A program made the translations under genes and the position numbers. DNA of 64,000 nucleotides. It comes from Chloroflexi bacterium bin125 (lineage in GTDB: Bacteria; Chloroflexota; Dehalococcoidia; Bin125). The stretch lies in NCBI GenBank assembly GCA_002239025.1, contig MPNM01000014.1, positions 1-64,000 on the forward strand. The letters run 5' to 3'. The notes beneath the pieces are model-generated. The model did not search any database. It was not told where the DNA came from and was given only the letters and a program-made list of their open reading frames with translations. Shown piece after piece: positions 1 to 64,000 of the stretch; positions within the stretch are counted from its first letter, which is position 1, and every line of letters begins with the position of its first letter.

Positions 1-54
1 CAACGGCTCGATCCGCGCATACTGCTTGTCGCTCAGCGTCGTCTGATAGGTCAT
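1..54 (-). CDS. IS5-like transposase, N-terminal fragment (cut by window edge)
   Basis: The first 54 bases, read on the minus strand, encode an uninterrupted 18-residue start, MTYQTTLSDKQYARIEPL. This closely resembles the amino terminus of IS5-family DDE transposases, which begin with a short T-L-S-D-x-Q-(W/Y)-x-x-I-E-P-L helix. The ATG is at 52-54 and the gene leaves the window on the left, so the catalytic DDE residues cannot be seen. It is unknown whether the element is intact. Identification rests on a short stretch and is moderately confident. Confidence 0.6.
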   Translation of the reverse strand, partial: MTYQTTLSDKQYARIEPL

Positions 55-125
55 CTGGTCACCTGGACCGCGCCGCCATCCGCCTCCCACTCTGGCACAT
101 CTACGCCGCAATGTGAACAGGCCCT
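55..125. mobile_element. Probable terminal segment of the IS5-like element
   Basis: This is the short leader between the transposase ATG and unrelated DNA. The outward end contains GGCCTGTTCACATTGCGGCG (minus strand, about 104-123), which is a plausible terminal inverted repeat. It is followed by CTAG, which could be a target duplication. The other end lies outside the window, so the boundary is inferred and not proven. Confidence 0.35.
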
Positions 126-357
126 AGTGCTGGAATACCTTGGTGGTGAAGCCCAGTGCATAGACGTGGTTCATGGTGTCTATGATCTTCTTGAAAATGA
201 TTGGACTGATACGGATCTCGAATGGACCCCCAGATCTTTGTGTCCGCGGTGGCAGTCACGAGTACGTTCCTGCGGCAGAAAACTCGGCCAGGGTGGAGTG
301 TTGGCTTGGAGTAACGTTCCCTATGGCACTTGGCGTCTCGCCGCCTAGTTGCACGAA
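126..357. other. Gap with no convincing gene
   Basis: Two overlapping short open frames (127-348 and 173-394) exist here. Neither has recognisable domains or ribosome binding sites, and the second runs into a perfect terminator hairpin. The stretch is most simply IS-flanking non-coding DNA, or the decayed remains of a gene that I cannot identify. Confidence 0.5.
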
Positions 358-385
358 CGAGGGCGGGCCGATTGGCCCGCCCTCG
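358..385 (-). terminator. Rho-independent terminator of the binding-protein gene
   Basis: A perfect 12-bp stem (CGAGGGCGGGCC paired with GGCCCGCCCTCG) closes on a GATT loop. It lies 23 bases beyond the stop codon of the minus-strand binding-protein gene. The U tract is weak, but the stem is very stable. Confidence 0.7.
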
Positions 386-407
386 GTTGGTTGACGGATT
401 CTGACTT

Positions 408-1691
408 TTAGCCTTCGCAGTAGGCGGCGGCGAGGTCGGGGGCGATTTGCTTGGCGACGGCGCAGGCTTGCTGGAGGAAGCCCTCGGGCACAGTCTCCAG
501 GTAGTCCTGGTTCAGCGCGAAGGGCCTGAGCAGCATCGTCGAGGTTGCCTGCGACTGGCTTGCCGCCAGCGCGAGGATCGCGCGCGCGCTTGGGTTGGCG
601 TCGACGTTCTTTAGGGCCAGCATGACGTGCGTCGCCTGCTCCTGACTGCCGTCTCCCATGGCAAACAGGAGCTGACCGCCATCGACGAGGAACGGAGCAG
701 CAATCGTGCTGCCGATCACGCCCACAGCCGCTTCGCTACCAATCTCGGCCACGGTTCCGGTGGCCACGAAGGCCAGTGCGCCGTTGAGCACCAGGACGCC
801 CGCAGCTTCATGCTGCAAAATCGCCTGGGCCATCCCGGTTCCAGCGGCTACCGGATTACTCAGGCTGCCGGCCGGGAGTTGGACGCGCTCGACGGCGCCG
901 GTGTAAGCGCCCTCGAGACCGTCGCAGCGGTCGTCCAGGCCAACGTTCTGTGCTTCATGCTGTACGCAGAGCACTGTTCCGGTTACGCCAGCGTCATTGA
1001 ACTCTTGTCCGGCAGTTGCGCCGGCCCCGTGGTCGTCGAGACCGTAGTGAACTGTCGAGCCGACCTGGCCGGCGACGTCTGCGCCGGAGTTGAAGGTGAG
1101 CAGCAGTGCGCCGCTGTTTCGAGCCGCATCCAGTGAGTCCTTGAGTCCATCAAGATTCGGAATCGACGAGGCGATCGCGACCGCGCCTCGGTCGGCGCAA
1201 TCGGTGATCGCGGCGGCCTGGTCGGCAATGTCCGCTTCACCGTGAATTTCAACATTGGTCAGGCCAAGGGCGTGAGCCACCAGCGCCGCGCTGCCGTTGA
1301 AGCCCTGCCAGAAGTGGTCGGTGTCTGATCCGTGGTGAACGACGCAGTACAACTCAGCCGGAGCTTCGTCGTTCGGCATCGCGACCGGTGGCTTCGCCTC
1401 TTCGGTCATGCTGTCCTGCGCAGCAGCGACCTGCACCGCGACTGGCGAGGAGTTCAGCCAGACGCCGGTTCGGTCGGTGGGCACGAAGCGGTACTCGGGC
1501 TTGATCCGCTCGCCCCAGTTGCCCTCGGCGTCGCGTTGCTGGACGGCGACTTCGACGGTTCCATTGTCGTGTCGGAGAGCGGACACGCGGACTTCAGTGT
1601 CGCCATGTGATGCGGCATAGACCGCGCCGGCAATGAGGCCGATTACGCCAATCAAGGCCAGACTGATCAATCGCCATCTGTGTTGAACCAT
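408..1691 (-). CDS. Secreted periplasmic-binding-protein-like protein (type 1, sugar-binding fold)
   Basis: The 427-residue protein starts with a signal peptide or membrane anchor: basic MVQHRWR, then a hydrophobic stretch at about 8-27 ending A-V-Y-A-A. Next is a roughly 80-residue linker region. From about residue 112 the sequence resembles the periplasmic-binding-protein type 1 fold (RbsB-like), with alternating hydrophobic strands and segments such as AAAITDCADRGAVAIASSIPN. Proteins of this kind bind sugars or other small ligands outside the membrane. No ABC permease or ATPase is adjacent, so it may act alone, as a sensor, or with a transporter encoded elsewhere. The ligand is unknown. 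A strong terminator follows the stop codon. Confidence 0.65.
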   Translation of the reverse strand: MVQHRWRLISLALIGVIGLIAGAVYAASHGDTEVRVSALRHDNGTVEVAVQQRDAEGNWGERIKPEYRFVPTDRTGVWLNSSPVAVQVAAAQDSMTEEAKPPVAMPNDEAPAELYCVVHHGSDTDHFWQGFNGSAALVAHALGLTNVEIHGEADIADQAAAITDCADRGAVAIASSIPNLDGLKDSLDAARNSGALLLTFNSGADVAGQVGSTVHYGLDDHGAGATAGQEFNDAGVTGTVLCVQHEAQNVGLDDRCDGLEGAYTGAVERVQLPAGSLSNPVAAGTGMAQAILQHEAAGVLVLNGALAFVATGTVAEIGSEAAVGVIGSTIAAPFLVDGGQLLFAMGDGSQEQATHVMLALKNVDANPSARAILALAASQSQATSTMLLRPFALNQDYLETVPEGFLQQACAVAKQIAPDLAAAYCEG

Positions 1692-1769
1692 GACTCCGCT
1701 TTCCTATGAACGCTCTCGATAGTTGGAGTTTCCAACTCAGAACAGGCTAAGTTCTGTTTGCGAAAACGC

Positions 1770-1803
1770 AAGAGGGCACGAGACGCATGTCTCGTGCCCT
1801 CTT
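1770..1803 (-). terminator. Rho-independent terminator of the thiolase gene
   Basis: A perfect 15-bp stem (AAGAGGGCACGAGAC with its complement) closes on a GCAT loop. It lies 34 bases past the thiolase stop on the minus strand and is followed on that strand by TGCGTTTTCGC. It separates the thiolase from the downstream binding-protein gene. Confidence 0.8.
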
Positions 1804-1836
1804 GGTTAGGGTCGGACTGGTTGGTACGAACGGACC

Positions 1837-3141
1837 TTAAACAGCCTCGATGATGGTCGAAATGCCCATGCCAGCGCCGATGCACTGTGTGGCGAGACCG
1901 TACTGACCGCCGGAGCGCTTGAGTTCGCGCGCGACGGTAGTGACCAGGCGGGTGCCGGTGGCGCCCAACGGGTGACCGATGGCCAGCGAACCGCCGTTGA
2001 CGTTCACCTTGTCCATGTCGATGCCGAGTTCCTTGACCGACGGGATGACCTGTGCGGCGAAGGCTTCGTTGAACTCGACGCGGTCGATTTCCGAGGCGTC
2101 GATGCCCGCGTGGGCCATGGCCTTGCGGGTCGCCGGGATCGGGCCGAGGCCCATGACCTGCGGCTTGACGCCACCAACGCCGAAGCCGGCGATGCGGGCC
2201 AGTGGCTCGAGACCGAGCTCGTCAGCCTTACGCTCGCTCATCAGCAGCGCGGCGGTGAATCCATCGTTGGTCGGGCAGCTGTTGCCCGCGGTGATGCGGA
2301 TCTCGCTCTGTGTGTGCGAAACGGTGCCGCGCACGGTGCGCAGGCCGCTGAGGCCCTCGAAGTTCGTGCCCGGGCGGAAGCCCTCGTCGACCGAGACGAC
2401 GGTCTTCTCGCCGCGCTCGTCGAGCAGCAAGTTGCCTTCCTCGTCGAACACCGGGCGCTCGACCTCGATCGGGACGATTTCGCCCTCGTAGAAGCCGGAA
2501 GCCAGAGCTTCGCCGTACTTGCGGTGGGACTCGACCGCAAACTCGTCCAGTTCCTCGCGGGAGATGTTGTACATCTCGGCGACGTTCTGAGCGGTCTGCA
2601 ACATCGAGGTGACGGGCGAAGAGTCGAGGATCTCGTCCGGAATCGGAACCGAGAAGTCGAGGTTGTGCGACGGGGCCAGATTGCGCTGGTCTTCCGTCAT
2701 GTTGTGGCGGTCCTGGTTGAACTCGGTGATGCGGGTCGGTTCCGCGCCACCGCCGCCGCCGAGCTGGCGACCCATGCGCTCGACGCCGAGCGCGACGCCG
2801 ACGTCGATCGCGCCGACCATGATCTCCTGCGCGACGCGGTGCATGGTCTCCATCGAGGAGCCGCACTGGCGGTTGGAGTCGAAGGTGCAGACGGACTCGG
2901 GCAGGCCGGCCAGTCGCACGATGTGGTTGGCGCCAATGCCGGCGAGTTCCGTGACTCCGCCGACGCAGCCCATGCCGACGTCTTCAATGTCATGCGGGGA
3001 GAGCTGCGGGTAGCGTCCCAGCAGTTCCTGGAGCACCTGGACGCCAATGGTGTCGAGGCGGGTCGCGGTAAACGCGCCTCGGCCACCACGGGCAAAGGCG
3101 GAGCGAGCGCCGTCAACGATGACGACATTCTGCATTTCCAT
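1837..3141 (-). CDS. Thiolase (acetyl-CoA C-acyltransferase)
   Basis: This 434-residue thiolase catalyses CoA-dependent cleavage of 3-ketoacyl-CoA, or the reverse condensation. All catalytic elements are visible: nucleophile Cys93 in NRQCGSSM, His390 in GHPLGATGTR, and Cys420 in QCIGAGMG near the C-terminus. It is longer than the typical 390-residue enzyme, with extra sequence in the middle loop region (about 120-250). The open frame extends 15 codons further upstream, but the ATG at 3139-3141 has GAGAGGA nine bases before it and gives the expected MEMQNVVIVDG start. It is monocistronic, with its own terminator. With the acyl-CoA dehydrogenase homologue, MaoC and CoA-transferase genes nearby it fits fatty-acid or other acyl-CoA breakdown. 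The exact chain-length preference cannot be read. Confidence 0.92.
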   Translation of the reverse strand: MEMQNVVIVDGARSAFARGGRGAFTATRLDTIGVQVLQELLGRYPQLSPHDIEDVGMGCVGGVTELAGIGANHIVRLAGLPESVCTFDSNRQCGSSMETMHRVAQEIMVGAIDVGVALGVERMGRQLGGGGGAEPTRITEFNQDRHNMTEDQRNLAPSHNLDFSVPIPDEILDSSPVTSMLQTAQNVAEMYNISREELDEFAVESHRKYGEALASGFYEGEIVPIEVERPVFDEEGNLLLDERGEKTVVSVDEGFRPGTNFEGLSGLRTVRGTVSHTQSEIRITAGNSCPTNDGFTAALLMSERKADELGLEPLARIAGFGVGGVKPQVMGLGPIPATRKAMAHAGIDASEIDRVEFNEAFAAQVIPSVKELGIDMDKVNVNGGSLAIGHPLGATGTRLVTTVARELKRSGGQYGLATQCIGAGMGISTIIEAV

Positions 3142-3240
3142 CGTTCGGATTCCTCTCTGTGATGCACCCAACACGTAGGCGCACACTGTGTGTGAAGGTC
3201 AATCGGCAGTGTAGCGAATGCGTTGGAAGCTGCAGGCTGA

Positions 3241-3792
3241 CTACGCGCCGAAGATTGAGCCGACCGGGCAGGAGAAGCCAGGTAGGACATCCTCCCCGTC
3301 CAAAATTCCGTGCTCATCCATCGGCATCACGTTTCGGCCGTCTCGATGAGTATCGACGCTGCGCGTGTCGGGGTGTACCACCCAGACCAACCGCACGCCA
3401 AAGCTCAGCCACATGCGGGCCTTGTTGAATACGTTGTCAAGGTCGTCGCTGGGAGAGACGATCTCGACCACCAAGTCAGGGACGACATCGGAGAATCGGG
3501 GCTCACGTTCTGGGCCGATACGGTCCGCCGCGAAGAAGGCCACATCGGGTTCGCGCACGGTGTCGGGGGCACGTTCTAGTAGGACGCCTGAGTCTGAAGT
3601 TGTGACGATACCGAGTCGTCGGGGTTTGACAAATGACAACAGCTCGAACGCAGTGTTCGCCGCTATCTCTCCGTGTTCTCTGCCCGTCGACACGGTCTCG
3701 CAGAACACCCCTTGGATCAGTTCGCCTCGTATTCCCTCGCTGTGGAGGCGCAATAGATCGCCGGCGGTCAACAGCTCGGTCTCGGTCGTCAT
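3241..3792 (-). CDS. Uma2 family (DUF820) putative restriction-like endonuclease
   Basis: This 183-residue protein belongs to the Uma2/DUF820 family, which has a PD-(D/E)XK nuclease fold. The conserved core is visible: REPDVAFF (acidic residue of the active site) followed by PDLVVEIVSPSD, in which the E after VV and the following basic helix (NKARMWLSFGV) make up the family signature. Such genes are multicopy in Cyanobacteria and Chloroflexota and their physiological role is unknown; nuclease activity is inferred from the fold. It stands alone between the thiolase and amidohydrolase genes, both on the same strand, without obvious coupling. Confidence 0.85.
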   Translation of the reverse strand: MTTETELLTAGDLLRLHSEGIRGELIQGVFCETVSTGREHGEIAANTAFELLSFVKPRRLGIVTTSDSGVLLERAPDTVREPDVAFFAADRIGPEREPRFSDVVPDLVVEIVSPSDDLDNVFNKARMWLSFGVRLVWVVHPDTRSVDTHRDGRNVMPMDEHGILDGEDVLPGFSCPVGSIFGA

Positions 3793-3861
3793 GGCGTCGT
3801 CGTCTCTCCAAGACTCAGAATACAGATCATCGATAGACCTGTTCCGCCCGACAAACGTACC

Positions 3862-3888
3862 GCGCCGGACCCCTGAGGAGTCCGGCGC
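3862..3888 (-). terminator. Terminator hairpin after the amidohydrolase gene
   Basis: A 9-bp stem (GCGCCGGAC with GTCCGGCGC) encloses a 9-base loop. It lies 29 bases downstream of the minus-strand amidohydrolase stop. On that strand it is followed by GGTACGTTTGT, which contains a short T run. Confidence 0.6.
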
Positions 3889-3916
3889 CGTTGTTGGTCT
3901 TGCGACGGGTCGAAGG

Positions 3917-5098
3917 TTAGACCTCGAAGTTGTAGACCTTGGCGGCGTTTCGCTGGAGGACGTTGAGCAGGTCTTCTTCCGGCAAGACGCTGAGGACTTC
4001 CTCGACGTGGTCCTTCGGGTTGCGGGCGACGCTGTTCGGGCCCGGCGACATCGAGGTCGGGTGCGGGAAGTCGGTCTCGAACAAGAAGTTCTCGGAGCCG
4101 AACGACTCGATCGCCTTGAGCACCGAGTCCTCTTCGAACCAGAAGCAGCCGTAGCACTGGCGGCGGAAGTACTCGGAGGGCATCAGGTCCATCTCGGGGT
4201 GCTCTTCGCGGCAGCCCGAGTTGAGCCACTGCCAGTCCATCGCCTCGAGCAGGTAAGGAATCCAGCCGACGCCGGACTCGACCGAGACAATCTTCAGCTC
4301 GGGGAATCGATGGCACATACCCGACAGAATCACGTCGAGGATGGCGTTCGAGTTGTCAAGGAAGAGCTTGACGGTGGACTTGGCGTAGGCGGCCTGGCGG
4401 CCGTTATCGACAGTCACGTTGCGCAGCTCGGTCAGGTCGCCGGAGCCGATGTGGAAGTTGATCGACAGGCCCATGTCCTGCGCCTGGTTCCACAGCGGAT
4501 CCCAGTGCTGCTCGGTGATTCGGGGGAGACCGAAGGTGTGCGGTTGGTTGGTCATCAGCACACCGCGGTGTCCGCGGTCGTAGGCGCGCTGCATCTCGTC
4601 GACACAGGCCTGGACGTCCCAGAAGGGCATGGCCATGATCGGGATAAAGCGCGACGGCTCGACCGAGGTCCACTCAACCAGGAAGTCGTTGTAAGCGCGC
4701 ACACAGTCGAGCCGCAGCTCGTCATCGGTCATCTGCAGGAAGTTGCCGGAGCCGAAACCGCCGACGTTCGGATACACGACCTGAGCGTGCATGCCGTACT
4801 CGTCCATGCGCTGCAGGCGCTCGTGAATCTCCCAGCTGCCGTGGTCGGCTTCCTTGAGGCTGGGCGGGTGGTTCGGCGGCGGAGTCTTCCAGCCGGCCAT
4901 CGCGGCGCCGGCGGTGGGCATGAACTTCTTGCCGCCCATTACCCAGCGGTCCTCGTTGATCTCGGGATCGAAGATCACGTGGGGGACGAGGTCGCCCCAC
5001 TTCTGAGTGGAAATCCGGTCGGTCCACAGCGTTTCCGGCTCGGAAACGTGGGTGTCGGAGTCGATCACCTTGATGCGATCGCAGATCATCTCGGCCAT
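3917..5098 (-). CDS. Amidohydrolase 2 family metal-dependent hydrolase/decarboxylase
   Basis: This 393-residue protein belongs to the amidohydrolase-2 (COG2159) family, which includes ACMSD-type decarboxylases. The N-terminal metal motif is D15-x-H17 in VIDSDTHVSEPETLW. A later metal-ligand histidine lies in NFHIGSGD, and the C-terminal ETDFPHP segment carries the catalytic or metal Asp. Family members hydrolyse or decarboxylate aromatic-ring cleavage products or cyclic amides, so this one probably acts in catabolism of an aromatic or carboxylated compound. The specific substrate cannot be deduced. It is transcribed alone, with a terminator downstream and a divergent MFS exporter upstream. 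Confidence 0.88.
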   Translation of the reverse strand: MAEMICDRIKVIDSDTHVSEPETLWTDRISTQKWGDLVPHVIFDPEINEDRWVMGGKKFMPTAGAAMAGWKTPPPNHPPSLKEADHGSWEIHERLQRMDEYGMHAQVVYPNVGGFGSGNFLQMTDDELRLDCVRAYNDFLVEWTSVEPSRFIPIMAMPFWDVQACVDEMQRAYDRGHRGVLMTNQPHTFGLPRITEQHWDPLWNQAQDMGLSINFHIGSGDLTELRNVTVDNGRQAAYAKSTVKLFLDNSNAILDVILSGMCHRFPELKIVSVESGVGWIPYLLEAMDWQWLNSGCREEHPEMDLMPSEYFRRQCYGCFWFEEDSVLKAIESFGSENFLFETDFPHPTSMSPGPNSVARNPKDHVEEVLSVLPEEDLLNVLQRNAAKVYNFEV

Positions 5099-5243
5099 GG
5101 CGATTACCTTCCTGCCAGCGAGGATGTGAGAGATGTAATCAGGTTAGCACTCGGTCGAATGCGCTCCCGAGTCGCCGCGACTAGCCCGAATTCGCGCAGC
5201 TTCGTACCCTGATAGTTAGTTCGCGCAGCCGAAACAGTCCCAC

Positions 5244-7133
5244 GTGTCCGTCCGCACCGACTCTGCCGATCCCCAAGCGCCGCCCGACGAGCAGCGCCCG
5301 CTGGGCATTGATCTGCCGAAGCGGACCAAGCGGCTGATCATCATCAGCGCGATGTTGGGCATGTTCATGGCCTCGCTCGAGCAGAGCGTGGTCAATCCGG
5401 CGATGCCCCAGATCGTCTCGGAGCTGGGCGGGCTTGAGCTGTATCCCTGGCTGGTGCAGGCCTTCATCATGGCGCAGGTCGTCACGATCCCGGTGGCCGG
5501 CACGCTGAGCGACATCTACGGACGCAAGCCGGTATTGCTCGGCGGTCTGATCATTTTCCTGTTGGGCTCAGCAATGTGCGGGTTTGCGCCGGGCATCTAT
5601 GAGCTGATTGCGTTCCGTGCCGTGCAGGGCGTAGGCGCGGCGATCTTGATGACGGCCACGTTCTCAGTCGTTGGCGATCTGTATCTCCCCGCCGACCGTG
5701 GCCGGTTTATCGGACTCTTCGGCGGCGTGTTTGCCTTGAGCGGCTTGATCGGAGCGCCGCTCGGGGGTGTCCTGACTGAGACGCTGTCCTGGCGTTGGGT
5801 CTTCTGGGTGATGCTGGCGCTGGGTCCGATCGTCCTGTTCGTGATCGCGATCAAGATGCCCTGGCTGCGGCCTCCGCCGAAGCCGTTCCGGCTTGACATC
5901 AAGGGTGTCGTGCTGCTGACAACAGCGCTGGTGCCGGCGATGATCTCGCTCAGCCTGGCTGCGACCTGGGGTTGGTTTGCTCCTCAGACGCTGGCGCTGT
6001 TCGCCGTCTCGATTGCCGCGATGTACCTGTTCTTCCGGGTCGAGCGCAGCGCCGAACAGCCGATCGTGCCGCTGGAACTGTTCAAGATTACAACTGTCGC
6101 GACGACGGCAGTTGTGAATTTCTTCCTCGGCGTGGGCATGATGGGGGTCTTCGTCTACTTGCAGTTCTACCTGCAGGTGGGACTCGGCGCCGACGCTGCC
6201 ACGGCCGGACTGGTCATGGGACCGATGATCCTGGTTTCAGTCTTCGCCTCGGTCGTGTCCGGGCAGGTGATGTCGCGAACCGGGCGCTACAAGTTCCTCG
6301 CCGTAACCGGTTCCTTGATGATGTTCAGCTCGATGCTGCTGCTCTCGACGATGACTCGAGACACCACGATTCCCGGCGTGTTGGGTCGGATGTTCCTGTT
6401 TGGCATTGGCATGGGACTGATGATGCCGGTGATGTCGATTGCGTCGCAAAATGCGTCGCCGCAGAAGTATCTGGGCATCGTCTCGGCGTTCACGCAGTTC
6501 TTCCAGCAAGTGGGCGGTGTGATCGGGATTGGCGTGATTGGGGCGCTGTTCAACGCCCGGCTGGCCAGCGGATTGGCCGAGCGTCTTGAGCCAGATGTCG
6601 CGGACAGAGTGCAGCCGGAGAAGCTGGTCGATCCGATCTTCCGCGAAGACTTGATGAACGACCTCGGTCCTGAAGTCTGGACAGTCGCCGAGCCTCAGGT
6701 GCAGGCTGCGGTGGCGACGGCGATCACGGACAACTTCCTGCTAGCCGCGGCAATCGTCTTCATCTCAGTGCTGGCCATACTGCGGATGAAGGAGATTCGG
6801 CTACGTCGCGAAGGGATGCCCGCCGCTGCAGTTGCGGTCGAGCGTCCGGAGCCGACGCGGGCGATTGCATCGAGACCATCGGGTTCAGTAGTGAGCTCAG
6901 CGCGGGACATTCCCATCTCGACCCGTCCCAGTCAACCGGCTCGATTGAATGGTGTGTCGGAAGTGTTTGAACTGGAACTGCGGGCGCAGTTGCGTCCACC
7001 GGATGAGCCTGTGGCCACCATCAGTAATGAATCGGTCCCAAGCATGCGCCGATCGGTCGTGGCTGCTGCGATGCTCGGCGCTGGCGTCGGGTTCGCCCTC
7101 TCCTTCGTTTACCCCCGCAATCGAACTCGGTGA
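5244..7133 (+). CDS. MFS transporter of the DHA2 (EmrB/QacA, 14-helix) family
   Basis: This 629-residue membrane protein has about 14 hydrophobic helices between residues 27 and 510. It carries MFS motif A (GTLSDIYGRKPVLLGG) in the loop after helix 2 and a DHA2-type motif C region (SGLIGAPLGG) in helix 5. The DHA2 family exports drugs, siderophores or lipids by proton antiport. A cytoplasmic tail of about 100 residues follows, ending in another short hydrophobic segment (VVAAAMLGAGVGFALSFVY) that would be an extra membrane anchor. That tail is unusual for the family. The chosen start is the GTG at 5244. Divergent transcription from the amidohydrolase gene hints at a shared substrate, but this is inference. 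Confidence 0.9.
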   Translation: MSVRTDSADPQAPPDEQRPLGIDLPKRTKRLIIISAMLGMFMASLEQSVVNPAMPQIVSELGGLELYPWLVQAFIMAQVVTIPVAGTLSDIYGRKPVLLGGLIIFLLGSAMCGFAPGIYELIAFRAVQGVGAAILMTATFSVVGDLYLPADRGRFIGLFGGVFALSGLIGAPLGGVLTETLSWRWVFWVMLALGPIVLFVIAIKMPWLRPPPKPFRLDIKGVVLLTTALVPAMISLSLAATWGWFAPQTLALFAVSIAAMYLFFRVERSAEQPIVPLELFKITTVATTAVVNFFLGVGMMGVFVYLQFYLQVGLGADAATAGLVMGPMILVSVFASVVSGQVMSRTGRYKFLAVTGSLMMFSSMLLLSTMTRDTTIPGVLGRMFLFGIGMGLMMPVMSIASQNASPQKYLGIVSAFTQFFQQVGGVIGIGVIGALFNARLASGLAERLEPDVADRVQPEKLVDPIFREDLMNDLGPEVWTVAEPQVQAAVATAITDNFLLAAAIVFISVLAILRMKEIRLRREGMPAAAVAVERPEPTRAIASRPSGSVVSSARDIPISTRPSQPARLNGVSEVFELELRAQLRPPDEPVATISNESVPSMRRSVVAAAMLGAGVGFALSFVYPRNRTR

Positions 7134-7150
7134 ACCGCCTCTCTTCGGTC

Positions 7151-7183
7151 CCCTCTCCCTTTGGGAGAGGGCTAGGGTGAGGG
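7151..7183 (+). repeat. Palindromic repeat, family 1, copy A (right of exporter, 3' of DUF559 gene)
   Basis: A 33-base unit is built from a CCCTCTCCC/GGGAGAGGG hairpin plus the tail CTAGGGTGAGGG. Its exact reverse complement occurs at 7570-7602 on the other side of the DUF559 nuclease core. Confidence 0.85.
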
Positions 7184-7195
7184 TCCCTCCCAGTG

Positions 7196-7693
7196 TTAGC
7201 CCAACGGATCCCGCTCCAGTTCCATCAGGATGGCATCCGCCACCGACTCCAGCCCAGTCAAGACCTCGTTGTTCCAGAATCTCAAGACGCGAAATCCCTT
7301 GGACTCCAACAACGCGGTCCGCTGACGGTCTTTACGCCAACGCTCCTGATGCTGGCCTCCATCAACTTCGACTACAAGTCGTCTCTCCATGCAGACGAAA
7401 TCGACGATGTGGCCGCCGATTGGGGTCTGCCTGCGGAACTTGTAGCCGCCAAGTTGTCGATTTCGCAAGACACTCCACAGGGCACGCTCGGCGTCGGTCG
7501 AATCACGTCGTAGTCGTCGGGCGCGGGAGGTGAGGATCAATGGTGTCTTCTGGCTGTCCAATGGCCGAGCCCTCACCCTAGCCCTCTCCCAAAGGGAGAG
7601 GGAATCGGACCTCAATCCGCAAACTACTAGTCCTCCCTCGGGTCCCCTCTCCCCCTGGGAGAGGACCAGGGTGAAGGTCCCCCGGAGGTCCAA
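7196..7693 (-). CDS. DUF559 domain endonuclease-like protein
   Basis: The DUF559 domain (Vsr-like/PD-(D/E)XK fold) occupies about residues 54-162. Hallmarks are RARRLRRDSTDAERALW, QLGGYKFRRQTPIG, IVDFVC, VVEVDGGQH (active-site Asp) and FRVLRFWNNEV. The open frame begins at a TTG (7691-7693) with GGAGG five bases upstream, but its first 50 or so residues are translated palindromic repeat. A TTG at 7538-7540 would give a 114-residue protein starting at the domain, as in most family members, so the true start is uncertain. The core is bracketed by perfectly inverted 33-base palindromes (7151-7183 and 7570-7602), suggesting that gene and repeats move or evolve together. The cellular role of DUF559 proteins is unknown. 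Confidence 0.75.
   Translation of the reverse strand: MDLRGTFTLVLSQGERGPEGGLVVCGLRSDSLSLWERARVRARPLDSQKTPLILTSRARRLRRDSTDAERALWSVLRNRQLGGYKFRRQTPIGGHIVDFVCMERRLVVEVDGGQHQERWRKDRQRTALLESKGFRVLRFWNNEVLTGLESVADAILMELERDPLG
7570..7602 (-). repeat. Palindromic repeat, family 1, copy B (inverted partner of 7151-7183)
   Basis: This copy is identical, base for base, to the reverse complement of 7151-7183. It lies inside the 5' part of the long DUF559 open frame and just upstream of the domain-coding portion. Confidence 0.85.
7644..7678 (+). repeat. Palindromic repeat, family 1, copy C (diverged)
   Basis: The core is CCCTCTCCCCCTGGGAGAGG followed by ACCAGGGTGAAGG, a diverged version of the 7151-7183 unit in the same orientation. 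Confidence 0.7.
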
Positions 7694-7729
7694 ATGAGCC
7701 TCCGACCAACATCCCCGAGCGCGATGTTG

Positions 7730-8974
7730 CTAGTCCCCGAACTCCGACGCGACCACTGCGAAGGCCTCGTCTGAGGCTTCGAGGGTGTGGGCGACGTCGT
7801 TGTCGTCCAATGCGGTTGAGAGGAAGCCATTGTGGACCGGGTGCAGGTAAACGCCTCGGTCAGCGAGTTCTGCGGCGAAGCGGTAGGCGCGGGGGACGTC
7901 TCTGGTCGAGAAATCGTCGCCATCGAACAGCATGAGCGGAATTGACACCGGACCGGTTTGTCTGATCCCGACGCCGTGGGAGTCGGCGACCTGCTGCCAA
8001 CCGTCTCGCAGGGCGTTGCCGATTCGATCCATACGTGCGATTCCGTCGGTTTCTTGCAGCGTGGTGATCGTCGCGTAGGCGGCGGCCATCGGCGCGGCGG
8101 TGAACCAGTAGGAGCCGGTGGCGAAGGTCTTCGCGACCGCTTCAGACAGGCTGTCGCGTCCCATCAGGGCAGAGATTGGTTGGCCGTTGCCGATCGCCTT
8201 GCAGTAGATGCTCAGATCCGGGTCGACACCGAGGGGCGCCCAACTGCCGGCGAGATCGAGACGGAAGCCACCTCGTACATCATCGAGGATGAGCGGAATG
8301 TTGTTTGCGTCGCAGAGATCGCGTACTCCCTGTGCGAACTCAACCGTCGGCATTTCCTGGTCGAGTCCTACGTCGTGACGGAAGGCCGAGACGATGATGG
8401 CCGCAGCGTCGCCCTCGGCTGCGTCGATCGCTGAGCGGACCGAGGCGAGATCATTGAACTCGTACTCGAGTGTGCCGTCTGCCTGTTGCGTCATGTCGCC
8501 CGCGGTGATCCAGGTAGGGGCGGCGCCGTGGTAGGCGTTATGGGCGCGGAGAATTGTGCCCTTGCCGGTCGAGGTACGGGCGACTGATGCTGCGTAGACG
8601 GTTGCGTCAGTGCCGTTCTTGGCGAACCAGGCCCAGTCTGCCCAGGGTGTGATGTCGACGAGCAGCTCGGCCAGTTCGACCATTTTTTCTGAGGGACCGT
8701 TCATGCAGTCGCCGACATCCTGCGCGTCTGCGATCGCTCGGTCGACGCCGGGGTGCTGGTAACCGAGCACGATTGGCCCGTAGGCGCAGATGTAATCGAT
8801 GTACTCGTTGCCATCCACATCCCAGAGGTGCGATCCCTCGCCCTTGGCGAAGAACTGCGGGAAGTTGGAAGGCAGGATTGCTGCGTTCTGGTGTCCGTAC
8901 ATGCCGTTGGGAATGACGGACTTGGCCCGCTCGCGTAGAGCCATATCGTTCGTTCGGTTGCGCTCAGTGCTCAT
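7730..8974 (-). CDS. Class III PLP-dependent aminotransferase (glutamate-1-semialdehyde aminomutase-like)
   Basis: This 414-residue fold-type I PLP enzyme belongs to aminotransferase class III. The PLP-binding lysine is Lys259 in YCKAIGNGQP. The Asp that contacts the pyridine nitrogen lies in ILDDVRGGFR (Asp231/232). The substrate region G-x-N-G-T-D-A near residue 120 resembles HemL. Fold and overall length match glutamate-1-semialdehyde 2,1-aminomutase relatives, but these include many catabolic aminotransferases. No haem genes are nearby, so hemL is not asserted. The ATG at 8974 is preferred over an upstream TTG because GAGGGA lies four bases before it. It is divergent from the acyl-CoA dehydrogenase homologue. 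Confidence 0.88.
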   Translation of the reverse strand: MSTERNRTNDMALRERAKSVIPNGMYGHQNAAILPSNFPQFFAKGEGSHLWDVDGNEYIDYICAYGPIVLGYQHPGVDRAIADAQDVGDCMNGPSEKMVELAELLVDITPWADWAWFAKNGTDATVYAASVARTSTGKGTILRAHNAYHGAAPTWITAGDMTQQADGTLEYEFNDLASVRSAIDAAEGDAAAIIVSAFRHDVGLDQEMPTVEFAQGVRDLCDANNIPLILDDVRGGFRLDLAGSWAPLGVDPDLSIYCKAIGNGQPISALMGRDSLSEAVAKTFATGSYWFTAAPMAAAYATITTLQETDGIARMDRIGNALRDGWQQVADSHGVGIRQTGPVSIPLMLFDGDDFSTRDVPRAYRFAAELADRGVYLHPVHNGFLSTALDDNDVAHTLEASDEAFAVVASEFGD

Positions 8975-9055
8975 TCGGTCCCTCAATCAGGATGTGTTCG
9001 CGACGCCAGTTCGTTATGAGCCCGAGTCTAGAGGCCCACCGATACCCTGCGCCTC

Positions 9056-10216
9056 ATGGCCCAATCGCCCAGCGTGTTCGCCCAGTATGAGGATCATCCG
9101 CTCGTTGAGGCGGCTCGTGAGTTGCAGCCGATGATTCGCGCATGCGCGGACGAGATTGAGGAAACTGGTTCGGTCCCACGTGAGATCATCGAAGCGCTCA
9201 CGGCTCGCGGGCTGTATCGGTTGAATCTGCCGGCGCGCAGCTACGGCGAGCAGGCGCATCCCTTGGTCGTGTTTCATGTCATTGAGGCGTTGGCGCATGC
9301 GGACGCGTCGACGGCCTGGGTGGTGATGATCGCCACCGAGGTGTCCCTGTTGGCGGCGTATCTGCCGAACCCGGTGCTGAGCCAGATGATCGGGGGCGAG
9401 GAACCGGGCGGGCCGAGTTGCCGGATCGTGGGCTCGTCGCGTGTGATGACGACGGCCGAACCGGATGAGTCGGGCTACCGGTTGAGCGGTCGCTTGAACT
9501 TCGTGAGCGGCGTTGAGCACGCGACCTACATCGTGGCCACGTTTTTGGACTTTGAAGATCGCGTGCGGTTTGCATTGCTGCCGCAGCGAGCAGGAACGAT
9601 CATTGAGACATGGGACGCGATGGGTCTGAGGGGCACAGGCAGCCACGACTGGGAAGTTGACAGGGCATTTGTCCAGAATGCGCATACCTGGGCGGCGTTG
9701 GATCCGCCATGTGCCGAAGGTCCGCAGTGGAATGTGCCCGACCGTTCACTGGTGGCCTGGATTGCCAACGCCGGACACGCTGTGGGCACTGCGCAAGGTG
9801 CGCTGGACGATCTGGCCGAGGTAGCGTCAGAGTCGACAACCGGAGACACAGCCGCCTTGCGAGAGCGAGAGCCGTTTCGCCTCGCGTTCGCACGGGCCCA
9901 GGCCGAGGTCTCGGCTGCCCGCGCCTTCGTGCAGGAAGCCTGGACGACCGCCTGGCCATCGATTGAGCAGGGGACTCCCGACACCAGGTTGCTGGGGAGA
10001 TGCCGGTTGGCCAACGTGCATGCGGTTCATGCCTGTGTGGATGCGATCGAGCTGCTGTTCCGGGCTGGTGGGACGAAGGCAGCGCGCCGGACCTGGACGC
10101 TGGAACGACGTTGGCGCGATCTGCAGACGGCTCGCCAGCATGGCGCAGCGTTGGAATGGAACTTCGACGCAGGTGTGGGTCCGTTGCTGGGCATGGAAGC
10201 GCGACGCAGCCGATAG
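9056..10216 (+). CDS. Acyl-CoA dehydrogenase-fold flavoprotein (HsaA/flavin monooxygenase-like)
   Basis: This 386-residue protein has the acyl-CoA dehydrogenase superfamily architecture: an N-terminal helical domain (about 10-115, including ASTAWVVMIATE), a beta-domain (about 120-215, with MGLRGTGSHDWEV, the family's G-T-G-S/T-x-x flavin-loop signature) and a C-terminal helical domain. It lacks the usual acyl-CoA dehydrogenase Glu base region and is closer to the HsaA/DszC-like group of flavin-dependent monooxygenases that share the fold. Substrate is unknown. It starts a same-strand run (CoA transferase, AhpD-like, PhyH), suggesting joint breakdown of an organic acid or ring compound. Confidence 0.85.
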   Translation: MAQSPSVFAQYEDHPLVEAARELQPMIRACADEIEETGSVPREIIEALTARGLYRLNLPARSYGEQAHPLVVFHVIEALAHADASTAWVVMIATEVSLLAAYLPNPVLSQMIGGEEPGGPSCRIVGSSRVMTTAEPDESGYRLSGRLNFVSGVEHATYIVATFLDFEDRVRFALLPQRAGTIIETWDAMGLRGTGSHDWEVDRAFVQNAHTWAALDPPCAEGPQWNVPDRSLVAWIANAGHAVGTAQGALDDLAEVASESTTGDTAALREREPFRLAFARAQAEVSAARAFVQEAWTTAWPSIEQGTPDTRLLGRCRLANVHAVHACVDAIELLFRAGGTKAARRTWTLERRWRDLQTARQHGAALEWNFDAGVGPLLGMEARRSR

Positions 10217-10336
10217 CTACACGATTCCTGGCGGAGCTATCGCAGTTTGGTCGATGTGGCTTAGCATGGCCGAATCAGAACGACTGGACGGGTGTGCGTG
10301 CTCGTTTGAGATCCAGCCGCTTCGCGTGGGAGACTT

Positions 10337-12922
10337 ATGGCCGGTCCGTTGGAGGGAATCACCGTACTGGACTTGACCAGCGGCGTTGCTGGTCCGTACG
10401 CGACGAAACTGCTTGCCGACTATGGGGCGAGAGTGATCAAGGCAGAGCCTCGCGGTGGCGATCCCTCGCGCCGCTTTGGTCCATTCCCTGGCGGCCAGCC
10501 CGACCCCGAGGCCTCCGGCCTCTTCATGCATCTCAACACCAACAAGCAGTCAATCGTGCTCGATCCGCACACCGACGATGGAGGCGCCACGGTACGGCGC
10601 CTGGCGCAACTGGTCGATGTCGTGGTTGAGGCATTGCCGCCGGGCGAGGCGGAGGCCGCCGGATGGGGCTGGGAAACGCTGCATGCGATCAATCACAAGC
10701 TGATCCTTTGCTCGATCACGCCGTATGGGCAGACGGGGCCATATCGCGACTACCGTGGCTCGGAGATCACGATGCAGGCGATCGGCGGTCCGTTGCACGC
10801 GACCGGCGCCGCCGACCGAGAGCCGATCAAAGTTGCAGGCCACTATGCCAGCTACCACGCCGGCGCAACGGCCGCCTTTGCCATCCTGCTCGCGCTTAAG
10901 CGTGTCCCCAAGGACGAGTTGGCCGGTGACTGGATCGACATTTCGATTTATCGCTGCCAGGCCGGCTGCCGCGATCGTCGAACGATTCAACTGGTGGCAG
11001 CTGAGTACAGCGGAGTGGCCCCTGGTCGCGCGCTACCGACCCGGCGCCTCGTGGGCTTTGGCATGTACCAATGCGCCGACGGCTTCGTGAACATCGTCGG
11101 TTCGGGTAACCGGATGCCCAGGTTGCTGCGCTGGGTTGGGCGCGAGGACCTGCTCGAGGACGAGGACTTCCTGGCTGGTCCCAGGTCTGGATCGGGATTC
11201 GGCGCCAAGGTTGACGAAGCGGTGGAGGCGCACCTCGCAGATGTCGGCAAGATTGAGGCAGTGGCCTCGGCGCAGGCCGCCGGGCTGTTGGCGGGAGCCG
11301 TGATGACGGTGCCCGATGTGCTCGAGGACCCGCAGCTCGAGTCCCGAGATTGGTGGCATCACATTACCCATTGGCATGGGTCGGAGCTGCCTTATCCTGG
11401 GTTCCCGTTCCGGATGAGTGAATCTCACCCGCCGCGGCCAAAGCGTTCGCCCCGACTCGGGGAGCACTCGCGGGTCGTCCTCGACCTGACCCCACCGGAC
11501 CCGCTCGAGGACGCGCGCCATACGCTGCCGGAGGGTCCGCTAAGCGCCTTGCACTTGCCGCTCGAAGGAATTCGTGTGGCGGCGATCACCGTGGTTTGGG
11601 CAGGTCCACACGTGGCGCAGCTTCTGGCCGAGTGGGGCGCGGACGTGATCAACGTCGAACCGGTAAATCGGATTCAGCCATATACACGAGGTGCGGAAAA
11701 CGTCCAGTCGCGTGAGACCATGCTGCGCGGCGCAGAGATCGGCGTTCAGCCCCAATATCCCGATGCCGAACCAGGCGTTGACCCCTGGAACCGATTTGCT
11801 TCATTCAACTCTCACGCTCGGAACAAACGATCGATGACTTGCGACATCATGTCGCCCGAGGGTCGTGACGCGTTCTTCAAACTCATTGAACAGTGCGATG
11901 TACTGGTCGAAAACAACGTACCTACCACGATTGACAAGGCAGGCATCACCTGGGAAGAAGTGCAGCAGGTGAACCCCAGGCTAATCATGCTGCGCATGCC
12001 GGCATTTGGGCTAGAGGGTCCATATTCCAGCTACCGCGCCTTCGGGCTGCATGTCGAGGCCATGGTCGGCCATACGCACTTGCGCGGATATCCCGACCGC
12101 GGTCCAGAGGGAATCGGCGAAACCCTGGCCAGCGACGGCCTCTCGGGTGTGCAGGGCGCTGTCGCTGTGCTGATGGCGCTGCGGCACCGCGAGCAGACCG
12201 GCGTCGGACAACAGATCGAAATGCCGCTCAACGAGGGCTTCATACCTACGCTGGCGGAGTATCTGTTCCAGTACTCGATGAATGGTGTCAATCCACCGTC
12301 ACAGGGCAACAGTCATCACATTCGCGCTCCATACGGCGTCTATCCCTGCCGCGGCGAGGATCAGTGGATCGCCATCGACATCGGTTCCGACACCGAGTTT
12401 GTGACCCTTTGCGATTCGCTGGCCGCCGGTCCGGGCGAGGCTTCGGTGCAGTCTGATCTGGCTCACGCACCGCTCGACACTCGCTTCACCCACGCCGAGG
12501 GACGCCTGGCCAACTCGGATGCGCTGGACGAACTGATCGCTCAGGAGACCAGGGTCTGGAACAAGGAAGACCTGTTCCACAAGCTGCAGGCCGCAGGCAT
12601 CTGCGCTGCGCCACTGAACGATCCGTTCGACGCGCTGTCGGATCGGCATCTACGTGAAGTCGGCTTCTTCGAGCAGATGACCATCGAAGGCGTCGGCACA
12701 CATCGTTATCCGGGGCTGACGTTCACCATGAGCCGGACCCCGAATCAACTACGTACGCCGCCGGCAAAGCTGGGCGAGCACAACCGGGAAATCTACTGCG
12801 ATCTGCTTGGTTTCTCGGAAGACGAACTCGCTGAACTGGAATCGAACGGCCTGGTTGGCACCGCATATCCCGACGAGCTCTTGCCCCGGTTCATGCGAAC
12901 TGATGCATCCACAAACGACTAA
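10337..12922 (+). CDS. Tandem-domain family III CoA transferase (CaiB/BaiF)
   Basis: This 861-residue protein is two CaiB/BaiF domains in one chain, roughly 1-390 and 405-850; a typical member is about 400 residues. Each half starts with the family signature (LEGITVLDLTSGVAGP and LEGIRVAAITVVWAGP). Family III enzymes move CoA between organic acids through an aspartyl-CoA anhydride; the Asp sits in a D-x-x-x-G motif. The second half keeps it (D600-G-L-S-G), whereas the aligned position in the first half reads S172-Y-H-A-G. I infer that the N-terminal half is catalytically dead or altered and serves as a built-in dimer partner, since the family works as interlocked dimers. GGGAG lies five bases before the ATG. 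The gene is followed nine to fifteen bases later by the AhpD-like gene. Confidence 0.92.
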   Translation: MAGPLEGITVLDLTSGVAGPYATKLLADYGARVIKAEPRGGDPSRRFGPFPGGQPDPEASGLFMHLNTNKQSIVLDPHTDDGGATVRRLAQLVDVVVEALPPGEAEAAGWGWETLHAINHKLILCSITPYGQTGPYRDYRGSEITMQAIGGPLHATGAADREPIKVAGHYASYHAGATAAFAILLALKRVPKDELAGDWIDISIYRCQAGCRDRRTIQLVAAEYSGVAPGRALPTRRLVGFGMYQCADGFVNIVGSGNRMPRLLRWVGREDLLEDEDFLAGPRSGSGFGAKVDEAVEAHLADVGKIEAVASAQAAGLLAGAVMTVPDVLEDPQLESRDWWHHITHWHGSELPYPGFPFRMSESHPPRPKRSPRLGEHSRVVLDLTPPDPLEDARHTLPEGPLSALHLPLEGIRVAAITVVWAGPHVAQLLAEWGADVINVEPVNRIQPYTRGAENVQSRETMLRGAEIGVQPQYPDAEPGVDPWNRFASFNSHARNKRSMTCDIMSPEGRDAFFKLIEQCDVLVENNVPTTIDKAGITWEEVQQVNPRLIMLRMPAFGLEGPYSSYRAFGLHVEAMVGHTHLRGYPDRGPEGIGETLASDGLSGVQGAVAVLMALRHREQTGVGQQIEMPLNEGFIPTLAEYLFQYSMNGVNPPSQGNSHHIRAPYGVYPCRGEDQWIAIDIGSDTEFVTLCDSLAAGPGEASVQSDLAHAPLDTRFTHAEGRLANSDALDELIAQETRVWNKEDLFHKLQAAGICAAPLNDPFDALSDRHLREVGFFEQMTIEGVGTHRYPGLTFTMSRTPNQLRTPPAKLGEHNREIYCDLLGFSEDELAELESNGLVGTAYPDELLPRFMRTDASTND

Positions 12923-12936
12923 TCGGAGGAATGATC

Positions 12937-13530
12937 GTGCCGCGACTTGAACCACAGACATTCGACACGCTCGATGACAACCAACGCGTGCTCTGGGACA
13001 ACATCACCACAGGCCCGAGAGGTAATCCTGATCGCGAACATGGTGGGCTCGCCGGCGCCGACGGCGCGCTGATCGGGCCGTTCAATGCGCTGTTCTTGTC
13101 TCCAGAAGTCGGTGACGCCGTTCAGAAGCTGGGTGCCGCGATTCGTTACAACACATCCTTGCCGTCCGACCTGCTGGAAGTCGCGATTTGCACCATGGGC
13201 GGCCACTGGCGGGCCAACTTTGAGTTTTGGGCGCACGCTCGGCTGGCGAAGAATGCCGGCGTTTCGGAAGGCGCAATCGATGCCATCCGTGACGGAGAGC
13301 AACCCTACTTCGGAGATGAACGACAGCAGACTGTGTACCAGTTCGGACGAGAGTTGATCGAGAACCAGCGTGTCTCGGACGAGACCTACGGTGCGCTGAA
13401 AGACATGATCGGCGAGAGTGGCGTGTTCGAAGTTGCCTCAGTGATGGGCTACTACGCATTGGTTTCGATCGGTCTGAACACATTCAACGTCGGTATGCCG
13501 CCGGGTGTCGAGTCGCCGTTCTCGGACTGA
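12937..13530 (+). CDS. Carboxymuconolactone decarboxylase/AhpD-like protein
   Basis: This all-helical protein is of the CMD/AhpD superfamily, 197 residues from the chosen start. The core is the segment SDLLEVAICTMGGHWRANFE followed by FWAHARLAKNAGVSEGAIDAI, the region that forms the active helix pair. The two-cysteine C-x-x-C of true AhpD is absent (only one Cys), so a peroxidase-reductase role is unlikely and a lyase or lactone-type role is more likely. The open frame begins at ATG 12931, but that ATG directly abuts GGAGGA. The GTG at 12937 has the correct six-base spacing and is taken as the start. It lies between the CoA transferase and dioxygenase genes and is probably co-transcribed. Confidence 0.85.
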   Translation: MPRLEPQTFDTLDDNQRVLWDNITTGPRGNPDREHGGLAGADGALIGPFNALFLSPEVGDAVQKLGAAIRYNTSLPSDLLEVAICTMGGHWRANFEFWAHARLAKNAGVSEGAIDAIRDGEQPYFGDERQQTVYQFGRELIENQRVSDETYGALKDMIGESGVFEVASVMGYYALVSIGLNTFNVGMPPGVESPFSD

Positions 13531-13544
13531 CTCGGGAGGCAGCG

Positions 13545-14396
13545 ATGCTCAGCCAGTTCGACCGCGACTTCTTCGACCAGCACGGCTATCTGGTCGTCCG
13601 CGGCCTGATTCCTCGCGAACAGGTCGACGGCGTGGTCAACGCGATCTGGGACTTTCTGGAGTTCGATCGAAACGATTCATCGGACTGGTATCGGGAGCCG
13701 CATCGGGTCAATGGCATGGTGGAGATGTATCACCACCAGGCGCTGTGGGATGTGCGTCAGAGTCCTCAGATCTATGAGCTGTTTCGGGAGCTGTTTGGTC
13801 AGGACGACCTCTGGGTGTTCATTGATCGAGCCAACCTAAAGCCTCCGCCGAATCCGGAGCACCCTGAATACGACCACCATGGCATGGTGCATTGGGACAT
13901 GGATGTACGTCAGTCGCCGACGCCATTCCAGGTACAGGGTGTGTTGTACCTGGTCGACACGAAGCAGGGCGAAGGCGGCTTCCAGTGCGTGCCCGGCGTT
14001 CATCGCCGAGCGGCGCAGGTATCGGCTGGCATCTCGAACGAAGATCTGCGGCATCAACAGTTGCACGAGCGCCTTTCGGAACGGATCGGACCGCCGATTG
14101 AGGTTGAGGCCAACGCCGGCGATTTCATCATCTGGCACTCGGCGCTGCCCCATGGCAATAGCCGGAACTATTCGGACAAGCCACGGCTGGCGCAGTATGT
14201 GCGTCTGTTTCCCGCTGACCCCGCGGATGAAGTATTGCGAGAGGCGAGGATCGCATCGTGGCGCGAGCGGTCGCATCCTGCCTTCCAGAATCCGCGAGCA
14301 TTTCCCGGCGATCCGCGAGGCAAGGAAGCTGACTCGCCGCCAGCGGAGTTGACCTCGCTGGGCCGAAAGCTCCTGGGCCTAGACGACTGGGACTAA
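13545..14396 (+). CDS. Phytanoyl-CoA dioxygenase (PhyH) family Fe(II)/2-oxoglutarate oxygenase
   Basis: This 283-residue protein is of the PhyH family, which hydroxylates substrates using Fe(II), 2-oxoglutarate and oxygen. The HxD iron motif is H116-W-D118 (VHWDMD). The distal iron histidine is H198 or H203 in IIWHSALPHGN, followed by an arginine-containing strand (YVRLFP) that can hold 2-oxoglutarate. It starts EQ...FFDQHGYLVVRGLI, the typical N-terminal strand. GGGAGG stands five bases before the ATG, 14 bases after the AhpD-like gene, so the two are almost certainly in one operon. The substrate is not deducible; the family is expanded in SAR202-type Chloroflexota. Confidence 0.92.
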   Translation: MLSQFDRDFFDQHGYLVVRGLIPREQVDGVVNAIWDFLEFDRNDSSDWYREPHRVNGMVEMYHHQALWDVRQSPQIYELFRELFGQDDLWVFIDRANLKPPPNPEHPEYDHHGMVHWDMDVRQSPTPFQVQGVLYLVDTKQGEGGFQCVPGVHRRAAQVSAGISNEDLRHQQLHERLSERIGPPIEVEANAGDFIIWHSALPHGNSRNYSDKPRLAQYVRLFPADPADEVLREARIASWRERSHPAFQNPRAFPGDPRGKEADSPPAELTSLGRKLLGLDDWD

Positions 14397-14434
14397 GTCC
14401 TGTCCACTCTCAGAGGCTCGCCAACACTCGCTCC

Positions 14435-14464
14435 GTCATTCCCGAGCTTGACTCGGGAATCTCG
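14435..14464 (+). repeat. Palindromic repeat, family 2, copy A
   Basis: The unit has the form GTCATTCCCG-spacer-CGGGAATCTCG and can form a hairpin (ATTCCCGAG/CTCGGGAAT). It lies 38 bases after the PhyH stop and may also serve as its terminator. An inverted relative is at 14549-14580. Confidence 0.65.
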
Positions 14465-14548
14465 CTGCGTTGCGCTCAGCGGTTGGCTGAGTCACAGCAG
14501 GCGTCCCCGCTTCCAGCCTCAGCCGTTCTGCCCTCTAGAGGTCAACGT

Positions 14549-14580
14549 GAGATACCCGCGACAAGCGCGGGTATGACGAG
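14549..14580 (-). repeat. Palindromic repeat, family 2, copy B (inverted)
   Basis: It reads GAGATACCCGCGACAAGCGCGGGTATGACGAG, the family 2 unit in the opposite orientation to 14435-14464. It sits between the convergent PhyH and EamA genes. Confidence 0.65.
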
Positions 14581-14627
14581 GACGTTGTGTTGAATCTCGA
14601 CAGCATTGTGAACAGCAATGAGTGCCC

Positions 14628-15590
14628 TTACTCAGGAGCTTCCGCAACGGGCTGGCGTCGCAGTTGGACGAGGGCGCTGCCGGTGACGAGGAGCACGACT
14701 CCGACGAGGACTTCGAAGCCGAGTGACTCGCCCAGGACCATCCAACTGAAGAAGACGCCGAAGATTGGCGCGAAGAGCATTGTGGCTGAGACCTGTGACG
14801 GAAAGTAGCGCTTGATCAGCCAGGTGTTGCCGATGAACCCGAAGCCGCCGATCACGATGCCCTGGTAGCACAGTGCAATCAGGAACTCGGGTGTCCAGAC
14901 CAGCGGTCCGGATTCGAGGAACACTCCGCCGAGGCCGAAGAGGATGACGGCGGCCACGGACTGCGTCATCAACAGCCGTGCCGGATGGATGCTCTGCGAG
15001 AAGTGAGACAAGTAGATCTGTCGCGTGCCGAGCAGCATCGCTGACGTCACAGTCATCAGGTCGCCCCAGACACTGGCGCCGGGCGCGCTGAATCCTCCGA
15101 CGAAGACGACGATGACGCCGCCGTAGGCGATCAGCAGTCCGCCGGTTCGGCGCACCGACATGTGATCGCCGGGAATGATGAAGTGTCCGAGCAGCGCGGT
15201 CCAGAGCGGGAAGGAGAAGATCAGTACGGATGCGTGGCCTGAGCTGGTGTGGTCGCCGCCGACGTACATCAGCATTGTTTGCACGACAAACAGGATGCCA
15301 AGGCCGAACAACGGCCGGAACTCGGCGCGCGTGGGTCGCAGGGTCGTGCGTGTGACGAGCGCGTAGCCGAGCACCACGATGCCGCCTAGCGTCATGCGGA
15401 TGGCGCTGAGACGCAGGGGTCCGACGCCCTCTTCGAGTCCGGCCTTGATCGCGACCGGTTGTCCTCCCCAGAGCAGGACGAGCAGCATCGCAAACGCGCC
15501 GGCGCGCAAGTTCAGCGGACGCCGGATTTGAGGCGCGTCCGGGAGAGTCTCGGCCTGTGGGTTCTGGGGAGCGTCGCGTTCGATGGCCAC
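14628..15590 (-). CDS. EamA/DMT family transporter
   Basis: This 320-residue inner-membrane protein has about ten hydrophobic helices and the internal twofold repeat of EamA transporters. The first half begins LLVLLWGGQPVAIKAGL and the second begins SVWGDLMTVTSAMLLG. Family members export amino acids, metabolites or drugs. It is soluble at the N-terminus for about 25 residues and ends in a polar tail. Its start is 20 bases from the next gene's stop on the same strand, so it may be co-transcribed with the BNR/MoaD pair. Substrate unknown. Confidence 0.88.
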   Translation of the reverse strand: MAIERDAPQNPQAETLPDAPQIRRPLNLRAGAFAMLLVLLWGGQPVAIKAGLEEGVGPLRLSAIRMTLGGIVVLGYALVTRTTLRPTRAEFRPLFGLGILFVVQTMLMYVGGDHTSSGHASVLIFSFPLWTALLGHFIIPGDHMSVRRTGGLLIAYGGVIVVFVGGFSAPGASVWGDLMTVTSAMLLGTRQIYLSHFSQSIHPARLLMTQSVAAVILFGLGGVFLESGPLVWTPEFLIALCYQGIVIGGFGFIGNTWLIKRYFPSQVSATMLFAPIFGVFFSWMVLGESLGFEVLVGVVLLVTGSALVQLRRQPVAEAPE

Positions 15591-15610
15591 GTACCGACGA
15601 TACCGCTAGA

Positions 15611-16696
15611 TCAGTGAGAGTCGGTGTCGCTGAGTGCCCAGGCTCGGACAGCGGTGACGGGCGCCAGGTGCTCGCGCAGCAGGTTCCAAGAGTCGCCGGC
15701 GTCGGACGAGCCATACAGCTCGCCGCCGCTGGAGCCGAAGTACACCCCCAGCGGATCGCAACTGTCTTGACCCAATGCGTGTCGATAGACGGTCTGGAAG
15801 AACTCGGCTTGAGGCAGCCCGTTCGACAGTCGCTCCCAGGTATCGCCGGCGTCACGGGTGCGGTAGACCGCCAGCGAGGCGCCGTAAGGCATGCGCGCCT
15901 GGTCTGAGTCGTGCGGAACGAAGTAGCAGGCGTCGGGATCGCGAGGATCGATAGCTGTCGGGAATCCGAACTCACCGGGCAGATCGGTACCGACATCGAC
16001 CCAAGTTTGGCCGTCGTCGTCGGAGCGATATTGGCCAAAGTGAGTCTGCTGCCAGAGTCGGCCGCGTTGCAGCGGATGCGCAATCAGTGAGTGGATGCAC
16101 GGCGCCATTTCCTGCATGTCGGGCGGCAGATGGTCGGAGCGAATCCCACGGTTACGCGGCTCCCAGGTCTGGCCGCCGTCGTAGGAGGCGAAGACGCCGG
16201 TTGATGAACCTCCCACGATCACGCGCTGCGGATCATTGGGATCGACGCAGATGTGATGGAACATCATCCCTGCGGCCCCTGGAACCCAGTACTCGCTGTA
16301 GGGATGCTCGGTCAGCGAAGTGACTTCCGCCCAGGTCTGGCCGTCGTCGGCTGAGTGAAAGAGTGCGCCCGGCATGATCCCGGCGTACAGCGAGCCCTCG
16401 ACTCCACCGGGCTCAACCATCCAGATCGACTCGACGGAACGCTCGCCGTCGGCAAACGAAGGAGTTCCCGCCTCTTGCCAGGATTCCCCCCAGTCGGTGC
16501 TGTAGTGCAGTCGCGGACCCCATTGCCAATGATTGGCGGCGCACCAGATCTTTCCGGTGCGAGCGTCATGCATCGAGTAATCGACGATCCAACCACTGCG
16601 CTGCAACTCCGACCACTCCCACTGGGATCGCTCATTTGAGCTCCGACCGATGATCAGTCCCTTGCGCGTGCTAACCAACAAACCTGCTTCGCTCAT
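15611..16696 (-). CDS. BNR/sialidase-like beta-propeller protein
   Basis: This 361-residue protein has repeated BNR-type Asp-box units (S-x-D-x-G-x-x-W): TDWGESW, ADDGQTW, YDGGQTW, DDDGQTW, RDAGDTW and SDAGDSW, spaced by about 50-60 residues. This predicts a six-bladed beta-propeller like those of exo-sialidases and plant-type YCF48/sortilin proteins. There is no signal peptide and no sialidase catalytic triad that I can identify, so a binding or chaperone role is as likely as hydrolysis. The ATG at 16696 follows GGAGATGAC and overlaps the stop of the MoaD-like gene (ATGA), implying translational coupling. The longer upstream frame is not preferred. Confidence 0.82.
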   Translation of the reverse strand: MSEAGLLVSTRKGLIIGRSSNERSQWEWSELQRSGWIVDYSMHDARTGKIWCAANHWQWGPRLHYSTDWGESWQEAGTPSFADGERSVESIWMVEPGGVEGSLYAGIMPGALFHSADDGQTWAEVTSLTEHPYSEYWVPGAAGMMFHHICVDPNDPQRVIVGGSSTGVFASYDGGQTWEPRNRGIRSDHLPPDMQEMAPCIHSLIAHPLQRGRLWQQTHFGQYRSDDDGQTWVDVGTDLPGEFGFPTAIDPRDPDACYFVPHDSDQARMPYGASLAVYRTRDAGDTWERLSNGLPQAEFFQTVYRHALGQDSCDPLGVYFGSSGGELYGSSDAGDSWNLLREHLAPVTAVRAWALSDTDSH

Positions 16697-17004
16697 GTCA
16701 TCTCCTGCCGCCATGACTGGATCGAGTCTGCTCCGCCAGAGACGGCGGGAAGGATGTGCAGTTGGTCACCGTCGGCTACCCGATCCGAGAGTTCTTGGCG
16801 GTCGTAAATCAGCTCGTTGTTGATGTAGATGTTGACGTGCTGTCTGACGCGTCGAGCATCGTCGAGCACGAACTGGCCCAACGCCGGATAGGCCAAAATG
16901 AGGTCGTCGACCGCTTCACGTGCAGTCGAGCCGTTGACGTTAACGCGTTCGGGCACATCGACGTGGACTCGCAGTCCCTTCGCCATGCGAACTTCGATGC
17001 TCAT
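16693..17004 (-). CDS. MoaD/ThiS family ubiquitin-like sulfur-carrier protein
   Basis: This 103-residue beta-grasp protein resembles MoaD/ThiS: an alternating hydrophobic N-terminal hairpin (IEVRMAKGLRVHVDVP), the helix EAVDDLILAYPAL, and a C-terminal LHILPAVSGG. In standard carriers the Gly-Gly is the last pair of residues, ready for adenylation and thiocarboxylation. Here 12 residues follow it (ADSIQSWRQEMT), so it either needs processing, as for some fused carriers, or is not a sulfur donor. It is coupled by a 4-base overlap to the BNR-propeller gene. This pair suggests a dedicated function rather than molybdopterin synthesis, because no moa genes are near. Confidence 0.85.
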   Translation of the reverse strand: MSIEVRMAKGLRVHVDVPERVNVNGSTAREAVDDLILAYPALGQFVLDDARRVRQHVNIYINNELIYDRQELSDRVADGDQLHILPAVSGGADSIQSWRQEMT

Positions 17005-17117
17005 GAAGTACCCTCAAATCGCCGCGCCATCATAGCACGAGTGTTTGATGTTAAAGCTGGTGCAGCAGTCGATTGAGCAGGAGCCGTAACAGGTGACGTA
17101 ATGGAAGGAAGAGGTTG

Positions 17118-17507
17118 ATGGTTCAGGTCGTTGCCATGGACCACATCGTGCTTCGCGTGTCGGATGTGGCTCGGTCGTTGGATTGGTACACCGGTCAGCT
17201 TGGCCTCGCGCCGGTCAGAGTCGACGAGTGGCGCGCAGGGGAGTGTCCGTTTCCGTCGGTGCGAGTTTCGAAAGAAACGATCATCGATCTGATTGAGGGC
17301 GAGGTTGAACAGGACACGAGCAACCTCGACCACTTCTGCATGGTCGTCACCGCGGAGAGCATGGCGGCAGTGCGGGCATCGGGCGATTTCACGATTGTCC
17401 GTGACCCGGATTTTGAGCTCTACGGCGCCAGGGGCTACGCCGACGGCCTGTACATCGCTGATCCCGACGGCAACGAAATCGAACTGCGCGCCTATGCGGA
17501 TCAATAG
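17118..17507 (+). CDS. VOC family (glyoxalase/bleomycin-resistance fold) protein
   Basis: This small vicinal-oxygen-chelate protein (129 residues) has two beta-alpha-beta-beta-beta modules. Module one begins MDHIVLRVSDVARSLDWYTGQLGL. Module two begins LDHFCMVV and ends ADGLYIADPDGNEIELRAY. Metal-ligand candidates are the early His in MDHIVL, the mid His in LDHF and the final Glu in NEIELR. These proteins are metal-dependent lyases, dioxygenases or binding proteins. The ATG at 17118 is preferred to the TTG just before it, with GGAAGAGG upstream. It is the first of a same-strand run leading to the selenoprotein cluster. Confidence 0.88.
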   Translation: MVQVVAMDHIVLRVSDVARSLDWYTGQLGLAPVRVDEWRAGECPFPSVRVSKETIIDLIEGEVEQDTSNLDHFCMVVTAESMAAVRASGDFTIVRDPDFELYGARGYADGLYIADPDGNEIELRAYADQ

Positions 17508-17601
17508 AGTCCCGCTGAGTAGCGATAACTGCTCTGGATAGACAGCCTGCGATAGCCTGACTCGCGATACCTCACATCGTGAGAAGCTGAAGGAGTGTGC
17601 G

Positions 17602-18063
17602 ATGTCTGCACATAACGCCGATGCCAAGGCATTGGAGATGGGGCTCGATTTATCCACCAATCCGCCACTGGCCAACTACGTGCCGGCCGTGCGGACGGGA
17701 AATCTCGTGTTTCTCTCGGGACACGGACCATTCCAGGACGGCGAGCTGATTCGTGGCAAGCTGGGCGCCGACCTCGATGTTGACGCCGGCTATCAGGCGG
17801 CACGAGCCGTGATGGTGCAGCTCCTGGGCTCGCTGCGAGCAGAGATCGCGTCGCTTGACCGTGTTTCGCGGATTGTGAAGCTGCTCTGCATGGTGAATTG
17901 CACGCCTGACTTCGGCAATCACCCTGGCGTCGCGAATGGAGCATCGGACCTGTTGGTCGAACTCTTCGGCGACACCGGACGACACGCACGCTCGGCGGTG
18001 GGCATGCAGTCCTTGCCCATGGGCATGTCGGTCGAGATCGAAATGATCGTCGAAATCGAGTAG
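17602..18063 (+). CDS. RidA (YjgF/YER057c/UK114) family protein
   Basis: This 153-residue protein is of the RidA superfamily, of the somewhat longer subtype that begins with an extra helix. Visible are PPLANYVPAVRTGNLVFLSGHGP and the helix-strand DRVSRIVKLLCMVNC. The C-terminal signature is RHARSAVGMQSLPMGMSVEIEMIVEI, with the Arg after the GRHA turn in the position of the family's substrate-contacting Arg. RidA proteins hydrolyse reactive enamines/imines or act in related ring-opening steps. It has a good GAAGGAG site before the ATG. Confidence 0.9.
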   Translation: MSAHNADAKALEMGLDLSTNPPLANYVPAVRTGNLVFLSGHGPFQDGELIRGKLGADLDVDAGYQAARAVMVQLLGSLRAEIASLDRVSRIVKLLCMVNCTPDFGNHPGVANGASDLLVELFGDTGRHARSAVGMQSLPMGMSVEIEMIVEIE

Positions 18064-18073
18064 CAACCACCAA

Positions 18074-18144
18074 GACCCTCTCACAGAGCGAGAGGGCAAG
18101 GGCGAGTCATCCCCTCTCCCTCAGGGAGAGGGCCAGGGTGAGGG
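18074..18144 (+). repeat. Palindromic repeat, family 1, two tandem copies
   Basis: A diverged copy (18074-18106, CCCTCTCACAGAGCGAGAGGG plus tail) is followed by a near-consensus copy (18111-18144, CCCTCTCCCTCAGGGAGAGGG plus CCAGGGTGAGGG). They fill the gap between RidA and the LLM oxidoreductase and end 33 bases before the latter's ATG, so they could affect read-through into the selenoprotein cluster. Confidence 0.75.
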
Positions 18145-18177
18145 CCGGTTCCCTCGCCACCAGAAAGAGACAACAAC

Positions 18178-19176
18178 ATGAGACTTGGCATCCTGGCCGG
18201 ATTCGACGCCAACTGGCAGGACACATTGGAGAAGGTCAAGATCGCTGAGGACCTTGGCTACGAAATGATCTCCACCGGCGAGGCCTGGGGACACTCCGTG
18301 TTGCCCTGGCTTACAGTGATCGCCGCCAACACCGACAAGATCCAGATCGGCACGGGCATCCTCAACACCTTCTCGCGATCGCCCGGCGCCATTGCCCAGG
18401 AATTCGCGACGCTCGAGACGATCTCCGGCGGCCGCATGGTTTGCGGACTCGGCTCTTCGGGCAACCTGGTGATCGAGGGATTCCACGGCGTCGAGTTCGA
18501 TCGTCCGCTGCGCCGGATTCGCGAATACACCGAAATCATCAAAATGTTGCTCAGCGGTCAGCGGCTGCAATACGAAGGCGAGATCTACACGTTGCAGCGC
18601 GGATTCCGGCTGCTGGGATTTCAGCCCGTACGTGAAGACCTGCCAGTCTGGATCGCGGCGATCACGCCGCGCTCAATCCAGCAGACTGGTGAAATTGCCG
18701 ATGGCATCTACCCAATCCATTGGCCAAAGAAGTCGTTCGAGCCGCTCAAGCGCCAGCTTGCCGGCGCATCGCGCGACGCAGGCCGCCCGGAAGACTCCGT
18801 CACGATTGCACCCTTCACCAACGTCTACGTCACTGGCGAGGGTGACGACGAGTCGGTCTGGCGCAACGCTCGGCAGCCGCTCTTCCACTACACGAACCGG
18901 ATGGGCTCGTTCTACTGGCAGATGCTCTCCCGCTCCGGCTACGAGTCGGAGATCAAGGACTCACGCGCTGCCTGGGCCGACCGCGATTCCGAGGGCGCGC
19001 TGATGGCGTTCTCAGAGAACATGGTCCGCGAGATCCAGGTGATTGGATCGATTGAAGAGGTGCCGGATCTCCTGCAAGCGCGATCCGACGCCGGCGCCGA
19101 ACTGCAGATGGTTCCGCTGCCCCGGGGCACGACGGCTGAGGTCGGGCGTCGGCTCGAGCAGTACCTCGGTGGATAG
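18178..19176 (+). CDS. LLM class (luciferase-like) flavin/F420-dependent oxidoreductase
   Basis: This 332-residue TIM-barrel oxidoreductase is of the luciferase-like superfamily. It has the N-terminal strand MRLGILAGFD, the loop EAWGHSVLPWLTVIAANTDKIQIGTGILN (a characteristic T-x-x-I-x-x-G-T-x-I element), GGRMVCGLGSSGN (flavin phosphate loop), and PVWIAAITPRSIQQTGEIADG near the C-terminal barrel strands. Members use FMN or F420; which one cannot be decided here, although F420-using methylene-tetrahydromethanopterin-reductase-like members are common in Chloroflexota. It is the first gene of the run LLM - Rdx - UGSC selenoprotein - partner, with 21 bases to the next start. A role in delivering oxidised or reduced substrate to the selenoprotein is inferred only. 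Confidence 0.9.
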   Translation: MRLGILAGFDANWQDTLEKVKIAEDLGYEMISTGEAWGHSVLPWLTVIAANTDKIQIGTGILNTFSRSPGAIAQEFATLETISGGRMVCGLGSSGNLVIEGFHGVEFDRPLRRIREYTEIIKMLLSGQRLQYEGEIYTLQRGFRLLGFQPVREDLPVWIAAITPRSIQQTGEIADGIYPIHWPKKSFEPLKRQLAGASRDAGRPEDSVTIAPFTNVYVTGEGDDESVWRNARQPLFHYTNRMGSFYWQMLSRSGYESEIKDSRAAWADRDSEGALMAFSENMVREIQVIGSIEEVPDLLQARSDAGAELQMVPLPRGTTAEVGRRLEQYLGG

Positions 19177-19197
19177 CGTTCGCTGAAGGATTGGCCG

Positions 19198-19449
19198 ATG
19201 TCCGAGCAACAGATTGCAATCGAGGTCGTCTACTGCGCCGACTGCGGCTACTGGCCGCGGACGTCGTGGATGCTGGGCGAGTTGATGACCGACATCCAAC
19301 ACATGGTCTCCGACGTGAAACTGATTCCGGACACCAAAGGCCTCTTCGAGTGGAAGGTCAACGGAGAACTGGTCTTCAGCAAGGCTGCGATGGGCCGGTT
19401 CCCCGACATGGATGAGCTGCGCGAGATAATCTACGCCCATCTGGACTGA
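19198..19449 (+). CDS. Rdx family SelW/SelT/SelH-like thioredoxin-fold protein (Cys form)
   Basis: This 83-residue protein is of the SelW/SelT/SelH (Rdx) family. The redox loop directly follows strand one: IEVVYC13ADC16GYW. In SelW the second redox position is often selenocysteine; here both are cysteine codons. The later strand-turn GLFEWKVNGELVFSKAAMGRFPD matches the family's F-E-(V/I)-x-x-(N/D)-G-x-x-(I/V)-(F/W)-S-K motif, which makes assignment firm. Rdx proteins are small thiol reductases or bind glutathione/protein thiols. Its position 23 bases before a selenocysteine protein suggests that it is the electron donor or resolving partner. That pairing is inference. Confidence 0.9.
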   Translation: MSEQQIAIEVVYCADCGYWPRTSWMLGELMTDIQHMVSDVKLIPDTKGLFEWKVNGELVFSKAAMGRFPDMDELREIIYAHLD

Positions 19450-19472
19450 GCTGTTCGACGAGCAGGAGCAGA

Positions 19473-20033
19473 ATGATGGCTGAAACAATTGAAGTTCTGA
19501 GTCCGCTAGCTCATGTCGCCGTGCATGAGGCGACTCCTGCGCCGCGCCCACTATCTCTCGATGGCCTGCGGCCGGGCATCCTGGAGAACCGCAAAGCCAA
19601 CGCCCGTCTGTTGATGGAGACGATGGTTGAACGTCTTGGCGAACGGTTTGATCTGGGTGAGATGGTGGTCGGCAGCAAACCGGTCGGCGGACCGCCATCA
19701 GACTCGACGATTGACTCATTGCGCAACGGAGCCGACTTCCTCCTGATTGGGAGCTGCGATTGAGGAAGCTGCACGACGTGGAGTGTCCACGCCTCAGTCC
19801 TCTTCGAAGAGATGGGAATTCCCACCGTTACGGTGGGCACATCGGCCTTTACCGACCTGCTGCAACTGGAAGCCGAGCAGCGCGGTCTGCCCGAACTTGA
19901 CCGACTAATCGTGCCGCATCCGCTGGGCGGCCTCAGACCGGAACGCGTACGCGCCCGGATCGATGATGGCGTCCTTGATCGATTGGAAGCGGCGCTGCTC
20001 GGACAGGCGCCCAGTCAGGCGGCTGGATCGTGA
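19473..20033 (+). CDS. UGSC family selenoprotein (in-frame TGA = selenocysteine 97)
   Basis: The gene opens at ATG 19473 (AGGAG five bases upstream) and reads continuously to 20033 if the TGA at 19761-19763 is decoded as selenocysteine. This gives 186 residues with Sec97. Around the TGA the protein reads LLIGSCD-U-GSCTTWSVH, the defining U-G-S-C motif of the UGSC (seleno)protein family, whose non-Sec relatives have Cys there. Upstream and downstream parts share one frame, and the downstream segment (EEMGIPTVTVGTSAFTDLLQ, VPHPLGG) is clearly coding. A SECIS-type hairpin follows the TGA. Sec97 and Cys100 would make a selenenylsulfide redox pair; a further Cys is at 95 (SCDU). The true stop TGA (20031-20033) overlaps the GTG of the next gene. 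The biochemical function of the family is not known to me. Confidence 0.92.
19762..19795 (+). promoter_or_regulatory. Candidate bacterial SECIS element
   Basis: The mRNA just 3' of the Sec codon can fold into a perfect 6-bp stem CGTGGA (19777-19782)/TCCACG (19786-19791) with loop GTG. The loop starts 19 bases after the TGA and its first base is G. Both features meet the published bacterial SECIS rules (16-37 bases, G among the first two loop bases). A lower helix GAGG (19762-19765, including two bases of the TGA) with CCTC (19792-19795) can close beneath an 11-base one-sided bulge. SelB binding is inferred. Confidence 0.75.
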
Positions 20034-21088
20034 CGGCAGCACGCGGCCGAGAGGCTGAACGATTCACGCTGCCGTCCGATCCGTTTGATTTTTCACAGGA
20101 GTGCATCCGTCGCGGCTGGTCGGATGGACTGCCGCTTGTCCCGCCCACGACTGAGCGCGTTGCGGCGACGCTGGAGAGTACAGACCGCGACCCGCTCGAC
20201 GTGCTTGGCGTGCTTTCACCGCGTCAGGGCGAGGCGACGGTCCAGGGCATTGCGATCAATGCGGTGATGGCGGGCTGCAGGCCGCAGCAGTTTCCGATCG
20301 TGCTTGCTGCCGTCGAAGCGATATCCCAACCTCCATTCAATCTCGATGGGATCAATGCGACCACGCATCCCTGTGCTGTGTTCGTCCTGGCATCAGGACC
20401 CGCAGCTCGTTCGGCCGGCATTCATGGCGGATCGGGTTGCTTTGGCCCGACCTTTCCCTCCAACGCGACGATCGGGCGCGCCGTCCGATTGGTGCAACTG
20501 AATATCGCCGGCGCAACGCCGGGTCGCGGCGATCGAGCGACGCAAGGCACGCCAGCCAAGTTCGCGTTCTGCGCCACGGAGCGCGAAGATGCCTCGCCCT
20601 GGCCGCCGTTTCAATCCACCCGAGGGCTGAATGCGGAGGACAGTTGCGTCACGACCTGGGCCTGCGAGGGCCCGCACAACATCCAGGACCACGGCAGCAA
20701 CACGGCAGCCGGGATCTTGCAAACGGTCGCCGGCGCCATGGGACAGGCAGGATCGAACAACATCCTGGGCAAGGGCGAGCCGGTCCTGGCCTTTGGTCCT
20801 GAGCATGCCGAGACCGTCGCCTCGGAAGGCTGGACGCGAGAAGGCGTGCAGGAATACCTCTGGGAGAACGCTCGCTACCCGGCCAGCAAGCTGAGCGAGG
20901 AGTTCCTCGAGTCCGTCAACATCCGCATGGCCGGCGGCGTGTTACCGACCCACAGCTCCGACGAGTGGCTGCCAATCTCGGACAGGCCGGAGGAGATTCA
21001 CATCATCGTCGCCGGCGGTCCCGGCAAGCACTCCTGTTGGATGCCAACGTTTGGCGGCATGACTCGTCCGGTGACAGTGTCGCTGTAG
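20030..21088 (+). CDS. Conserved protein of unknown function, partner of the UGSC selenoprotein
   Basis: This 352-residue soluble protein has no domain I can name with confidence. Its GTG start overlaps the selenoprotein stop by four bases (GTGA), so the two are translationally coupled. The N-terminal half has DFSQECIRRGWSDGLPLVPPT and a segment rich in Gly/Pro (SPRQGEATVQGIAINAVMAGCRP). The middle has HGGSGCFGPTFPSNATIGRA and EDSCVTTWACEGPHNIQDH, with several Cys. The end has IHIIVAGGPGKHSCWMPTFG. The string SCVTTWAC resembles the GSCTTW of the selenoprotein, possibly by chance. There is no signal peptide and no membrane segment. A role as a catalytic partner is inferred from coupling alone. 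Confidence 0.8.
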   Translation: MTAARGREAERFTLPSDPFDFSQECIRRGWSDGLPLVPPTTERVAATLESTDRDPLDVLGVLSPRQGEATVQGIAINAVMAGCRPQQFPIVLAAVEAISQPPFNLDGINATTHPCAVFVLASGPAARSAGIHGGSGCFGPTFPSNATIGRAVRLVQLNIAGATPGRGDRATQGTPAKFAFCATEREDASPWPPFQSTRGLNAEDSCVTTWACEGPHNIQDHGSNTAAGILQTVAGAMGQAGSNNILGKGEPVLAFGPEHAETVASEGWTREGVQEYLWENARYPASKLSEEFLESVNIRMAGGVLPTHSSDEWLPISDRPEEIHIIVAGGPGKHSCWMPTFGGMTRPVTVSL

Positions 21089-21105
21089 GGGACGCCCTCA
21101 TCACC

Positions 21106-21133
21106 GTCATTCCCGCGCCACGCGCGGGTTTCT
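21106..21133 (+). repeat. Palindromic repeat, family 2, copy C
   Basis: GTCATTCCCGCGCCACGCGCGGGTTTCTCG, a family 2 unit 17 bases after the UGSC partner's stop. With its inverted relative at 21170-21203 it fills the convergent gap and could act as a terminator for both genes. Confidence 0.65.
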
Positions 21134-21169
21134 CGTCGTCTTGGGCCCTGACGTCTGTACCAAATGCTG

Positions 21170-21203
21170 CGAGATTGCCGCGGCGGAGCGCGGCAATGAC
21201 GAT
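21170..21203 (-). repeat. Palindromic repeat, family 2, copy D (inverted)
   Basis: CGAGATTGCCGCGGCGGAGCGCGGCAATGACGAT, facing copy C with the same outer bases (GAGAT...ATGACGA). It is located 26 bases before the 3' end of the DUF6282 gene. Confidence 0.6.
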
Positions 21204-21229
21204 GTGTTGGTCAGTGCCGAAGTCCCTGC

Positions 21230-22096
21230 TCATAATCCAAGCAGCGCACCGGGATTGTCGCGGCACATCGTCTGGATCTCGCCGGCGGTGAATCCCTCTT
21301 CGAGGAATCGGTCGATCCAGAGGGCGAAGCCGATCGGTGGGTCGGGATTTGCCGCTTGACCGAGGTCGGTGGCGAGAATGGTGTGCCCTGGACCGACCGC
21401 TCGGACCTGCTCCATGACTTGCGGTACTGCTGTGTCGGCGTCGCTGTGATAGCTAACGATCGCGCATTGCTCGAGGAATCCACCGAGTTCGGCGATGGAT
21501 CGTTGAGCGTCAATCGGCCACCAGAAACTGGCGTGTGTGATCACGCATTCGATTCCGCGCTCTCTGGCCGAAGTGACGAGCGGGATGCCTTCCTCGACAC
21601 TGACGTGTCCGGATGCCAACACCGCGTTGTGCTCGGCTATCAGGTCGAGGATGTCGTGAATGACGGGCAGCAGTTGTCCGGCATCGTCCAGCAACTGGAT
21701 GGGTTCTTGCGAGCTGAAGTACCGGCCCGGGCGATGAGAGCGCCAATGGACCGCGTCAAAGGTCGGCATCCAGACGACCTTCGTGCCCAGCTTGAGCGCG
21801 ATACGCAACGCCTCGGGATTGAGCCCTCCGACGCCGTGATCAAGGGCGATTCCGCCGAAGATGTCGAGCGCGGGGAAATCGTCCTTCAACGCCCAGGCAA
21901 TCGGTTGTGTGGGATATTCGTGACTTTTGAGAACGATCCCGGACATTCGACGCGTCTGTGCGGCCCTGGCGAGCTGCCGCGCGTCCATGCGACGTTCGGT
22001 GTACGGGTCGGGGCCGGCATGGACGTGGACATCGACCGCGCCTTCAAGCAGGGCCAGCGCGTGGTCCGAAGGCTGGATGGTTGCTGAGTCAGTCAC
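21230..22096 (-). CDS. DUF6282 family metal-dependent hydrolase-like protein
   Basis: This 288-residue protein is of the DUF6282 family, amidohydrolase-like TIM barrels. The metal-binding start is EGAVDVHVHAGPDPYTERR; further histidines lie in LKSHEYPT, DHGVGG, LASGHVSVEEG and VITHASFWWP, and an Asp in LATDLGQ. The open frame extends well upstream through low-quality sequence. The GTG at 22094-22096 overlaps the upstream nucleoside hydrolase stop by four bases (GTGA) and places the domain right at the N-terminus, so it is chosen. The coupling suggests joint action with the nucleoside hydrolase homologue, perhaps on a ribosyl- or ring-containing compound. Substrate unknown. Confidence 0.85.
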   Translation of the reverse strand: MTDSATIQPSDHALALLEGAVDVHVHAGPDPYTERRMDARQLARAAQTRRMSGIVLKSHEYPTQPIAWALKDDFPALDIFGGIALDHGVGGLNPEALRIALKLGTKVVWMPTFDAVHWRSHRPGRYFSSQEPIQLLDDAGQLLPVIHDILDLIAEHNAVLASGHVSVEEGIPLVTSARERGIECVITHASFWWPIDAQRSIAELGGFLEQCAIVSYHSDADTAVPQVMEQVRAVGPGHTILATDLGQAANPDPPIGFALWIDRFLEEGFTAGEIQTMCRDNPGALLGL

Positions 22097-23025
22097 GTCG
22101 CGAAACCAGCGCTTCTGGTCCCAGCGTGGAATTCGGCGAGCTTGGTGAATAGATCGTTGAAGATAGGGTCGCGTCGCACGTAGTGTGCCTCGGTGAACGG
22201 AGCATGCGGTGCATCGTCGGGAGGCACCGCCCAGGTCATGTCGTTGGTGAGCATCGGGCGGACCGTACTCCGGGTTTGCACCCAGGCTTCGGCGATCAGG
22301 TAGCCGATGGCGGAGAGGTCCCAAATCTCTTTGGAACGTCCCGGATATTGCTCGTTGTGATCGCGGAAGATGTCGCAGAGATACTCACCGATCGGTCCCT
22401 GCGGTCTGATATATGCGTCGAGTTCGGCGGTGCTCGTGAGCAAGTGCGAGGCAGCGCCGTAGCAGGGGATGTGGATGAGCGGCGCTCCGCTGTCGAACAC
22501 GGCTCGCGCAGCGATCGGATCCTGGTAGAGGTTGAACTCGCGGGCGTCGTCGCGATGCTGAGGCTGCCCGCCAAGCCAGACAATCACAATACGACGGGCG
22601 ATCTGCGGCGCGTCGTTCAGGGCTGACGCGACATTGGTCAATGCGCCAATGGCGGCGACAAAGAGTGGTCCGTCTCTGGGCTCCATGGCCCGCTGGATCA
22701 GGTCATCAGAGGCAGCATTCTTAACTGATGGATGGTCGTCGCTGAGGAATCGGTCTGCTCCGCGCATCACACGATTGCCGGGATCGACATTCAGGCGCTC
22801 CAACAGACGGTAAATCTCCGCTTCGGATTCGGTCACGCCTTCTGCCGGAGAATTGCCCTGACGCATGAAGAGTGTGGCGTAGATCGCTTCCAACTGCAGC
22901 CGGTCTTGCGAGAGCAACGCATGGACCACGGCGAACTGGTCGTCGATCTCGTTGGCGGTGTCGGTGTCGAGCACCATTGGGACGCGATTCGGCGGGGCGG
23001 GTGGACTCAAAACGTGATGCTGCAT
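22093..23025 (-). CDS. Nucleoside hydrolase (IunH-like) family protein
   Basis: This 310-residue protein is of the inosine-uridine nucleoside N-ribohydrolase family. The Asp-rich calcium-binding motif is VLDTDTANEIDDQFAVVHAL; the family consensus D-x-D-x-x-x-D-D is present with N for one position. Further signatures are AAIGALTNVASAL (calcium/ribose loop) and EFNLYQDPIAARAVF, which matches the E-F-N-x-x-x-D-P-x-A-A motif. It would cleave the N-glycosidic bond of nucleosides or related ribosides in the cytoplasm. It is coupled to the DUF6282 gene, so the true substrate may be something other than an ordinary nucleoside. Confidence 0.9.
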   Translation of the reverse strand: MQHHVLSPPAPPNRVPMVLDTDTANEIDDQFAVVHALLSQDRLQLEAIYATLFMRQGNSPAEGVTESEAEIYRLLERLNVDPGNRVMRGADRFLSDDHPSVKNAASDDLIQRAMEPRDGPLFVAAIGALTNVASALNDAPQIARRIVIVWLGGQPQHRDDAREFNLYQDPIAARAVFDSGAPLIHIPCYGAASHLLTSTAELDAYIRPQGPIGEYLCDIFRDHNEQYPGRSKEIWDLSAIGYLIAEAWVQTRSTVRPMLTNDMTWAVPPDDAPHAPFTEAHYVRRDPIFNDLFTKLAEFHAGTRSAGFAT

Positions 23026-23099
23026 GGATTCAGGGTAAAGGCGGGCAATGAGGGCGTAGTCTGAGGGCGACTGAACTGCACTAGTTGAGAGGATTGACG

Positions 23100-23936
23100 A
23101 TGAAGTACGGCGTGTTCATTTTCGCAACAGATCTGGCCATGGACCCGGTCTCGCTGGCTGTCGCCGCCGAGGAGCGCGGCTTCGAGTCGCTGTTTGTGCC
23201 CGAGCACGTTCACATGCCTGTCGAACGCGAAACGAGGTTCCCGCGTTCCGAGGACGGATCGCTGCCGGACGAGTATCGCCGGATTCACGATCCGTTTGTG
23301 GCCCTGGCTGCTGCAGCCGGCGCAACCTCGGAGATTCGCCTGGGCACCGGCATTTGCCTGGTAACCGAGCATGAGCCAATTGCGTTAGCAAAGCAGATCG
23401 CGTCGCTGGACATGATTTCCGGCGGTCGCTTCGAGTTTGGCATCGGCGCTGGCTGGCTGGCCGAGGAGATGGAGCCACTGGGTGTGCGCTTCGCCGATCG
23501 CTGGAAGGTGACGGAACAGCGAATCGCTGCGATGAAGGAGATGTGGACGCAGGACGAGGCTGAGTATCACTCGGAGTTCGTCGACATTCCCAAGACCTAC
23601 GTGATTCCCAAGCCGACTCAGAATCCGTATCCGCCAATCCTGATCGGCGCCGGCAGCAAGTGGGCGCGACAGCGGATTGTCGACTGGGCCGACGGCTGGC
23701 TGCCGAACATCACGGCGCCCGGCTTCGTCGAGCGTGGGATCCAGGACATCCAGTCGAGAGCGTCGGAGGCGGGACGAGACTTCGACGAGATCTCAATCAA
23801 CGTCTTTGGTGCGGTTGAGGATGGCCTGGCCGAGTACGAGCGCATGGGAGTCGACCGCTGCGTCTTCCGCTTGCCGGATGAGGGTGCGGACACGGTCATT
23901 CCGGAGCTGGATCGTCTGGCGAAGCTGATCGCGTAG
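23100..23936 (+). CDS. LLM class F420/flavin-dependent oxidoreductase
   Basis: This 278-residue luciferase-like TIM-barrel enzyme has the start MKYGVFIFATDLAMDPVSLA, FVPEHVHMPV, the loop EIRLGTGICLVTEHEPIALAKQIASLDMISGGRFEFGIGAGW, and PPILIGAGSKWARQRIVDWADGW. This type is often annotated as a TIGR03619-like F420-dependent oxidoreductase. It is about 55 residues shorter than the LLM enzyme at 18.2 kb and clearly a different subfamily. ATG 23100 has GAGAGGA eight bases upstream and is preferred over an upstream in-frame TTG. The gene is monocistronic, divergent from the nucleoside hydrolase. Confidence 0.9.
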   Translation: MKYGVFIFATDLAMDPVSLAVAAEERGFESLFVPEHVHMPVERETRFPRSEDGSLPDEYRRIHDPFVALAAAAGATSEIRLGTGICLVTEHEPIALAKQIASLDMISGGRFEFGIGAGWLAEEMEPLGVRFADRWKVTEQRIAAMKEMWTQDEAEYHSEFVDIPKTYVIPKPTQNPYPPILIGAGSKWARQRIVDWADGWLPNITAPGFVERGIQDIQSRASEAGRDFDEISINVFGAVEDGLAEYERMGVDRCVFRLPDEGADTVIPELDRLAKLIA

Positions 23937-24003
23937 CGATCATGAGGGCTCTCCCCCGGGAAGCTCTCCCGCCAAGCACGTAAGACCTTTTGGGGAAGTT
24001 GCC

Positions 24004-24117
24004 CCCTCTCCCTCAGGGAGAGGGCTGGGGTGAGGGTCCCTGAGTCCATCCTTTTGATCAGAGTGGCCTTTTGCCCAGGCCCGGCCCTCACCCTAACCCT
24101 CTCCCACAGGGAGAGGG
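24004..24117. repeat. Palindromic repeat, family 1, facing inverted pair
   Basis: Copy 24004-24036 (CCCTCTCCCTCAGGGAGAGGG plus tail) faces copy 24085-24117 in inverse orientation (CCCTCACCC... then CTCTCCCACAGGGAGAG), with 48 bases between. The pair occupies most of the 240-base convergent gap between the LLM enzyme and the PNPOx-like gene, an arrangement like the paired REP units of enterobacteria. Confidence 0.8.
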
Positions 24118-24175
24118 AATCGGAGAGAGGCGGAGGGTGATTTGCGGACAGGACTCAGAAAGGGGAGGTCTTCAC

Positions 24176-24670
24176 TTACTTGTACCGCATGCCGCGCTGA
24201 TCGCGGGAGCGCTCGCCTTTGAATTCGTAGACCGGGACTCCGTAGCCGCACGAGGTCTGTGTTCGATCGACGCTGATTTCGATGACCTGACGCTCGGCGG
24301 TGGGAATGTCGACGCCCCGGAGCTCCTCAGCCTGCTCGGCGAGGATTGATTCCTCCAGCGGCATCGCCTTCGCGCGACCGTAGAGGCGGACGATGGCGGC
24401 GTCTTCGTCGAAGGAAGTGACCATCACCGTGATCGGTCCACCGGCGGCCGTGTGGCGCGCGGTCTCGTTGCCGCTGCCTCGGTAGTCGAAATAGGCGACG
24501 GTGTGACGATCGATGACTTGCAGGTCGGCAGCGCCCTTGGGCGACAGGTTGACGGGGCCCTCGCCGCTCGGCCCCTCACCCATGGACGGGTCGGCGGAGG
24601 CGACAAAGAACACCTTCGCGTTTCGGATCAAGTCCGCCTGCTCGTCGGTGATGTGGTCGATCATCGGCAT
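24176..24670 (-). CDS. Pyridoxamine 5'-phosphate oxidase-like FMN-binding split-barrel protein
   Basis: This 164-residue split-barrel flavoprotein of the PNPOx-like family has a first helix then VFFVASADPSM, VNLSPKGAADLQVIDRHTVAYFDYRGSGNETARH, VMVTSFDEDAAIVRLYGRAKAM. The S-P-K-G and G-S-G-N-E-T segments are typical of the FMN- or F420-binding general stress group. It ends in a segment with one Cys (SCGYGVPVYEF), a conserved feature of this subfamily. Probable role is a flavin- or F420-linked reduction; the substrate is unknown. It is six bases from the next gene on the same strand. Confidence 0.85.
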   Translation of the reverse strand: MPMIDHITDEQADLIRNAKVFFVASADPSMGEGPSGEGPVNLSPKGAADLQVIDRHTVAYFDYRGSGNETARHTAAGGPITVMVTSFDEDAAIVRLYGRAKAMPLEESILAEQAEELRGVDIPTAERQVIEISVDRTQTSCGYGVPVYEFKGERSRDQRGMRYK

Positions 24671-24675
24671 CGTAG

Positions 24676-25158
24676 CTATCGCTTTCGTCTGCGTTGCTCT
24701 TGTCGGGACTGGTTGGTCTTACGGTACGTGCGACCCAAGAATCGGGCTGCGCCCCGGAACGTTGACTCGGCCTCTTTCGAAGCTTGTTTCACTAGCTTCT
24801 GGGTGTCTGGTTGTTTCGGCTGCATGGCGGCGATCAACTCGTCGAAGTGTTGCTGATCGGATTCGGCGAGCTGCGTAAACCAGTGCATCATGGCGCTCGG
24901 TCCGGCGGTCTGTAGTTCCAGGAAGACACCCGTCAGCGCGTTGACCGTCTCGTCTTTCCCACTCAGACGCGGCCAGAGCCGATCGTAGGCCTCCGGCTGA
25001 GATTGCTTGAACGGTCCCGCGAGCCAGATCAGAAAACGTCGGCGATCCTCGTCTCGAGTCGCCGGCGTTGTCAGTCGCTGAGCGATCTGCGAAGCGACCT
25101 GTGGCGCTGCAGAACCTGCGATGACTTTTGCTGCCTGTCGGAGAAGAAAGTGCGACAT
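24676..25158 (-). CDS. Hypothetical helical protein
   Basis: This 160-residue protein is not recognised. It is predicted mainly helical, with an Ala-rich N-terminus (RQAAKVIAGSAAPQVASQIAQRL) and a very basic tail (YRKTNQSRQEQRRRKR) that could contact nucleic acid. No signal peptide or metal motif is visible. It is transcribed with the PNPOx-like gene (five-base gap) and downstream of the TolB-like gene. Confidence 0.65.
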   Translation of the reverse strand: MSHFLLRQAAKVIAGSAAPQVASQIAQRLTTPATRDEDRRRFLIWLAGPFKQSQPEAYDRLWPRLSGKDETVNALTGVFLELQTAGPSAMMHWFTQLAESDQQHFDELIAAMQPKQPDTQKLVKQASKEAESTFRGAARFLGRTYRKTNQSRQEQRRRKR

Positions 25159-25182
25159 GGCCTCACGATAACGAAGCGCGAC

Positions 25183-25935
25183 TCATAGCCGCGCGTTCCA
25201 CGATGTCCAGGTTGCGCGGGTCAACTTGCGGACGTTGCCGTACTGGAGCGAGGCGGTGACAATGTCCCAGTTGCCACCGTCATGGAGCTGATAGGCGATG
25301 GTGTCGATCTCAAGAGGATGTGGCGACGGAGCACCGGCTGGCGAAGGCAGGTAAGAGATGTCTGTCATGGTTCTGTCCTGGTGCATGATCATGAGTTGAG
25401 CGTTGCGGATGAAGACGATGTCGCCGTCAAATTGGATGCAGGGCGACGCGTCGGCGGGGTCCTGAGTTCGCCGTGTGAGTCTGGCGCTCTCTACGTCCAG
25501 TTCCCATATCCCACGCCTGGTGAACACGATGGTCCGCCCGTCCGCAGACCAATGCGGTTGATCGGCGTCCCGGATGATCAGCCGCTCCGTGCCGTCAGCA
25601 TCCCGAATGTGGAGGTCCTGGTCACGAACGAATGCCAGTTGTAACGATGGTGACCAGGTTGGGTGGCTGGCGTGCTCGGACAGGACTGTTCGTTGCGTGC
25701 CATCTGGACTGACGGCTTCGATCCGGTGATTTCGTTCAACTGCGATCCACTGACCGTCGGGTGACCAGGCCGGATCATCGGCGGTTGCGCCCCTGGTCAG
25801 TCTGATCGCGTCGCCGCCTTCGGCAGGGATCGTGTACAGATCCCAGCCCTCAGCGCGATTGCTAAGGAAGGCGATGGATTGGCCGTCAGGCGACCAGGCG
25901 GGGGACATGCCGTTTTCGGCAGAAATCAGTTCCAT
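25183..25935 (-). CDS. TolB-like WD40/PD40 beta-propeller protein
   Basis: This 250-residue protein is composed of PD40/TolB-type repeats with the signature P-A-W-S-P-D-G-x-x-I: SPAWSPDGQSIAFLS, DPAWSPDGQWIAV, HPTWSPSLQLAF, QPHWSADGRTIVFT. That makes a compact five- or six-bladed propeller. There is no signal peptide, unlike true TolB, so it is presumably cytoplasmic or truncated in function to binding. The ATG at 25935 is chosen because the longer open frame (to 26043) would overlap the divergent NUDIX gene and shows no domain there. Role unknown. Confidence 0.75.
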   Translation of the reverse strand: MELISAENGMSPAWSPDGQSIAFLSNRAEGWDLYTIPAEGGDAIRLTRGATADDPAWSPDGQWIAVERNHRIEAVSPDGTQRTVLSEHASHPTWSPSLQLAFVRDQDLHIRDADGTERLIIRDADQPHWSADGRTIVFTRRGIWELDVESARLTRRTQDPADASPCIQFDGDIVFIRNAQLMIMHQDRTMTDISYLPSPAGAPSPHPLEIDTIAYQLHDGGNWDIVTASLQYGNVRKLTRATWTSWNARL

Positions 25936-25966
25936 GAGCGATACGGTAGGCAATAGCGTAAGTGGG

Positions 25967-26467
25967 ATGAGTGGTATCCGACACTTCACAGTGACGACGT
26001 TTGTTTCGATGAATGGTGCGACACTGTTGCACTGGCATCGCAAAGTAGGGCTGTGGCTGCCGCCCGGCGGTCACATTGAGCCCAACGAGGATCCGATGCA
26101 GGCCGCGCGTCGCGAGGCATTGGAGGAGACGGGCATCGTGGTGGAGCTGTTGCCAACAACGTCCGCATTCAGTTACAGCGACCCACCGCAGCTATCGCCG
26201 CCGGCGACGATCATGGTCGAGCCGATCGGCTCCTTCGATGGCGAGGACGCGCACCACCATATCGACATGATTTACTTTTCCCGGCCGGCATCGGGCGAGC
26301 CACCTGGTGTGCCTGCCGACACGTGGCAATGGGTGATTCGAAAACAATTGGAGGATGATGCGCCGCTGACGCTCTCGGGCGTCACGGCGCACATCTCGGA
26401 GGATGTGCGGGTGTTGGGAATTGCGGCGATTGATCATGCAGCAACATTCGAGGAGAACACAGCGTGA
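25967..26467 (+). CDS. NUDIX hydrolase
   Basis: This 166-residue NUDIX protein has the Nudix box GGHIEPNEDPMQAARREALEE-T-G at about residues 36-58, matching G-x5-E-x7-R-E-U-x-E-E-x-G-U with all catalytic acidic residues. A histidine pair (HHHIDMIYFS) lies in the substrate region. It would hydrolyse a nucleoside diphosphate linked to another moiety. The ATG at 25967 (GTGGG upstream) is preferred; an in-frame ATG at 25934 would overlap the divergent TolB-like start. Its stop overlaps the GTG of serS (GTGA), indicating an operon with seryl-tRNA synthetase. Confidence 0.88.
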   Translation: MSGIRHFTVTTFVSMNGATLLHWHRKVGLWLPPGGHIEPNEDPMQAARREALEETGIVVELLPTTSAFSYSDPPQLSPPATIMVEPIGSFDGEDAHHHIDMIYFSRPASGEPPGVPADTWQWVIRKQLEDDAPLTLSGVTAHISEDVRVLGIAAIDHAATFEENTA

Positions 26468-27726
26468 TTTCAGCGCAGATGATTCGGGAGCATGAGGACT
26501 TGATCCGGCGGTCGCTGGAACGTCGGCATGCAGAGGCGCCGGTGGACGAGGCAATCGAAGTCGATGAGCAGCGACGACGCGTGCTCGTCGAACTGGAAGA
26601 GCTGCGAGCCTCGCGCAACACTGCCGGTCGCGCGATCGGCAAAGCGAAGGACAACGAGGAGCGTCAGCGGCTGATCGCGGCACAGCGAGAGTCGGCATCG
26701 CGGATCGATGAGCTCGAAGAGCAGTTGAGAGAGATTGAGGTATCGCTCGACTCGCTGCTCCAGGAGATTCCCAACGTGGTCGGCGACGCAACGCCCGACG
26801 GCGACGACGAAGAATCGAACGTCGTGGTTCGCGAATGGGGAACACGGCGCGCATTTGAGTTTGAACCGAAGCCGCACTGGGACATCGGCGAGCAACTCGG
26901 GATTATTGACATCGAACGGGCAGCGGCGATGTCCGGCTCGCGGATGTACGCGCTCAAGGGAGCCGGAGCTCGGCTACAACGTGCGCTTATCGGTTGGTTC
27001 CTGGATAGTCATGGCGCATCCGGATATGAAGAGTGCTACGTGCCGGCGATGGTCCGCGAGGACGCGATGCGTGCCTCGGGTCAGTTGCCGAAGTTTCGAG
27101 ACAACTTGTATCGCGACGAAGAAGAGGACTATTACTTCGTCCCCACGGCTGAGGTTCCGCTGACCAATATGCACGCAGACGAAATCGTGAGCGAGGATCA
27201 ACTACCGATTCGCTACGCGGCGCATACGCCGTGCTTTCGTCGGGAGAAGACCAGCGCCGGACGTGACGTACGCGGAATCAAGCGGGTGCATCAGTTTGAG
27301 AAAGTGGAGATGTACCAGTTCACGACGCCTGAGGCCTCGACGGATGCCTTGGACGAGATGCTGGCGCAAGCAGAGTCGTTGTTGCAGGGTCTGGAACTGG
27401 AGTATCGAGTGCTGCAGATTTGCAGCGGCGACATCGGCTTCAGCGCGTCTGTGAGCTATGACCTCGAGATCTGGGCGCCGGGCGCACAAGAATGGCTTGA
27501 AGTGTCAAGCGTCTCGAACTGCACTGACTTCCAGGCTCGGCGGGCGAATATTCGTTACCGGCCGTCGGAGAAAAAAGGCACACGATTCGTTCATACCTTG
27601 AACGGCTCAGGATTGGCGCTGCCGAGGACCATCGCGGCACTGCTGGAGAGCGGTCAGCAGGAAGATGGCTCCGTGATTCTTCCGGAAGTGCTGGCTTCGC
27701 GAATGGGTTCACGTGTCATCACTTGA
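26464..27726 (+). CDS. serS: Seryl-tRNA synthetase
   Basis: This 420-residue class II aminoacyl-tRNA synthetase has the N-terminal long antiparallel coiled coil that grips the tRNA variable arm (about 25-105, rich in E/R/L). The catalytic domain follows, with motif 2 around TPCFRREKTSAGRDVRGIKRVHQFEKVEMYQF and motif 3 at LNGSGLALPRTIAALLE. It charges tRNA-Ser and, where present, also tRNA-Sec with serine, the first step of selenocysteine synthesis. That is relevant because this genome encodes a selenoprotein. The GTG start overlaps the NUDIX stop, and its own end overlaps the following methyltransferase start by 14 bases. Confidence 0.97.
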   Translation: MISAQMIREHEDLIRRSLERRHAEAPVDEAIEVDEQRRRVLVELEELRASRNTAGRAIGKAKDNEERQRLIAAQRESASRIDELEEQLREIEVSLDSLLQEIPNVVGDATPDGDDEESNVVVREWGTRRAFEFEPKPHWDIGEQLGIIDIERAAAMSGSRMYALKGAGARLQRALIGWFLDSHGASGYEECYVPAMVREDAMRASGQLPKFRDNLYRDEEEDYYFVPTAEVPLTNMHADEIVSEDQLPIRYAAHTPCFRREKTSAGRDVRGIKRVHQFEKVEMYQFTTPEASTDALDEMLAQAESLLQGLELEYRVLQICSGDIGFSASVSYDLEIWAPGAQEWLEVSSVSNCTDFQARRANIRYRPSEKKGTRFVHTLNGSGLALPRTIAALLESGQQEDGSVILPEVLASRMGSRVIT

Positions 27727-28588
27727 TCCGTACCGAGAGGCCAACCGCGCTCGTTGGGACGAGACGGTCGCGGTTCATGCCGCCTCCGAGTTCTATGGAG
27801 TCGACCGATTCCTGGCGGGCGAGTCAACACTGTTGCCACTCGACCTGGATGAAGTCGGCGACGTAACCGGCAAGTCGCTGCTGCACCTGCAGTGTCACTT
27901 CGGGCTGGACACGTTGTCGTGGGCGCGAATGGGCGCTGAGGTGGTCGGTGTCGACTTTGCGCCGTCTGCGGTCGAGACAGGCCGTGAGATTGCAGCGCGG
28001 GCCGGGCTGAATGCGGAGTTTGTTGAGTCGGAGTTGTACGCATCGCCCGATGTACTCGCGGCTCGGCTGGGAACCTTCGATTTCGTCTACGTCAATCTCG
28101 GCGCCCTCTGCTGGCTGCCCGATGTCATGGGTTGGGCGCAGGTCTGCGCTTCATTCCTGCGCGACGGCGGAACGCTCTACGTCAGAGACGTGCATCCGAC
28201 GACCTGGTGTCTGGACGATGAAGTTCCCGATGGAGAATTGGTGCTCCGTCACTCTTACTTCGAGCAGCAGGATCCATTTCACTGGGCTGGCGACGACGAC
28301 TATGCCGACCGGTCAGCGAAGTTCACGCATCGTGACGCTTATGAGTGGAATCACGGGATTGGCGAGATCGTCACTGCTGTAATCAACTCGGGATGCAGCA
28401 TTGACTTCCTGCACGAGCAGGATTGGACGGTGTACCGAGCGCTGCCGTGGATGGTCGAAGAGGAACGCGGCATCTTCCGACTGCCGCGACGTGATGGCGA
28501 AGTCGATCCCCGGCTGCCGTTGATGTTCTCGCTCAGGGCGACCAAACGCGTTATTCAACACTCCCCATCGGCTCTTCCTTCCAGGTGA
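27713..28588 (+). CDS. Class I SAM-dependent methyltransferase
   Basis: This 291-residue Rossmann-fold methyltransferase has SAM motif I SLLHLQCHFGLDTLSWARMG, motif II VVGVDFAPSAVE and the motif III region FDFVYVNLGALCWLPDVMGWAQV. The C-x-H-F-G-x-D-T version of motif I is typical of a family of small-molecule methyltransferases. The GTG start lies inside the end of serS (14-base overlap). Its 3' end overlaps the convergent small gene by 38 bases; both frames look coding to the end. Substrate unknown. Confidence 0.88.
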   Translation: MSSLDPYREANRARWDETVAVHAASEFYGVDRFLAGESTLLPLDLDEVGDVTGKSLLHLQCHFGLDTLSWARMGAEVVGVDFAPSAVETGREIAARAGLNAEFVESELYASPDVLAARLGTFDFVYVNLGALCWLPDVMGWAQVCASFLRDGGTLYVRDVHPTTWCLDDEVPDGELVLRHSYFEQQDPFHWAGDDDYADRSAKFTHRDAYEWNHGIGEIVTAVINSGCSIDFLHEQDWTVYRALPWMVEEERGIFRLPRRDGEVDPRLPLMFSLRATKRVIQHSPSALPSR

Positions 28589-28952
28589 AGAAGGGACCGC
28601 CGATCTTGACGTGTACCGGCTCGGTGAAGGTGGGATGCGTGGCCAGCGTGAGTTGATGTCGCGCGCGGCCTCCAGTGGCGAGCTTGGCGCGGACGTCTTC
28701 GGGACCTCGCCAGGAGTCTTGTCGGGCTCGTGTCGCGAGCCAGTGATCCTTGTCGATGTATTGCGTCAGCAAGACGACCATGTCGCAGGGTTCGGTTACC
28801 TCATCGTTGGGATGGGGCTCCTCGGCGCGGAACATGCCCAGGATGCGGGCGCCGGCCGCTTCGATGGCGGGCCAGATTTCCTCCCGGCTGAGACGCTCGA
28901 ACTCGTCGAACGAGTCTTTCTGAATCCAGAATCGGCGCATGACGACGAGCAT
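28551..28952 (-). CDS. Small conserved protein, possible dimeric alpha-beta barrel (NIPSNAP-like)
   Basis: This 133-residue protein begins MLVVMRRFWIQKDSFDEFERLSREEIWPAIEAAGARILGMF, a strand-helix-strand pattern seen in NIPSNAP/ferredoxin-like dimeric barrels. It continues with MVVLLTQYIDKDHWLATR. The match is by pattern only. ATG 28952 has GGGAGG eight bases upstream; the longer frame to 29186 runs antisense through the next gene and is rejected. It converges on the methyltransferase with a 38-base overlap. Confidence 0.6.
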   Translation of the reverse strand: MLVVMRRFWIQKDSFDEFERLSREEIWPAIEAAGARILGMFRAEEPHPNDEVTEPCDMVVLLTQYIDKDHWLATRARQDSWRGPEDVRAKLATGGRARHQLTLATHPTFTEPVHVKIGGPFFTWKEEPMGSVE

Positions 28953-29031
28953 GATTGCTACCTCCCACTGTTGTCTCTCAATGGCGCAGATGTTGCGCGT
29001 AGCATTATGGCGCAAATGGTGAGGAGCGCCT

Positions 29032-29655
29032 GTGAGCATTCTGAGACGGATCTTGAGACGCGGTCCGGACGAGGAATCGACCAAGGCCGTGATTGACATG
29101 CTGGCCAAGCGCAGCGTGAGCGGCCAGGCTGCGTCGGACCCGAAGAGTGTCATGCAGGAACTGTCGTTGGCCAAGGGCTCACGCACGCTGGCGGTGATCG
29201 AGCTGGACGACGATCAGGCGCCGCTTCGCCATGTGGTGGCATCGCGGATCGGCGGTGATGCGGCGGGACACATGGGGCGTATCACCGTGACGGGATTCCA
29301 CGTGACGCTCGACCGTAGGGCGCTACCGGCGGACTGGCCATCGCGCTGGGCGACGCCGGTGCAAGCGCGGCCGAGCGAGTCACGCGGAGATTTCGGCGAA
29401 TCGTCCGATTTCGTCTGGCGTCCGCTGGATGCCACGGGCGCTGACGTGGCCCAGGTTGTCGAGTTGCTCACGGCGAACGAACGCGTCAGCCGCTGGGTCG
29501 GTGGAGTGCTCCGCGATCAGGAGACGATCCAGGTTGAGGTGGCGCCGTCGGCGTCGAGAGTGCGGGTGGCGGCGCATCAGACGGGCAGTGGTCTGCCGCA
29601 TCCAACCACGGTCGAGGCGGTGCTGACCGTCGCTCGGGCCATCGCCGGGTCGTAG
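29032..29655 (+). CDS. Hypothetical protein
   Basis: This 207-residue soluble protein is not recognised. Composition is normal for the genome. The N-terminus is very basic (MSILRRILRRGPDEE), and the C-terminal half has regular strand/helix alternation (DVAQVVELLTANERVSRWVGGVL, TVEAVLTVARAIAGS). The region ahead of it contains the repeated string ATGGCGCA(G/A)ATG twice. It ends 14 bases before the 3' end of the opposing tRNA-Ser gene. Confidence 0.6.
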   Translation: MSILRRILRRGPDEESTKAVIDMLAKRSVSGQAASDPKSVMQELSLAKGSRTLAVIELDDDQAPLRHVVASRIGGDAAGHMGRITVTGFHVTLDRRALPADWPSRWATPVQARPSESRGDFGESSDFVWRPLDATGADVAQVVELLTANERVSRWVGGVLRDQETIQVEVAPSASRVRVAAHQTGSGLPHPTTVEAVLTVARAIAGS

Positions 29656-29669
29656 GTACAACGCTGTGC

Positions 29670-29759
29670 TGGCGGAGGGGGAGGGATTCGAACCCCCGAG
29701 ACGCTTGCACGCCTAACGGTTTTCAAGACCGCCGCCTTCGTCCGCTCGGCCACCCCTCC
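29670..29759 (-). tRNA. tRNA-Ser (anticodon TGA)
   Basis: On the minus strand the sequence starts GGAGGGGTGGCCGAGCGG and ends CCCCTCC-G-CCA. The 7-bp acceptor stem is perfect, with discriminator G as expected for serine and the CCA encoded (29670-29672). The anticodon loop is CTTGAAA, giving anticodon TGA for UCN serine codons. A long variable arm (TTAGGCGTGCAAGCGTCT region) is typical of class II tRNAs. The T arm is GGGGGTTCGAATCCC. Confidence 0.97.
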
Positions 29760-29876
29760 GTCAGGGTCAGCGTACAACTCCATCCGGCGATACACGCTGG
29801 CGCTTACCCATTTGGTCTCTGCTTTGTGTAGAGGCGGACCCTTGTGGTCGCCATTCACTCTTGCGGTGGAGAACAA

Positions 29877-29905
29877 GTAAGGGCGGCCACAAGGGCCGCC
29901 CTTAC
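29877..29905 (-). terminator. Terminator hairpin after the alcohol dehydrogenase gene
   Basis: A perfect 12-bp stem (GTAAGGGCGGCC with GGCCGCCCTTAC) closes on a 5-base loop. It lies 27 bases beyond the alcohol dehydrogenase stop on the minus strand and is followed there by TTGTTC. It separates that gene from tRNA-Ser. Confidence 0.75.
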
Positions 29906-29931
29906 GGGTGACTTGCCAGAAGCCTTGTCGA

Positions 29932-31017
29932 CTAGAAGCTCGTGAGGACGGTGCGGGCGACCTCGCCGGCTTTCATTGCTCGGAAGGCCTCGTTGATGTC
30001 CTCAATCGGCGCGGTGACGGTGACCATCTCGTCGAGCTTCAGGCGGCCCTGCCTGTAGTACTCGACCAGGTTGGGCATGTCGGTGCGGAAGCGGTTGCTA
30101 CCCATGCTGGAGCCTTGCAAGACCTTCTCCGAGAGCAGCTCGTGCGCCGGGATCTCCAATGTCTGGCCCAGCGGGACCATACCGATGATGGTGGCGACGC
30201 CGCCACGCTTGATCGCGGCGAAGCACTGCTCGGCAACCGTCTTGAGGCCGATGGCCTCGAACGAGAAGTCGACGCCTTCGCCTTCGGTCATGTCGCGGAT
30301 CGCGGTCACCGGGTCGCCGCTGGATGCGTCGACGGAGTGGGTCGCGCCGAGGTCGCGAGCCAGCGCGAGCTTGTGCTCGTGCAGGTCGACGGCGATGATC
30401 TGCTTCGCGCCGGCAATGCGCGCGCCCTGGATGGCCGAGAGGCCGACGCCGCCAGCGCCGAACACGGCGACCGTGCTGCCGTGATGCACCTTGGCGGTGT
30501 TGAGCGCCGCGCCGGCCCCGGTCATCACGCCGCAACCGATCAGCGCGGCCTGTTCGAGGGGCATCTCGTCGTCGACATAGACGAGCGCGTTTTCGTGAAC
30601 CAATGTGAATTCGGCGTAGGTCGAGAGATTGGCAAACTGCGCGACTGGATTGCCGTTCCACGACAGTCGTGGGTCTTCGTCTGGTCGTCGCTGCGTCTCC
30701 GGGCTACGACAGAGGGCGGGTCGACCGCTGAGGCAGTAGGAGCAGTTGCCGCAGAAGACGGAGAGGCACATTATGACGTGGTCGCCGGCCTTGAATTGCT
30801 GGACGAGTTCTCCGACCTCTTCGACGATGCCCGCGGCTTCGTGTCCGAGGATGCCGGGCGCCTGGAAGGGGTAGAGTCCCTCGACGAAGTGCAAGTCGGA
30901 GTGGCAGACACCTGAGGCGCCTGTCTTGACCAATACCTCACGCGGGCCGGGCTTAGAAATGTCAACGTCTTCGATTGTGAGATCCTGGTTTGGGCCGTGG
31001 AAGACAGCGGCTTTCAT
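29932..31017 (-). CDS. Zinc-dependent alcohol dehydrogenase (MDR superfamily)
   Basis: This 361-residue medium-chain dehydrogenase has catalytic zinc ligands in GVCHSDLHF (Cys, with the proton-relay Ser/His) and GHEAAGIVEEVG. The structural zinc site has four cysteines in CLSVFCGNCSYCLSGRPALC. The NAD-binding Rossmann segment is VAVFGAGGVGLSAIQGARIAG with Asp (AVDLHEHK) at the strand end, which favours NAD over NADP. It oxidises an alcohol or reduces an aldehyde; the closest type is the NDMA- or class-III-like group. ATG 31017 follows AAAGGA. The open frame runs further upstream through the tRNA-Leu gene and is not coding there. Confidence 0.93.
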   Translation of the reverse strand: MKAAVFHGPNQDLTIEDVDISKPGPREVLVKTGASGVCHSDLHFVEGLYPFQAPGILGHEAAGIVEEVGELVQQFKAGDHVIMCLSVFCGNCSYCLSGRPALCRSPETQRRPDEDPRLSWNGNPVAQFANLSTYAEFTLVHENALVYVDDEMPLEQAALIGCGVMTGAGAALNTAKVHHGSTVAVFGAGGVGLSAIQGARIAGAKQIIAVDLHEHKLALARDLGATHSVDASSGDPVTAIRDMTEGEGVDFSFEAIGLKTVAEQCFAAIKRGGVATIIGMVPLGQTLEIPAHELLSEKVLQGSSMGSNRFRTDMPNLVEYYRQGRLKLDEMVTVTAPIEDINEAFRAMKAGEVARTVLTSF

Positions 31018-31098
31018 CGGAGCATCCTTTCTGGGCACGGCGCAACGACGCGCAGTTGCGCTGCGCAGTCTAGAGCTTCGGTTGGGATCTGTGGGGCG

Positions 31099-31185
31099 TG
31101 GTACCGGGAGAGGGGCTCGAACCCACACGGCCGTGAGGCCAGCGGATTTTAAGTCCGCCGCGTCTGCCAATTCCGCCATCCCGGC
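31099..31185 (-). tRNA. tRNA-Leu (anticodon TAA)
   Basis: The minus strand starts GCCGGGATGGCGGAATTGG and ends CTCCCGGT-A-CCA, with the CCA encoded at 31099-31101. The anticodon loop is CTTAAAA, anticodon TAA. It has the long variable arm of class II tRNAs (TGGCCTCACGGCCG) and discriminator A, both diagnostic for leucine. The T arm is GTGGGTTCGAGCCC. Confidence 0.97.
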
Positions 31186-31245
31186 GAGTCGTGGCGCGCC
31201 AGATTCCTTTGGCGCGCCACAGACTGTTTCGACGATATCGAAGAT

Positions 31246-33774
31246 CTAACGCTCGGTCGTGAGGCTGATGGATTGTCCGTTCGTCGCGATGGAGATGTCG
31301 CCGTGTTCGGAAGTCACGAGTGACGTGGCCCCTAACCGGTGTAGGGAGTCGAGCACCTCGTCGTGCGGATGACCGTGTGGATTGTTGGCTCCCGCACTGA
31401 GAATGGCGAACGTCGGCCGTACAGACTCGAGGAACAACGTGCTCGACGAAAAGCGACTGCCCTGGTGGGCGACCTTGAGCACGTCGGCGCCGAGATGGCA
31501 GGCGGATTCGGAACCTGCGCACGGGTTGCGGACGAGGTCGAGTTCCTGACTGGCGTTGATATCGCCGGTGAACAGGAATGACGCGTGAGCGAATCGGGCT
31601 CGAATCACAATTGAGGTCGAGTTTGGGTCGGACAGGTAATCCTCAGACAAACCTGTTGAAGGCGGCCAGAGGATGTCGAGCAGTAAGTCGGTTTGTCCGT
31701 CGAACACGAGCTGCGTACCTGGTCGAGCGGTGATCGTTGGGATCTCGTGTTCGGCGATGAGATCAAGAAGCCGCCGACCGAAGTGGGTCACATCTGTGAA
31801 GGGACTGAGAAGGACTTGTCCGACGTCATAGTGATCGAGGATGGCCCCGAGTGCCTCTCCGTGATCAGACTGCGGATGCGTGATCACAACGAGATCGATC
31901 TGCCCGACTCCCGCCGGCAAATGCCTTCTCAGCGATCCGAGGATGGCCTGTGGTTGTTCTCCCGTATCAATCAGGATTGACTGGCGTTCAGGCGTGACGA
32001 TGAGCGTGGAGTCCCCTTGCCCAACGTCGATGAAATGGACCTGGAGATGTTCGTCGCCAGTGCTGCAGGCGGAGAGCCAGAGCGTCGCGGCGAGAGCCGA
32101 GAGGGTGCCAGTGACAAACATTGGGGTGAGGTGAGCGCGCAATCCGGGCACGATTTCGATTCCGAGGCGATGTAAGGGGATGGGCAGCAGTCTGCGTGGC
32201 CTGGCATGAGGAGTGCGATTCCAACGTTCGACTCGCTCTCGATGGGGGCGGAACGCGACGATGAGGACAGCGGCGTACACGATCGCCAGGTGGGCGTGTC
32301 CGAAGCCTTGAATTGGGACCCCGGCTCCAGGGAGCTGAGAACTCTGTTGAGCGACGAGGGTCAACCAGCGCAGCGGCAGCCAGGCCAATGCCCAACTGAG
32401 GGCAGCCGCAAGCGAGTCGGATAGGAGACCAACGATGGCGGTCGCAGCAGATCCCAGGAACATCCAGGAGAAGACGGGTGTGACGAAGAGGTTGGCCGGT
32501 AGTCCGATCAGCGCGGCCCGCTCGAAGTGCAGGACGATGAGAGGCATCGTGGCTAGCGTTGCCACGAATGTCACGAGCGCCGCGTCACGAACCGTGCCGA
32601 TCATTCCCCGTTCGCCGCTGAGAAACTCCTGTGAGAGCGCCGGCATCAGGACGACGATCCCCATCGTGCCGGCCAACGTGAGTTGAAATGACAGATCCAG
32701 CAGGATGTGCGGCTCTAAGGCGATCATGAGGCCCGCCGTCGCGCTCACGGCATAGAACGCCGAAGCGCCTCGTCCCAGCATGTGGGCGGTCGCGAAGATG
32801 ATCGCCATCCACATGGCGCGTTGAACTGGCGGATCGGGTCCAATCAACGTTCCGTAAGCGAGGGCGGCCAGAATTGCCAGGAGTGCCGCGCCACGGCGAC
32901 CGATCAACCAGGCGGCTCCGGCCATTACGAGTGCGGTGAGCAAGGTCAGGTTGCTGCCCGAGATGACGATGAGATGCGAGAGCGAGGTGTCGTTGAGGTC
33001 GGAGCGGAGTTCCGGATCAATCGCGTCACGGCGTCCGGTGATCATGCCCTGGGCGATCCCGGAGAGCGGCGGCGGCAGAGCGCTGCGCAGGCTCTGACTC
33101 AGCGCGGAGCGAGCCTCGGCGGCGAGGTCTTGCCACCAGGACAGATTCGATGGCTCCAGGCGGCGCAGGCTTCCCGGTTGCGCCTCAGCGGTTGCTGCGA
33201 TGCGCCGATTGGCTAGCCACTGGGTGTAATCGGTCTCGGCTTTCGCAGTTGAGGACAGGACGGCGTCGAAGGTGATTCGATCGCCGATGGTGAGATTGTG
33301 AGCATCGGGAACGTTGACTTGAATGCGATCGTCCAGCTCCCGACGTTCCGGACCGAGACTGAGCGCCTCGGCCTTGAGCAGTAACCGAACGCCGCTGTTG
33401 CGAAACTGCGGTTCCTCAATGACAACGCCCTGAAGTTGCACGGTCTGTCCGGCAAGTTCCACGAGAGCAATGCTGTCGGACTGGAGTTTCGTGGCATCGG
33501 CTCGCCAGAAGCCCAGGCCAAACAACGTTGGTGTGAGTAACAAGAGCAGCAGATTGACTCGTTTGTGAGTCGAGATCTCGTTGATCCGCGCGGCGGACGC
33601 GAGGGAGAGCAGCGTGACCGTCGCAGCGGCAAGCGCGACGATCCAGGTCCTGGCATCCGTCAGTGACAGCGCAGCCCCGGCGATGAAGGCGAACGTCCAC
33701 AGCAGCAGTGGAGGCTCAAAGGGCAGCCTGAGCCGATTGAGCATGCCCAGGCTGGATTCAATCGATGGTGACAT
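31246..33774 (-). CDS. comEC: ComEC/Rec2 family DNA-uptake channel protein
   Basis: This 842-residue protein has the full ComEC layout. N-terminal helices are followed by a DUF4131-type OB-fold (about 40-195). The Competence transmembrane domain (about 225-500) includes GMITGRRDAIDPELRSDLNDTSLSHLIVISGSNLTLL, the family signature. A C-terminal metallo-beta-lactamase-like domain (from about 580) has VHFIDVGQGDSTLIVTP, ILIDTGEQP and VITHPQSDHGEAL. ComEC transports single-stranded DNA across the inner membrane during natural transformation. The MBL domain keeps most metal motifs and may be the nuclease. The start chosen is ATG 33774, overlapping comEA by 17 bases. A signature in-frame ATG at 33744 is an alternative. 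Confidence 0.93.
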   Translation of the reverse strand: MSPSIESSLGMLNRLRLPFEPPLLLWTFAFIAGAALSLTDARTWIVALAAATVTLLSLASAARINEISTHKRVNLLLLLLTPTLFGLGFWRADATKLQSDSIALVELAGQTVQLQGVVIEEPQFRNSGVRLLLKAEALSLGPERRELDDRIQVNVPDAHNLTIGDRITFDAVLSSTAKAETDYTQWLANRRIAATAEAQPGSLRRLEPSNLSWWQDLAAEARSALSQSLRSALPPPLSGIAQGMITGRRDAIDPELRSDLNDTSLSHLIVISGSNLTLLTALVMAGAAWLIGRRGAALLAILAALAYGTLIGPDPPVQRAMWMAIIFATAHMLGRGASAFYAVSATAGLMIALEPHILLDLSFQLTLAGTMGIVVLMPALSQEFLSGERGMIGTVRDAALVTFVATLATMPLIVLHFERAALIGLPANLFVTPVFSWMFLGSAATAIVGLLSDSLAAALSWALAWLPLRWLTLVAQQSSQLPGAGVPIQGFGHAHLAIVYAAVLIVAFRPHRERVERWNRTPHARPRRLLPIPLHRLGIEIVPGLRAHLTPMFVTGTLSALAATLWLSACSTGDEHLQVHFIDVGQGDSTLIVTPERQSILIDTGEQPQAILGSLRRHLPAGVGQIDLVVITHPQSDHGEALGAILDHYDVGQVLLSPFTDVTHFGRRLLDLIAEHEIPTITARPGTQLVFDGQTDLLLDILWPPSTGLSEDYLSDPNSTSIVIRARFAHASFLFTGDINASQELDLVRNPCAGSESACHLGADVLKVAHQGSRFSSSTLFLESVRPTFAILSAGANNPHGHPHDEVLDSLHRLGATSLVTSEHGDISIATNGQSISLTTER

Positions 33775-34204
33775 AAACCGCTGCCAGATCGGCGATGGCG
33801 AGGAGTTCGGTTGGACTGAGAATGCCTCTGTCGACGAGGTCGGCAAGGGACGTGAACGGCTGCTGGCGGCGGAGCGTCACGATGGCTTCGGCGCGGGAAG
33901 CGCCGATTCCGGGCAGCGTCGCCAACTCAGAGGCAGTCGCGGTGTTGAAGTCGATCAACGCGGCGCGAGTGGAAGTTGGCGCCGGTACCTGTTGGACGTT
34001 GAGAGGGGACGGAATCGTGGCGTGCAGGTCGGCGACGGCGATCAAGCCGGACAGCGCACAGACCCCGGCAACGAACGCCGGTGCGTGCACAACCAGCCTG
34101 CGTGCCGACTTCCAGACTCGCTGCGCTCTTGAGATTGGAGGCCTGGTTGAGCGATTCGAATCATTGACGCCCCTGGGTGGACGAATCTCGGTCCAGAATG
34201 CCAT
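33758..34204 (-). CDS. comEA: ComEA-like helix-hairpin-helix DNA-binding protein
   Basis: This 148-residue protein has an N-terminal membrane anchor (about 40-60, LVVHAPAFVAGVCALSGLIAVA) and a C-terminal HhH domain. The HhH domain contains IDFNTATASELATLPGIGASRAEAIV, the ComEA-type N-x-A-x-x-x-E-L-x-x-L-P-G-I-G signature. ComEA binds double-stranded DNA on the outer face of the membrane and feeds it to ComEC, whose gene overlaps its end. ATG 34204 has GGGAGG four bases upstream. It lacks the SLBB domain seen in some longer ComEA proteins. Confidence 0.9.
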   Translation of the reverse strand: MAFWTEIRPPRGVNDSNRSTRPPISRAQRVWKSARRLVVHAPAFVAGVCALSGLIAVADLHATIPSPLNVQQVPAPTSTRAALIDFNTATASELATLPGIGASRAEAIVTLRRQQPFTSLADLVDRGILSPTELLAIADLAAVYVTID

Positions 34205-34316
34205 TGCGCCTCCCGGCGTTTGTGAATGGGTGTGAGGTCCGTAAGACATTAAACGAATAGGGATCGCAAAGTGATTTTGGCCAGGGATACAGTTGAAATT
34301 GAAAGGTGGGTGAGGC

Positions 34317-35228
34317 ATGACTCGCTCCGTGTTGACGGTGTGTGACCTCTCGTCCTCGGAGATCGGCCAAGTGCTCGATCGCGCTCGTGAGGCGAAGCAG
34401 GATCGTCGCCGTCGAGGCACCGAGCTGGAGGGCTTGACCGCGCTGTTGATCTTTCAGAAGCCGTCTCTGAGGACGCGCGTCTCGTTCGAGCTTGCGGTGA
34501 GCAATCTGGGTGGACGACCGCTCTACCTGTCTCCGCCTGAAGTGGGATTGGGAGAGCGCGAAACGCCGGAAGATGTCGGCGGAGTCGCGGGTCGCTACTG
34601 TGACCTGATCATTTGCCGGACATTCGACCAGAGCAATCTGGAACGGTTGGCGGCGTCATCGGGCGTACCGGTAGTCAATGCCTTGAGCGACTGGGAGCAT
34701 CCCTGCCAGGCGCTCGCCGATGTGCTCACGATCCGAGAACACGGCGGAACGACCGGCCGCACCTTGACATATGTCGGCGACGGCAACAATGTCGCTCGGT
34801 CGCTCGCGATAGCCGCGGCAGGCGAGGGCATGGATGTCCGGATATCCTCGCCTTCCGGCTATGAGTTGGACTCCGCCAGCGTGACCGAGGCGTCGAATCG
34901 CGCGGCTGCGTCGGGTGGCTCTGTTTCGCTTGTCTCGGATCCAGATGTTGCGGTCTCCAGAGCCGACGTAGTTTACACCGATACGTGGACGTCGATGGGT
35001 CAGGAACTTGAGGCCAAACAGCGGTTGGAAGATTTCACCGGCTACCAGGTGGATGTTGATCTTGTCGGCAAAGCGTCGCCCGACGCCAGCGTGATGCACT
35101 GTTTGCCGGCGCATCGCGGTGAAGAGATCAGCGACGATGTCCTGGACGGCCCGCGTTCTGTGGTCCTGGACCAGGCCGAGAATCGACTGCACGCGCAGCA
35201 GGCGCTCCTGGCCTGGCTGTTTGCATAG
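34317..35228 (+). CDS. argF: Ornithine carbamoyltransferase
   Basis: This 303-residue transcarbamylase makes citrulline from ornithine and carbamoyl phosphate in arginine synthesis. The carbamoyl-phosphate loop is [13 protein letters not shown] (usual S-T-R-T-R, here S-L-R-T-R), with [12 protein letters not shown] as the second phosphate motif. DTWTSMGQE and [11 protein letters not shown] are the ornithine-specific SMG loop and Cys-Leu-Pro motif that separate it from aspartate transcarbamylase. A GAGGC element lies before the ATG. It is alone, not near other arg genes, and starts 110 bases from the divergent comEA start. Confidence 0.93.
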
Positions 35229-35312
35229 TCGTTGAACAGGTTCGTCGTTCGCCTAGCATTGCGAGCGTCGAGCCACTAGTCGGCGACGGTAGAAAGATAC
35301 GAGGCGGATGTC

Positions 35313-36221
35313 GTGGATGCCCTGATCAACGACATTCAGGTGGCGTTCGGCGACTTCAGTTGGACGAACGCGCTCGAGGTCACCACGATCGCGGTGGTCT
35401 TCTACGCTGCGCTCCGGCTGCTGCGCGGGACGACAGCGATGTCGGTGATCAGAGGCATGGTCCTGGTCGTGGTGGCGATCTCGGTAGTGGGCCGCGTGAT
35501 TGATTCGGTGGTACTGGACTGGATCGTCGACAATGCGCTCGCTGTGCTGTTGATCCTCGTGCTGTTGGTCTTCCAACCCGAGTTCCGTCGCGCGTTTGAG
35601 CACGTGGGACGCGCCGGCGGACTCAAGAATCTGGGCGGCAGAGGACAGCCGTATCGCTCGCTGATCCCGATTACGGCTACTGTGGCGCAACGTCTGTCTC
35701 AACAGGGAGTGGGCGGGCTGTTCGTGTTTGAGCGCGATACCGGACTGGAAGAACTGGCCGAAGCAGGTGTGCGTCTGGGTGCTGATCCGACGATCGACCT
35801 GCTGGAGAGCATCTTCTGGCCTGGCTCGCCACTGCATGACGGAGCAGTGCTGCTGCGTCCTTCGGAGGTTGTGGCTGCCGCAGTCATCGTGCCGACTCCA
35901 GCGGGCGACTTTTCCTCCCGTGGACCGAATAATGGTCATAATGGCATTCACCTGGGAACAAGACATCGAGCCGCGCTCGCCGTTTCTGAGGAAACCGATG
36001 CGATCGCGGTTGTGATTTCCGAAGAAACTGGCTCTGTGTCGCTGGCGGCAGGGGGATTGCTGTCAGCACCCTTGAGCCCTTCTGAGTTGGAGACTTCGCT
36101 CGAGAAACATCTGAATTCGCGAAGGTGGGGAGATCGGTTGGGCGCGGGAGTGTTGGGCCGGACGACGAGGCGGCATCAGGGGACGCCGTCAGCGGCCGGT
36201 GGAGACGCGACGGGATCCTAA
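35313..36221 (+). CDS. cdaA: Diadenylate cyclase CdaA
   Basis: This 302-residue membrane enzyme makes cyclic di-AMP from two ATP. Three hydrophobic segments are at about 20-90 (ALEVTTIAVVFYAALRLL, MVLVVVAISVVGRVI, ALAVLLILVLLVF). The DisA_N domain follows (about 110-265), with the catalytic DGA motif in SPLHDGAVLLR and the RHR motif in GTRHRAALAVSEETDAIAVVISEETG. The tail beyond about 275 is Gly/Arg rich. The GTG start follows a GAGGC element. It is followed immediately by the YbbR-domain regulator, the conserved cdaA-cdaR pair. Confidence 0.95.
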   Translation: MDALINDIQVAFGDFSWTNALEVTTIAVVFYAALRLLRGTTAMSVIRGMVLVVVAISVVGRVIDSVVLDWIVDNALAVLLILVLLVFQPEFRRAFEHVGRAGGLKNLGGRGQPYRSLIPITATVAQRLSQQGVGGLFVFERDTGLEELAEAGVRLGADPTIDLLESIFWPGSPLHDGAVLLRPSEVVAAAVIVPTPAGDFSSRGPNNGHNGIHLGTRHRAALAVSEETDAIAVVISEETGSVSLAAGGLLSAPLSPSELETSLEKHLNSRRWGDRLGAGVLGRTTRRHQGTPSAAGGDATGS

Positions 36222-37529
36222 GTGCGACGTGTGGCGCAGGAAGCGACACTGCTGATCACGGTGGTGCTACTGGCGCTGGTGGTTTGGTTCGTGATCGCGG
36301 ACACCGAGAATCGTGAAATCGAGACGCGTCTCGGATTCAGCTTGCAGGTTGAAGTACGAGAACTGGGGACCGATCTGGTAGTAGCAGGCGAGCCGCTGCC
36401 GGTAACCGTGACCGTGGTGGGTCGTGAAGCGGACGTAGAATCGGCGCGCCCCGAGCATTTCCTCGCGAGCATTTCGCTACGCAACCGACCGGCCGGACGG
36501 CATAGTTTGCCCGTGCGAGTCGAAGCGCTGGAAGGAGACGTGCGAGTCAGGGCGGTACAACCGGAGACGGCAGTTGTGATTCTGCAGGAGACCGTGGAGC
36601 GAGAGGTGCCGGTCATCGCTGAGCCGTCCAATCTGCCTCCACTCGGATTCAGCGTTGGCACGCCGGAAGTCAAGCCGGATACGGCCATTGTGTCGGGGAT
36701 TGCGTCGGAAGTCGAAGCCGTCGACTCAGTGGTGGCAAGACTAGATCTCGGTGGCGCCACTGTGACGGTGGAACGGGACGTGACACTGGAGGCGCGAACG
36801 GCTGCCGGTGGAACGGTAGCTCAAGTGGTGATCAATCCTCGATTTGCGCAGGTGCGCGTGCCCATTGATCAGGAAGTCTTCAGGCGGACGGCTTCAATCC
36901 TGCCCGATGTGATTGGCACGCCTGCTGAGGGCTATCGCGTACGGACCGTGAGAGCGACTCCGGCAACGGTGGATGTCCTGGTGTCGGTGGATGTATTGGA
37001 CGATGAGGTCGAGGTGCTGACCCAAACGGTCGATGTCTCGGGCCGAGACAACGACGTAGTGATGCAGGCCGAATTGGTGTTTGCAGACGGCGCCGCGCCG
37101 GCGGGAGATTCTGCGACTTCGGTTCGGGTGCTCGTCGTGATCGAACCAGTGATTACATCGGTCCAGTTGCCGATCGCCGTGGAATTGACTGATCTGGGAG
37201 AGGGTCTCGAGATCCCGTTTGCATCGCCGCTGACAGCGCAGGTGACGTTAAGAGGTCCAGTAGCCCTAATCTCAGAGTTAGAAGGTCCACTCGGACCGAT
37301 CCGTGTCAATCTCGGCTCATACGCTGCCGGACGGCATCAAATCGACCTGAGGTGGAATCCTCCGCAGGGGATCGAGCTGGTTGACTTATCCCCAGAACAG
37401 ATGATTGTCACTCTGTCCCCCATCCCCCAGCCGGAGCCGACAGAGCCTGAACCGGACGAACCCGAAGCCAACAGCGACTCCGAGGCGGATGCAGGTGAGG
37501 AAGAATCGGAAGATGACAACCGTGAGTGA
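36222..37529 (+). CDS. cdaR: YbbR-domain protein CdaR (regulator of CdaA)
   Basis: This 435-residue protein has an N-terminal membrane helix (about 10-26, LLITVVLLALVVWFVIA) and then several tandem YbbR domains outside the membrane. The domains are about 80-90 residues each with hydrophobic beta strands (for example LVVAGEPLPVTVTVVGREADV). CdaR is the extracytoplasmic regulator of CdaA. It starts at the GTG directly after the cdaA stop and ends in an acidic Pro/Glu-rich tail (PEPTEPEPDEPEANSDSEADAGEEE) that is unusually long. Confidence 0.9.
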   Translation: MRRVAQEATLLITVVLLALVVWFVIADTENREIETRLGFSLQVEVRELGTDLVVAGEPLPVTVTVVGREADVESARPEHFLASISLRNRPAGRHSLPVRVEALEGDVRVRAVQPETAVVILQETVEREVPVIAEPSNLPPLGFSVGTPEVKPDTAIVSGIASEVEAVDSVVARLDLGGATVTVERDVTLEARTAAGGTVAQVVINPRFAQVRVPIDQEVFRRTASILPDVIGTPAEGYRVRTVRATPATVDVLVSVDVLDDEVEVLTQTVDVSGRDNDVVMQAELVFADGAAPAGDSATSVRVLVVIEPVITSVQLPIAVELTDLGEGLEIPFASPLTAQVTLRGPVALISELEGPLGPIRVNLGSYAAGRHQIDLRWNPPQGIELVDLSPEQMIVTLSPIPQPEPTEPEPDEPEANSDSEADAGEEESEDDNRE

Positions 37530-38931
37530 CGACATCACAAGCAGTCCGCCCCATGTTGACGTCCGCGCTGTGCCGGGCAACGTGCTGCCGACCGTGGCCA
37601 TTGTCGGTCGGCCCAATGTGGGTAAGTCGACCTTGTTCAATCGGCTCGTCAAGCGGCGACAGGCGATCGTCCGTGGAGAGCCGGGAACGACGCGAGATCG
37701 CAACTACGCGACGACGGAATGGCGCGGCCAGCACTTTTCGGTGATCGACACCGGCGGTCTGCTGGGCGAGCAACTGACGGGGCCATTTGCCGACTCCGTG
37801 GCAGAACAGGTAGAGCAGGCATTGCTGGAAGCGGACGCGATCGTGCTGGTCGTAGATGTGCAGGTCGGACCGCTGCCAGCCGATGAGGATGTTGCGGCGC
37901 TGCTGAGGGAAGCACGACAGCCGGTGACGGTCTGCGCGAACAAAGCAGACAACGACGCGCTGGCGGCAGAGTCGGCGCAGTTCTTCGGGTTGGGTCTCGG
38001 TGAACCGGTGGCGATCTCTGCTCATCATGGGCGCTGGATCGACGATTTGCTGGACAAGGTGACCTCGGAGTTGGCGGTCGCCGAACCGTTGGAGACAGAA
38101 GACGTCGAGTGCCGTCTGGCGATTGTCGGTCGGCCGAACGTGGGCAAGTCCTCGTTAGTGAATGCGCTCCTGCGCGATGAGCGGATGATTGTCTCGGAGG
38201 TCCCGGGCACCACGCGTGACGCGGTCGACACGCTGTTGAGTTTCGGTGGACAGCGAGTGTCACTGGTCGATACAGCCGGAATTCGTCGGCGCGGGCGCGT
38301 GGAGCCAGGGATCGAGCGAGCTTCTGTTCGCAGGGCGGGAGCAGCAGTCAAGCGGGCGGATGTTTCAGCAGTCGTGATCGATGCCAATGAAGGTGTGACA
38401 TCTCAAGACTTGCACGTGCTGGGCATGGCGTTGGATGACGGCGCCGGCATCGTGATCGTGATGAACAAGTCTGATCTGGTCGACGCCGAAGACGGGATGC
38501 GGAACAGCCGCGAGCGCCAACTGGCGGGCCGGGCAAGGTTCGTCAATTGGGCGCCGATCATCTGGGTGTCGGCACTCACAGGAGACGCCGTCGACAGTGT
38601 GGTCGGCGCTGCGCTGCACGTCGCCGAAGCTCGCCGGCAGAAGGTCCCGACACCTCGCCTCAACGCCATGCTGCGGCAGGCACAGGTGGAGCGTCCTCCT
38701 GCGACCTACCGTGGTAAGCGGATTCGCTTCTACTACGGCGTTCAGACCGAGGAAGCGCCGCCGGCGTTTACCTTCTTTGTCAACTATCCGGACGCGGTTC
38801 ACTTCTCCTACGAGCGCTTCCTGATGGGCAGAATTCGGCGCGCATTCGGATTCGAAGGGACGCCATTGCGCTGCGTCTTGCGTGGCCGGGAGCCGTCGGA
38901 GAGGGACGACGGAGGTAGACGTCGTGGTTGA
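37513..38931 (+). CDS. der: Ribosome biogenesis GTPase Der (EngA)
   Basis: This 472-residue double GTPase has two G domains, each with the P loop GRPNVGKS (VAIVGRPNVGKSTLFNRL and LAIVGRPNVGKSSLVNALL), followed by G2/G3 (PGTTRD, then DTGG and DTAG) and the N-K-x-D motif (CANKADN, MNKSD). A C-terminal KH-like domain with RPPATYRGKRIRFYYGVQ completes it. It assembles the 50S subunit. ATG 37513 is chosen; it overlaps the cdaR stop by 17 bases and gives the domain start directly. A longer open frame to 37405 is antisense-like low-quality extension. Confidence 0.96.
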   Translation: MTTVSDDITSSPPHVDVRAVPGNVLPTVAIVGRPNVGKSTLFNRLVKRRQAIVRGEPGTTRDRNYATTEWRGQHFSVIDTGGLLGEQLTGPFADSVAEQVEQALLEADAIVLVVDVQVGPLPADEDVAALLREARQPVTVCANKADNDALAAESAQFFGLGLGEPVAISAHHGRWIDDLLDKVTSELAVAEPLETEDVECRLAIVGRPNVGKSSLVNALLRDERMIVSEVPGTTRDAVDTLLSFGGQRVSLVDTAGIRRRGRVEPGIERASVRRAGAAVKRADVSAVVIDANEGVTSQDLHVLGMALDDGAGIVIVMNKSDLVDAEDGMRNSRERQLAGRARFVNWAPIIWVSALTGDAVDSVVGAALHVAEARRQKVPTPRLNAMLRQAQVERPPATYRGKRIRFYYGVQTEEAPPAFTFFVNYPDAVHFSYERFLMGRIRRAFGFEGTPLRCVLRGREPSERDDGGRRRG

Positions 38932-39541
38932 GGTTTGGGTCATTGGTGGGCTGGTTGGCTATCTCCTGGGTTCGATACCGACGGGACTGTGGATCGGCAA
39001 GTGGCGCGGCGGTGAAGATATTCGAGCCACGGGCAGCGGTCGTACCGGCGCGACGAATACCTTTCGCGCGTTGGGGATTCGCTGGTCGGTCACGGTGTTG
39101 GTCCTGGATGCGCTCAAGGGCGGCATACCCATCTTGATCGTGATGCTGGTCTGGGATAGCCCGACCAGCGAAGTGGTTAGCGGACTGGCTGCGGTGATCG
39201 GGCATCAGTTTCCGCTGTATGCGGGATTTCGCGGAGGGCGCGGTGCGGCAACTGCGTTGGGCGGCATGATCGCGATCATGCCGATGGGCGCGTTGTTTGC
39301 GTTGGGCACGGCGATTCCGATTCTGCTCAAGATTCGTGTCATGTCGCTGGCGACGCTGACCGGCGCAACGTCGGCGGCGATAGGCATCTCACTGTTAGCC
39401 GCATTCGGCCAGGCGCCCGATGCGTACATTGCGTACGCCGTGGGCACCTGGCTGCTGGTTCTCGTCGGACATAAGGACAATGTGGAGCGGATCGCGGCCG
39501 GTACAGAACGCGTGCTCTCGATGGGGAGGTCCACTACATGA
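38924..39541 (+). CDS. plsY: Acyl-phosphate glycerol-3-phosphate acyltransferase PlsY
   Basis: This 205-residue integral membrane enzyme has the PlsY signatures GYLLGSIPTGLWIGKW, IRATGSGRTGATNTFRALG (the glycerol phosphate-binding G-S-G-x-x-G-A-T-N region), and IGHQFPLYAGFRGGRGAATALG near the third motif. It transfers an acyl group from acyl phosphate to glycerol-3-phosphate, the first step of phosphatidate formation. GTG 38924 has GGAGG eight bases upstream and overlaps the der stop by 8 bases. It is followed by gpsA with a 4-base overlap, so substrate synthesis and use are coupled. Confidence 0.94.
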   Translation: MVEVWVIGGLVGYLLGSIPTGLWIGKWRGGEDIRATGSGRTGATNTFRALGIRWSVTVLVLDALKGGIPILIVMLVWDSPTSEVVSGLAAVIGHQFPLYAGFRGGRGAATALGGMIAIMPMGALFALGTAIPILLKIRVMSLATLTGATSAAIGISLLAAFGQAPDAYIAYAVGTWLLVLVGHKDNVERIAAGTERVLSMGRSTT

Positions 39542-40536
39542 GGGTGATGGTCGTCGGAGCGACGTCATGGGGCTGCACGCTTGCCTCGTGCGTCGATCGA
39601 GCGGGTAATGACGCGATTGTGCTTTGTCGGACGGACGCGGAAGCGGCCGAGCTGTCGGCAGCGCGTGAACATCGGCGTCTATTGCCCGGTGTTCCGTTGC
39701 CGGAAGGACTGGAGTTCACAGCAGATCCCTCCGGCGCTCCGCCCGAAGTGGTGATCTGGGCGACGCCGTCGCAACGCCTGCGCGAGAACATGCGCAATGT
39801 GCTTCCCAATCTGACTCCTGGCAACACAGTGCACGCATCCGCAGCTAAGGGGTTGGAGAAGGGCTCCCACCTGCGGATGACGGAAGTGATGAGCCAGGAA
39901 CTTGGGCTTGCAGGTCGGGATGATCGGGTCGGCTCGGTGTCGGGTCCCAATATCGCCCGTGAAGTCGCTCGCGGTTTGCCCGCGACGACGGTCTCCGGGT
40001 CTGCCGACGCTGAGGTCAGGGACCGAGTCCAGGCAGCCTTGAACTCGTCATCGTTTCGGGTGTACACCAACGAGGATGTGGTAGGCGTCGAACTGGGTGG
40101 GGCGTTGAAGAACGTGATCGCGATCGCCGGCGGGATCGCAGTTGGACTCGATGTGGGCGACAACGCGCGCGCTGCGTTGATGACGCGCGGCCTGTCGGAG
40201 ATGGCGCGGCTTGGCGTGGCGCTCGGCGCCTCACCGTCGACATTTGCCGGACTTGCGGGGTTGGGCGACCTGCTAGCCACAGTGACCAGCCCGCGATCCC
40301 GCAACCGAACCCTGGGCGAAAAGATTGGCAGCGGGATGACGCTGTCCGAGGCGATGGCCGGCAATCCTCACGTGGTTGAGGGCGTTGAGACGACCCGCGT
40401 GGTGCTCGAAGTGGCCGAAGGGTTGGATGTCGATATGCCGGTGGCACAGGTGGTATCGCAAGTGCTGTTCGAGGACCTGGAGCCGCGACAGGCGATTCGC
40501 GTGCTGATGGAGCGAGCCCCGACGGTGGAGGGCTGA
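39538..40536 (+). CDS. gpsA: NAD(P)H-dependent glycerol-3-phosphate dehydrogenase
   Basis: This 332-residue enzyme makes sn-glycerol 3-phosphate from dihydroxyacetone phosphate for lipid synthesis. The N-terminal Rossmann motif is MRVMVVGATSWGCTLAS; the usual second glycine of G-A-G-S-W-G-T is Thr here. VIWATPSQRLRENM, SGPNIAREVARGLP, VVGVELGGALKNVIAIAGGIAVGLDVGDN (catalytic Lys in LKN) and TRGLSEMARLG match the family. It sits after plsY, with its stop overlapping the next ATG by one base. Confidence 0.93.
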   Translation: MRVMVVGATSWGCTLASCVDRAGNDAIVLCRTDAEAAELSAAREHRRLLPGVPLPEGLEFTADPSGAPPEVVIWATPSQRLRENMRNVLPNLTPGNTVHASAAKGLEKGSHLRMTEVMSQELGLAGRDDRVGSVSGPNIAREVARGLPATTVSGSADAEVRDRVQAALNSSSFRVYTNEDVVGVELGGALKNVIAIAGGIAVGLDVGDNARAALMTRGLSEMARLGVALGASPSTFAGLAGLGDLLATVTSPRSRNRTLGEKIGSGMTLSEAMAGNPHVVEGVETTRVVLEVAEGLDVDMPVAQVVSQVLFEDLEPRQAIRVLMERAPTVEG

Positions 40537-41534
40537 TGTCCGAACCGACCAGCTATCAGGATGCAGCCGATCCCGTGGACGGCTTACGGCGAGTGATCGG
40601 CGCGTTCGTGTCCGGTCAAGTTGAGCTGGAACCGGAAGATCTGCATGCAGTCTCTCGGCTGCGAACCGACTCTGAGAATGTGGTGCGCGAGCAGATTGGC
40701 GAGATGGACGGGTCGGGGCGATTCGCCCTTCTTGAGAGATTGCAGCAGGTAGCAGCCGATTTTGGCGGATACGACTTCACGGTCCTGTTTAGCGCAATGA
40801 CTGCGGATGACGAAGCCTCTGTGCGAACGCTCGCGGTCAACGGGCTGGCGTCATGCGAGACCGCAGGAGCGACGGTTAGCCTGTTGTCCGTTGCCCGATC
40901 GGACGAGGAGGAGACGGAAGTTCGACGGGAGGCGGTGACGGCGTTGGGCGAGGTCGCCATGCGGTTGGAGCTCGGTTGGGCGGCAAGCGAGGACGCCGAT
41001 GAGGTCGTAGATGCATTGCGCGCGATTGCCGAAGATGTGAGAGAAGACGAGCAGATTCGTGCGACCGCGTTGTCTGGAGTGGGCGTCGTATCAGAGTCAT
41101 GGGTGTCCGAGTTGATCGAGCTCGCATTCGAGAGCGACACGGCGGCGCTGCATCTCGGCGCGGTGCAAGCGATGGGTAGAAATGCCGACGTGTCGTGGTT
41201 GCCCTTGCTGGAGGGTTCACTGGTTGCCGAGGATGAGGATGAGCGAATTGCAGCCGTGCAGGCGATCGGCGAGATTGGCTCCGAGGACGGCGCGCCGATG
41301 CTGCTGGAGTTGTTCGACGATCCATCGGCCTCGGAGGAGCTGATCCAGGCAGCAGTTGCAGCGCTGGGCGAGATCGGCAGCGAAGAAGCCGTGGAGGAGT
41401 TGCAGCAACTCCGAACTCATCCCGACCCAACGGTGCGCGGCACAGCGCAGTCGGCGCTGGAGGAAGCGACATGGCTTGATGACGTTGGCGACTTAAGTGC
41501 GGCCCGTGACCCGTTTGGTTGGGCGAACGAGTAG
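40536..41534 (+). CDS. HEAT-repeat protein
   Basis: This 332-residue acidic protein has repeated helical hairpins of the HEAT/PBS type: RTLAVNGLASCETAGATVSLL, RREAVTALGEVAMR, LGAVQAMGRNADVSWLPLLEG, IAAVQAIGEIGSEDGAPMLLELF, and AAVAALGEIGSEEAVEELQQL. Such solenoids mediate protein contacts. There is no catalytic motif and no signal peptide. The ATG overlaps the gpsA stop (TGATG). It is the last gene of the der-plsY-gpsA run; a specific partner is unknown. Confidence 0.85.
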   Translation: MSEPTSYQDAADPVDGLRRVIGAFVSGQVELEPEDLHAVSRLRTDSENVVREQIGEMDGSGRFALLERLQQVAADFGGYDFTVLFSAMTADDEASVRTLAVNGLASCETAGATVSLLSVARSDEEETEVRREAVTALGEVAMRLELGWAASEDADEVVDALRAIAEDVREDEQIRATALSGVGVVSESWVSELIELAFESDTAALHLGAVQAMGRNADVSWLPLLEGSLVAEDEDERIAAVQAIGEIGSEDGAPMLLELFDDPSASEELIQAAVAALGEIGSEEAVEELQQLRTHPDPTVRGTAQSALEEATWLDDVGDLSAARDPFGWANE

Positions 41535-41636
41535 TTCGCGTTCGGGGACAGTCGATGTGTGGTGAACTGTCGGGAGTGTTTCACGGCCCTCTGATAGATT
41601 GAAATTTGTCGATTGAATCTGACGAGGAGAGATGGC

Positions 41637-42167
41637 GTGCAGAGCACTAGCGAGCGCCGAAGGAGACCAGGAACGCGAAGAACGACGAAGTCGCCCAAGT
41701 CGATCCGCAAGGGGATCGCGGTCAGCGCCGGCGGCGTGGTGTGGCGGGAGCGAGAGGCTGCAGGCCAGTCTGGGGGCCAGGCTGGGGAAGTGGAGATCGT
41801 TCTGGTTCAGACGCCTGCGCGCCGTTGGTCTTTGCCCAAGGGCACTCCCGAGAATGGTGAGAAGTTGGACGAGACAGCGCTCCGAGAGGTGTCGGAAGAG
41901 ACAGGGCTGCAGGTGGCGCTTGACGAGAAGATCGGCGTTATGCGCTACTCGTTTGGTGGGGAAGAGGCGCGGATTGACAAGGCGGTCCACTTCTGGCTGA
42001 TGCAGGCGACGGGTGGCTCGTTTGAGCATCACGACGACGAGCACATTGACGTGCGCTGGGTGGGGTTGGGCGACGCAATGCGGATGGTGAGCTATCGCAA
42101 CACGGCGACGTTGCTTGAAGACGCGGCGGCGCTGTTGGATAGTCGAGTGGGTCCTGCGCAGGCCTGA
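41637..42167 (+). CDS. NUDIX hydrolase (MutT-like)
   Basis: This 176-residue NUDIX protein has the box GTPENGEKLDETALREVSEE-T-G, complete for the G-x5-E-x7-R-E-U-x-E-E-x-G-U consensus. RRWSLPKG immediately before it is typical of Ap4A/diphosphoinositol-type members. The N-terminal 30 residues are highly basic. The GTG at 41637 has GAGGAGAGATGGC before it and is preferred over the upstream TTG at 41613. The substrate may be a dinucleoside polyphosphate, by inference. Confidence 0.85.
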   Translation: MQSTSERRRRPGTRRTTKSPKSIRKGIAVSAGGVVWREREAAGQSGGQAGEVEIVLVQTPARRWSLPKGTPENGEKLDETALREVSEETGLQVALDEKIGVMRYSFGGEEARIDKAVHFWLMQATGGSFEHHDDEHIDVRWVGLGDAMRMVSYRNTATLLEDAAALLDSRVGPAQA

Positions 42168-42234
42168 CGGGCGTCCTACCCTACGGCAGTTGCCAGCAGA
42201 CTCGTAACAGGTCCGTGGGATTCGGAGTCGCGTC

Positions 42235-42810
42235 GTGGTCACCAGTCCGGTGGATACCGTGGCCGAGGGAAAGCTGGTGCTGCTGCGTCGCAAGCGGCTT
42301 GACGACGCACGGCTTGACTGGATCTGGCGTACAGATATCGAATTGGCGGAGCTGGATGCCGCGCCGGTCAGTCCGCTGACGTACGAGCAGTACCGCAATC
42401 AGTACGCGTGGCAGTTGCGTTCGACGCCGGTGTACCGCTCGACGTTTGCCGTGGAGTCACTTGAGGATTCCCGGCACATCGGCAATGTGATGTACTACAA
42501 CACCGACTTCCAGCGGCGGGAGACAGAGCTGGGCATCCTGCTAGGCGATCGCACTTGCTGGAATGGCGGCTTTGGCCGGGAAGCGGTCGGTCTGTTGCTG
42601 GACTATGTGTTCACCAATACGGCGTTGACGAGGGTTTACCTGCACACATTGGACTGGAATGTGCGGGCGCAGAAGGCATTTGCCGCGGCCGGCTTCCGGG
42701 ACTGCGGACGGGTCCGCCGTGGCCAGCATCGGTTTCACCAGATGCACGTATTGCGCGAGTGGTTCTGGGATCGCGACTACCAGCGAAGAGGCATGTCAGC
42801 CGGACGATGA
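42235..42810 (+). CDS. GNAT family N-acetyltransferase (RimJ/RimL-like)
   Basis: This 191-residue GNAT enzyme has the acetyl-CoA-binding region GILLGDRTCWNGGFGREAVGLLLDYVF. Here the pyrophosphate-loop motif (R/Q-x-x-G-x-G/A) is degenerate but recognisable as in RimJ/RimL-like members. The C-terminal motif YLHTLDWNVRAQKAFAAAGFRDCGRVR is canonical for the group. It acetylates an amino group on a small molecule or protein N-terminus. A terminator follows it. Confidence 0.87.
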   Translation: MVTSPVDTVAEGKLVLLRRKRLDDARLDWIWRTDIELAELDAAPVSPLTYEQYRNQYAWQLRSTPVYRSTFAVESLEDSRHIGNVMYYNTDFQRRETELGILLGDRTCWNGGFGREAVGLLLDYVFTNTALTRVYLHTLDWNVRAQKAFAAAGFRDCGRVRRGQHRFHQMHVLREWFWDRDYQRRGMSAGR

Positions 42811-42819
42811 ACACGGGAA

Positions 42820-42843
42820 ACACCGCGTCCTGAGACGCGGTGT
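42820..42843. terminator. Terminator hairpin in a convergent gap
   Basis: A 10-bp stem (ACACCGCGTC with GACGCGGTGT) closes on a CTGA loop. It is flanked by extra outer pairing (CACGGGAA with TTCCCGTG). It lies 10 bases after the GNAT stop and 27 bases before the convergent MaoC gene end, so it probably works in both directions. Confidence 0.75.
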
Positions 42844-42869
42844 GTTGTGTTCCCGTGAGGCCGGAGCGA

Positions 42870-43337
42870 CTAGTCGCGGCTGGGCAAAACGACGACGCCG
42901 GTGCCAGGAGTGCTGACGGAGCCGTCGGCGCGAACGCCCTCGACGGACAGTTCGACGAAGTTACGCTCGCCCTCGGTGTACTTGCGGGTCACGGAGCCAC
43001 GCAGGGTGAACTTCTTCTCCTGCGCCGACTCGCGGCCCTGAGCGGCTGGGTCCATGCCGCGGTACGAGCACTGGACGCGCTTGACTTCGCCCTCGGGGCC
43101 GGCGAAACGCCAGAGCAGTTCGCCCAGGAAGGCGTGCTTCAGGGCGCCGTGGACGATGATGTCGTCAAGGCCCGTGTCCTGCGCGTAGCTTGTGTCGTAG
43201 TGAATCTGGTAGAAGTCGCCAGAACCGGCGGCCCACTGGACGAGCTGCTGGCTGGTTGGGTTCTTCTCGAGTTCGGGAATGCTGTCGCCCACTTCGATGT
43301 CTTCGAAGTAGATCTGGTCCGGAACTGCGTCTGTCAT
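42870..43337 (-). CDS. MaoC-like dehydratase (hot-dog fold)
   Basis: This 155-residue hot-dog protein is of the MaoC family. The hydratase-type catalytic pair is likely D41 and H46 in GSGDFYQIHYDTSYAQDTG, the usual D-x4-H of the hydratase-2 motif, followed by DIIVHGALKHAFLG. The central helix starts LKHAFLGELLWRF. It hydrates enoyl-CoA or dehydrates hydroxyacyl-CoA. It is paired with the FAS1-like MaoC gene immediately upstream on the same strand, so they probably form a heterodimer. Confidence 0.87.
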   Translation of the reverse strand: MTDAVPDQIYFEDIEVGDSIPELEKNPTSQQLVQWAAGSGDFYQIHYDTSYAQDTGLDDIIVHGALKHAFLGELLWRFAGPEGEVKRVQCSYRGMDPAAQGRESAQEKKFTLRGSVTRKYTEGERNFVELSVEGVRADGSVSTPGTGVVVLPSRD

Positions 43338-43418
43338 GTTTCGTCTCCTTCAGTCGTCGCCGATAGTTTAGGCCATACCTACGAGAGTGCCCCCGATCAA
43401 GTCGGGGACGGAGGCCCG

Positions 43419-43937
43419 CTAGTCGCCGGGTCGCGGGTAGGAAATTCCGGTGCCGCGAGAGATCGCGACGACGCGGCCATTCTGGTTGGTGTACGTGGTC
43501 TCCGACACCTGAATCAGCATTGGCACGCCGAGCGCGCCGCTCCAACGCTCGTTCAGTGAAGCGAGCGCAGTCGAGGATGTCAGCGTGTCGCCGGCGCAGA
43601 TCTGCTCGCCGGTGTACTCAATGTCGGTACCGCCGTTGAGGACCAACGGATAGGGCGAACGGAATCCGCCGCCGCCACGGCGTCCGCCGAAGGTGGGGTC
43701 GGAGTCGGCCGGGTTGAAGACTGGGGTGCCGAGGTAGCCTGGAGGCGCCGGGAGGCTGCGGTAGCCGCGCTCGCGGGCTGCGTCCTCGTCATAGAAGGCC
43801 GGGTCGACGTAGCCGACCGATCGAGCGAACATGCGCACGCTGGTCGTGGTGAGTTCGCTGACTGTTTCTGGTCCTTTGACGCCGATCAGGGCGCGCATTT
43901 CGTCGGTGATGGCCGACTCAAACTGTTGATCTGCCAT
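43419..43937 (-). CDS. FAS1-like MaoC dehydratase N-domain protein
   Basis: This 172-residue hot-dog protein is of the MaoC_dehydrat_N type. SVRMFARSVGYVDPAFYDEDAARERGYRSLPAPPGYLGTP matches the family (the P-P-T/G-Y element follows the domain's central helix). LNGGTDIEYTGEQICAGDTL is the second hot-dog strand pair. This subunit usually supplies part of the acyl-binding tunnel and partners with the catalytic MaoC subunit encoded next door. There is a 67-base gap, likely one transcript. Confidence 0.87.
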   Translation of the reverse strand: MADQQFESAITDEMRALIGVKGPETVSELTTTSVRMFARSVGYVDPAFYDEDAARERGYRSLPAPPGYLGTPVFNPADSDPTFGGRRGGGGFRSPYPLVLNGGTDIEYTGEQICAGDTLTSSTALASLNERWSGALGVPMLIQVSETTYTNQNGRVVAISRGTGISYPRPGD

Positions 43938-43995
43938 AAGCTCCTCCCTTGGTGTTGGTCTGGTGTTGGATTGTCAGCTCTGGACGATTGGAAGT

Positions 43996-44703
43996 CTAGC
44001 TGCCGCTGGCAGTTGCTCCCACGATCCTGAACTTGGGTGGACGCGATGGGACGGCGAATTCCTCGCCGGTTTCCATATCAACGGCGCAGAAGTTGCCGGC
44101 CTTGAGCTCGCGGACCAGGTCTTGCCATGTCTCGATGCTGTCGGTCTCGAACCACGTGGCAACCTTGCCGATGTCATGCACAGCGTGCGAGTCGGTACCA
44201 GCGGTGCCGTTCATGCCCGAGGCGGCGGCCAGGTCGGCGGAGAAGCGGTTCTCGCGCTCTTTTCCTCGTCCGTTGAGGATTTCCAGTGCAATCACGTGAT
44301 CCATGGCGTTGTTGTCGGCTGCTCGCTGGACGGCGATTTCCCAGTCCTCCGGGTTATCCTTCCAGGCAATCTGGCGTCGGTACGGGTGGGCGAAGACGAG
44401 CACGCCGCCGCGCTCGTGGACATGCTCGGCCAGTCTTTCTACGCGGTGCATGCCGAAGACATACTTTTCCATGCCCCAGGCGAGCATGTGTCCGGGGTCG
44501 GTGGATACTTCGCAGCCGGGAATGATGACGATGCCGACCTCTTCAGCAATCTTCTGCACTTCGTCATGCGGCCAGAGTGCGTCATGCTCGGTGAACGAGA
44601 TGGCATCCAGCCCCGCTTCCTTGGCGCGAATGGCCAGGTCCTTGGGATCGAGCACGGAATCGTGCGAGCGCGGCCAGGTGTGGTTGTGAAGATCAATCAG
44701 CAT
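43996..44703 (-). CDS. PHP domain metal-dependent phosphoesterase
   Basis: This 235-residue protein is of the PHP superfamily: MLIDLHNHTWPRSHDS (first motif H-x-H), AISFTEHD, IIPGCEVSTD, LVFAHPYR and AGTDSHAVHDIG provide the four motifs of the trinuclear metal site. Such enzymes hydrolyse phosphoesters (for example histidinol phosphate or nucleotide 3',5'-bisphosphates). There is no sign of a polymerase fusion. The start ATG is 44701-44703. It may be co-transcribed with the MaoC pair. Confidence 0.87.
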   Translation of the reverse strand: MLIDLHNHTWPRSHDSVLDPKDLAIRAKEAGLDAISFTEHDALWPHDEVQKIAEEVGIVIIPGCEVSTDPGHMLAWGMEKYVFGMHRVERLAEHVHERGGVLVFAHPYRRQIAWKDNPEDWEIAVQRAADNNAMDHVIALEILNGRGKERENRFSADLAAASGMNGTAGTDSHAVHDIGKVATWFETDSIETWQDLVRELKAGNFCAVDMETGEEFAVPSRPPKFRIVGATASGS

Positions 44704-45160
44704 GCAGGCATCTAACTGGTGAGAGAGATCGATGGTGAAAGGCGAATGTCATGGTATCACCCCGGTTGGGGTGCTCTGGTGGGTTCTTGGGTGAGACGGG
44801 GATCCCCCTGTCCCCGGGTCCGAACGCGGGGCAGGCTGCGGCATCTCCCCCCCCCCGCAAGGGGGGAGAGGGGATCGCGTGGCGACGGCTGCGGGACGGC
44901 TGGCGCTTGTTGTTGTTGATGGGCTTGGGTGGTTCGTGATTCCTGCCTGCGCAGGAATGACGGACGGGGGTGGGAGTGACGGAAGGAGGGTGGTGACGGA
45001 TGGGAATGGGAAGTTGAACATCTCCGACCGCGGAGGAGGAGCGGGGTAGTCGGGGGGGGGGGTGATTGAGTGAATTGGGGCTGGTGCATATACTCCCTCA
45101 GAGCGCCCGACTTCGGTGGCGGGACTTGGACCAGAGTGGGAACGAGTGGGGCTGAGCCAG
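44704..45160. other. Repeat-rich intergenic region before the nuo run
   Basis: The 457-base gap between the divergent PHP and nuoA genes holds no convincing gene. It contains a homopolymeric C/G hairpin (44845-44868, CTCCCCCC...GGGGGGAG), a family-2-like palindrome GATTCCTGCCTGCGCAGGAATGACGG (about 44938-44963), and a run of nine to ten G near 45050-45060. The nuo promoter must be here, but I cannot place it with confidence. Confidence 0.55.
44845..44868. repeat. GC hairpin repeat, family 3, copy A
   Basis: CTCCCC...CCCGCAAGGGGGGAG forms a long C/G stem with a GCAA loop. It is related to the paired copies at 59559-59577 and 59659-59679. Confidence 0.55.
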
Positions 45161-45541
45161 ATGGACAATGTCCTGGAGCAGTACGGGCACCTTGGCATCC
45201 TGCTGATCTTCGCCGCGGTGTTCCCGTCGATCCCGCTGGTCGCCTCCTGGGCGATGTTCAAATTCGGCCTCAGACCGCACCTGCCCAACGCCGTCAAAGA
45301 CGATACCTACGAATGTGGCGTCGAGACCGAGGGTCCGACCTGGGTGCAGTTCAACTTCCGCTACTACCTGGTCGCGCTGATCTTTGTGCTCTTCGATGTT
45401 GAAGTGATTTTCCTCTTCCCATTGGCTGTGGCGCTGGACTCGGTGGTCGTGACCGGCATGGTCGCGGCGCTGATTTTCATCGGCGTACTCTTCCTGGGGT
45501 TGGTCTACGAGTGGCGACGCCAAGCGCTGGAGTGGCGCTGA
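45161..45541 (+). CDS. nuoA: NADH-quinone oxidoreductase subunit A
   Basis: This 126-residue membrane subunit has three helices: about 9-30 (GHLGILLIFAAVFPSIPLV), 65-88 and 95-115. The central loop DDTYECGVETEGPTW has the conserved Y-E-C-G motif, whose Cys is used in active/deactive conformational studies, and the helix FYLVALIFVLFDVEVIFLFP matches NuoA. ATG 45161 is preferred; an upstream GTG at 45146 is possible. It is followed after one base by nuoC. The usual nuoB between nuoA and nuoC is missing. Confidence 0.93.
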   Translation: MDNVLEQYGHLGILLIFAAVFPSIPLVASWAMFKFGLRPHLPNAVKDDTYECGVETEGPTWVQFNFRYYLVALIFVLFDVEVIFLFPLAVALDSVVVTGMVAALIFIGVLFLGLVYEWRRQALEWR

Positions 45542-45542
45542 T

Positions 45543-46142
45543 ATGACCACGCAATACGACGCAACAGCGGCGATGGAGATCGTCAATGCGAGCGCGCCGG
45601 GAGCGGCCTGCGTTGAGGATGGCGTGCTGTATCTCGAACCAGCATTGGTGGCGGAGGCGATCGAATCCTTGCGCGACTCAGAAGAGAGCGATCTGATTTT
45701 CCTCTGCAGCCTGACTGCGGTCGATCAGGAACGTCACTTTGAGGTTGTATACCACCTGCAATCCCTTGACCTCAATCACATCCTGGCGATCAAGGCACGG
45801 CTGACCGACCGCGAGGATCCGACTTTGCCATCGCTGACCGGCGTGTTCCACGGTGCTCACTTGCAGGAGCGTGAGGTGTACGACCTGTTTGGGATCACGT
45901 TCGAAGGTCATCCCGATTTGCGTCGGATGTTTCTCTGGGAAGGCTTTCCCGGCTATCCACTGCGCAAGGACTTCCTGCAGATGCCGGGTCAGATTCGCGC
46001 CGGCTTGCCAGGATTCCCGCATGAGAGCACCGAGAATGCCTGGCCGGTGCCCGGTAGCGTGCCTCAGCGTCCGCAACATCCGAACGATCCGCAGCCGCCG
46101 AGTGTGCTCGCCGTCGCGGAAGATGGCGAGGAGTCGTCGTGA
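45543..46142 (+). CDS. nuoC: NADH-quinone oxidoreductase subunit C
   Basis: This 199-residue 30-kDa subunit has the signature LQEREVYDLFGITFEGHPDLRRMFLWEGFPGYPLRKDF, which is exact for NuoC. The C-terminal extension is Pro/Asn rich. It is a peripheral-arm subunit. Its start is one base after the nuoA stop, and its end overlaps the GTG of nuoD (GTGA). Confidence 0.95.
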   Translation: MTTQYDATAAMEIVNASAPGAACVEDGVLYLEPALVAEAIESLRDSEESDLIFLCSLTAVDQERHFEVVYHLQSLDLNHILAIKARLTDREDPTLPSLTGVFHGAHLQEREVYDLFGITFEGHPDLRRMFLWEGFPGYPLRKDFLQMPGQIRAGLPGFPHESTENAWPVPGSVPQRPQHPNDPQPPSVLAVAEDGEESS

Positions 46143-47320
46143 CCACTGCTGACGACACCCGCTCGATGATGGACGATTCTCGTCTCGCGATGCAGGGCAC
46201 AATTGAGGCCTTGGACAGCGGCGATGGCTCGGAGCCGGTTGTCGTCAATCTGGGTCCACAGCATCCGTCGACGCACGGAGTGTTCCGGCTCAAGGTGACG
46301 CTCGACGGTGAGATCGTTCGTGATGCCGAGATGCGCATCGGGTATCTGCACCGTTCGATGGAAAAACTGGCCGAGGAACGCACCTATACGCAGAACATTC
46401 CCTTCACCGACAGGATCGACTACCTGGCGGCGATGTCGAACAACCTGGCCTATTGTCTGGCGGCCGAAGAGCTGCTGGGCGTAGAGGTCCCTCCACGAGC
46501 GAACGCAATCCGGGTGATGTTCGCCGAGCTACAGCGGGTGGCGTCGCATGCGATGGCGAATGGGACGTTCATCAACGACTGCGGCGCCTGGCACACTCCG
46601 CTGTTCCATATGTTCCGTGACCGCGAGCGGGTGCTGGATATGTTCGAGATGACCTGTGGCGCTCGGCTGACAACGAACTACATGCGAATTGGCGGAGTGG
46701 CGTTTGACCTGCCGGATGAGTTGTTGCCGACGCTTGAACAGTTCCTGGCGGACATGCCTGAGAACATTGCCAACTACGAAGCGCTGCTGATGGAGAACGA
46801 GATTCTTCATGCACGAGCGCGTGGTGTCGGTGTGATTTCGCCGGAGATGGCGATCAATTCGTCGTTGTCGGGACCAGTGCTGCGGGCGACAGGCGTGCCC
46901 TGGGATCTGCGCAAGGCGAATCCATATAGCGGCTACGAAGACTATGAGTTTGATGTGCCGGTCGGCGAGCAGGGCGACTGCTTCGACCGGTTCCTCGTGC
47001 GCATGGCTGAGGTGAAGCAGAGCTTGCGGATCCTTCGCCAGGTCATCGACAACCTGCCTGACGGTCCCTGGCTGGCGGATGTTCCTCTGCATGCGCGCCC
47101 GGAGCCGGGCGAGTCGTATGCGCGCGTTGAGTCGCCGCGTGGCGAGTTGGGTTTCTACCTGGTTTCAGATGGCGGGCCGGCGCCGTATCGGTTCCATTGC
47201 CGACCGCCGTCGTTGATCAATCTCTCGGCGCTGAAAGAAATGTCGATTGGCGGTACACTCGCTGACGCGATCGTGACGTTGGGTTCGATTGACATCGTGG
47301 TGGGGGAGATCGATCGATGA
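46139..47320 (+). CDS. nuoD: NADH-quinone oxidoreductase subunit D
   Basis: This 393-residue 49-kDa subunit forms the quinone-binding cavity with NuoB. The quinone-site loop NLGPQHPSTHGVFRLKVTLDGE (with the His equivalent to His38 and adjacent Thr), IGYLHRSMEKLAEE and the C-terminal DIVVGEIDR match the family. It starts at a GTG overlapping nuoC; its last bases overlap the nuoH ATG (ATGA). Confidence 0.96.
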   Translation: MTTADDTRSMMDDSRLAMQGTIEALDSGDGSEPVVVNLGPQHPSTHGVFRLKVTLDGEIVRDAEMRIGYLHRSMEKLAEERTYTQNIPFTDRIDYLAAMSNNLAYCLAAEELLGVEVPPRANAIRVMFAELQRVASHAMANGTFINDCGAWHTPLFHMFRDRERVLDMFEMTCGARLTTNYMRIGGVAFDLPDELLPTLEQFLADMPENIANYEALLMENEILHARARGVGVISPEMAINSSLSGPVLRATGVPWDLRKANPYSGYEDYEFDVPVGEQGDCFDRFLVRMAEVKQSLRILRQVIDNLPDGPWLADVPLHARPEPGESYARVESPRGELGFYLVSDGGPAPYRFHCRPPSLINLSALKEMSIGGTLADAIVTLGSIDIVVGEIDR

Positions 47321-48621
47321 GTGGTCTGTCCGGCTTCAGCAGCGTGTTGGGCGCGTGGTACGACTTCCGCGACCTGAACAACCTGCAACGGTTGATCACC
47401 GAATGGATCGCCGAGTGGGGTCCGGACTGGATCGCGTCGATCGTGACCGGTGTGCTGGGCGCGCTAGCGATACTGGGCGTCATTGGTCCGACATTGCTAA
47501 TCCTGATCTGGGTCGAGCGCAAGGTGATTGCCCGATTCCAGCAGCGCTACGGACCCAACCGTGTTGGTCCGAAAGGGCTGCTGCAGCCGGTGGCGGATGC
47601 GGTCAAACTGATTCTCAAGGAGCAGCTCGCTCCGCGTTCGGCGGACAAACTGCTGTTCTTCCTGCCGCCGGTGCTGATCTTTGTGCCGGGCATCCTGATC
47701 TGGGGCGTGCTGCCGTTCGGGCCTCGGATGTCGGTGGCCGACCTCAACGTCGGCGTGCTGTTCTTGCTTGCGGTGTCGGGGACGGCGGTGCTGGTGCTGT
47801 TCATGGCCGGCTGGTCGTCGAACAACAAGTACGCGTTGTTCGGCGCGATGCGGGCGGTGGCGATGTCGATTTCATATGAAGTGCCGATGGTGCTGGCGCT
47901 GCTGACGCTAGTGGTGTTCTCGGGCACGATGTCAGTCAACGGAATAGTGGAATGGCAGCAACAGGAGGATGTGATCTTCATCCTGTTGTTCCCGCTGTCA
48001 GCGGTGGCGTTCTTCTTCGCCGCCTCGGCTGAGCTGAACCGCACGCCGGCCGATATCTCGGAGGCGGAGTCGGAAATTGTGGCTGGCTATCACACTGAGT
48101 ACTCGGGCATGCGATTCGGCCTCTTCTACGCGGTGGAGCTGGGTAACACGCTGGTTGTGTCGGGATTTATTGCGACGTTCTTCCTTGGTGGTTGGTGGCT
48201 GTGGGGTCTGGATCAGTGGGTGCCGAGCTGGATCATCCTGTTGGTCAAGACCGGCGCCGTCTACTTCCTCTTGATCTGGACACGTGGCACTTTGCCTCGA
48301 CTGCGCGTCGATCAGTTGATGGGCTTCTGCTGGAAGGCGCTGGTCCCGGCGACGCTGTTGTTCGTCGTGGTTGCGTTTGTAGAACGCACGCTGTTGATCT
48401 CAGAAGGCTGGGACACGACGGTGGCGCTGCCGATTATGGCCGTCTTCAATATTGCGCTCACGCTTGGCGCGGTCATGTTGTTCGCTCGAGTCTCGCGTCC
48501 GGCAGCGCTGCGACGACCGGCACGGATTCGCATGGCTGGCGCCGAGATTGGTGGACTACGAGCTGCGCGGCAAGTTGCTTCCAGAACCGAGGAACCGCAG
48601 TTCCAGGTCGGTGGTGACTAG
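47317..48621 (+). CDS. nuoH: NADH-quinone oxidoreductase subunit H
   Basis: This 434-residue membrane subunit next to the quinone site has about eight to nine helices. Hallmarks are WVERKVIARFQQRYGPNRVGPKGLLQPVADAVKL, NRTPADISEAESEIVAGYHTEYSGMRF (conserved acidic loop) and FFLIWTRGTLPRLRVDQLM-like LLIWTRGTLPRLRVDQLM. The C-terminal 40 residues are basic and not typical. It lies directly after nuoD with a 4-base overlap. No nuoI follows it, although nuoI normally lies between nuoH and nuoJ. Confidence 0.95.
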   Translation: MSGLSGFSSVLGAWYDFRDLNNLQRLITEWIAEWGPDWIASIVTGVLGALAILGVIGPTLLILIWVERKVIARFQQRYGPNRVGPKGLLQPVADAVKLILKEQLAPRSADKLLFFLPPVLIFVPGILIWGVLPFGPRMSVADLNVGVLFLLAVSGTAVLVLFMAGWSSNNKYALFGAMRAVAMSISYEVPMVLALLTLVVFSGTMSVNGIVEWQQQEDVIFILLFPLSAVAFFFAASAELNRTPADISEAESEIVAGYHTEYSGMRFGLFYAVELGNTLVVSGFIATFFLGGWWLWGLDQWVPSWIILLVKTGAVYFLLIWTRGTLPRLRVDQLMGFCWKALVPATLLFVVVAFVERTLLISEGWDTTVALPIMAVFNIALTLGAVMLFARVSRPAALRRPARIRMAGAEIGGLRAARQVASRTEEPQFQVGGD

Positions 48622-48623
48622 CC

Positions 48624-49241
48624 ATGAGTGATTTTGGCTTCCACCTGGCGTTCTGGGCACTGGCCGCGATGACCCTGGGCGGCGCGTCGATGATCCTGAT
48701 TAGCCGCAACCTGATTCACGCGGTGATCTGGCTGGTCATGTCGATGCTCGGCATCGCGGGGTTGTATCTGACCCTGTCAGCGGATTTCATCGCCGTTGTA
48801 CAAGTGTTGATCTACGTCGGTGCGATTTCCGTGCTGATGTTGTTCGCGATCATGCTGACGCCGAGAGCGGAGCGGGATAACTCGCAGACCAAGATCAGCG
48901 CTCCTGCAGGTCTGGTCGTGTTGCTGGTGATGATCGCAACGATGTGGGTCGCAGTCGATACCGACTGGGGTCCAGTGCGTGACGGCGCGTTGACAGAGCA
49001 AGCGCGATTGATCGGAGAAAGTCTGATCAAGCACTACATCCTGCCGTTTGAGATTGGCGCCGTGTTGCTGACGGCCGCCCTGGTTGGCGCGATTGCCCTG
49101 GCGCGGCAGGACGAAGAGGATGGGCCGGTCCACGCGGCGTCGTTGCAGGCCGAACTCGATGGTGAGACTTCGATTGACCCGGCTGACGTGATCGATCCCC
49201 CGCTCGCGTCCGAACCTTCGGACGGTGGGACCACTTCATGA
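48624..49241 (+). CDS. nuoJ: NADH-quinone oxidoreductase subunit J
   Basis: This 205-residue subunit has five predicted helices. ISRNLIHAVIWLVMSMLGIAGLYLTLSADFIAVVQVLIYVGAISVLMLFAIML is the conserved NuoJ core, including the pi-bulge Tyr. The tail after residue 170 is hydrophilic and acidic. The ATG is three bases after the nuoH stop, and the end overlaps nuoK by 4 bases. Confidence 0.94.
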   Translation: MSDFGFHLAFWALAAMTLGGASMILISRNLIHAVIWLVMSMLGIAGLYLTLSADFIAVVQVLIYVGAISVLMLFAIMLTPRAERDNSQTKISAPAGLVVLLVMIATMWVAVDTDWGPVRDGALTEQARLIGESLIKHYILPFEIGAVLLTAALVGAIALARQDEEDGPVHAASLQAELDGETSIDPADVIDPPLASEPSDGGTTS

Positions 49242-49552
49242 CCATTGGACTTGAGCACTACCTGGCGCTTGGGGCGTTGCTGTTCTGCATCGGCTTCTTC
49301 ATTGCGCTGTCGAAGAAGAATGCGGTCGGAGTACTGATCGGCGTCGAGTTGATGCTGAACGCCGTCAACCTGACGCTGGTCGCGTTCTCGCGATTTGGAT
49401 CGGCCGAAGTCGCATTATCAACACAGGTCTTTGTGGTGTTCATCATCGCCGTGGCGGCGGCGGAGGTCGCGGTTGGACTAGCGCTGGCGCTGGTCGTCTA
49501 TCGCAACCGACAGACAATCTCGGTCGATCGCACGACCTTGTTGAAGGGCTGA
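49238..49552 (+). CDS. nuoK: NADH-quinone oxidoreductase subunit K
   Basis: This 104-residue three-helix subunit contains the two conserved Glu of the proton path: LLIGVELMLNAVNLTLVAF (Glu in helix 2) and VAAAEVAVGLALALVVYR (Glu in helix 3). Length is normal. Its start is an ATG overlapping the nuoJ stop (ATGA). It is followed after 7 bases by a small unnamed gene. Confidence 0.95.
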   Translation: MTIGLEHYLALGALLFCIGFFIALSKKNAVGVLIGVELMLNAVNLTLVAFSRFGSAEVALSTQVFVVFIIAVAAAEVAVGLALALVVYRNRQTISVDRTTLLKG

Positions 49553-49559
49553 CGACGAC

Positions 49560-49754
49560 GTGTGGGCTCCGCTGATGACTGTGCCGAATCGCTACGTCGC
49601 CGAGACGTTGCGCGAGCTGCTCTTTGCAGAGGGCGTCTCGGTGCGGTTCGTGGTTGAGCCTGATCGTCAGGACGAAGGCGACTTTGCTCCGGTGATGCTC
49701 TACGTGCCGGACTCGAAGACGCACGTGGCGCGGGAAATCCTGGGGAAGGTGTAG
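49560..49754 (+). CDS. Small DUF2007-like protein in the nuo run
   Basis: This 64-residue protein lies between nuoK and nuoL. Its pattern is VPNRYVAETLRELLFAEGVSVRFVVEPD followed by FAPVMLYVPDSKTHVAREILGKV, a beta-alpha-beta-beta-alpha fold like that of DUF2007/putative signal-transducing proteins. The match is by pattern only. The frame starts at GTG 49560; ATG 49575 is possible. It ends four bases before the nuoL start, so it is translated with the complex I genes. Function unknown. Confidence 0.7.
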   Translation: MWAPLMTVPNRYVAETLRELLFAEGVSVRFVVEPDRQDEGDFAPVMLYVPDSKTHVAREILGKV

Positions 49755-49758
49755 CGGC

Positions 49759-51789
49759 GTGTCCGAGACGATCTTCTGGGTCATCCTCTTCCTGCCGCTG
49801 ACCGCGTTTGTGTTGGCCGGGATCTCTGCGCTCAACCAGAACCTGCAGCGTCAGATACCCGAGTGGGATCCGAGCTACCCGCGCTCGTGGAAGCCCATCG
49901 CCGATCTGTTCTGCGGACCGCGCCTGGCCTCGACGCCGCTGATCATCGCGCTCGCGGTCGCGTTCTTGCTCGCGGTAATCAACCTGATCGATTCCATCGG
50001 GCTTCGCGGCCTGCCGCTCGATATTGCTCCACATTTGCTCTTCAGCGCCGGCGACCTCAAGGTCAACCTCGGTGTTCGGATCGACGGACTGACTTCGGTG
50101 ATGTTGGTCGTGGTGACCGGCGTGTCGCTGCTGGTGCAGGTCTACTCGACCGGCTACATGGACGGTGACCACGGCTACCGTCGCTACTTCGCCTTCATGG
50201 CGCTGTTCACGACCTCGATGCTGGGACTGGTCCTGGCCGACAACCTGCTGATGCTGTTCGCGTTTTGGGAGCTGGTCGGTCTGACTTCTTACCTGCTGAT
50301 CGGATACTGGTTCCACCGGCCGGCCGCAGCCGCAGCAGCGAAGAAGGCATTCCTGGTCACGCGTCTAGGTGACCTGGGCATGCTCGCGGCGTTGATCTTG
50401 ATTTACAGCCGCACGGGCACGATGGACATCGCCGCGATTAACGCGCTGGCGGATCACGGCGCCGAAGCGGGTATGTTCGCGCTCAACGGCCTGATGATCG
50501 GTCAGACAGCGATGACACTGTTCGGTCTGGGCCTGATCGCCGGAGCAGTCGGCAAGTCGGCGCAGTTCCCGCTGCACATCTGGCTGCCGGACGCCATGGA
50601 AGGCCCGACCCCGGTCTCGGCGCTGGTCCACTCGGCGACGATGGTTGCTGCCGGCGTCTACCTGCTGGCTCGCTTCTTCCCGGTGATTCACGCCTCATCA
50701 ACGGCGTCGGACATGATTGCCTGGATTGGCGCTGGGACGGCGCTGGGAGCGGCGATTCTTGCGCTGGTACAAGTCGATATCAAACGCGTCCTTGCCTATT
50801 CGACGATTTCTCAGCTTGCGTACATGATGTTTGCCATCGGCGTAGGTGGCTATGCGGCCGCGGTCTTCCACCTGATGACGCACGCATTCTTCAAGGCGAT
50901 GCTGTTCCTTGGCTCTGGCTCGGTCAACCACTCGACCAACACATTCGACATGCGCAAGATGGGCGGGTTGCGCTTCGCGATGCCAATCACGTTCGTCACA
51001 TTTGTGATCGGGACCCTTGCCCTCGCCGGTATATTCCCGCTCTCTGGATTCTGGTCCAAAGATGAGATCCTTGTTGAGGCATGGCAGAACAACAAGGGTG
51101 TGTTCGTGCTCGGGTTTCTTGCGGCCGGCCTGACCGCGGCTTACATGGTTCGCGCTGTTTACATGACATTCTTCGGCGAGTACAAGGGTGGAGAAGAAGT
51201 CGCCCCAGGCGAGCACGGAAACGAAGACCCGTCGCATCCGCACGAGTCTCCCCGCAGCATGACGATCCCGCTGATCATCTTGGCCGTGTTTGCAGTACTC
51301 AGCGGATTGGTCACCCTCGGCTCGGAAGTACAGACCTGGGTGTACGGCGCGCTCCCGAATGCTGAACACCACACTGAACACCTGCCATTCCTTCATTGGC
51401 ATTGGGGCGTAGCGATTAGTTCAACGGTGTTTGCGTTGATTGCAGGAGGAATCGCGTATCGCTTCATGCGTGAGCGAGATCGTATTCGGTCGTGGGGCGT
51501 CGGTGGGATCTGGCCGATTCCGGAGATGCAGAAGTTTGCGACTGAACTGTTCTACCTCGACGCGCTGGGCGAGAAGGTGCTGGCCCGTCGTGTGTTCTAT
51601 AGCTGGATTGCCCAGGCGTCGTCCTGGTTTGATGCCAACGTGGTCGACGGCGTGGTCAACCAGGCCTGGCGACGTGGCGTGAGCGTCTCGAATACCGCCA
51701 GATTCGTCCAGAACGGATGGGTCCAGGCGGGCACATTGTCAATCGGACTCGGCGGCGTGATCATCTGGGTCGCCGTCGTGTTGTTCTAG
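49759..51789 (+). CDS. nuoL: NADH-quinone oxidoreductase subunit L
   Basis: This 676-residue antiporter-like subunit has about 16 helices. It has the core signature LIGYWFHRPAAAAAAKKAFLVTRLGDLG and QFPLHIWLPDAMEGPTPVSALVHSATMVAAGVYLL (conserved Lys/His/Pro breaks). The long C-terminal lateral helix region ends in a hydrophobic anchor. A His/Glu-rich loop at about 475-497 (GGEEVAPGEHGNEDPSHPHE) could bind metal. The start is a GTG at 49759. It pumps protons as part of the membrane arm. Confidence 0.95.
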   Translation: MSETIFWVILFLPLTAFVLAGISALNQNLQRQIPEWDPSYPRSWKPIADLFCGPRLASTPLIIALAVAFLLAVINLIDSIGLRGLPLDIAPHLLFSAGDLKVNLGVRIDGLTSVMLVVVTGVSLLVQVYSTGYMDGDHGYRRYFAFMALFTTSMLGLVLADNLLMLFAFWELVGLTSYLLIGYWFHRPAAAAAAKKAFLVTRLGDLGMLAALILIYSRTGTMDIAAINALADHGAEAGMFALNGLMIGQTAMTLFGLGLIAGAVGKSAQFPLHIWLPDAMEGPTPVSALVHSATMVAAGVYLLARFFPVIHASSTASDMIAWIGAGTALGAAILALVQVDIKRVLAYSTISQLAYMMFAIGVGGYAAAVFHLMTHAFFKAMLFLGSGSVNHSTNTFDMRKMGGLRFAMPITFVTFVIGTLALAGIFPLSGFWSKDEILVEAWQNNKGVFVLGFLAAGLTAAYMVRAVYMTFFGEYKGGEEVAPGEHGNEDPSHPHESPRSMTIPLIILAVFAVLSGLVTLGSEVQTWVYGALPNAEHHTEHLPFLHWHWGVAISSTVFALIAGGIAYRFMRERDRIRSWGVGGIWPIPEMQKFATELFYLDALGEKVLARRVFYSWIAQASSWFDANVVDGVVNQAWRRGVSVSNTARFVQNGWVQAGTLSIGLGGVIIWVAVVLF

Positions 51790-51798
51790 GAGCGGTCG

Positions 51799-53352
51799 AT
51801 GGATCCGGGCTTCCCCGTCCTTTCGCTGCTGATCTTCCTGCCCCTGTTGGGCGCATTGCTGATCGCGTTGCTCCCGGGCAAGCACACGCCGACTGAGTGG
51901 TTGGTGCAGAACGCGCCCGGCAACGCGGTCGACTATCCCAAGTGGCTCGCGCTGGGCATCTCTGCGGGCACGCTGATCATCGCCCTGGTGATGTTCATCA
52001 TCTTCGACCGCTCGGTCTCGGGCTTCCAGTTTGTTGACGAGTTTGACTGGATTTCAGCCGAGGCCGTTGGCTTCAACGTCAAGTACGCCTTCGGCGTCGA
52101 CGGATTGTCGATGCCGCTAGTCTTCCTGACCGCCCTGCTGACCGTTGTGGCAGTGCTGGTGTCGTGGCGCATCGACCTGCGCACCAAGGAGTACTTCGCC
52201 TGGTTGCTCGTCCTCGAGACGTCGGTGCTGGGCGTGTTTACATCGCTCGACCTGATTTTCTTCTTCCTCTTCTGGGAGCTGGAACTGGTGCCGATGTTCC
52301 TGCTGATCTCCATTTGGGGCAGCGGCAACCGCAACTACTCGGCGCTCAAATTCGTGCTCTATACGGTCTTCGGCTCGGCCTTCATGCTGGTCGGATTCCT
52401 GGCCCTGGGCGTCGCGGCGGACACGTTCGATATCCGAGAAATCCGACAGGATGTGTTGGCCGCAGCCTTCCTGCCCGCGCCGGCGATCTTTGCCTTCATC
52501 CTGATTGCGTTCGCAATCAAGCTGCCGGTCGTGCCCTTGCATACCTGGCTGCCGGACGCGCACACCGACGCGCCAACGGCCGTGTCTGTGATGCTGGCCG
52601 GCGTGCTGCTGAAGATGGGCGGCTACGGAATCCTGCGCCTGCTCTTCACGATGATGCCGGAGGTCGGAGCGGATGCTGATCTGGCACTGGCGATCATCGG
52701 CGCCGTCTCGATCGTTTATGGCGCGATTGTGACGATCCGGCAGACCGACTTGAAGAGATTGATCGCGTATTCGTCGGTGTCTCATATGGGCTTTGTCCTG
52801 CTTGGCGTTGCGGCGCTCGGTACGACCGGGATGAGCGGTGCGGCGATGCAGCTTGTCACGCACGGGCTGATCACCGGCATGCTGTTTGTCATGGTTGGAC
52901 TCGTCTACGACCGGACGCATACACGGGAGATCTCCGAGATGAAGGGTCTGATGCACCACATCCCGCTGCTGGGGATTGGAATGGTGTTTGCGGGTCTGGC
53001 CGGACTCGGGTTGCCTGCGCTGGCCGGATTCGTCGCCGAGATCACGATCTTCCTTGGCGCGTTCGCCTCGCAGACTGCGCCAGTGTCTGTCGCCCTGCTG
53101 GGCGTCCTGCTCGCAGCTGCCTACATTCTCTGGGCGTTGCAGCGGACATTCTTCGGTCCCAGGGATGAGAAATGGTCGCACCTGCCCGACGCGAACCACT
53201 GGAGCGAGTTCACCATCATCGGCGCGCTGATGGCATTGATCGTGCTGCTGGGCGTCTACCCATCAATCGTGATGGACCTACTCGAGATGGGTGTCGAGCC
53301 GATTGTGACTGAGCTTGAAGCGGTCGTCTCGGCCGGAGCGGGAGGCGGCTGA
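51799..53352 (+). CDS. nuoM: NADH-quinone oxidoreductase subunit M
   Basis: This 517-residue antiporter-like subunit has about 14 helices: [41 protein letters not shown]-type core (here [23 protein letters not shown]), and [29 protein letters not shown] carrying the conserved Lys. It is preceded by AGGAG seven bases before the ATG. Its stop shares one base with the nuoN ATG (TGATG). Confidence 0.95.
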   Translation: [517 protein letters not shown]

Positions 53353-54824
53353 TGCTAAGCGACGTCAACCTGCTGGGCCCAGAACTTGTCCTGCTCGTCG
53401 TGGGCGGCTTCCTGTTGCTCGCCGACCTGTTCCTCAAGGACCGGCGTTTGCTGATGGGCGTATCGGTGGCGGCGCTCATGGGTTCGATCCTGTACTCGGG
53501 CGTGCTGCTGACAGAAGGGCATGTTGGCCAGCAAGCGTTCGACGGCGTGCTAGTCGTTGACAAGTTCGCCATCTTCTTCCAGATTCTGCTCGCGGCAGCG
53601 GCGATGGTGGCGGTGCTGGTTTCCACTGAAACACTGCAGCGGACTCCATCTCGACGCGGCGAGTACCTCGCGCTGATCCTGTTCTCGACCGCCGGCCTTC
53701 AACTCCTGGCCGGCTCGCGCGATCTGATCATGGTGTTTATCGCGCTTGAGCTGACTTCGATTTCGCAGTACATCTTGGTTGGATTCCACAAGGACCGCTG
53801 GGGCTCCGAGGGCGGGCTCAAGTATCTGCTGACCGGGGCCGTGGCCTCCGCCGTTCTGCTCTACGGCATGGCGATCCTGTTGGGTCTGACGGGCTCGACG
53901 AACCTTGCCGAGATTGCCTCGTACATCGCCTGGCAAGGCGAAGGCAAGGAAGAGGCGCTGATGCTAGCGGCCGTCTTCCTGATCGCCGGGTTCGGGTTCA
54001 AAGCGGCAGTGGCTCCCTTCCAGATGTGGGCCCCCGACGCATACACCGGCGCGCCAACGCCGATTGCGGCGTACCTCTCGGTCGCTTCCAAGGCGGCGGC
54101 GTTCGCCATCCTGATCCGAATCTTCTTTGAGGCACTGGGCGACGACCTGCTCGCCGAACACTGGAAGACGATCTTTGCGGCGCTGGCCACGCTGTCGATG
54201 TTTGTCGGCAACTTCTTCGCGCTGAGACAGAACAACATCAAGCGCATGCTGGCGTATTCGTCGGTGGCGCAAGCGGGCACGCTGCTGATTGGTCTGGCAG
54301 CGATCTCGGCAGATCGCGGTGAGTTGTTGGGCGCCAGCGGGATCCTCTTTTACCTCGCCGGATACACCGTGACCAACCTGGCTGCGTTCACGGTGATCAT
54401 CCTGATTGCCAACCAGAACGGTGGCAGTTACGACATTCGCAAGTATGCGGGATTGGGCAAGAGGTCTCCGTGGTTGGCGTTTGTCCTCTCGTTTGCCTTG
54501 ATCTCGCTGATCGGACTACCTCCGACGGCGGTGTTCTTCGGCAAGATCTACCTGTTCGAGACCGCCGTTCAGAGCGGGCTGGCCTGGCTGGCGATCGTCG
54601 GCACAATCAACACCGTGATTTCTGCTGCGTACTACCTGCGCCCGGTGAAGGCGATGTTTGTCGACTCGGCGCCGGACGAAGACGACGAACAGCCAATGCC
54701 GCGACCGTCGAACAGTGTGCTGGCGACGATGGGTCTGGTCACTGCCGGAGTGCTGGTCATCGGATTACATCCATCTCTCCTGATCAACGCCGCCGAAGCC
54801 GCTGTGGCCGCTATCTTCTCCTGA
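53352..54824 (+). CDS. nuoN: NADH-quinone oxidoreductase subunit N
   Basis: This 490-residue antiporter-like subunit has about 14 helices, with GFGFKAAVAPFQMWAPDAYTGAPTPIAAYLSVASKAAAF and LRQNNIKRMLAYSSVAQAGTLLIG. Both are diagnostic for NuoN. It is the last nuo gene in this run. The peripheral NADH-oxidising module (nuoE/F/G) is not downstream. ybeY follows after 11 bases. Confidence 0.95.
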   Translation: MLSDVNLLGPELVLLVVGGFLLLADLFLKDRRLLMGVSVAALMGSILYSGVLLTEGHVGQQAFDGVLVVDKFAIFFQILLAAAAMVAVLVSTETLQRTPSRRGEYLALILFSTAGLQLLAGSRDLIMVFIALELTSISQYILVGFHKDRWGSEGGLKYLLTGAVASAVLLYGMAILLGLTGSTNLAEIASYIAWQGEGKEEALMLAAVFLIAGFGFKAAVAPFQMWAPDAYTGAPTPIAAYLSVASKAAAFAILIRIFFEALGDDLLAEHWKTIFAALATLSMFVGNFFALRQNNIKRMLAYSSVAQAGTLLIGLAAISADRGELLGASGILFYLAGYTVTNLAAFTVIILIANQNGGSYDIRKYAGLGKRSPWLAFVLSFALISLIGLPPTAVFFGKIYLFETAVQSGLAWLAIVGTINTVISAAYYLRPVKAMFVDSAPDEDDEQPMPRPSNSVLATMGLVTAGVLVIGLHPSLLINAAEAAVAAIFS

Positions 54825-54835
54825 TCTGAACGTTT

Positions 54836-55312
54836 GTGACTGCTGGCCGCCATCTGGTTGAAGTCCTGGTCGACGAATCCTTTGTCCACCGAGTTGATGT
54901 GGAAGCTCTTGAGCGTTGCGTGCAGGAGACGCTGGCCTCGCGCAGACTACGGATACCTCGTGTCGTTGCCGTTCGCGTGACAGATTCTCGCACCTTGCGG
55001 ACTCTCAACCGGCGATTTCGAGATGAGGATGTTGCGACTGACGTGCTGTCGTTCAATACCGACTTCGACGGCCTGCGGCGTCCGGATGGATCGGCGGATC
55101 TGGGTGAAATCGTGATCGCATTGCCTGTCGCTGCCCGTGGCGCCAGGGAGCGAGCGGTGTCGCTCGGCGAGGAGCTGGGCCTGCTGACGGTCCACGGGAC
55201 ATTGCATCTGCTCGGGTTCGACCATGAGGAGGAGGAAGAGGAACGAGAGATGAAGCAGTTAGAACGAGTGGCACTCAGGCGGGCCGGCCTGGAGTCGGCT
55301 GCTCGTGATTGA
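54836..55312 (+). CDS. ybeY: Endoribonuclease YbeY
   Basis: This 158-residue metalloprotein has the zinc motif H-G-x-L-H-L-x-G-x-D-H in TVHGTLHLLGFDHEEEEEE, which carries all three zinc histidines, plus the upstream T-D-V-L-S-F-x-x segment (ATDVLSFNTD). YbeY acts in 16S rRNA 3' end maturation and ribosome quality control. Its stop TGA (55310-55312) lies within a candidate -35 box for dnaX. It starts at a GTG. Confidence 0.94.
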   Translation: MTAGRHLVEVLVDESFVHRVDVEALERCVQETLASRRLRIPRVVAVRVTDSRTLRTLNRRFRDEDVATDVLSFNTDFDGLRRPDGSADLGEIVIALPVAARGARERAVSLGEELGLLTVHGTLHLLGFDHEEEEEEREMKQLERVALRRAGLESAARD

Positions 55313-55338
55313 CATGTATAGATAATATGTTCTATCCT
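55309..55338 (+). promoter_or_regulatory. Candidate sigma-70-type promoter of dnaX
   Basis: TTGACA (55309-55314) and TATCCT (55333-55338) are separated by 18 bases in a locally AT-rich stretch, 36 bases before the dnaX GTG. The -35 is perfect and the -10 differs from TATAAT at two positions. Confidence 0.4.
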
Positions 55339-55373
55339 TCGCTCAATGAGAGTGCACTCGCTAGGAGACTGAT

Positions 55374-57125
55374 GTGAGCGGGACTGTGCTGTACCGCAAG
55401 TGGCGACCAGCTGACTTCGATGAGGTGGTGGGCCAGGAACCCGTTGTTCGGACGTTGAAGAATGCGGTAGCTCAGGACAAGATTTCGCACGCATACCTGT
55501 TCTGCGGCCCGCGTGGGACTGGGAAGACGACGACAGCGCGCATCCTGGCGCGAGCGATCAATGGTCGGACCGCGTCGAGCGGCGCGGCAGCACTCGGTGA
55601 GTCGGACGACCTCGGATTCGATCTGGTAGAGATCGACGCCGCCTCGAATCGTGGCATCGACGACATCAGGGAGCTACGCGAACGTGCGAACTATCGGCCA
55701 GGATCTGCGCGATTCAAGGTGTACCTGGTCGATGAAGTCCATCAGCTCACCGGCGCGGCGGCCGATGCGCTGTTGAAGACGTTGGAAGAGCCACCTCCGC
55801 ATGTGGTCTTTATCCTCGCGACCACCGATCCGGAAGCCCTGAAACCGACGATCCTGAGCCGTTGCCAGCGCTTCGATTTCCGTCGTGTCGGGGTCGACGA
55901 CATGGTCTCGAGACTGCGCGCGATCGCCGAATCGGAAGGGATCGAGATTCCTGATGAAGCGCTGCGCCTGATTGCTCGTGAAGCCACCGGGTCGCTGCGC
56001 GACGGCGTCAATCTGCTCGACCAGGTGTGGGTGATGTGTGGGTCCTCGGTCGCGTTGGAGGCGGCGCAGGAGGCATTGGGACTGAGTCCCGACGCTCGGG
56101 CAATGGAACTAGCTTCCGCAGCGCTGCGCGGCAAACTGGCTGAAGGACTGGGCGTCCTCGCGGCCGTGCAGGAGGACGCGATCGACTTTGGGCGATTCAA
56201 ACGTCAGGTCGTGACTCATCTACGGCACGTGCTGCTGACGCTGACTGGCGCGACCGGGACGCTGTCGTTGTCGGCACCGGAACTCGAACGCCTGGAGGAA
56301 GTCAGCAAGGGCGTTGAAGCATCGGCCGCCGTGACGGCACTCAAGGCTTTCTCAGAGGCAGATGTGCGTCGCGATCCGTATCAGCCGCTGCCGTTGGAGC
56401 TGGCGTTGGCGTCGATCGTGTACGGTCCGCCGACGGTCGAGGTCGCGATGCCGATACAACAACAGCGACCACAACGCCAGCAGTGGCAGGATGGTCAGCG
56501 TCGGCAAGGACAGGCGGATGGTCAACGCCGTCAGGGTCAACGTCGTGATCAACAGTCGACCCGAAACTTGCCCCGCGCCCCAGGTCAGAGCGAGCGAGCG
56601 GCCGCGACTCAGCAGAATCAACGTCCGGCGCCTCCTCCGAGTCCACCTCCTGAGCGGACCAAGCCTGAATCGCAGCCGTCCAACCTACCTTCCGGATCTG
56701 CCGGCCCGAGTGATTTGCTAGATCAGATTCGCGCAGCATTGCGTCAACGCAACCAGGGTTTGATCGCGACGATGTTGAACGGTTCGTGCCGGATTGCGGC
56801 CCAGACGGACGACTCTCTGACATTGGGATTCCTGCCGACCTATCAGCAAGTCCATATGCAGAAGGTCACCGAGGCGTTGACCGACGTATCAGCGGCAGCT
56901 TCAGCGGTGCTGAAGCGCCAGATCACCGTTCGCTGCGTGCCCCTGGACAATCCAGCTCAGGCATCCGGCAACGGTAGCCAGGGCCAGCGAACACAGCAGA
57001 ATCCTCAACAATCGCAACAGCGGCAAGAGGGGCAACAAGGACAACAAGCGCAACAGCGTCGGGAGAGCGTTGTGGGACGTGAAGCACGTTCCCGCTTTGG
57101 AGCGCGGCCGTATCAGGCCAACTGA
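55374..57125 (+). CDS. dnaX: DNA polymerase III subunit gamma/tau
   Basis: This 583-residue clamp-loader ATPase has Walker A GPRGTGKT (Lys51), Walker B in VYLVDEVHQ, the SRC arginine-finger motif (ILSRCQRFDF) and the conserved EIDAASN. Domain III follows to about 360, then a long Gln/Arg/Pro-rich linker (365-450) and a tau-like C-terminal domain (about 455-530) with another Gln-rich tail. The zinc module between Walker A and EIDAAS, which has four Cys in most bacteria, is lacking: the stretch NGRTASSGAAALGESDDLGF contains no Cys. The start is the GTG at 55374. Confidence 0.95.
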   Translation: MSGTVLYRKWRPADFDEVVGQEPVVRTLKNAVAQDKISHAYLFCGPRGTGKTTTARILARAINGRTASSGAAALGESDDLGFDLVEIDAASNRGIDDIRELRERANYRPGSARFKVYLVDEVHQLTGAAADALLKTLEEPPPHVVFILATTDPEALKPTILSRCQRFDFRRVGVDDMVSRLRAIAESEGIEIPDEALRLIAREATGSLRDGVNLLDQVWVMCGSSVALEAAQEALGLSPDARAMELASAALRGKLAEGLGVLAAVQEDAIDFGRFKRQVVTHLRHVLLTLTGATGTLSLSAPELERLEEVSKGVEASAAVTALKAFSEADVRRDPYQPLPLELALASIVYGPPTVEVAMPIQQQRPQRQQWQDGQRRQGQADGQRRQGQRRDQQSTRNLPRAPGQSERAAATQQNQRPAPPPSPPPERTKPESQPSNLPSGSAGPSDLLDQIRAALRQRNQGLIATMLNGSCRIAAQTDDSLTLGFLPTYQQVHMQKVTEALTDVSAAASAVLKRQITVRCVPLDNPAQASGNGSQGQRTQQNPQQSQQRQEGQQGQQAQQRRESVVGREARSRFGARPYQAN

Positions 57126-57188
57126 GTCGGCGATTGAGCGCGTAGACTGGAGACCCGACAGACGACGGACAAGGCGAAAGGGCTGACG

Positions 57189-57575
57189 ATGGCGAAGCGG
57201 AAGGGTGGGATGTTCCGTCCGGCGCGGTCGAACAAGCAGCGGGGACAGGGCGTTGCGGGCGCCGGTGGCTTCTCGCCCGAGATGATGCGTCGCGCCCAGG
57301 AACTGCAAACGCAACTGGCCGAGGCTCAGGATGAGCTCAAGGACGCGACCGTTGAGGCGTCGGTGGGCGGAGGTGTCGTATCAGTCACCCTGGGTGGCGA
57401 CCACAAGCTGCGAGAAGTTGTGATTGATCCCGATGTCGTCGACCCGGAAGACACGGAGATGTTGCAGGACCTGTTGTTGGCGGCCGTGAACGAGGCGCAA
57501 GACCGGTTGGAAGCAATGCAGCAGGAGCGGATGTCGGGTCTGACGGATGGGTTGTCGCTGCCAGGCTTGCAGTAA
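57189..57575 (+). CDS. YbaB/EbfC family nucleoid-associated protein
   Basis: This 128-residue protein is of the YbaB/EbfC family, dimeric tweezers that bind DNA. The basic N-terminus (MAKRKGGMFRPARSNKQRG) is longer than usual. The coiled helix MRRAQELQTQLAEAQDELKDATVEASVGGGVVSVTLGGDHKLREVVIDPDVV is typical, as is the tail NEAQDRLEAMQQERM. It lies between dnaX and recR, the conserved order, and its stop overlaps the recR ATG (TAATG). Confidence 0.93.
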   Translation: MAKRKGGMFRPARSNKQRGQGVAGAGGFSPEMMRRAQELQTQLAEAQDELKDATVEASVGGGVVSVTLGGDHKLREVVIDPDVVDPEDTEMLQDLLLAAVNEAQDRLEAMQQERMSGLTDGLSLPGLQ

Positions 57576-58204
57576 TGCAGCGCTCGCCGGCGACTGCGCC
57601 GACGATTGCCCGCCTGATCGAGGCGTTTCATCGACTGCCGGGCATTGGCCCCAAGAGCGCTCAGCGCTTGGCCTACCACGTCCTACGCGCGCCACGCGCC
57701 GAGGCTGAAGCGCTCTCCGAGGCACTGCTGGAAGTCAAGGACTCGACCCGCCTGTGCGGCATCTGCCAGAACATCACCGACGCTGATCCTTGCGCCGTCT
57801 GCCTCGATCCGCAGCGGTCGGACTCGACGATCTGCGTGGTAGAGGAGCCGCTCGACGTGGCGGCGATTGAACGGGCCGGAGTCCATCGAGGTCGGTATCA
57901 CGTGCTGCATGGCGCGATTTCACCGATGGATGGCGTCGGCCCTGAGGACTTGAAGGTCCGCGAACTGCTGGCACGCCTGGGAGACGCGACAGTTGAGGAA
58001 GTCATCCTGGCGATGAATCCCAATCTCGAGGGCGAGGCGACGGCGGGATACCTGTCCCGCGTGATCAGCGTGATGGGTGTGCGAATCACGAGAATTGCAC
58101 ATGGGTTGCCGGTCGGCGCCGACGTCGAATATGCCGATGAACGAACACTGCGAGCAGCGATGACGCACCGCGTCGAAGTCGACGCTCAGAGAGGCGATGA
58201 CTGA
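57575..58204 (+). CDS. recR: Recombination protein RecR
   Basis: This 209-residue RecR has the N-terminal HhH (IARLIEAFHRLPGIGPKSAQRLAYHVL), the zinc finger C-x2-C-x8-C-x2-C in LCGICQNITDADPCAVC, and a Toprim domain beginning ICVVEEPLDVAAIERAG, with VILAMNPNLEGEATA (the E-G-E motif). It loads RecA with RecO in gap repair. The ATG overlaps the upstream stop, and its own stop overlaps the recO ATG (TGATG). Confidence 0.96.
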   Translation: MQRSPATAPTIARLIEAFHRLPGIGPKSAQRLAYHVLRAPRAEAEALSEALLEVKDSTRLCGICQNITDADPCAVCLDPQRSDSTICVVEEPLDVAAIERAGVHRGRYHVLHGAISPMDGVGPEDLKVRELLARLGDATVEEVILAMNPNLEGEATAGYLSRVISVMGVRITRIAHGLPVGADVEYADERTLRAAMTHRVEVDAQRGDD

Positions 58205-59031
58205 TGCCGCGCATCCGTCCGATTCGCACGGAGGCGATCGTGTTGCGACAACGCCCGTTGGGCGATGCAGATCGGATCTGCGTGCTGTTCTCGCCGAACC
58301 GTGGACGGATTGAAGCCGTCGCCAAAGGCGTGCGCAAGCCGTTGAGCAAGCTTTCGGGGCATGTGGAGCCGCTGAGCAGAGGTCAATTTGGACTGGCCCA
58401 CGGCCGCTCGCTGGAAGTGGTCACCGACGCACAGACGTTGGACTCGTGGCCGGCGTTGCATGAAGACGTGGATCGGATGACCGAGGCGCTCGCGATGGCG
58501 GAACTGGTGGATCGGTCAACCGACTTCGACGTGGCCTCAGGCGCGCTCTATCAGTTGTTGCGACACTCCCTGGACGAACTGACGACATCCTCGTCGCCGC
58601 GATCGGTTCGATGGTGGTTCGTGTTGCGATTTCTCGATCAGCAGGGCTACCGACCTGAGCTCGATTCGTGCGTTCGCTGCCGGAACGAGGTCGGACCTGA
58701 GGGCAATGGGTTCTCGGCCGTGGACGGCGGCGTGGTCTGCCCAACGTGTCACGGCTCCGGTGTGGGACAGCGACTGTCCTCGGCAGTGTTTCGATTGTTA
58801 CGCTATATGAGACGTTCGTCGTGCGAGTCGACGGCGCAGGTGCGAGTTGATGCTGATGCATCGGCGGAGCTTGAGCGCCACCTGCGGTTGTCGCTGGAAC
58901 AGGCGTTGGACGGTCGACTGCGTTCGAGCGGATTTGCTGAGTCGCTCGCGAGGGCGGAAACGATTGGTCGCAGCGCGGCGTCAAGCGCCGCTGAGAGAGT
59001 GCAAGAGGAGCAGAAACATGCCGCTATATGA
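58204..59031 (+). CDS. recO: DNA repair protein RecO
   Basis: This 275-residue RecO has an N-terminal OB-fold (RTEAIVLRQRPLGDADRICVLFSPNRGRIEAVAKGVRKPLSKLSGHVEPL, the classical RecO start) and a zinc site with C-x2-C ... C-x2-C in CVRCRNEVGPEGNGFSAVDGGVVCPTC. The rest is helical. The C-terminus overlaps the start of the FmdB-like gene by 14 bases. It partners with RecR, encoded directly upstream. Confidence 0.95.
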   Translation: MPRIRPIRTEAIVLRQRPLGDADRICVLFSPNRGRIEAVAKGVRKPLSKLSGHVEPLSRGQFGLAHGRSLEVVTDAQTLDSWPALHEDVDRMTEALAMAELVDRSTDFDVASGALYQLLRHSLDELTTSSSPRSVRWWFVLRFLDQQGYRPELDSCVRCRNEVGPEGNGFSAVDGGVVCPTCHGSGVGQRLSSAVFRLLRYMRRSSCESTAQVRVDADASAELERHLRLSLEQALDGRLRSSGFAESLARAETIGRSAASSAAERVQEEQKHAAI

Positions 59032-59458
59032 GTATCTGTGTGAAGAGTGCGCAGGCATTTTCGAGGTAGTGCGACCAATCCGCGAAGCGCCGGAACCGCA
59101 ACCCTGCCCGGAGTGTGACGAAGAGTGCGAGCGGGTAATGCCGTCGTCATTCTCAGCCTTTGTGATGCGTCAGGGCTACCCACGTCGAATTCCCGACAAG
59201 GGCACGTACTGGCACCTTGGTCAGGAAGTGACCTACCTGCCCAAGAAGGCGCGCCCCTACGAGCACCCGCAGGTGACGAAGCAGCGCGAGCAGGAGCCGA
59301 TGGCTACGCAGGACTACACCGACCTGGTCGATCGGAAGATTAACGAGCGCAGACTGGCGCGCGAGGATCGGCGCAAGGAGCGGGAGCTGAAGCGGGACCG
59401 CATGGCGGCAAAGGCGCCCGAGCGCAAGCCGCTGCCACAGCCGGTCAAGCGCGACTAG
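59018..59458 (+). CDS. FmdB-like zinc-ribbon protein
   Basis: This 146-residue protein begins MPLYEYLCEECAGIFEVVRPI, the FmdB/CxxC_CXXC_SSSS start, with the second pair in PCPECDEECERVMPSSFSAF. That zinc ribbon occupies about 1-50. The remaining 90 residues are charged (KKARPYEHPQ, ERRLAREDRRKERELKRDR) and probably disordered or helical. ATG 59018 has AGAGGAG eight bases upstream, overlapping the end of recO by 14 bases. Family members are of unknown function. Confidence 0.88.
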   Translation: MPLYEYLCEECAGIFEVVRPIREAPEPQPCPECDEECERVMPSSFSAFVMRQGYPRRIPDKGTYWHLGQEVTYLPKKARPYEHPQVTKQREQEPMATQDYTDLVDRKINERRLAREDRRKERELKRDRMAAKAPERKPLPQPVKRD

Positions 59459-59558
59459 GCCACGGTCCCAAGCGGTCCTGGAAGCCATGCCCGGGGTGGC
59501 TTGACACACGGTCGGCCCTCGCCCCAACGTTCTTCCTCGGGAGACCCGCGCAACCTGG

Positions 59559-59577
59559 CTCCCCCTCGTAGGGGGAG
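59559..59577 (+). repeat. GC hairpin repeat, family 3, copy B
   Basis: CTCCCCCTCGTAGGGGGAG, stem of 8 bp with a short loop, followed by CTGTGACGGAGTGACTGAGGG. Confidence 0.65.
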
Positions 59578-59658
59578 CTGTGACGGAGTGACTGAGGGTT
59601 CCCTCGGACGTGGCGACCAGATAAGCAGCGGCTAACGGGACCCCCTCCGCCTTCGGCA

Positions 59659-59679
59659 CCTCCCCCTGCAAGGGGGAGG
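59659..59679 (-). repeat. GC hairpin repeat, family 3, copy C (inverted)
   Basis: CCTCCCCCTGCAAGGGGGAGG on the plus strand. With the flanking GACCCCCTCCGCCTTCGGCA it is the reverse form of copy B's layout, so the two form a facing pair. Confidence 0.6.
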
Positions 59680-59748
59680 AAAGAGGACTATGCAGTGGTC
59701 TCCTCGGGGAGAGGGGGTAGAAGCGAGGCCGGGGGCGACTGCCTTGGT

Positions 59749-60729
59749 TCAGAAGTCCCGCTGGGTGACGAACTCGGCGATGGCGGTGAGTTGTTCGCGC
59801 GGGCCGCTGGTTGGTGCGGCGTGCAGTGCTGCGAGACCCCGGTCTCGCCATTCCTCGACCGTTTCCATGCAACGTTCGACGATGGACTCCTGACGCGCTG
59901 CATCGAGTGCTGCGTCAAGGAACTCGGCGCGATCGGCGTCGTCCTTTGAGTCCAGGAATCTGTTGATCGGGTTATCGTCCGGATCGTCCTCCATCAGGAC
60001 GATGGCAGGCAGCGTAAGCGTGCCGGCCGAGAGGTCGCCGCCGACGGGCTTGCCCAGTTGCTCCTCGGTCCCGCAGAAGTCGAGGATGTCGTCGACGATC
60101 TGGAAGGCCATGCCAATCGAGCGTCCGTACTCGCGCAGCGAATCGATGGTCTGCGCGTCGCAGGCGGACATCATGGCGCCTCCCGCGCCGGCGGTCGCGA
60201 ACAGCGATGCCGTCTTGCCATGAATGCGGCGATAGTAGTCGCGCATGGTGCCCGAGTCGGCGTCGAACGCGGAGACATCCTGGGCCAATTCTCCTTTGGC
60301 CATAACCATCAGAGTGTCTGCGAAGAGACGAATGACGCCGATGTGTCCGGTCCGTGCAACCAGTTCGGCGGCGTGGGCGAACATGTAGTCGCCAAGCATG
60401 ACCGAGGCAGGGTTGCCAAAGGTGGCGTTAGCCGTGACGTGGCCGCGCCGGGTGTCGGAGTCGTCGATCACGTCATCGTGGACCAGGGTGGCAGTGTGCA
60501 GCAGCTCGATTGATGCGGCAAGGGGAATCTGGGTGTCAGCGTCGTAGTCGCCAAAGCCGCCGCAGAGCAGGGAAATCGCTGGTCGCAGCCGCTTCCCGCC
60601 TCGCGAAAGCACCTGGTTGAGCATCGCCTCGAGGGGCAGGAAGTCAGATTGGGCGACGATGGAGAGCGTGTCCTCGACGATGGCCAGATCGTCGGCAATG
60701 GGTTCATAGAGTCGGTCGAGGGTGCTCAT
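59749..60729 (-). CDS. Polyprenyl diphosphate synthase (heptaprenyl/octaprenyl type)
   Basis: This 326-residue trans-prenyltransferase has the first Asp-rich motif LVHDDVIDDSDTRRG, preceded by GGKRLRPAISLL, and the second, FQIVDDILDFCG. It joins isopentenyl units to make the side chain of quinones or the lipid carrier. Chain length cannot be predicted safely; residues before the first motif (SIELLHTA) suggest a medium-long product. The start ATG is 60727-60729. A quinone tail would serve the complex I encoded 8 kb away. Confidence 0.93.
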   Translation of the reverse strand: MSTLDRLYEPIADDLAIVEDTLSIVAQSDFLPLEAMLNQVLSRGGKRLRPAISLLCGGFGDYDADTQIPLAASIELLHTATLVHDDVIDDSDTRRGHVTANATFGNPASVMLGDYMFAHAAELVARTGHIGVIRLFADTLMVMAKGELAQDVSAFDADSGTMRDYYRRIHGKTASLFATAGAGGAMMSACDAQTIDSLREYGRSIGMAFQIVDDILDFCGTEEQLGKPVGGDLSAGTLTLPAIVLMEDDPDDNPINRFLDSKDDADRAEFLDAALDAARQESIVERCMETVEEWRDRGLAALHAAPTSGPREQLTAIAEFVTQRDF

Positions 60730-60783
60730 CGGGAACTAGCGTACTCTGGGTCTCGCCGTTGGACATCGAAGGAGTCAGTCCAA

Positions 60784-61782
60784 ATGCCGAAACAGGAATT
60801 GGGTCAGTTGGAGGAGGTGCCACTGCGCGATGTGTTCGACGACGAGCCGAACGACTTCACGCCGTGGCTGGCGGACAATCTGGACTTGCTGGGGGGCGCG
60901 ATCGGATTGGAACTGGAACGCGAAGGTACGGAGGTGCCAGTCGGAGATTTTTTCCTTGACATATTGGCTTCAGCAGGAGATTTTGGCCGGGTTGCGATCG
61001 AGAATCAACTTGGCCCGACCGACCATAGCCATCTCGGTCAACTCATGACATATGCGGCGGGAGTCAATGCCAAAGCACTGGTATGGGTGGCATCGACATT
61101 TCGCCCAGAATATTTGGATACAGTCGATTGCTTGAACCAATGGGCTGCCTCAAACGTCGTCGTGTTTGCCGTCGAAGTCAGGGCGCTCAAGATAGGAGAT
61201 TCGCAAATGGGGGCAGACTTTCGTGCCCTCACATCTCCCAAGGGTTGGGCTCGTAGGAGAAGGTCGACTAGCCAACAGACCACGATGACGGATAGCGAGA
61301 GAAGCCGGAGGACCGATTTCTTTGACCGACTTGCTAAAGGTGCGCTTGAGCAAGGGCTCACAGACTCGACTGGCTTGGCCTCAGTTGCCAAGTCCAAATC
61401 GTTCCCCTGCCGAGGAGTCAAAGAACGAGGTCTGAAGTATTGGGTTGATTTGCGCCCAACTGGGGTCGCTACCGTGCAGCTTGACGTCCGGACTGGGGAT
61501 CTCGAGCGGAACCTTGCCATCATCAAGGGCCTCTCCGAAGACAAAGTGGATATTGAGGGCGAGTTGCAATTCGAGCCGGACTTACTTCCGCCTGACCCTG
61601 AGGGACCGAACGGGCGGCTGTCGGGCAGAGTAATCACTTTTCGAGAGGCAACCGTCAGTGATTCACAAGATCGAGTCACAGAAACACTGGAGTGGTGCCT
61701 AGATGTGCTTGCCGGATACCAACGAGTGCTGGAACCGCGTCTCCGAACAATCATCGACGATCTAGATGCGAAAGAGGCGTAG
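60784..61782 (+). CDS. PD-(D/E)XK nuclease-like protein with DUF4268-like C-domain
   Basis: This 332-residue protein has an N-terminal nuclease-like core: LLGGAIGLELEREGTEVPVGDFFLDILASA, then RVAIENQLGPTDHSHLGQLMTYAAG. It has the D...E-x-Q arrangement of the PD-(D/E)XK fold, and the IENQ-x-G-x-(T/S)-D-H-x-H-L-G-Q string is characteristic of DUF4268-type proteins. The C-terminal half (about 190-332) is a helical/beta domain of unknown role. Its base composition is visibly lower in GC than the neighbours (many AAA, TTT and AAT codons), a sign of horizontal transfer. It lies in a convergent gap, overlapping the tatD 3' end by 21 bases. Defence function is possible but unproven. Confidence 0.7.
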   Translation: MPKQELGQLEEVPLRDVFDDEPNDFTPWLADNLDLLGGAIGLELEREGTEVPVGDFFLDILASAGDFGRVAIENQLGPTDHSHLGQLMTYAAGVNAKALVWVASTFRPEYLDTVDCLNQWAASNVVVFAVEVRALKIGDSQMGADFRALTSPKGWARRRRSTSQQTTMTDSERSRRTDFFDRLAKGALEQGLTDSTGLASVAKSKSFPCRGVKERGLKYWVDLRPTGVATVQLDVRTGDLERNLAIIKGLSEDKVDIEGELQFEPDLLPPDPEGPNGRLSGRVITFREATVSDSQDRVTETLEWCLDVLAGYQRVLEPRLRTIIDDLDAKEA

Positions 61783-62538
61783 CGCGTTTGCGGTGGAAAG
61801 ATCCGCAATAGTCGTGGTTGACTCCCATCGCACTTCGACGATTTGCTCAGCGGTGTATTGGACGTTGGCCGGCTCGTTGCGTTTGCCTCGGCGGGGTTGG
61901 GGGCTGAGGTAGGGGCAGTCGGTTTCGATGACGATGGCTTCGAGGGGCAGGGTTGCGGCGGCTTCTCTGAGGGCATCGTTCTTCGGATACGTCACCGGGC
62001 CGGCGAAGGAGATGAGGAAGCCGAGGGTGTGGTAGCGGTGGGCGAGGTCGGCGTCTCCGGAGAAACAGTGGATGACGCCGACTGGGAATTCACGCGTTCG
62101 GCGGTTCGCCCATTCGAGCAGGACCCCATAGGACTCTTCGTGCGCGTCTCTTGAGTGAATGACGACGGGCAAGTTGAGGTCGTCGGCCAAGGCGAGTTGG
62201 GCTTCGAAGGCTCGGTACTGATCGTCGTGCGGTGACAGGTTTCGGTAGAAGTCGAGGCCGATCTCTCCGATGGCGACGACCTTGCCGTGCTTGGCCATGG
62301 TCCGGAACTCGGACTCGATCTCGGTGGTCCAGTCCTTGGCGTCGTGAGGATGGACTCCGAGCGTTGCCCAGACGTTTTCGTACTGTTCGGCGACCTTGAG
62401 GGCGTTGCGGCTGTCTTCGAGGGAGCAACCGATTGTGACGATCCGGCCGACACCTGACTCAGCCGCTCGATTCATGACATCGGGCAAGTCGTCGCCGATC
62501 CACGGGTCGTGGAGGTGTGCGTGGGTGTCGAAGAGCAT
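61762..62538 (-). CDS. tatD: TatD family metal-dependent hydrolase (deoxyribonuclease-type)
   Basis: This 258-residue TIM-barrel enzyme has all TatD motifs: MLFDTHAHLHD (H-x-H), IGEIGLDFYR, PVVIHSRDA, GVIHCFSGD and IVIETDCPYLSPQP. Family members are 3'-5' exonucleases or DNA-processing hydrolases. The ATG at 62538 has GGAG six bases upstream and gives the expected start; longer frames run through the metG end and are rejected. It is probably co-transcribed with metG, which is 71 bases upstream. Confidence 0.93.
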   Translation of the reverse strand: MLFDTHAHLHDPWIGDDLPDVMNRAAESGVGRIVTIGCSLEDSRNALKVAEQYENVWATLGVHPHDAKDWTTEIESEFRTMAKHGKVVAIGEIGLDFYRNLSPHDDQYRAFEAQLALADDLNLPVVIHSRDAHEESYGVLLEWANRRTREFPVGVIHCFSGDADLAHRYHTLGFLISFAGPVTYPKNDALREAAATLPLEAIVIETDCPYLSPQPRRGKRNEPANVQYTAEQIVEVRWESTTTIADLSTANALRLFRI

Positions 62539-62608
62539 TGGCGACTCCATGCATTCAACGGCGACCCAACGGGTCCCCGCTCGGAGGCGGGGACGGGAAG
62601 GAGTAGTA

Positions 62609-64000
62609 CTACGTGCCCAGGCGCGCTTCTTCTTCCTCGACGATTGAGGCGTCGAGTTTCTTGAAGAGTGGCTTGGGCTTTTGCAGCTGGTCACCGGGAC
62701 GCAAGGCGTGCATTTGCCAGCCGAGGTCGTTAATGGTGCCAGGAGCGTTGAGCATTTCGTGGAGTCGCTGGCAACTGAAGGGGAGATAGGGAGCGAGTGC
62801 GGTGCGCAAGGCGGCGATCACGCTCAGTGCGGTGTACAGGCTTCGGGCGGCGGCCTGCTTGTCGGTCTTGACGGCCTGCCAGGGCGCAGTTTGGTCGAGG
62901 TACCGGTTGGTCTCCTGCGCCAGCGCGAAGGCCTGCTGAATGCCCTGTCGCAGGTGGACGCCTTCGATTGACTGGCCGACCTGTTCGAGCCCGGACTGGG
63001 CGCGGTCGAGCATGCGTGTGGCATCGCGGTCCAGCGGGCCCGGGTCTGGCACCTGACCGTCGAAATGGCGGTTGATCAGCGATAGCACGCGATTGACCAG
63101 GTTGCCCCAGGTGGCGACGAGCTCGTCGTTGTTGCGACGGTGGAACTCGCCCCAGGAAAAGTCAGAGTCGGCGGTCTCGGGCATCTGAGCCGCAAGCGCG
63201 TAGCGCAGCGGATCGGGGTCGTAGCGGGTGAGATAGTCGTTGACCCAGACCGCCCAGCGCTGGGAGGTGCTGGCCTTGGAGCCGCTCATTGTGATGTACT
63301 GATTGGCCGGGACGTCGTAAGGCAGGTTGTAACCGCCGGCACCGAGCAAAATGGCGGGCCAGATGATCGTGTGGAACGGAACGTTGTCTTTGCCGATGAA
63401 GTTGTAGATGCGCGCGTCATCCGACTGCCAGAAGTCGCGCCACGATTCCGGATCACCGTTGGTTTTGGCCCACTCGACGGTTGCCGAGAGGTAACCGATC
63501 ACCGCCTCGAACCAGACGTAGATGCGCTTGTCGTCCCAACCATCGAGCGGGACGGGGACGCCCCAGTCGATGTCGCGTGTGATGGCGCGGTCCTGGAGGC
63601 CTTCACGCAGCATTCCGCGCGAGAAGTTGATTACGTGAGTGCGCCAGAAGTCCTTGTCATCGTCGAGCCACTCCTGCAACTGGTCCTCGAATGCGGTGAG
63701 CCTGAGGAAGTAGTGTTCGGAGCTGCGCAGCTCGGGCGTCGCGCCGGTGTTGCGCGAACGAGGGTTGATCAGGTCGACGGCGTCGAGTTGCCGCCCGCAG
63801 GTGTCGCACTGGTCGCCGCGAGCTCGCGGTTCGTTGCAGTGCGGGCATTCACCCTCGATGTAGCGGTCGGGCAGGAAGCGCCGAGCCTCGGGGTCGTAGA
63901 ACAGGTCCTGCGTCTGCTTGAACAGATAGTCATGCTCGAGCAGGGCGTTGAACAGACCATGGGTGACTTCGCGATGGTTGTCGGTCATGGTCGTGGTGAA
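62609..64000 (-). CDS. metG: Methionyl-tRNA synthetase (5' part beyond window)
   Basis: The visible 463 residues match MetG from the connective-peptide region onward: the zinc-binding CPHCNEPRARGDQCDTCGRQLD, RFLPDRYIEG, the anticodon-side SWGEFHRRNNDELVATWGNLVNRVL, and the C-terminal helical domain. The KMSKS-equivalent signature reads K-A-S-T-S in MSGSKASTSQ. The frame is open to the right window edge (FTTT precedes the internal Met at 63988), so roughly the first 100 residues with the HIGH motif are missing here because of the window cut, not a deletion. It charges tRNA-Met. Confidence 0.94.
   Translation of the reverse strand, partial: FTTTMTDNHREVTHGLFNALLEHDYLFKQTQDLFYDPEARRFLPDRYIEGECPHCNEPRARGDQCDTCGRQLDAVDLINPRSRNTGATPELRSSEHYFLRLTAFEDQLQEWLDDDKDFWRTHVINFSRGMLREGLQDRAITRDIDWGVPVPLDGWDDKRIYVWFEAVIGYLSATVEWAKTNGDPESWRDFWQSDDARIYNFIGKDNVPFHTIIWPAILLGAGGYNLPYDVPANQYITMSGSKASTSQRWAVWVNDYLTRYDPDPLRYALAAQMPETADSDFSWGEFHRRNNDELVATWGNLVNRVLSLINRHFDGQVPDPGPLDRDATRMLDRAQSGLEQVGQSIEGVHLRQGIQQAFALAQETNRYLDQTAPWQAVKTDKQAAARSLYTALSVIAALRTALAPYLPFSCQRLHEMLNAPGTINDLGWQMHALRPGDQLQKPKPLFKKLDASIVEEEEARLGT

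Follow-up and report, generated by a model that had tools for sequence, protein, structure and literature searches.

The question raised by this locus is whether four closely packed genes, one of which encodes a selenoprotein with a UGSC motif, belong together, and what reaction the selenoprotein might carry out. Within the window (the whole stretch of 64,000 nucleotides that was analysed) the features are as follows.

18178-19176, + strand: LLM-class flavin/F420 oxidoreductase (PF00296, 221.7 bits, E 2e-65)
19198-19449, + strand: Rdx/SelW-like protein, CxxC motif CADC (PF10262, 65.9 bits, E 3.7e-18)
19473-20033, + strand: UGSC selenoprotein with Sec97 and Cys100 (PF24696, 137.7 bits, E 5.7e-40)
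19777-19791, + strand: SECIS-like hairpin (stem 19777-19782/19786-19791), a predicted fold just 3' of the Sec TGA
20030-21088, + strand: PART, a partner family without a name, 352 aa, GTG start

All four reading frames were recovered in this order on the + strand, with one in-frame TGA in UGSC, and the spacing (gaps of 21 and 23 bases followed by an overlap of 4 bases) is as the preliminary description gave it. A scan for promoters and terminators gave 2 sites of each kind where 0.7 and 1.8 were expected, with none lying before LLM, and no island was seen in the G+C profile. A DUF6282 gene follows PART on the opposite strand in the window, and one also follows PART in a Natrinema plasmid; it was rejected as a member of the unit, having no homologue in any of 13 loci from the genus.

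The TGA at 19761-19763 is codon 97 of UGSC and falls in the motif DUGSC. In the hairpin stem 90% of cells are canonical among 80 Sec homologues and 57% among 10 Cys homologues, and the genome encodes tRNA-Sec (anticodon TCA), SelA and SelB. Judged from the in-frame TGA, a downstream hairpin that has no counterpart in the Cys homologues and this decoding machinery, UGSC is a genuine selenoprotein. The second Cys of the motif is present in 79/80 Sec forms and 8/10 Cys forms; at the third-Cys position of UxxCxxC the window protein has W, with Cys found there in paralogues C12 and C29. The protein scores far above the Pfam gathering score of PF24696 (25 bits) and misses the equivalog cut-off of NF041046 (106.6 against 125 bits). 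In ocean metagenomes UGSC ranks among the commonest selenoprotein families (PMC2398784); it is listed without a function in the accessible text of a 2026 review (PMC13188914).

An AlphaFold2 model of UGSC (mean pLDDT 93.9) is a Rossmann-like alpha/beta domain in which strands alternate with helices (E34-38 H E65-68 H E89-95 H E118-123 H E144-147), with Sec97 placed at the helix start after the third strand. Fold searches (Foldseek, VIA-align) found generic CheY/flavodoxin-like folds only, the best being CheY-like at Z 9-10, and there were no thioredoxin-fold chains among the structure matches listed, which does not argue against such a fold. The thioredoxin fold is beta-alpha-beta-alpha-beta-beta-alpha with CxxC. 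Profiles of UGSC and PART, searched against PDB sequences, had no match below E 0.2. The UGSC-containing protein of Zhang and Gladyshev (2008), to whose family (PF24696, NF041046) the window gene belongs through PF24696, was called Trx-like and given no function there, and one fusion, to a domain named 'Unknown_1', was noted; PART, its near-constant pairing with UGSC and the donors are set out below.

UGSC is nearly always paired with PART. At 80 PART loci, the best 80 of 558 confirmed relatives, UGSC was present in 76/80 and lay on the same strand within 500 bp in 73/80, across many phyla. Of 251 Chloroflexota genomes 26 carry UGSC, each of them together with PART; PART occurs without UGSC in one genome only (G087). 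Single-frame UGSC::PART proteins, with TGA read as Sec, are found at five loci (L215, L216, L217, L219 and L225). Fusions also occur on Sporomusa and Vibrio plasmids, where the motif MGTS replaces UGSC; as these have neither Sec nor Cys, some members are barred from Sec/Cys chemistry. The plasmid fusions adjoin aconitase X and DUF126 genes. Going by gene neighbourhoods, then, the invariant core is UGSC plus PART and not all four genes.

PART itself matched no Pfam or NCBIfam family. Its conserved residues are R150, N145, C83, C181, E184, E186 and H259 (counts over 83 rows), and its structure matches are weak (Z <= 6.1: chorismate mutase, fumarate hydratase and cyclic amide hydrolases). Homology to GrdE was considered and rejected (hhalign 0.2%, with a GrdE profile built from 3 sequences), and with no GrdE match and no clear fold match pyruvoyl chemistry cannot be claimed for PART. 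Among genes flanking PART loci (49 upstream and 40 downstream, taken with a greedy ORF caller from the same strand within 400 bp only) TctC receptors account for 10/49 and 8/40, respectively. A CoA-transferase gene lies in locus L220 and a CaiB gene in the Roseovarius locus, and in paralogue C30 a gene for an AhpD-like Sec protein precedes UGSC.

How far the other two genes belong to this core differs between them. Within the genus the order LLM-Rdx-UGSC-PART was found in 13/13 fetched loci (in L058 LLM is cut by the contig end) and in 14/15 genomes, the window's own counted in; the fifteenth, G011, has neither a UGSC of the window type nor Rdx. The wider neighbourhood (RidA, glyoxalase, MoaD, BNR, nucleoside hydrolase, LLM2) is syntenic as well, and because the entire neighbourhood is conserved there, synteny of the four genes within the genus is little proof by itself. 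Tight Rdx-UGSC spacing is kept in 4/13 of these loci, the remaining 9/13 having an insert of 1.0-4.6 kb.

We inspected 58 distinct Rdx stretches outside the window's family (60 fetched minus 2 repeats, hand-chosen from the Rdx match list), and in ten of them, from families f10 and f75 of the class and with unrelated flanks, Rdx, UGSC and PART stand in tandem; as six of the last 20 stretches were picked for their likeness in Rdx score to the first two tandem cases, 10/58 is not an unbiased rate. Seven further stretches have a divergent Rdx(Sec)-UGSC arrangement. The gene families thus do co-occur beyond this genome, as three and not as a universal set of four. LLM lies upstream of Rdx on the same strand at none of the ten tandem loci, and together with Rdx it occurs at only one of the 80 PART loci (L075, from the window's family). 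It is found upstream of Rdx in a sister genus (G383/L265). A constant place for LLM is thus confined to the window's own genus and a single sister genus, and LLM is a lineage-specific add-on outside the conserved core. Of the single four-gene unit proposed in the preliminary description, the part made up of Rdx, UGSC and PART, which recur together, is supported; fixed membership of LLM is not. LLM passes the Pfam gathering score of PF00296 and is below the curated F420 subfamily cut-offs (best NCBIfam TIGR04024, 210.7 vs 345.4 bits); given that cofC and cofD are both in the genome, use of F420 by LLM is possible.

The window Rdx is a member of the Rdx/SelW family by both cut-offs (PF10262, 65.9 vs 22.6 bits; TIGR02174, 59.1 vs 34.2 bits) and carries CxxC. 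Marine SelW-like selenoproteins have CxxU (PMC2398784), whereas the window Rdx has Cys and is tied to UGSC-PART. Other thiol proteins are found with UGSC-PART elsewhere: trxB or trxB-trxA adjoins it in Roseovarius, Variovorax and Arthrobacter plasmids, TrxB-like genes are present at L217, L221 and L225 and in only 9/80 of the PART loci, and PART carries a thioredoxin-like N-terminal domain in G000 C12, L223 and L224 (weak Pfam scores). Outside the window's lineage Rdx is replaced by thioredoxin, its reductase or a domain resembling thioredoxin, an arrangement like the electron supply of glycine reductase. It had been suggested at the outset that electrons pass along the genes to a selenenylsulfide. 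Because Rdx stands in tandem in f10 and f75 and Trx-type genes or domains lie beside or within UGSC-PART, a thiol donor feeding the selenenylsulfide is the best reading of that suggestion; LLM as the first electron carrier is not upheld.

Profile comparison pointed to a relation with GrdB and PrdB of the glycine and D-proline reductases. UGSC aligned with the Sec domain of GrdB/PrdB at 93.7-95.4% in hhalign (score 53-56) with Sec on Sec, and the controls (20 shuffles, one reversal and 12 decoy families) scored <=20.9, the decoys at <=4%; the Sec-less part of GrdB gave 21.6. The UxxC motif carries much of this match, as masking it in both profiles lowered the GrdB match to 41.8% (score 30.6). 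Even with E values of up to 10 admitted, the PF07355 model matched 0/79 UGSC proteins, and its matched part ends just before the Sec residue. In both groups the Sec domain has UxxC following a beta-strand, together with a helix-strand of the K-E-I-E..GIP type and an HP.G segment, and both would have a thioredoxin-type electron supply and need a second protein. For glycine reductase the supply runs from NADPH through thioredoxin reductase to thioredoxin (PMC3091704), and PrdB has been described as a GrdB homologue (PMC13188914). Unlike GrdB/PrdB, UGSC is a stand-alone domain of 150-190 aa or is fused to PART, its partner is not GrdE by profile comparison, its range takes in haloarchaea, actinobacteria and proteobacteria besides Chloroflexota, and the window protein lacks the third Cys of UxxCxxC. 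For a possible dehalogenation the only precedent found is a GrdB-like operon of Synergistota proposed for fluoroacetate, in which GrdB-like proteins would cleave the C-F bond; its gene set is different and its abstract mentions neither UGSC nor PART (PMC10838667).

We favour, at somewhat better than even probability, the view that UGSC-PART is a two-subunit, GrdB-like Sec-dependent reductase served by thioredoxin-fold donors, Rdx being the donor here and LLM a lineage-specific addition. Their mechanism would resemble that of the B-type subunits in the glycine and D-proline reductases: PART would bind or activate a small organic substrate, the selenolate of Sec97 would, by homology, attack it with release of the leaving group, and Cys100 would resolve the adduct to give a Sec97-Cys100 selenenylsulfide. 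Gene association suggests that this would be reduced by a thioredoxin-fold donor, presumably Rdx through its CADC motif in the window's lineage and elsewhere thioredoxin/thioredoxin reductase or the thioredoxin-like domain fused to PART. LLM probably handles the same compound, before or after the UGSC-PART step.

Other readings of the same loci have to be set against this one. That UGSC-PART is a selenol peroxidase or antioxidant unit, recharged by thioredoxin-type proteins and with no reduction of an organic C-X bond, would fit the AhpD-like Sec protein ahead of UGSC in paralogue C30 and a reported peroxidase activity of GrdB (a title among the references of PMC3091704). We consider it unlikely, as the loci are rich in catabolic and transport genes (the TctC receptors, the CoA-transferase of L220 and CaiB of Roseovarius), up to 12 UGSC matches per genome suggest substrate diversification, and a near-constant partner of 350 residues would be superfluous for a peroxidase. 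Quite unlikely is a protein pair whose ligand, bound or transformed, is a metal or metalloid, or a non-redox lyase that gained its Sec/Cys site later: the MGTS fusions beside aconitase X and DUF126 genes and the weak resemblance of the PART fold to fumarate hydratase and cyclic amide hydrolases (Z 5-6) point that way, but the second Cys is kept in nearly all Sec forms and most Cys forms and thiol donors are associated repeatedly.

A single pathway through all four proteins, from F420H2/FMNH2 via LLM and Rdx to the UGSC selenenylsulfide, seems to us very unlikely. It would account for the constant gene order in the genus and in the sister genus G383, for CofC and CofD in the genome and for LLM genes adjoining UGSC or PART at L216, L228, L142 and L145 (as raw occurrences), but LLM is absent upstream of Rdx from all ten tandem loci of two other families, and where the insert parts Rdx from UGSC in the genus LLM and Rdx are still adjacent. 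In addition, LLM enzymes are not known to reduce disulfides.

The freely accessible text of the publications consulted (PMC2398784, PMC13188914, PMC9312934, PMC5029168, PMC9402790, PMC7539508 and PMC5330540) states no partner gene, operon or GrdB relation for UGSC, and the same search found no selenoprotein work on SAR202. More tentatively than the GrdB-like reductase itself, we suggest that UGSC-PART could be an unrecognised second branch of the glycine/proline reductases, in which a GrdB-type Sec domain stands alone, the substrate subunit is a new one distinct from GrdE, donors are of the thioredoxin, thioredoxin reductase or SelW type and paralogues serve different substrates, spread over many bacterial phyla and haloarchaea including organisms that are not Stickland fermenters. 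The partner gene, the fusions, the donor set (Rdx, TrxA, TrxB and the Trx-like domain) and the relation to GrdB/PrdB make UGSC directly testable as an enzyme system, and Cys versions occur in culturable hosts, where testing is feasible; natural Cys forms are present in Cupriavidus and Candidimonas, and copies beside trxB and a transporter in Roseovarius sp. THAF8, Variovorax sp. SRS16 and Candidimonas nitroreducens. Should PART determine the substrate, the numerous paralogues in each genome would offer a stock of new reductases that cleave bonds by means of Sec or Cys.

The four open reading frames of the run match the preliminary description of the window in order, strand and spacing, and Pfam matches were found for the first three; the fourth (PART, the partner of UGSC) found no family in Pfam or NCBIfam searches.

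18178-19176, + strand, LLM gene, match to PF00296
19198-19449, + strand, Rdx gene, match to PF10262
19473-20033, + strand, UGSC gene, match to PF24696, its single internal TGA being codon 97 in the context C-D-U-G-S-C
19777-19782/19786-19791, + strand, stem of a predicted hairpin directly 3' of the UGSC Sec TGA
20030-21088, + strand, PART gene
21230-22096, opposite strand, DUF6282 gene just past PART

A Natrinema plasmid (L194) likewise has DUF6282 after PART; no such gene was found after PART in the loci of the window's own genus.

The UGSC selenoprotein is real, as the single internal TGA is accompanied by a tRNA-Sec with anticodon TCA, SelA (515.7 bits) and SelB (328.3 bits), all above their cut-offs, and by the hairpin behind the TGA. 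In the genome, G000 (3.68 Mb in 66 contigs, completeness 96.7%), there are four UGSC paralogues, and each has exactly one internal TGA. Across 80 distinct Sec homologues, 90% of the cells of the 8-pair stem hold a canonical pair, compared with 57% across 10 Cys homologues; shifting one side by +1, −1 or +3 bases gives 16, 39 and 50%. G-C has been exchanged for C-G at pairs 21-27 and 18-30, and the median fold z is −2.0 for Sec and −0.04 for Cys homologues. Because the stem is conserved in Sec forms, part of the conserved SWSVHD peptide, whose W occurs in 63/80 Sec but 3/10 Cys forms, may reflect an RNA constraint. Of the ten Cys-type UGSC proteins (L130, L137, L138, L139, L144 and L103 among them), eight have gained a third Cys seven residues past the first, at a position that is Ser in most Sec forms.

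UGSC and PART form a near-constant pair. The six PART copies of G000 are confined to the same four loci as UGSC, and of 251 Chloroflexota genomes 26 have UGSC and 27 have PART: the two occur together in all 26, and G087 alone has PART without UGSC. At least 558 PART relatives were found when each species was represented by one genome, and the best 80 were taken as loci; these span Chloroflexota, Rokubacteria, Proteobacteria, Actinobacteria including Mycobacterium, Bacillus, Natrialba, Nitrospinota, Acidobacteria and Poribacteria. A UGSC-like gene lies in 76 of these 80, and in 73 it is on the same strand within 500 bp of PART (59 UGSC-PART, 14 PART-UGSC); it is more than 500 bp away in L133, L134 and L146, and none was found in L077 (a contig of only 4.2 kb), L143, L147 and L154. 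Five loci (L215, L216, L217, L219 and L225) encode UGSC::PART in a single frame of 546-571 codons with TGA read as Sec, and in plasmids of two species the fusion is one ordinary reading frame with MGTS replacing UGSC:

L197, 6317-8041, MGTS-type UGSC::PART fusion, Sporomusa termitida
L198, 6359-8044, MGTS-type UGSC::PART fusion, Vibrio europaeus

The active site of these two has neither Sec nor Cys, and their neighbours are aconitase X and DUF126 genes. Where annotated, PART is a 'hypothetical protein' (24 plasmid-collection records). Sec-type pairs also occur in metagenome-assembled records labelled Bordetella parapertussis (L085, L098, L108 and L114), species labels that look doubtful.

The preliminary description had suggested that the four genes form one operon that could carry electrons from a reduced cofactor to a selenenylsulfide. 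UGSC is present in all 15 genomes of the genus, and the order LLM, Rdx, UGSC, PART on one strand is kept in 13/13 fetched orthologous loci (LLM is truncated in L058), but so are the flanking genes conserved. In all 13 loci LLM adjoins Rdx, and in 12 UGSC adjoins PART (665 bp apart in L061), but Rdx and UGSC are separated by about 30 bp or less in only four and by 1.0-4.6 kb in nine. The genus layout is thus one of two closely spaced pairs linked by a joint that is prone to insertion. The insert is mostly a variable same-strand gene of about 530 residues with a probably secreted product. The joint recurs in L053, L054 (where genes resembling a transposase and a DNA methyltransferase lie in it), L056-L060, L063 and L064, and also in L265. 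Near contig ends of G000 an extra LLM C-terminus is followed by Rdx (L020, contig C56, 6300-6650; L021, contig C49, 7459-8081); the LLM part is either incomplete or disrupted, and next comes a member of the variable 'AWC.DG..EGIPGS' gene family.

Rdx occurs in 121/294 genomes of the class. Among 58 distinct stretches chosen around Rdx outside the window's family, 10 (not an unbiased rate) have the tandem arrangement Rdx-UGSC-PART on a single strand, eight of them in genomes of the f10 family and two in genomes of f75; in seven a Sec-form Rdx is divergent from UGSC. These tandem loci represent the same three-gene unit as in the window, since in the seven compared the window copy is the nearest G000 paralogue for both UGSC (53-64%) and PART (60-70%); flanks differ from the window in the four with gene calls. 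The preliminary description is thus partly borne out: a thiol protein feeding the selenoprotein is the best reading of the repeated thiol-donor neighbourhood, whereas LLM drops out of the general unit, as none precedes Rdx in 10/10 tandem loci. In a sister genus (G383) all four genes are present with a Rdx-UGSC gap of 1.7 kb. In L305 (G285 contig C38, 2967-5598) LLM genes lie near a Sec-type Rdx on the same strand, with neither UGSC nor PART in the stretch. Other donors occur elsewhere: trxB or trxB-trxA in Roseovarius (PART-UGSC-trxB), Variovorax SRS16 (trxB-TctC-SDR-PART-UGSC-like) and Arthrobacter (trxB-trxA-PART-UGSC), TrxB-like genes in 9 of the best 80 of at least 558 PART loci and thioredoxin in one of these 80, and a pyridine nucleotide-disulphide oxidoreductase gene 3' of UGSC or the fusion (L217, L221, L225). 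In the C12 copy of G000, its genus orthologues (L069, L071, L074), L223 and L224, PART itself begins with a thioredoxin-like domain that contains CxxC (weak Pfam match to Thioredoxin_2, E 0.0076-0.084); that of C12 shares 28% identity (pairwise E 2e-14) with an AhpC/TSA-type protein that L157 encodes directly 5' of a GrdB gene. In the C30 paralogue, and in 3/4 genus loci of its type, an AhpD-like CxxU protein precedes the pair:

L018 (G000 contig C30), 7827-8312, AhpD-like selenoprotein (PF02627) containing CSVU, immediately 5' of UGSC

The ordinary call for this gene begins only past the TGA, hiding the N-terminal part.

AlphaFold2 models UGSC (mean pLDDT 93.9) as a doubly wound alpha/beta domain in which strand 89-95 leads to Sec97 and helix 98-113 follows it. 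The best structural alignments of this model are with CheY-like proteins (Z 9-10), and its strand and helix order seems to differ from that of thioredoxin, contrary to the thioredoxin-like fold suggested in 2008 (PMC2398784). In profile comparison UGSC 75-176 matches the C-terminal domain of GrdB, the B-type subunit of glycine reductase, Sec on Sec (probability 93.7-95.4%, score 53-56); GrdB genes of other Chloroflexota, read past TGA, give ...DAVILTAT-U-GTCTRCGATMAKEIERAGIPTALIST.... Controls (20 column shuffles, one reversal, 12 decoy families) stayed at or below score 20.9 and 3.6%, the Sec-less part of GrdB gave 21.6, and masking UxxC in both profiles left 30.6 and 41.8% with the register unchanged. 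UGSC is therefore a probable distant homologue of the GrdB Sec domain as judged from these profiles, and is not counted as a member because the PF07355 model did not match it, the window copy lacks the third Cys and PART as GrdE, the partner of GrdB, was ruled out by profile comparison. Several Chloroflexota have multiple full GrdB-type genes (L155, L157, L229; seven matches in G183, three in G079), and G000 has five short PF07355 matches on C19, C23, C26 and C51. The electron route of glycine reductase (PMC3091704) runs from NADPH through thioredoxin reductase and thioredoxin to GrdA/GrdB, a supply that parallels the donor genes beside UGSC-PART.

In the mechanism we propose, PART would hold the substrate, Sec97 of UGSC would attack it, Cys100 would close a selenenylsulfide and Rdx, or thioredoxin, would reopen it. 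Candidate pocket residues of PART, from conservation in 83 rows, are R150 (83), N145 (82), T112 (82), C83 (80), C181 (78), E184 (81), E186 (79), K177 (78) and H259 (79). LLM most likely acts on the same compound in the window's lineage; it reached no F420 subfamily cut-off in NCBIfam, and F420 can probably be made in G000 as CofC and CofD are encoded there, near the C12 UGSC-PART copy. Outside the class, neighbouring tripartite tricarboxylate receptors (10/49 upstream and 8/40 downstream genes in the best 80 of at least 558 PART loci), CoA-transferases, aconitase X and thiamine enzymes point to small-molecule catabolism, and the number of UGSC matches in a genome, which reaches 12 in G151, suggests that the copies serve different substrates. 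Dehalogenation, which the preliminary description had raised, is a possibility only by analogy with the GrdB-like operon proposed for fluoroacetate (PMC10838667). The value of the finding lies in UGSC-PART itself, which gives an old, abundant orphan selenoprotein family both a partner and donors, as well as a probable relative.

Follow-up and report, generated by a model that had tools for sequence, protein, structure and literature searches.

A UGSC-family selenoprotein gene with an overlapping, conserved partner gene in a Chloroflexota bacterium and its kinship to the selenocysteine site of glycine and proline reductases

Gene content of the locus

The window analysed here (the whole stretch of 64,000 nucleotides) contains a UGSC-family gene with a single internal TGA, which is preceded by the genes of an LLM-class oxidoreductase and a SelW/Rdx-family protein and followed by the genes of a partner protein and a DUF6282 protein (Table 1). 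Codons 1-96 of the UGSC gene occupy positions 19473-19760, the internal TGA is codon 97, and codons 98-186 extend to the final TGA at 20031-20033, the frame being otherwise open. With the internal TGA translated as selenocysteine (Sec, U), the sequence at this site reads ..GADFLLIGSCD-U-GSCTTWSVH... The first-pass annotation of this locus, made from the sequence alone, described two same-frame segments around a TGA, the motif SCD-U-GSCTTW, membership in the UGSC family and a coupled overlap with the next gene. Results of our analysis agree with this description in coordinates, frame, TGA and motif. The 3' end of the UGSC gene overlaps by four bases the GTG start of the next gene, and the Pfam model of the UGSC family, PF24696, aligns with residues 7-165, on both sides of the TGA (E 5.7e-40, 137.7 bits vs. 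a cut-off of 25).

Table 1. Features of the UGSC locus and their coordinates in the window
Feature	Coordinates	Strand	Details
LLM-class flavin/F420-dependent oxidoreductase	18178..19176	+	PF00296, E 2e-65; upstream, same strand
SelW/Rdx-family protein, Cys form (C-A-D-C)	19198..19449	+	PF10262, E 3.7e-18; TIGR02174 over cut-off
AGGAG, Shine-Dalgarno-like	19464..19468		before the UGSC gene start
UGSC-family selenoprotein gene	19473..20033	+	186 aa with Sec97; PF24696 match; predicted fold, pLDDT 94
In-frame TGA, predicted Sec97 of U-G-S-C	19761..19763	+	all full-length homologues have Sec or Cys here
SECIS-like hairpin, CGUGG-AGUGU-CCACG	19777..19791	+	covariation and codon-preserving shuffles
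Partner protein	20030..21088	+	352 aa; GTG start overlaps the UGSC gene end; without Pfam/NCBIfam model
DUF6282 protein (true start uncertain)	21230..22324	-	PF19799, E 2.3e-58; downstream, convergent

While the predicted protein shares with the UGSC family (PF24696/NF041046) the domain span, the U-G-S-C motif and the position of the Sec codon, it differs in its score with the NCBIfam equivalog model NF041046 (106.6 bits, E 1.1e-30), which is below the curated cut-off of 125 bits. By that model it is therefore a divergent member, and it is filed here under the Pfam family only. The host genome contains four UGSC genes with one TGA in each; judged from sequence, the full-length match combined with a TGA in all four copies is not a matter of chance. 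Elsewhere in the window, tRNA-Ser(UGA) and tRNA-Leu(UAA) genes are located on the minus strand (29670-29759 and 31099-31185).

Decoding of the in-frame UGA

The host genome (3.68 Mb, 96.7% complete) encodes a tRNA-Sec with the anticodon UCA (selC, 66.4 bits), SelB in a complete frame of 622 aa (328.3 bits), SelA (515.7 bits) and SelD (350.8 bits). Thus, all four genes that the first-pass annotation had proposed to look for, including the decisive selB and selC, are present. The SelD gene of this genome (L021, G000:C5:154737-155678; L numbers denote loci throughout) is itself a selenoprotein gene with one in-frame TGA.

The UGSC family was found in 94 of 294 genomes of the same class, with one TGA in every match listed (about 160 listed). 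Among 84 full-length UGSC genes of many phyla, taken from 80 partner-bearing named loci and the window, 81 contain TGA and 3 a Cys codon. Across 121 full-length matches, a set in which a few UGSC genes of the host genome are counted twice, the site is U in 118 cases and C in three, so that the expectation of Sec or Cys at position 97 holds for all of them; homologues with a plain stop or a frameshift at this point and no conservation past it were not encountered. The three Cys forms are those of Natrialba asiatica (CGSC), L092 and L113 (both CGTS). The latter two (L092:5002-5481 and L113:735-1205) form a subgroup with the motif D-C-G-T-S-T-S, which is devoid of the second Cys and still adjoins a partner gene. 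A divergent UGSC relative with the motif GGUGCAGPQ (L108:13065-13556), followed by a divergent copy of the partner gene, possibly represents a separate subfamily.

In a survey of ten genomes, seven of which were picked for Sec-form UGSC, a full SelB scoring over the cut-off was found in all seven Sec-form genomes and was absent from the genomes of Natrialba (CGSC) and L113 (Cys). The genome of L092, which has one Sec and one Cys copy of UGSC, contains only fragments of SelB. This is the pattern expected of Sec/Cys exchange.

Bacterial SECIS elements are hairpins that shortly follow the UGA and have a G at the start of the apical loop. The hairpin downstream of codon 97 has its stem at +16 to +30 (U of UGA = 0), and its loop, AGUGU, begins 18 nt past the UGA; the loop and its covariation assign it to the SECIS-type hairpins with a loop-start G. 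Folding of the 45 nt after the UGA in 116 genes gave a mean z of -1.38 vs. codon-preserving shuffles, and the same test at five control offsets in these genes gave z from -0.06 to -0.30. Bases 20 and 26 can pair in 107 of 109 distinct sequences (G-C in 66, C-G in 41) and show the highest mutual information among all column pairs; the 109 sequences are kin by descent and the counts are thus not independent, but the switch between G-C and C-G is seen in several phyla. Codon 105 (Val in the window) ends in C in sequences that have TGG as codon 103, past the TT/TS (Trp in the window), and in G in those whose codon 103 ends in C (e.g., encodes Cys). Preservation of the predicted RNA pair while residue 103 varies is, as read from these alignments, compensatory change.

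In the standard code TGA breaks the frame, and the codon might be taken as a genuine stop or as the product of a sequencing error or pseudogene mutation, with the downstream half of the gene untranslated. Such readings are extremely improbable, and we regard them as ruled out by the covariation of the hairpin 3' of the UGA, by the retention of the TGA in many phyla and by the selection acting after it; the complete Sec machinery of the host also speaks against them. As compared with the closest relative, that of a Dehalococcoidia MAG (L053), pN/pS is 0.19/0.77 in the part before the TGA and 0.22/0.68 in the part that follows, which indicates that purifying selection on the protein persists beyond the TGA. 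The view of the first-pass annotation that a simple pseudogene is unlikely is thereby strengthened, and so is its proposal of Sec read-through, which gains support from the sel genes, the Sec/Cys conservation and the covarying SECIS-like hairpin. By this combined evidence, TGA97 is almost certainly decoded as Sec.

The partner protein

Pfam and NCBIfam profile searches with the product of the gene that overlaps the UGSC gene gave no match, and a sequence search against the PDB found no relative. Its predicted model has a pLDDT of 94. The best Foldseek match of this model, class I fumarate hydratase (TM 0.2, E 8e-4), and the best match obtained with VIA (Z 5.6) were both too weak to be used. 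Comparison of the partner and UGSC profiles revealed no similarity, and the pair is therefore not a recognisable duplication. The partner has two cysteines, Cys83 and Cys181, whose conservation among 92 members is at least 90%.

At least 550 relatives of the partner are encoded in named genomes, and at the loci of the best 80 of them, distributed across phyla, UGSC is present in 74 cases. In the host genome, all four UGSC genes have a member of the partner family next to them, and at UGSC-anchored loci a partner is located within 1.5 kb of UGSC in 23 of 30. For six of the seven partnerless loci wider stretches were searched, and the partner was not found there either. Because these seven loci have no partner nearby, not every UGSC requires one. 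Natural fusions in one frame occur in both orders, namely, UGSC-partner in L171 and partner-UGSC in L170. The conserved linkage and the fusions indicate that UGSC and the product of its overlapping gene very probably form one complex.

Predicted fold of UGSC and its kinship with GrdB and PrdB

In the predicted UGSC model (pLDDT 94), strands and helices alternate in a domain of the Rossmann/CheY-like type, and Sec97 is placed between strand 89-95 and helix 98-113. The structural matches found with VIA are generic Rossmann/CheY-like ones (Z about 8 to 10.5), including response-regulator receivers, and a family assignment based on them was set aside for this reason. A sequence search of UGSC against solved structures gave no direct link. 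Passages of the 2008 GOS survey (PMC2398784) describe UGSC-containing selenoproteins and suggest a thioredoxin-like fold for them. The predicted fold argues against that suggestion; no thioredoxin fold is among the structural matches listed for UGSC, although such a fold could be present without a match.

Profile-profile comparison with hhalign aligned UGSC with the Sec domain of protein B (GrdB, PF07355) of glycine/sarcosine/betaine reductase, Sec on Sec (probability 96.2, score 63), and with PrdB-like proteins, relatives of the Sec subunit of D-proline reductase (probability 78%, score 40). After masking of the four motif columns the scores were still 39 (GrdB) and 41 (PrdB-like), while the highest scores reached were about 20 for 60 column shuffles and 20.2 for five unrelated families. 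UGSC and GrdB also have in common a ..GIPT.. strand that follows the helix after Sec and, close to the C-terminus, a motif of the PHP(L)G (IPHPLG) type. By profile comparison, the UGSC domain is thus a homologue of the Sec domain found in GrdB and PrdB. The homology with GrdB spans about 70-80 residues around Sec and leaves the substrate-binding N-terminal domain of GrdB outside. It is apparent at the profile-profile level only, as none of 77 UGSC proteins was matched by PF07355 with E values up to 10 allowed.

A Chloroflexota GrdB (L136) carries the UGSC motif itself. What distinguishes GrdB is its large N-terminal domain, absent from UGSC, and the company it keeps, as the UGSC partner is not GrdE. 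PrdB resembles UGSC in being small, in its UxxC motif and in working beside a second subunit, which is PrdA, but it has UPxC where UGSC has UGSC, and its similarity to UGSC is weaker than that of GrdB. The GrdE-type pyruvoyl subunit that accompanies the Sec subunit in glycine reductase was not found beside UGSC: GrdE (PF09338) had no match in the host genome, and comparison of the partner with GrdE by hhalign (0.1%) showed no relation. Therefore, the pyruvoyl/Schiff-base chemistry of glycine reductase need not apply here. The host genome also encodes a PrdB-like protein with the motif U-P-F-C and an in-frame TGA (L149:1255-1854, G000:C19) and four more PF07355 matches; its PrdB-like Sec-domain proteins are not accompanied by a GrdE-type gene and are apparently stand-alone relatives of PrdB.

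Neighbouring genes

The SelW/Rdx protein encoded directly upstream of UGSC in the window is a candidate electron donor for UGSC. A SelW gene also adjoins UGSC in L054, L055 and L049/L050/L052 and is located about 1.7 kb off in L053. A thioredoxin-like CxxC domain is fused to the partner or adjoins it in L017, L042, L044, L046, L047 and L051, and a thioredoxin reductase (TrxR)-like flavoprotein is encoded directly upstream of UGSC in L070, L083 and L094. The partner copy of L017 (5222-6898) has its thioredoxin-like domain (C-D-T-C) at the N-terminus, in the same frame.

Redox neighbours of these kinds, together with the UxxC motif and its second Cys, which is conserved in at least 90% of cases, would be in line with a general thiol oxidoreductase or peroxidase, whose UxxC would cycle between the selenolate and Se-S forms and reduce peroxides or protein disulfides; the passages of PMC2398784 that suggest a thioredoxin-like fold likewise put UGSC among redox motifs. 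We consider this function unlikely, as the confident UGSC model and the structural matches listed for it are of the Rossmann/CheY-like class, the kinship to GrdB and PrdB, enzymes of carbon substrates, survives motif masking, and the Cys forms of L092 and L113 lack the second Cys. In addition, a large conserved partner and catabolic neighbourhoods would be unusual for a general reductant.

The catabolic character of the neighbourhoods is apparent from 69 TctC-type carboxylate-binding proteins encoded across 30 UGSC/partner loci and from genes of CoA transferases, acyl-CoA dehydrogenases, enoyl-CoA hydratases and LLM oxidoreductases, although some of these cluster families were named from their sequences rather than by profile. 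The TctC-type, CoA-linked and dehydrogenase neighbours suggest carboxylic acid catabolism. A DUF6282 gene is located beside UGSC or the partner also in L023/L163, L035, L038, L043 and L078, and in Natrialba it is immediately downstream of the partner; its product may act in the same pathway as UGSC. The number of UGSC paralogues reaches 11 per genome in the class-wide matches.

That UGSC and its partner handle selenium or sulfur, or serve as sensors (e.g., with the CheY-like domain as a redox sensor), instead of turning over a substrate could be proposed on the ground that the nearest folds of UGSC include response-regulator receivers and that the partner belongs to no recognised catalytic family. 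It appears improbable, since a CheY-like fold match is common to many functions, and since numerous paralogues with changing catabolic neighbours are a better fit to substrate-specific enzymes, as are the many TctC-type proteins and the CoA-linked and dehydrogenase genes.

Proposed function and its significance

Our best guess, by analogy with GrdB and PrdB, is that UGSC and its partner would be a two-subunit, Sec-dependent reductase breaking a polar bond between carbon and a heteroatom in a small carboxylate. As genome content and covariation suggest, ribosomes would insert Sec at UGA97 by means of SelB, tRNA-Sec and the short SECIS-like hairpin, and the UGSC protein would work with the product of 20030-21088 as one complex, in accordance with the linkage and fusions. 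The selenolate of Sec97 would then attack the polarised carbon of a small carboxylate and break its bond with the heteroatom, and the selenium intermediate would be freed by formation of Se-S with Cys100 or with a cysteine of the partner. Restoration of the selenolate might be carried out by a donor of the SelW, thioredoxin or thioredoxin reductase type, a proposal that the SelW, thioredoxin-like and TrxR-like neighbours fit. A related attack, by Sec of a GrdB-like protein on a C-F bond, is proposed in a passage of PMC10838667.

Reductive bond cleavage by UGSC, as suggested by this analogy, falls in our estimation a little short of an even chance. Judged by lineage, the carriers of UGSC are presumably mostly aerobic, unlike the classical Stickland organisms, which counts against a GrdB-type function. 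As to the explanation as a whole, which joins a genuine UGSC selenoprotein, a complex with the partner, cleavage of a carbon-heteroatom bond in the manner of GrdB and PrdB, and re-reduction by a thiol donor, we find it evenly poised between right and wrong.

The first-pass annotation regarded the protein as a candidate new redox enzyme. The function of the family is indeed still not established, but the family itself has been known since 2008 (PMC2398784) and has Pfam and NCBIfam models; it is named again, with no function given in the passages concerned, in reviews of 2022 and 2026 (PMC9312934, PMC13188914). With no established function of the family, no functional comparison is possible. According to a passage of the 2008 survey, a protein designated 'Unknown_1' is fused to UGSC (Supplementary figure S1 of PMC2398784). 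The searched passages of open papers describe neither a link to the partner nor a kinship with GrdB. What appears to be new is the linkage and fusion of UGSC with its partner and the kinship to the Sec site of glycine and proline reductases, and not the selenoprotein family.

Tentatively, UGSC and its partner may represent a widespread, so far undescribed class of two-subunit selenoenzymes that is kin to glycine and proline reductases and has a second subunit whose fold is not recognised. By means of substrate-specific paralogues, such enzymes would reductively cleave carbon-heteroatom bonds of carboxylates from the environment in soil, freshwater and marine bacteria that are largely aerobic. 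Given the linked or fused partner and the homology to GrdB and PrdB, the 'unknown UxxC protein' becomes a concrete question for biochemistry: with a conserved partner and a Sec site kin to those of glycine and proline reductases, the function of UGSC is now testable.

Follow-up and report, generated by a model that had tools for sequence, protein, structure and literature searches.

The window analysed here, the whole 64,000-nucleotide stretch of contig MPNM01000014.1 from Chloroflexi bacterium bin125, carries on its forward strand a gene of the UGSC selenoprotein family (positions 19473–20033). The standard code splits this gene into two open reading frames (19473–19763 and 19812–20033); with the in-frame TGA at 19761–19763 (+ strand) read as selenocysteine (Sec97 of a D-U-G-S-C motif), it encodes a single protein of 186 amino acids followed by a stop. 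The product matches the Pfam UGSC family PF24696 (E = 5.7e-40; 137.7 bits, above the curated cut-off of 25) and the NCBIfam family NF041046 (E = 1.1e-30), in the latter case with 106.6 bits, under the equivalog cut-off of 125. By these profile scores it is a member of the Pfam UGSC family, not the NCBI equivalog NF041046, and falls in a divergent branch. UGSC-containing proteins have been described as selenoproteins and rank with the most frequent of these in marine metagenomes (PMC2398784), and the window protein shares both the D-U-G-S-C motif and the family score with them. Its closest relatives in the genome collection are from Chloroflexota/Dehalococcoidia metagenome-assembled genomes. 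Directly upstream, on the same strand, lies a gene for a SelW/Rdx-family redox protein in its Cys form (CADC; 19198–19449; PF10262, E = 3.7e-18; TIGR02174), and further upstream one for a luciferase-like (LLM class) oxidoreductase (18178–19176, + strand; PF00296, E = 2e-65). The downstream gene (20030–21088, + strand) encodes a partner protein of 352 amino acids, and its GTG start overlaps the UGSC stop (GTGA).

The genome encodes the machinery needed to decode such a codon, i.e. a tRNA-Sec with a TCA anticodon, SelA (515.7 bits), SelB (above its cut-off, with the SelB-wing_2 and wing_3 domains, two winged-helix domains) and SelD, the selD gene itself containing a TGA. Four UGSC genes were found in this genome, each with one TGA. 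Among 215 aligned homologous loci, 201 have TGA at the same site, 11 a Cys codon and 3 other codons, and both the adjacent Asp and the Cys of UxxC are invariant in the alignment.

Just after the TGA, within the coding sequence, direct reading confirms the perfect 6-bp stem with a GTG loop of the original prediction. The 5′ arm CGTGGA (19777–19782, + strand) and the 3′ arm TCCACG (19786–19791, + strand) form six Watson–Crick pairs around the apical loop GTG (19783–19785, + strand), and the spacing was also correctly given: the first stem base is the 14th after the TGA, the loop is 19 nt away and its first base is G. Published criteria for bacterial SECIS (bSECIS) elements ask for a loop of 3–9 nt, a stem of 4–16 bp, G in one of the first two loop positions, 16–37 nt between UGA and loop and a minimum free energy (MFE) of at most −7.5 kcal/mol (PMC13188914, a review). 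The window hairpin has a 3-nt loop, a 6-bp stem, G in first position, a distance of 19 nt and an MFE of −7.6 kcal/mol for its 19-nt core, so that the proposed match to bacterial SECIS geometry holds for this upper hairpin. Loop, stem, spacing and core energy are thus those of the consensus model, and nothing lies outside it; the spacing lies near the lower limit of 16–37 nt and hardly departs from 19 nt in most of the family. Further marks of a bSECIS were found in the conservation of the structure in selenoprotein homologues, its relaxation in Cys homologues and the presence of SelA, SelB, SelD and tRNA-Sec. An Rfam scan of positions 19400–20200 at E values up to 10 returned chance eukaryotic matches only.

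Comparison with relatives, which had been proposed as a check, gave a clear answer: the stem pairs covary. Of the 187 distinct sequences with TGA, 134 have a best model hairpin that is spaced exactly 19 nt from the TGA and closes a loop of 3 nt, and most of the remainder show variants in which the loop is longer or the spacing differs. Pairing and covariation were analysed in 150 representatives, with stem columns numbered from the base after the TGA. The six stem pairs of the common register are formed in 90% of cases; none of the twelve neighbouring registers exceeds 58%. The four variable stem pairs (18–24, 16–26, 15–27 and 17–25) are the top four MI-APC pairs among 45 columns, and pair 18–24 is paired in 135 sequences, compared with 72 when partners were shuffled among sequences (maximum 91 in 1000 shuffles). 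On a protein tree from which the motif had been left out, parsimony assigns to the stem about 38 changes in which both bases of a standard pair were replaced to give another standard pair.

No hairpin of at least 5 bp in the simple model was detected in 14 of the 187 TGA homologues, one of them a paralogue in the present genome (L028, motif UGGC) that retains TGA; L219 and L220 are similar, and copies of this type possibly use a different SECIS shape. A subgroup with the motif USTC (L203, L205, L206, L209, L210 and L211) is likewise without the model hairpin.

The original prediction also included a lower helix that uses bases of the TGA itself. GAGG at 19762–19765 can pair with CCTC at 19792–19795 (span 19762–19795, + strand), RNAfold draws this helix in the MFE structure of the 40-mer (−11.7 kcal/mol), and in the window sequence it pairs the TGA region with 19792–19799. 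A larger composite element with this helix as a functional part is nevertheless very improbable, and this portion of the claim did not hold: all four lower pairs form in only three of the 150 representatives, most of which form two or fewer. Once the UGA occupies the decoding site, a helix that includes this codon could no longer exist. The lower helix, present here and confined to close relatives of the window sequence, is probably not functional, and the upper hairpin is the part we retain as the bSECIS.

Taken from the window alone, the hairpin is not significant; comparison of the homologues shows it to be overwhelmingly non-random. The MFE of 40–61 nt of window sequence gives z scores of −0.01 to −1.10 against dinucleotide shuffles, and the 19-nt core a z score of −2.27. 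The comparison with shuffled sequence, put forward as a refuting test, is therefore uninformative here, and relying on it would have led to the finding being wrongly rejected. Synonymous recoding with the peptide fixed produces a stem of 6 bp or more in the same register in 8.6% of cases and anywhere in the model in 13%, and the accompanying caution that coding constraint is strong was right for one sequence. These figures, together with the strong conservation of the peptide, are what speaks for the stem as a mere by-product of the protein motif C-T-T-W-S-V-H, with no function in the RNA. This explanation is even less probable than the composite element, and a test at synonymous codons refutes it: all 43 sequences with TGC as codon 6 use GTG for the Val at codon 8, and all 37 with TGG as codon 6 use GTC there (Fisher P = 1e-23, a value that, like the other probabilities quoted, ignores shared ancestry, although the changes do recur on the tree). 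The last two bases of codon 7 open the loop, and wherever this codon encodes Ser it is AGT (134/134), a codon used for only 81 of 1357 Ser residues (6%) elsewhere in the same genes. In 149 clusters, a stem of at least 6 bp was present in 102, against 8.7 expected under exactly such a null, i.e. synonymous recoding with the peptide fixed. Pairing is also kept while residues change (CGTACA/TGTACG, CGGCCA/TGGCCG and TCGCGCA/TGCGCGA). Because synonymous sites covary with their stem partners, the coding explanation is excluded, and there is selection on the RNA structure beyond that on the protein.

Homologues that carry Cys in place of Sec behave differently. None of the eight homologues with the motif CGSC has AGT as codon 7, and the stem in register measures 0, 0, 0, 9, 0, 1, 0 and 1 bp, i.e. 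seven of eight have 0–1 bp, in a small sample with one exception. The exception, a haloarchaeal Cys form on a Halorientalis plasmid (L165), has a 9-bp, G-U-rich stem at the place of the SECIS, which could be a remnant from a Sec-containing ancestor or a product of chance.

That the TGA is a true stop, in a pseudogene or in a pair of overlapping genes affected by a sequencing or assembly error, is the least credible reading and can be practically dismissed: it has in its favour that the standard-code frame ends at 19763 and an open reading frame starts at 19812, but 201 homologues from many genomes share a TGA at this codon, the three other copies in this genome each contain a single TGA, the reading frame and protein conservation run on past the TGA, and the Sec machinery is present. 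We are thus left with the upper hairpin as, almost certainly, a real bSECIS element that would let the UGA at 19761 be read as Sec, because of the covariation, the synonymous-codon bias and the Cys homologues among its relatives. With the gene family and the decoding machinery of the genome both observed, SelB binding and actual Sec insertion would follow established knowledge of such elements. With the UGA at 19761 in the A site of the ribosome, the C-terminal winged-helix domain of SelB would bind the 6-bp hairpin, whose 5′-G loop lies 19 nt downstream, and SelB would deliver Sec-tRNA-Sec, so that the UGA would be read as selenocysteine and the 186-amino-acid UGSC protein completed. The signal is a correct and ordinary example of a bSECIS in a known selenoprotein family, the protein of which is still uncharacterised; in the literature found, no function has been characterised for UGSC.

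The predicted structure of the UGSC protein (pLDDT 93.5) is flavodoxin/CheY-like, a model that differs from the Trx-like fold guessed previously (PMC2398784). Foldseek searches with it returned generic Rossmann/flavodoxin/CheY-type matches only, which point to a fold class and not to a function, and searching the sequences of solved structures with profiles for UGSC and for the partner gave nothing credible. A more specific relationship was found with GrdB and PrdB, i.e. glycine/betaine/sarcosine reductase selenoprotein B and D-proline reductase (TIGR01917, TIGR01918 and TIGR04483). Thirty-two of 44 UGSC members match TIGR01917 (best E value 2.3e-6), the window protein itself reaching 10.5 bits, far below the cut-off of 602.2 for a full-length match, and a profile–profile comparison (hhalign) of UGSC with eight GrdB proteins gave an E value of 1.2e-6 and a probability of 90.7%. 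Sec aligns on Sec, with UGSCT set against the UGTxT of GrdB/PrdB, and a downstream (V/I)PHPLG is common to both. Judged by these profile comparisons, UGSC is a homologue of the C-terminal domain of GrdB/PrdB, the one that bears Sec, and of that domain only: unlike GrdB, UGSC is a stand-alone domain of ~180 amino acids without the N-terminal ~340 amino acids, and an unrelated partner of ~350 amino acids adjoins it instead. Short open reading frames on four contigs of this genome (C19, C23, C26 and C51) are matched by the PF07355 GrdB model over its C-terminal part only (about 204–345) and, on this match, could be further PrdB/GrdB-like proteins.

In 83 loci a homologue of the partner lies next to UGSC and on the same strand, and in 21 the two are fused in frame. 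The partner at 20030–21088 matched no Pfam or NCBIfam family, and comparison with the GrdB profile revealed no similarity. In the homologue alignment Cys83 is invariant and Cys181 nearly so. The structure model of the partner, computed with four rows from plasmid records left out, is confident but shows no clear known fold; its Foldseek matches, to fumarate hydratase, are weak (TM about 0.25) and not meaningful. A fusion of UGSC to a domain called ‘Unknown_1’ has been mentioned (PMC2398784), and the partner may be this domain. Going beyond our results, we tentatively infer that UGSC and its adjacent or fused partner of ~350 amino acids might form an uncharacterised two-component, GrdB-like Se-dependent reductase, in which the Sec domain familiar from glycine reductase would act together with the partner as a substrate-binding protein of a new family, a reading we hold as a possibility rather than an expectation.

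Since the TGA is recoded, positions 19473–20033 should be annotated as one selenoprotein of 186 amino acids and not as two fragments. Public plasmid records show the same split: two members of the family, on Acidovorax plasmid p2-T1 (L169) and Paracoccus plasmid pFER4 (L170), also contain TGA followed by this hairpin and are annotated as hypothetical fragments. A bSECIS conserved across the family, with perfect synonymous covariation and nearly fixed spacing, makes a useful training set for SECIS models, and the GrdB/PrdB homology together with the conserved partner provides a concrete functional hypothesis for UGSC, a selenoprotein family abundant in marine metagenomes.
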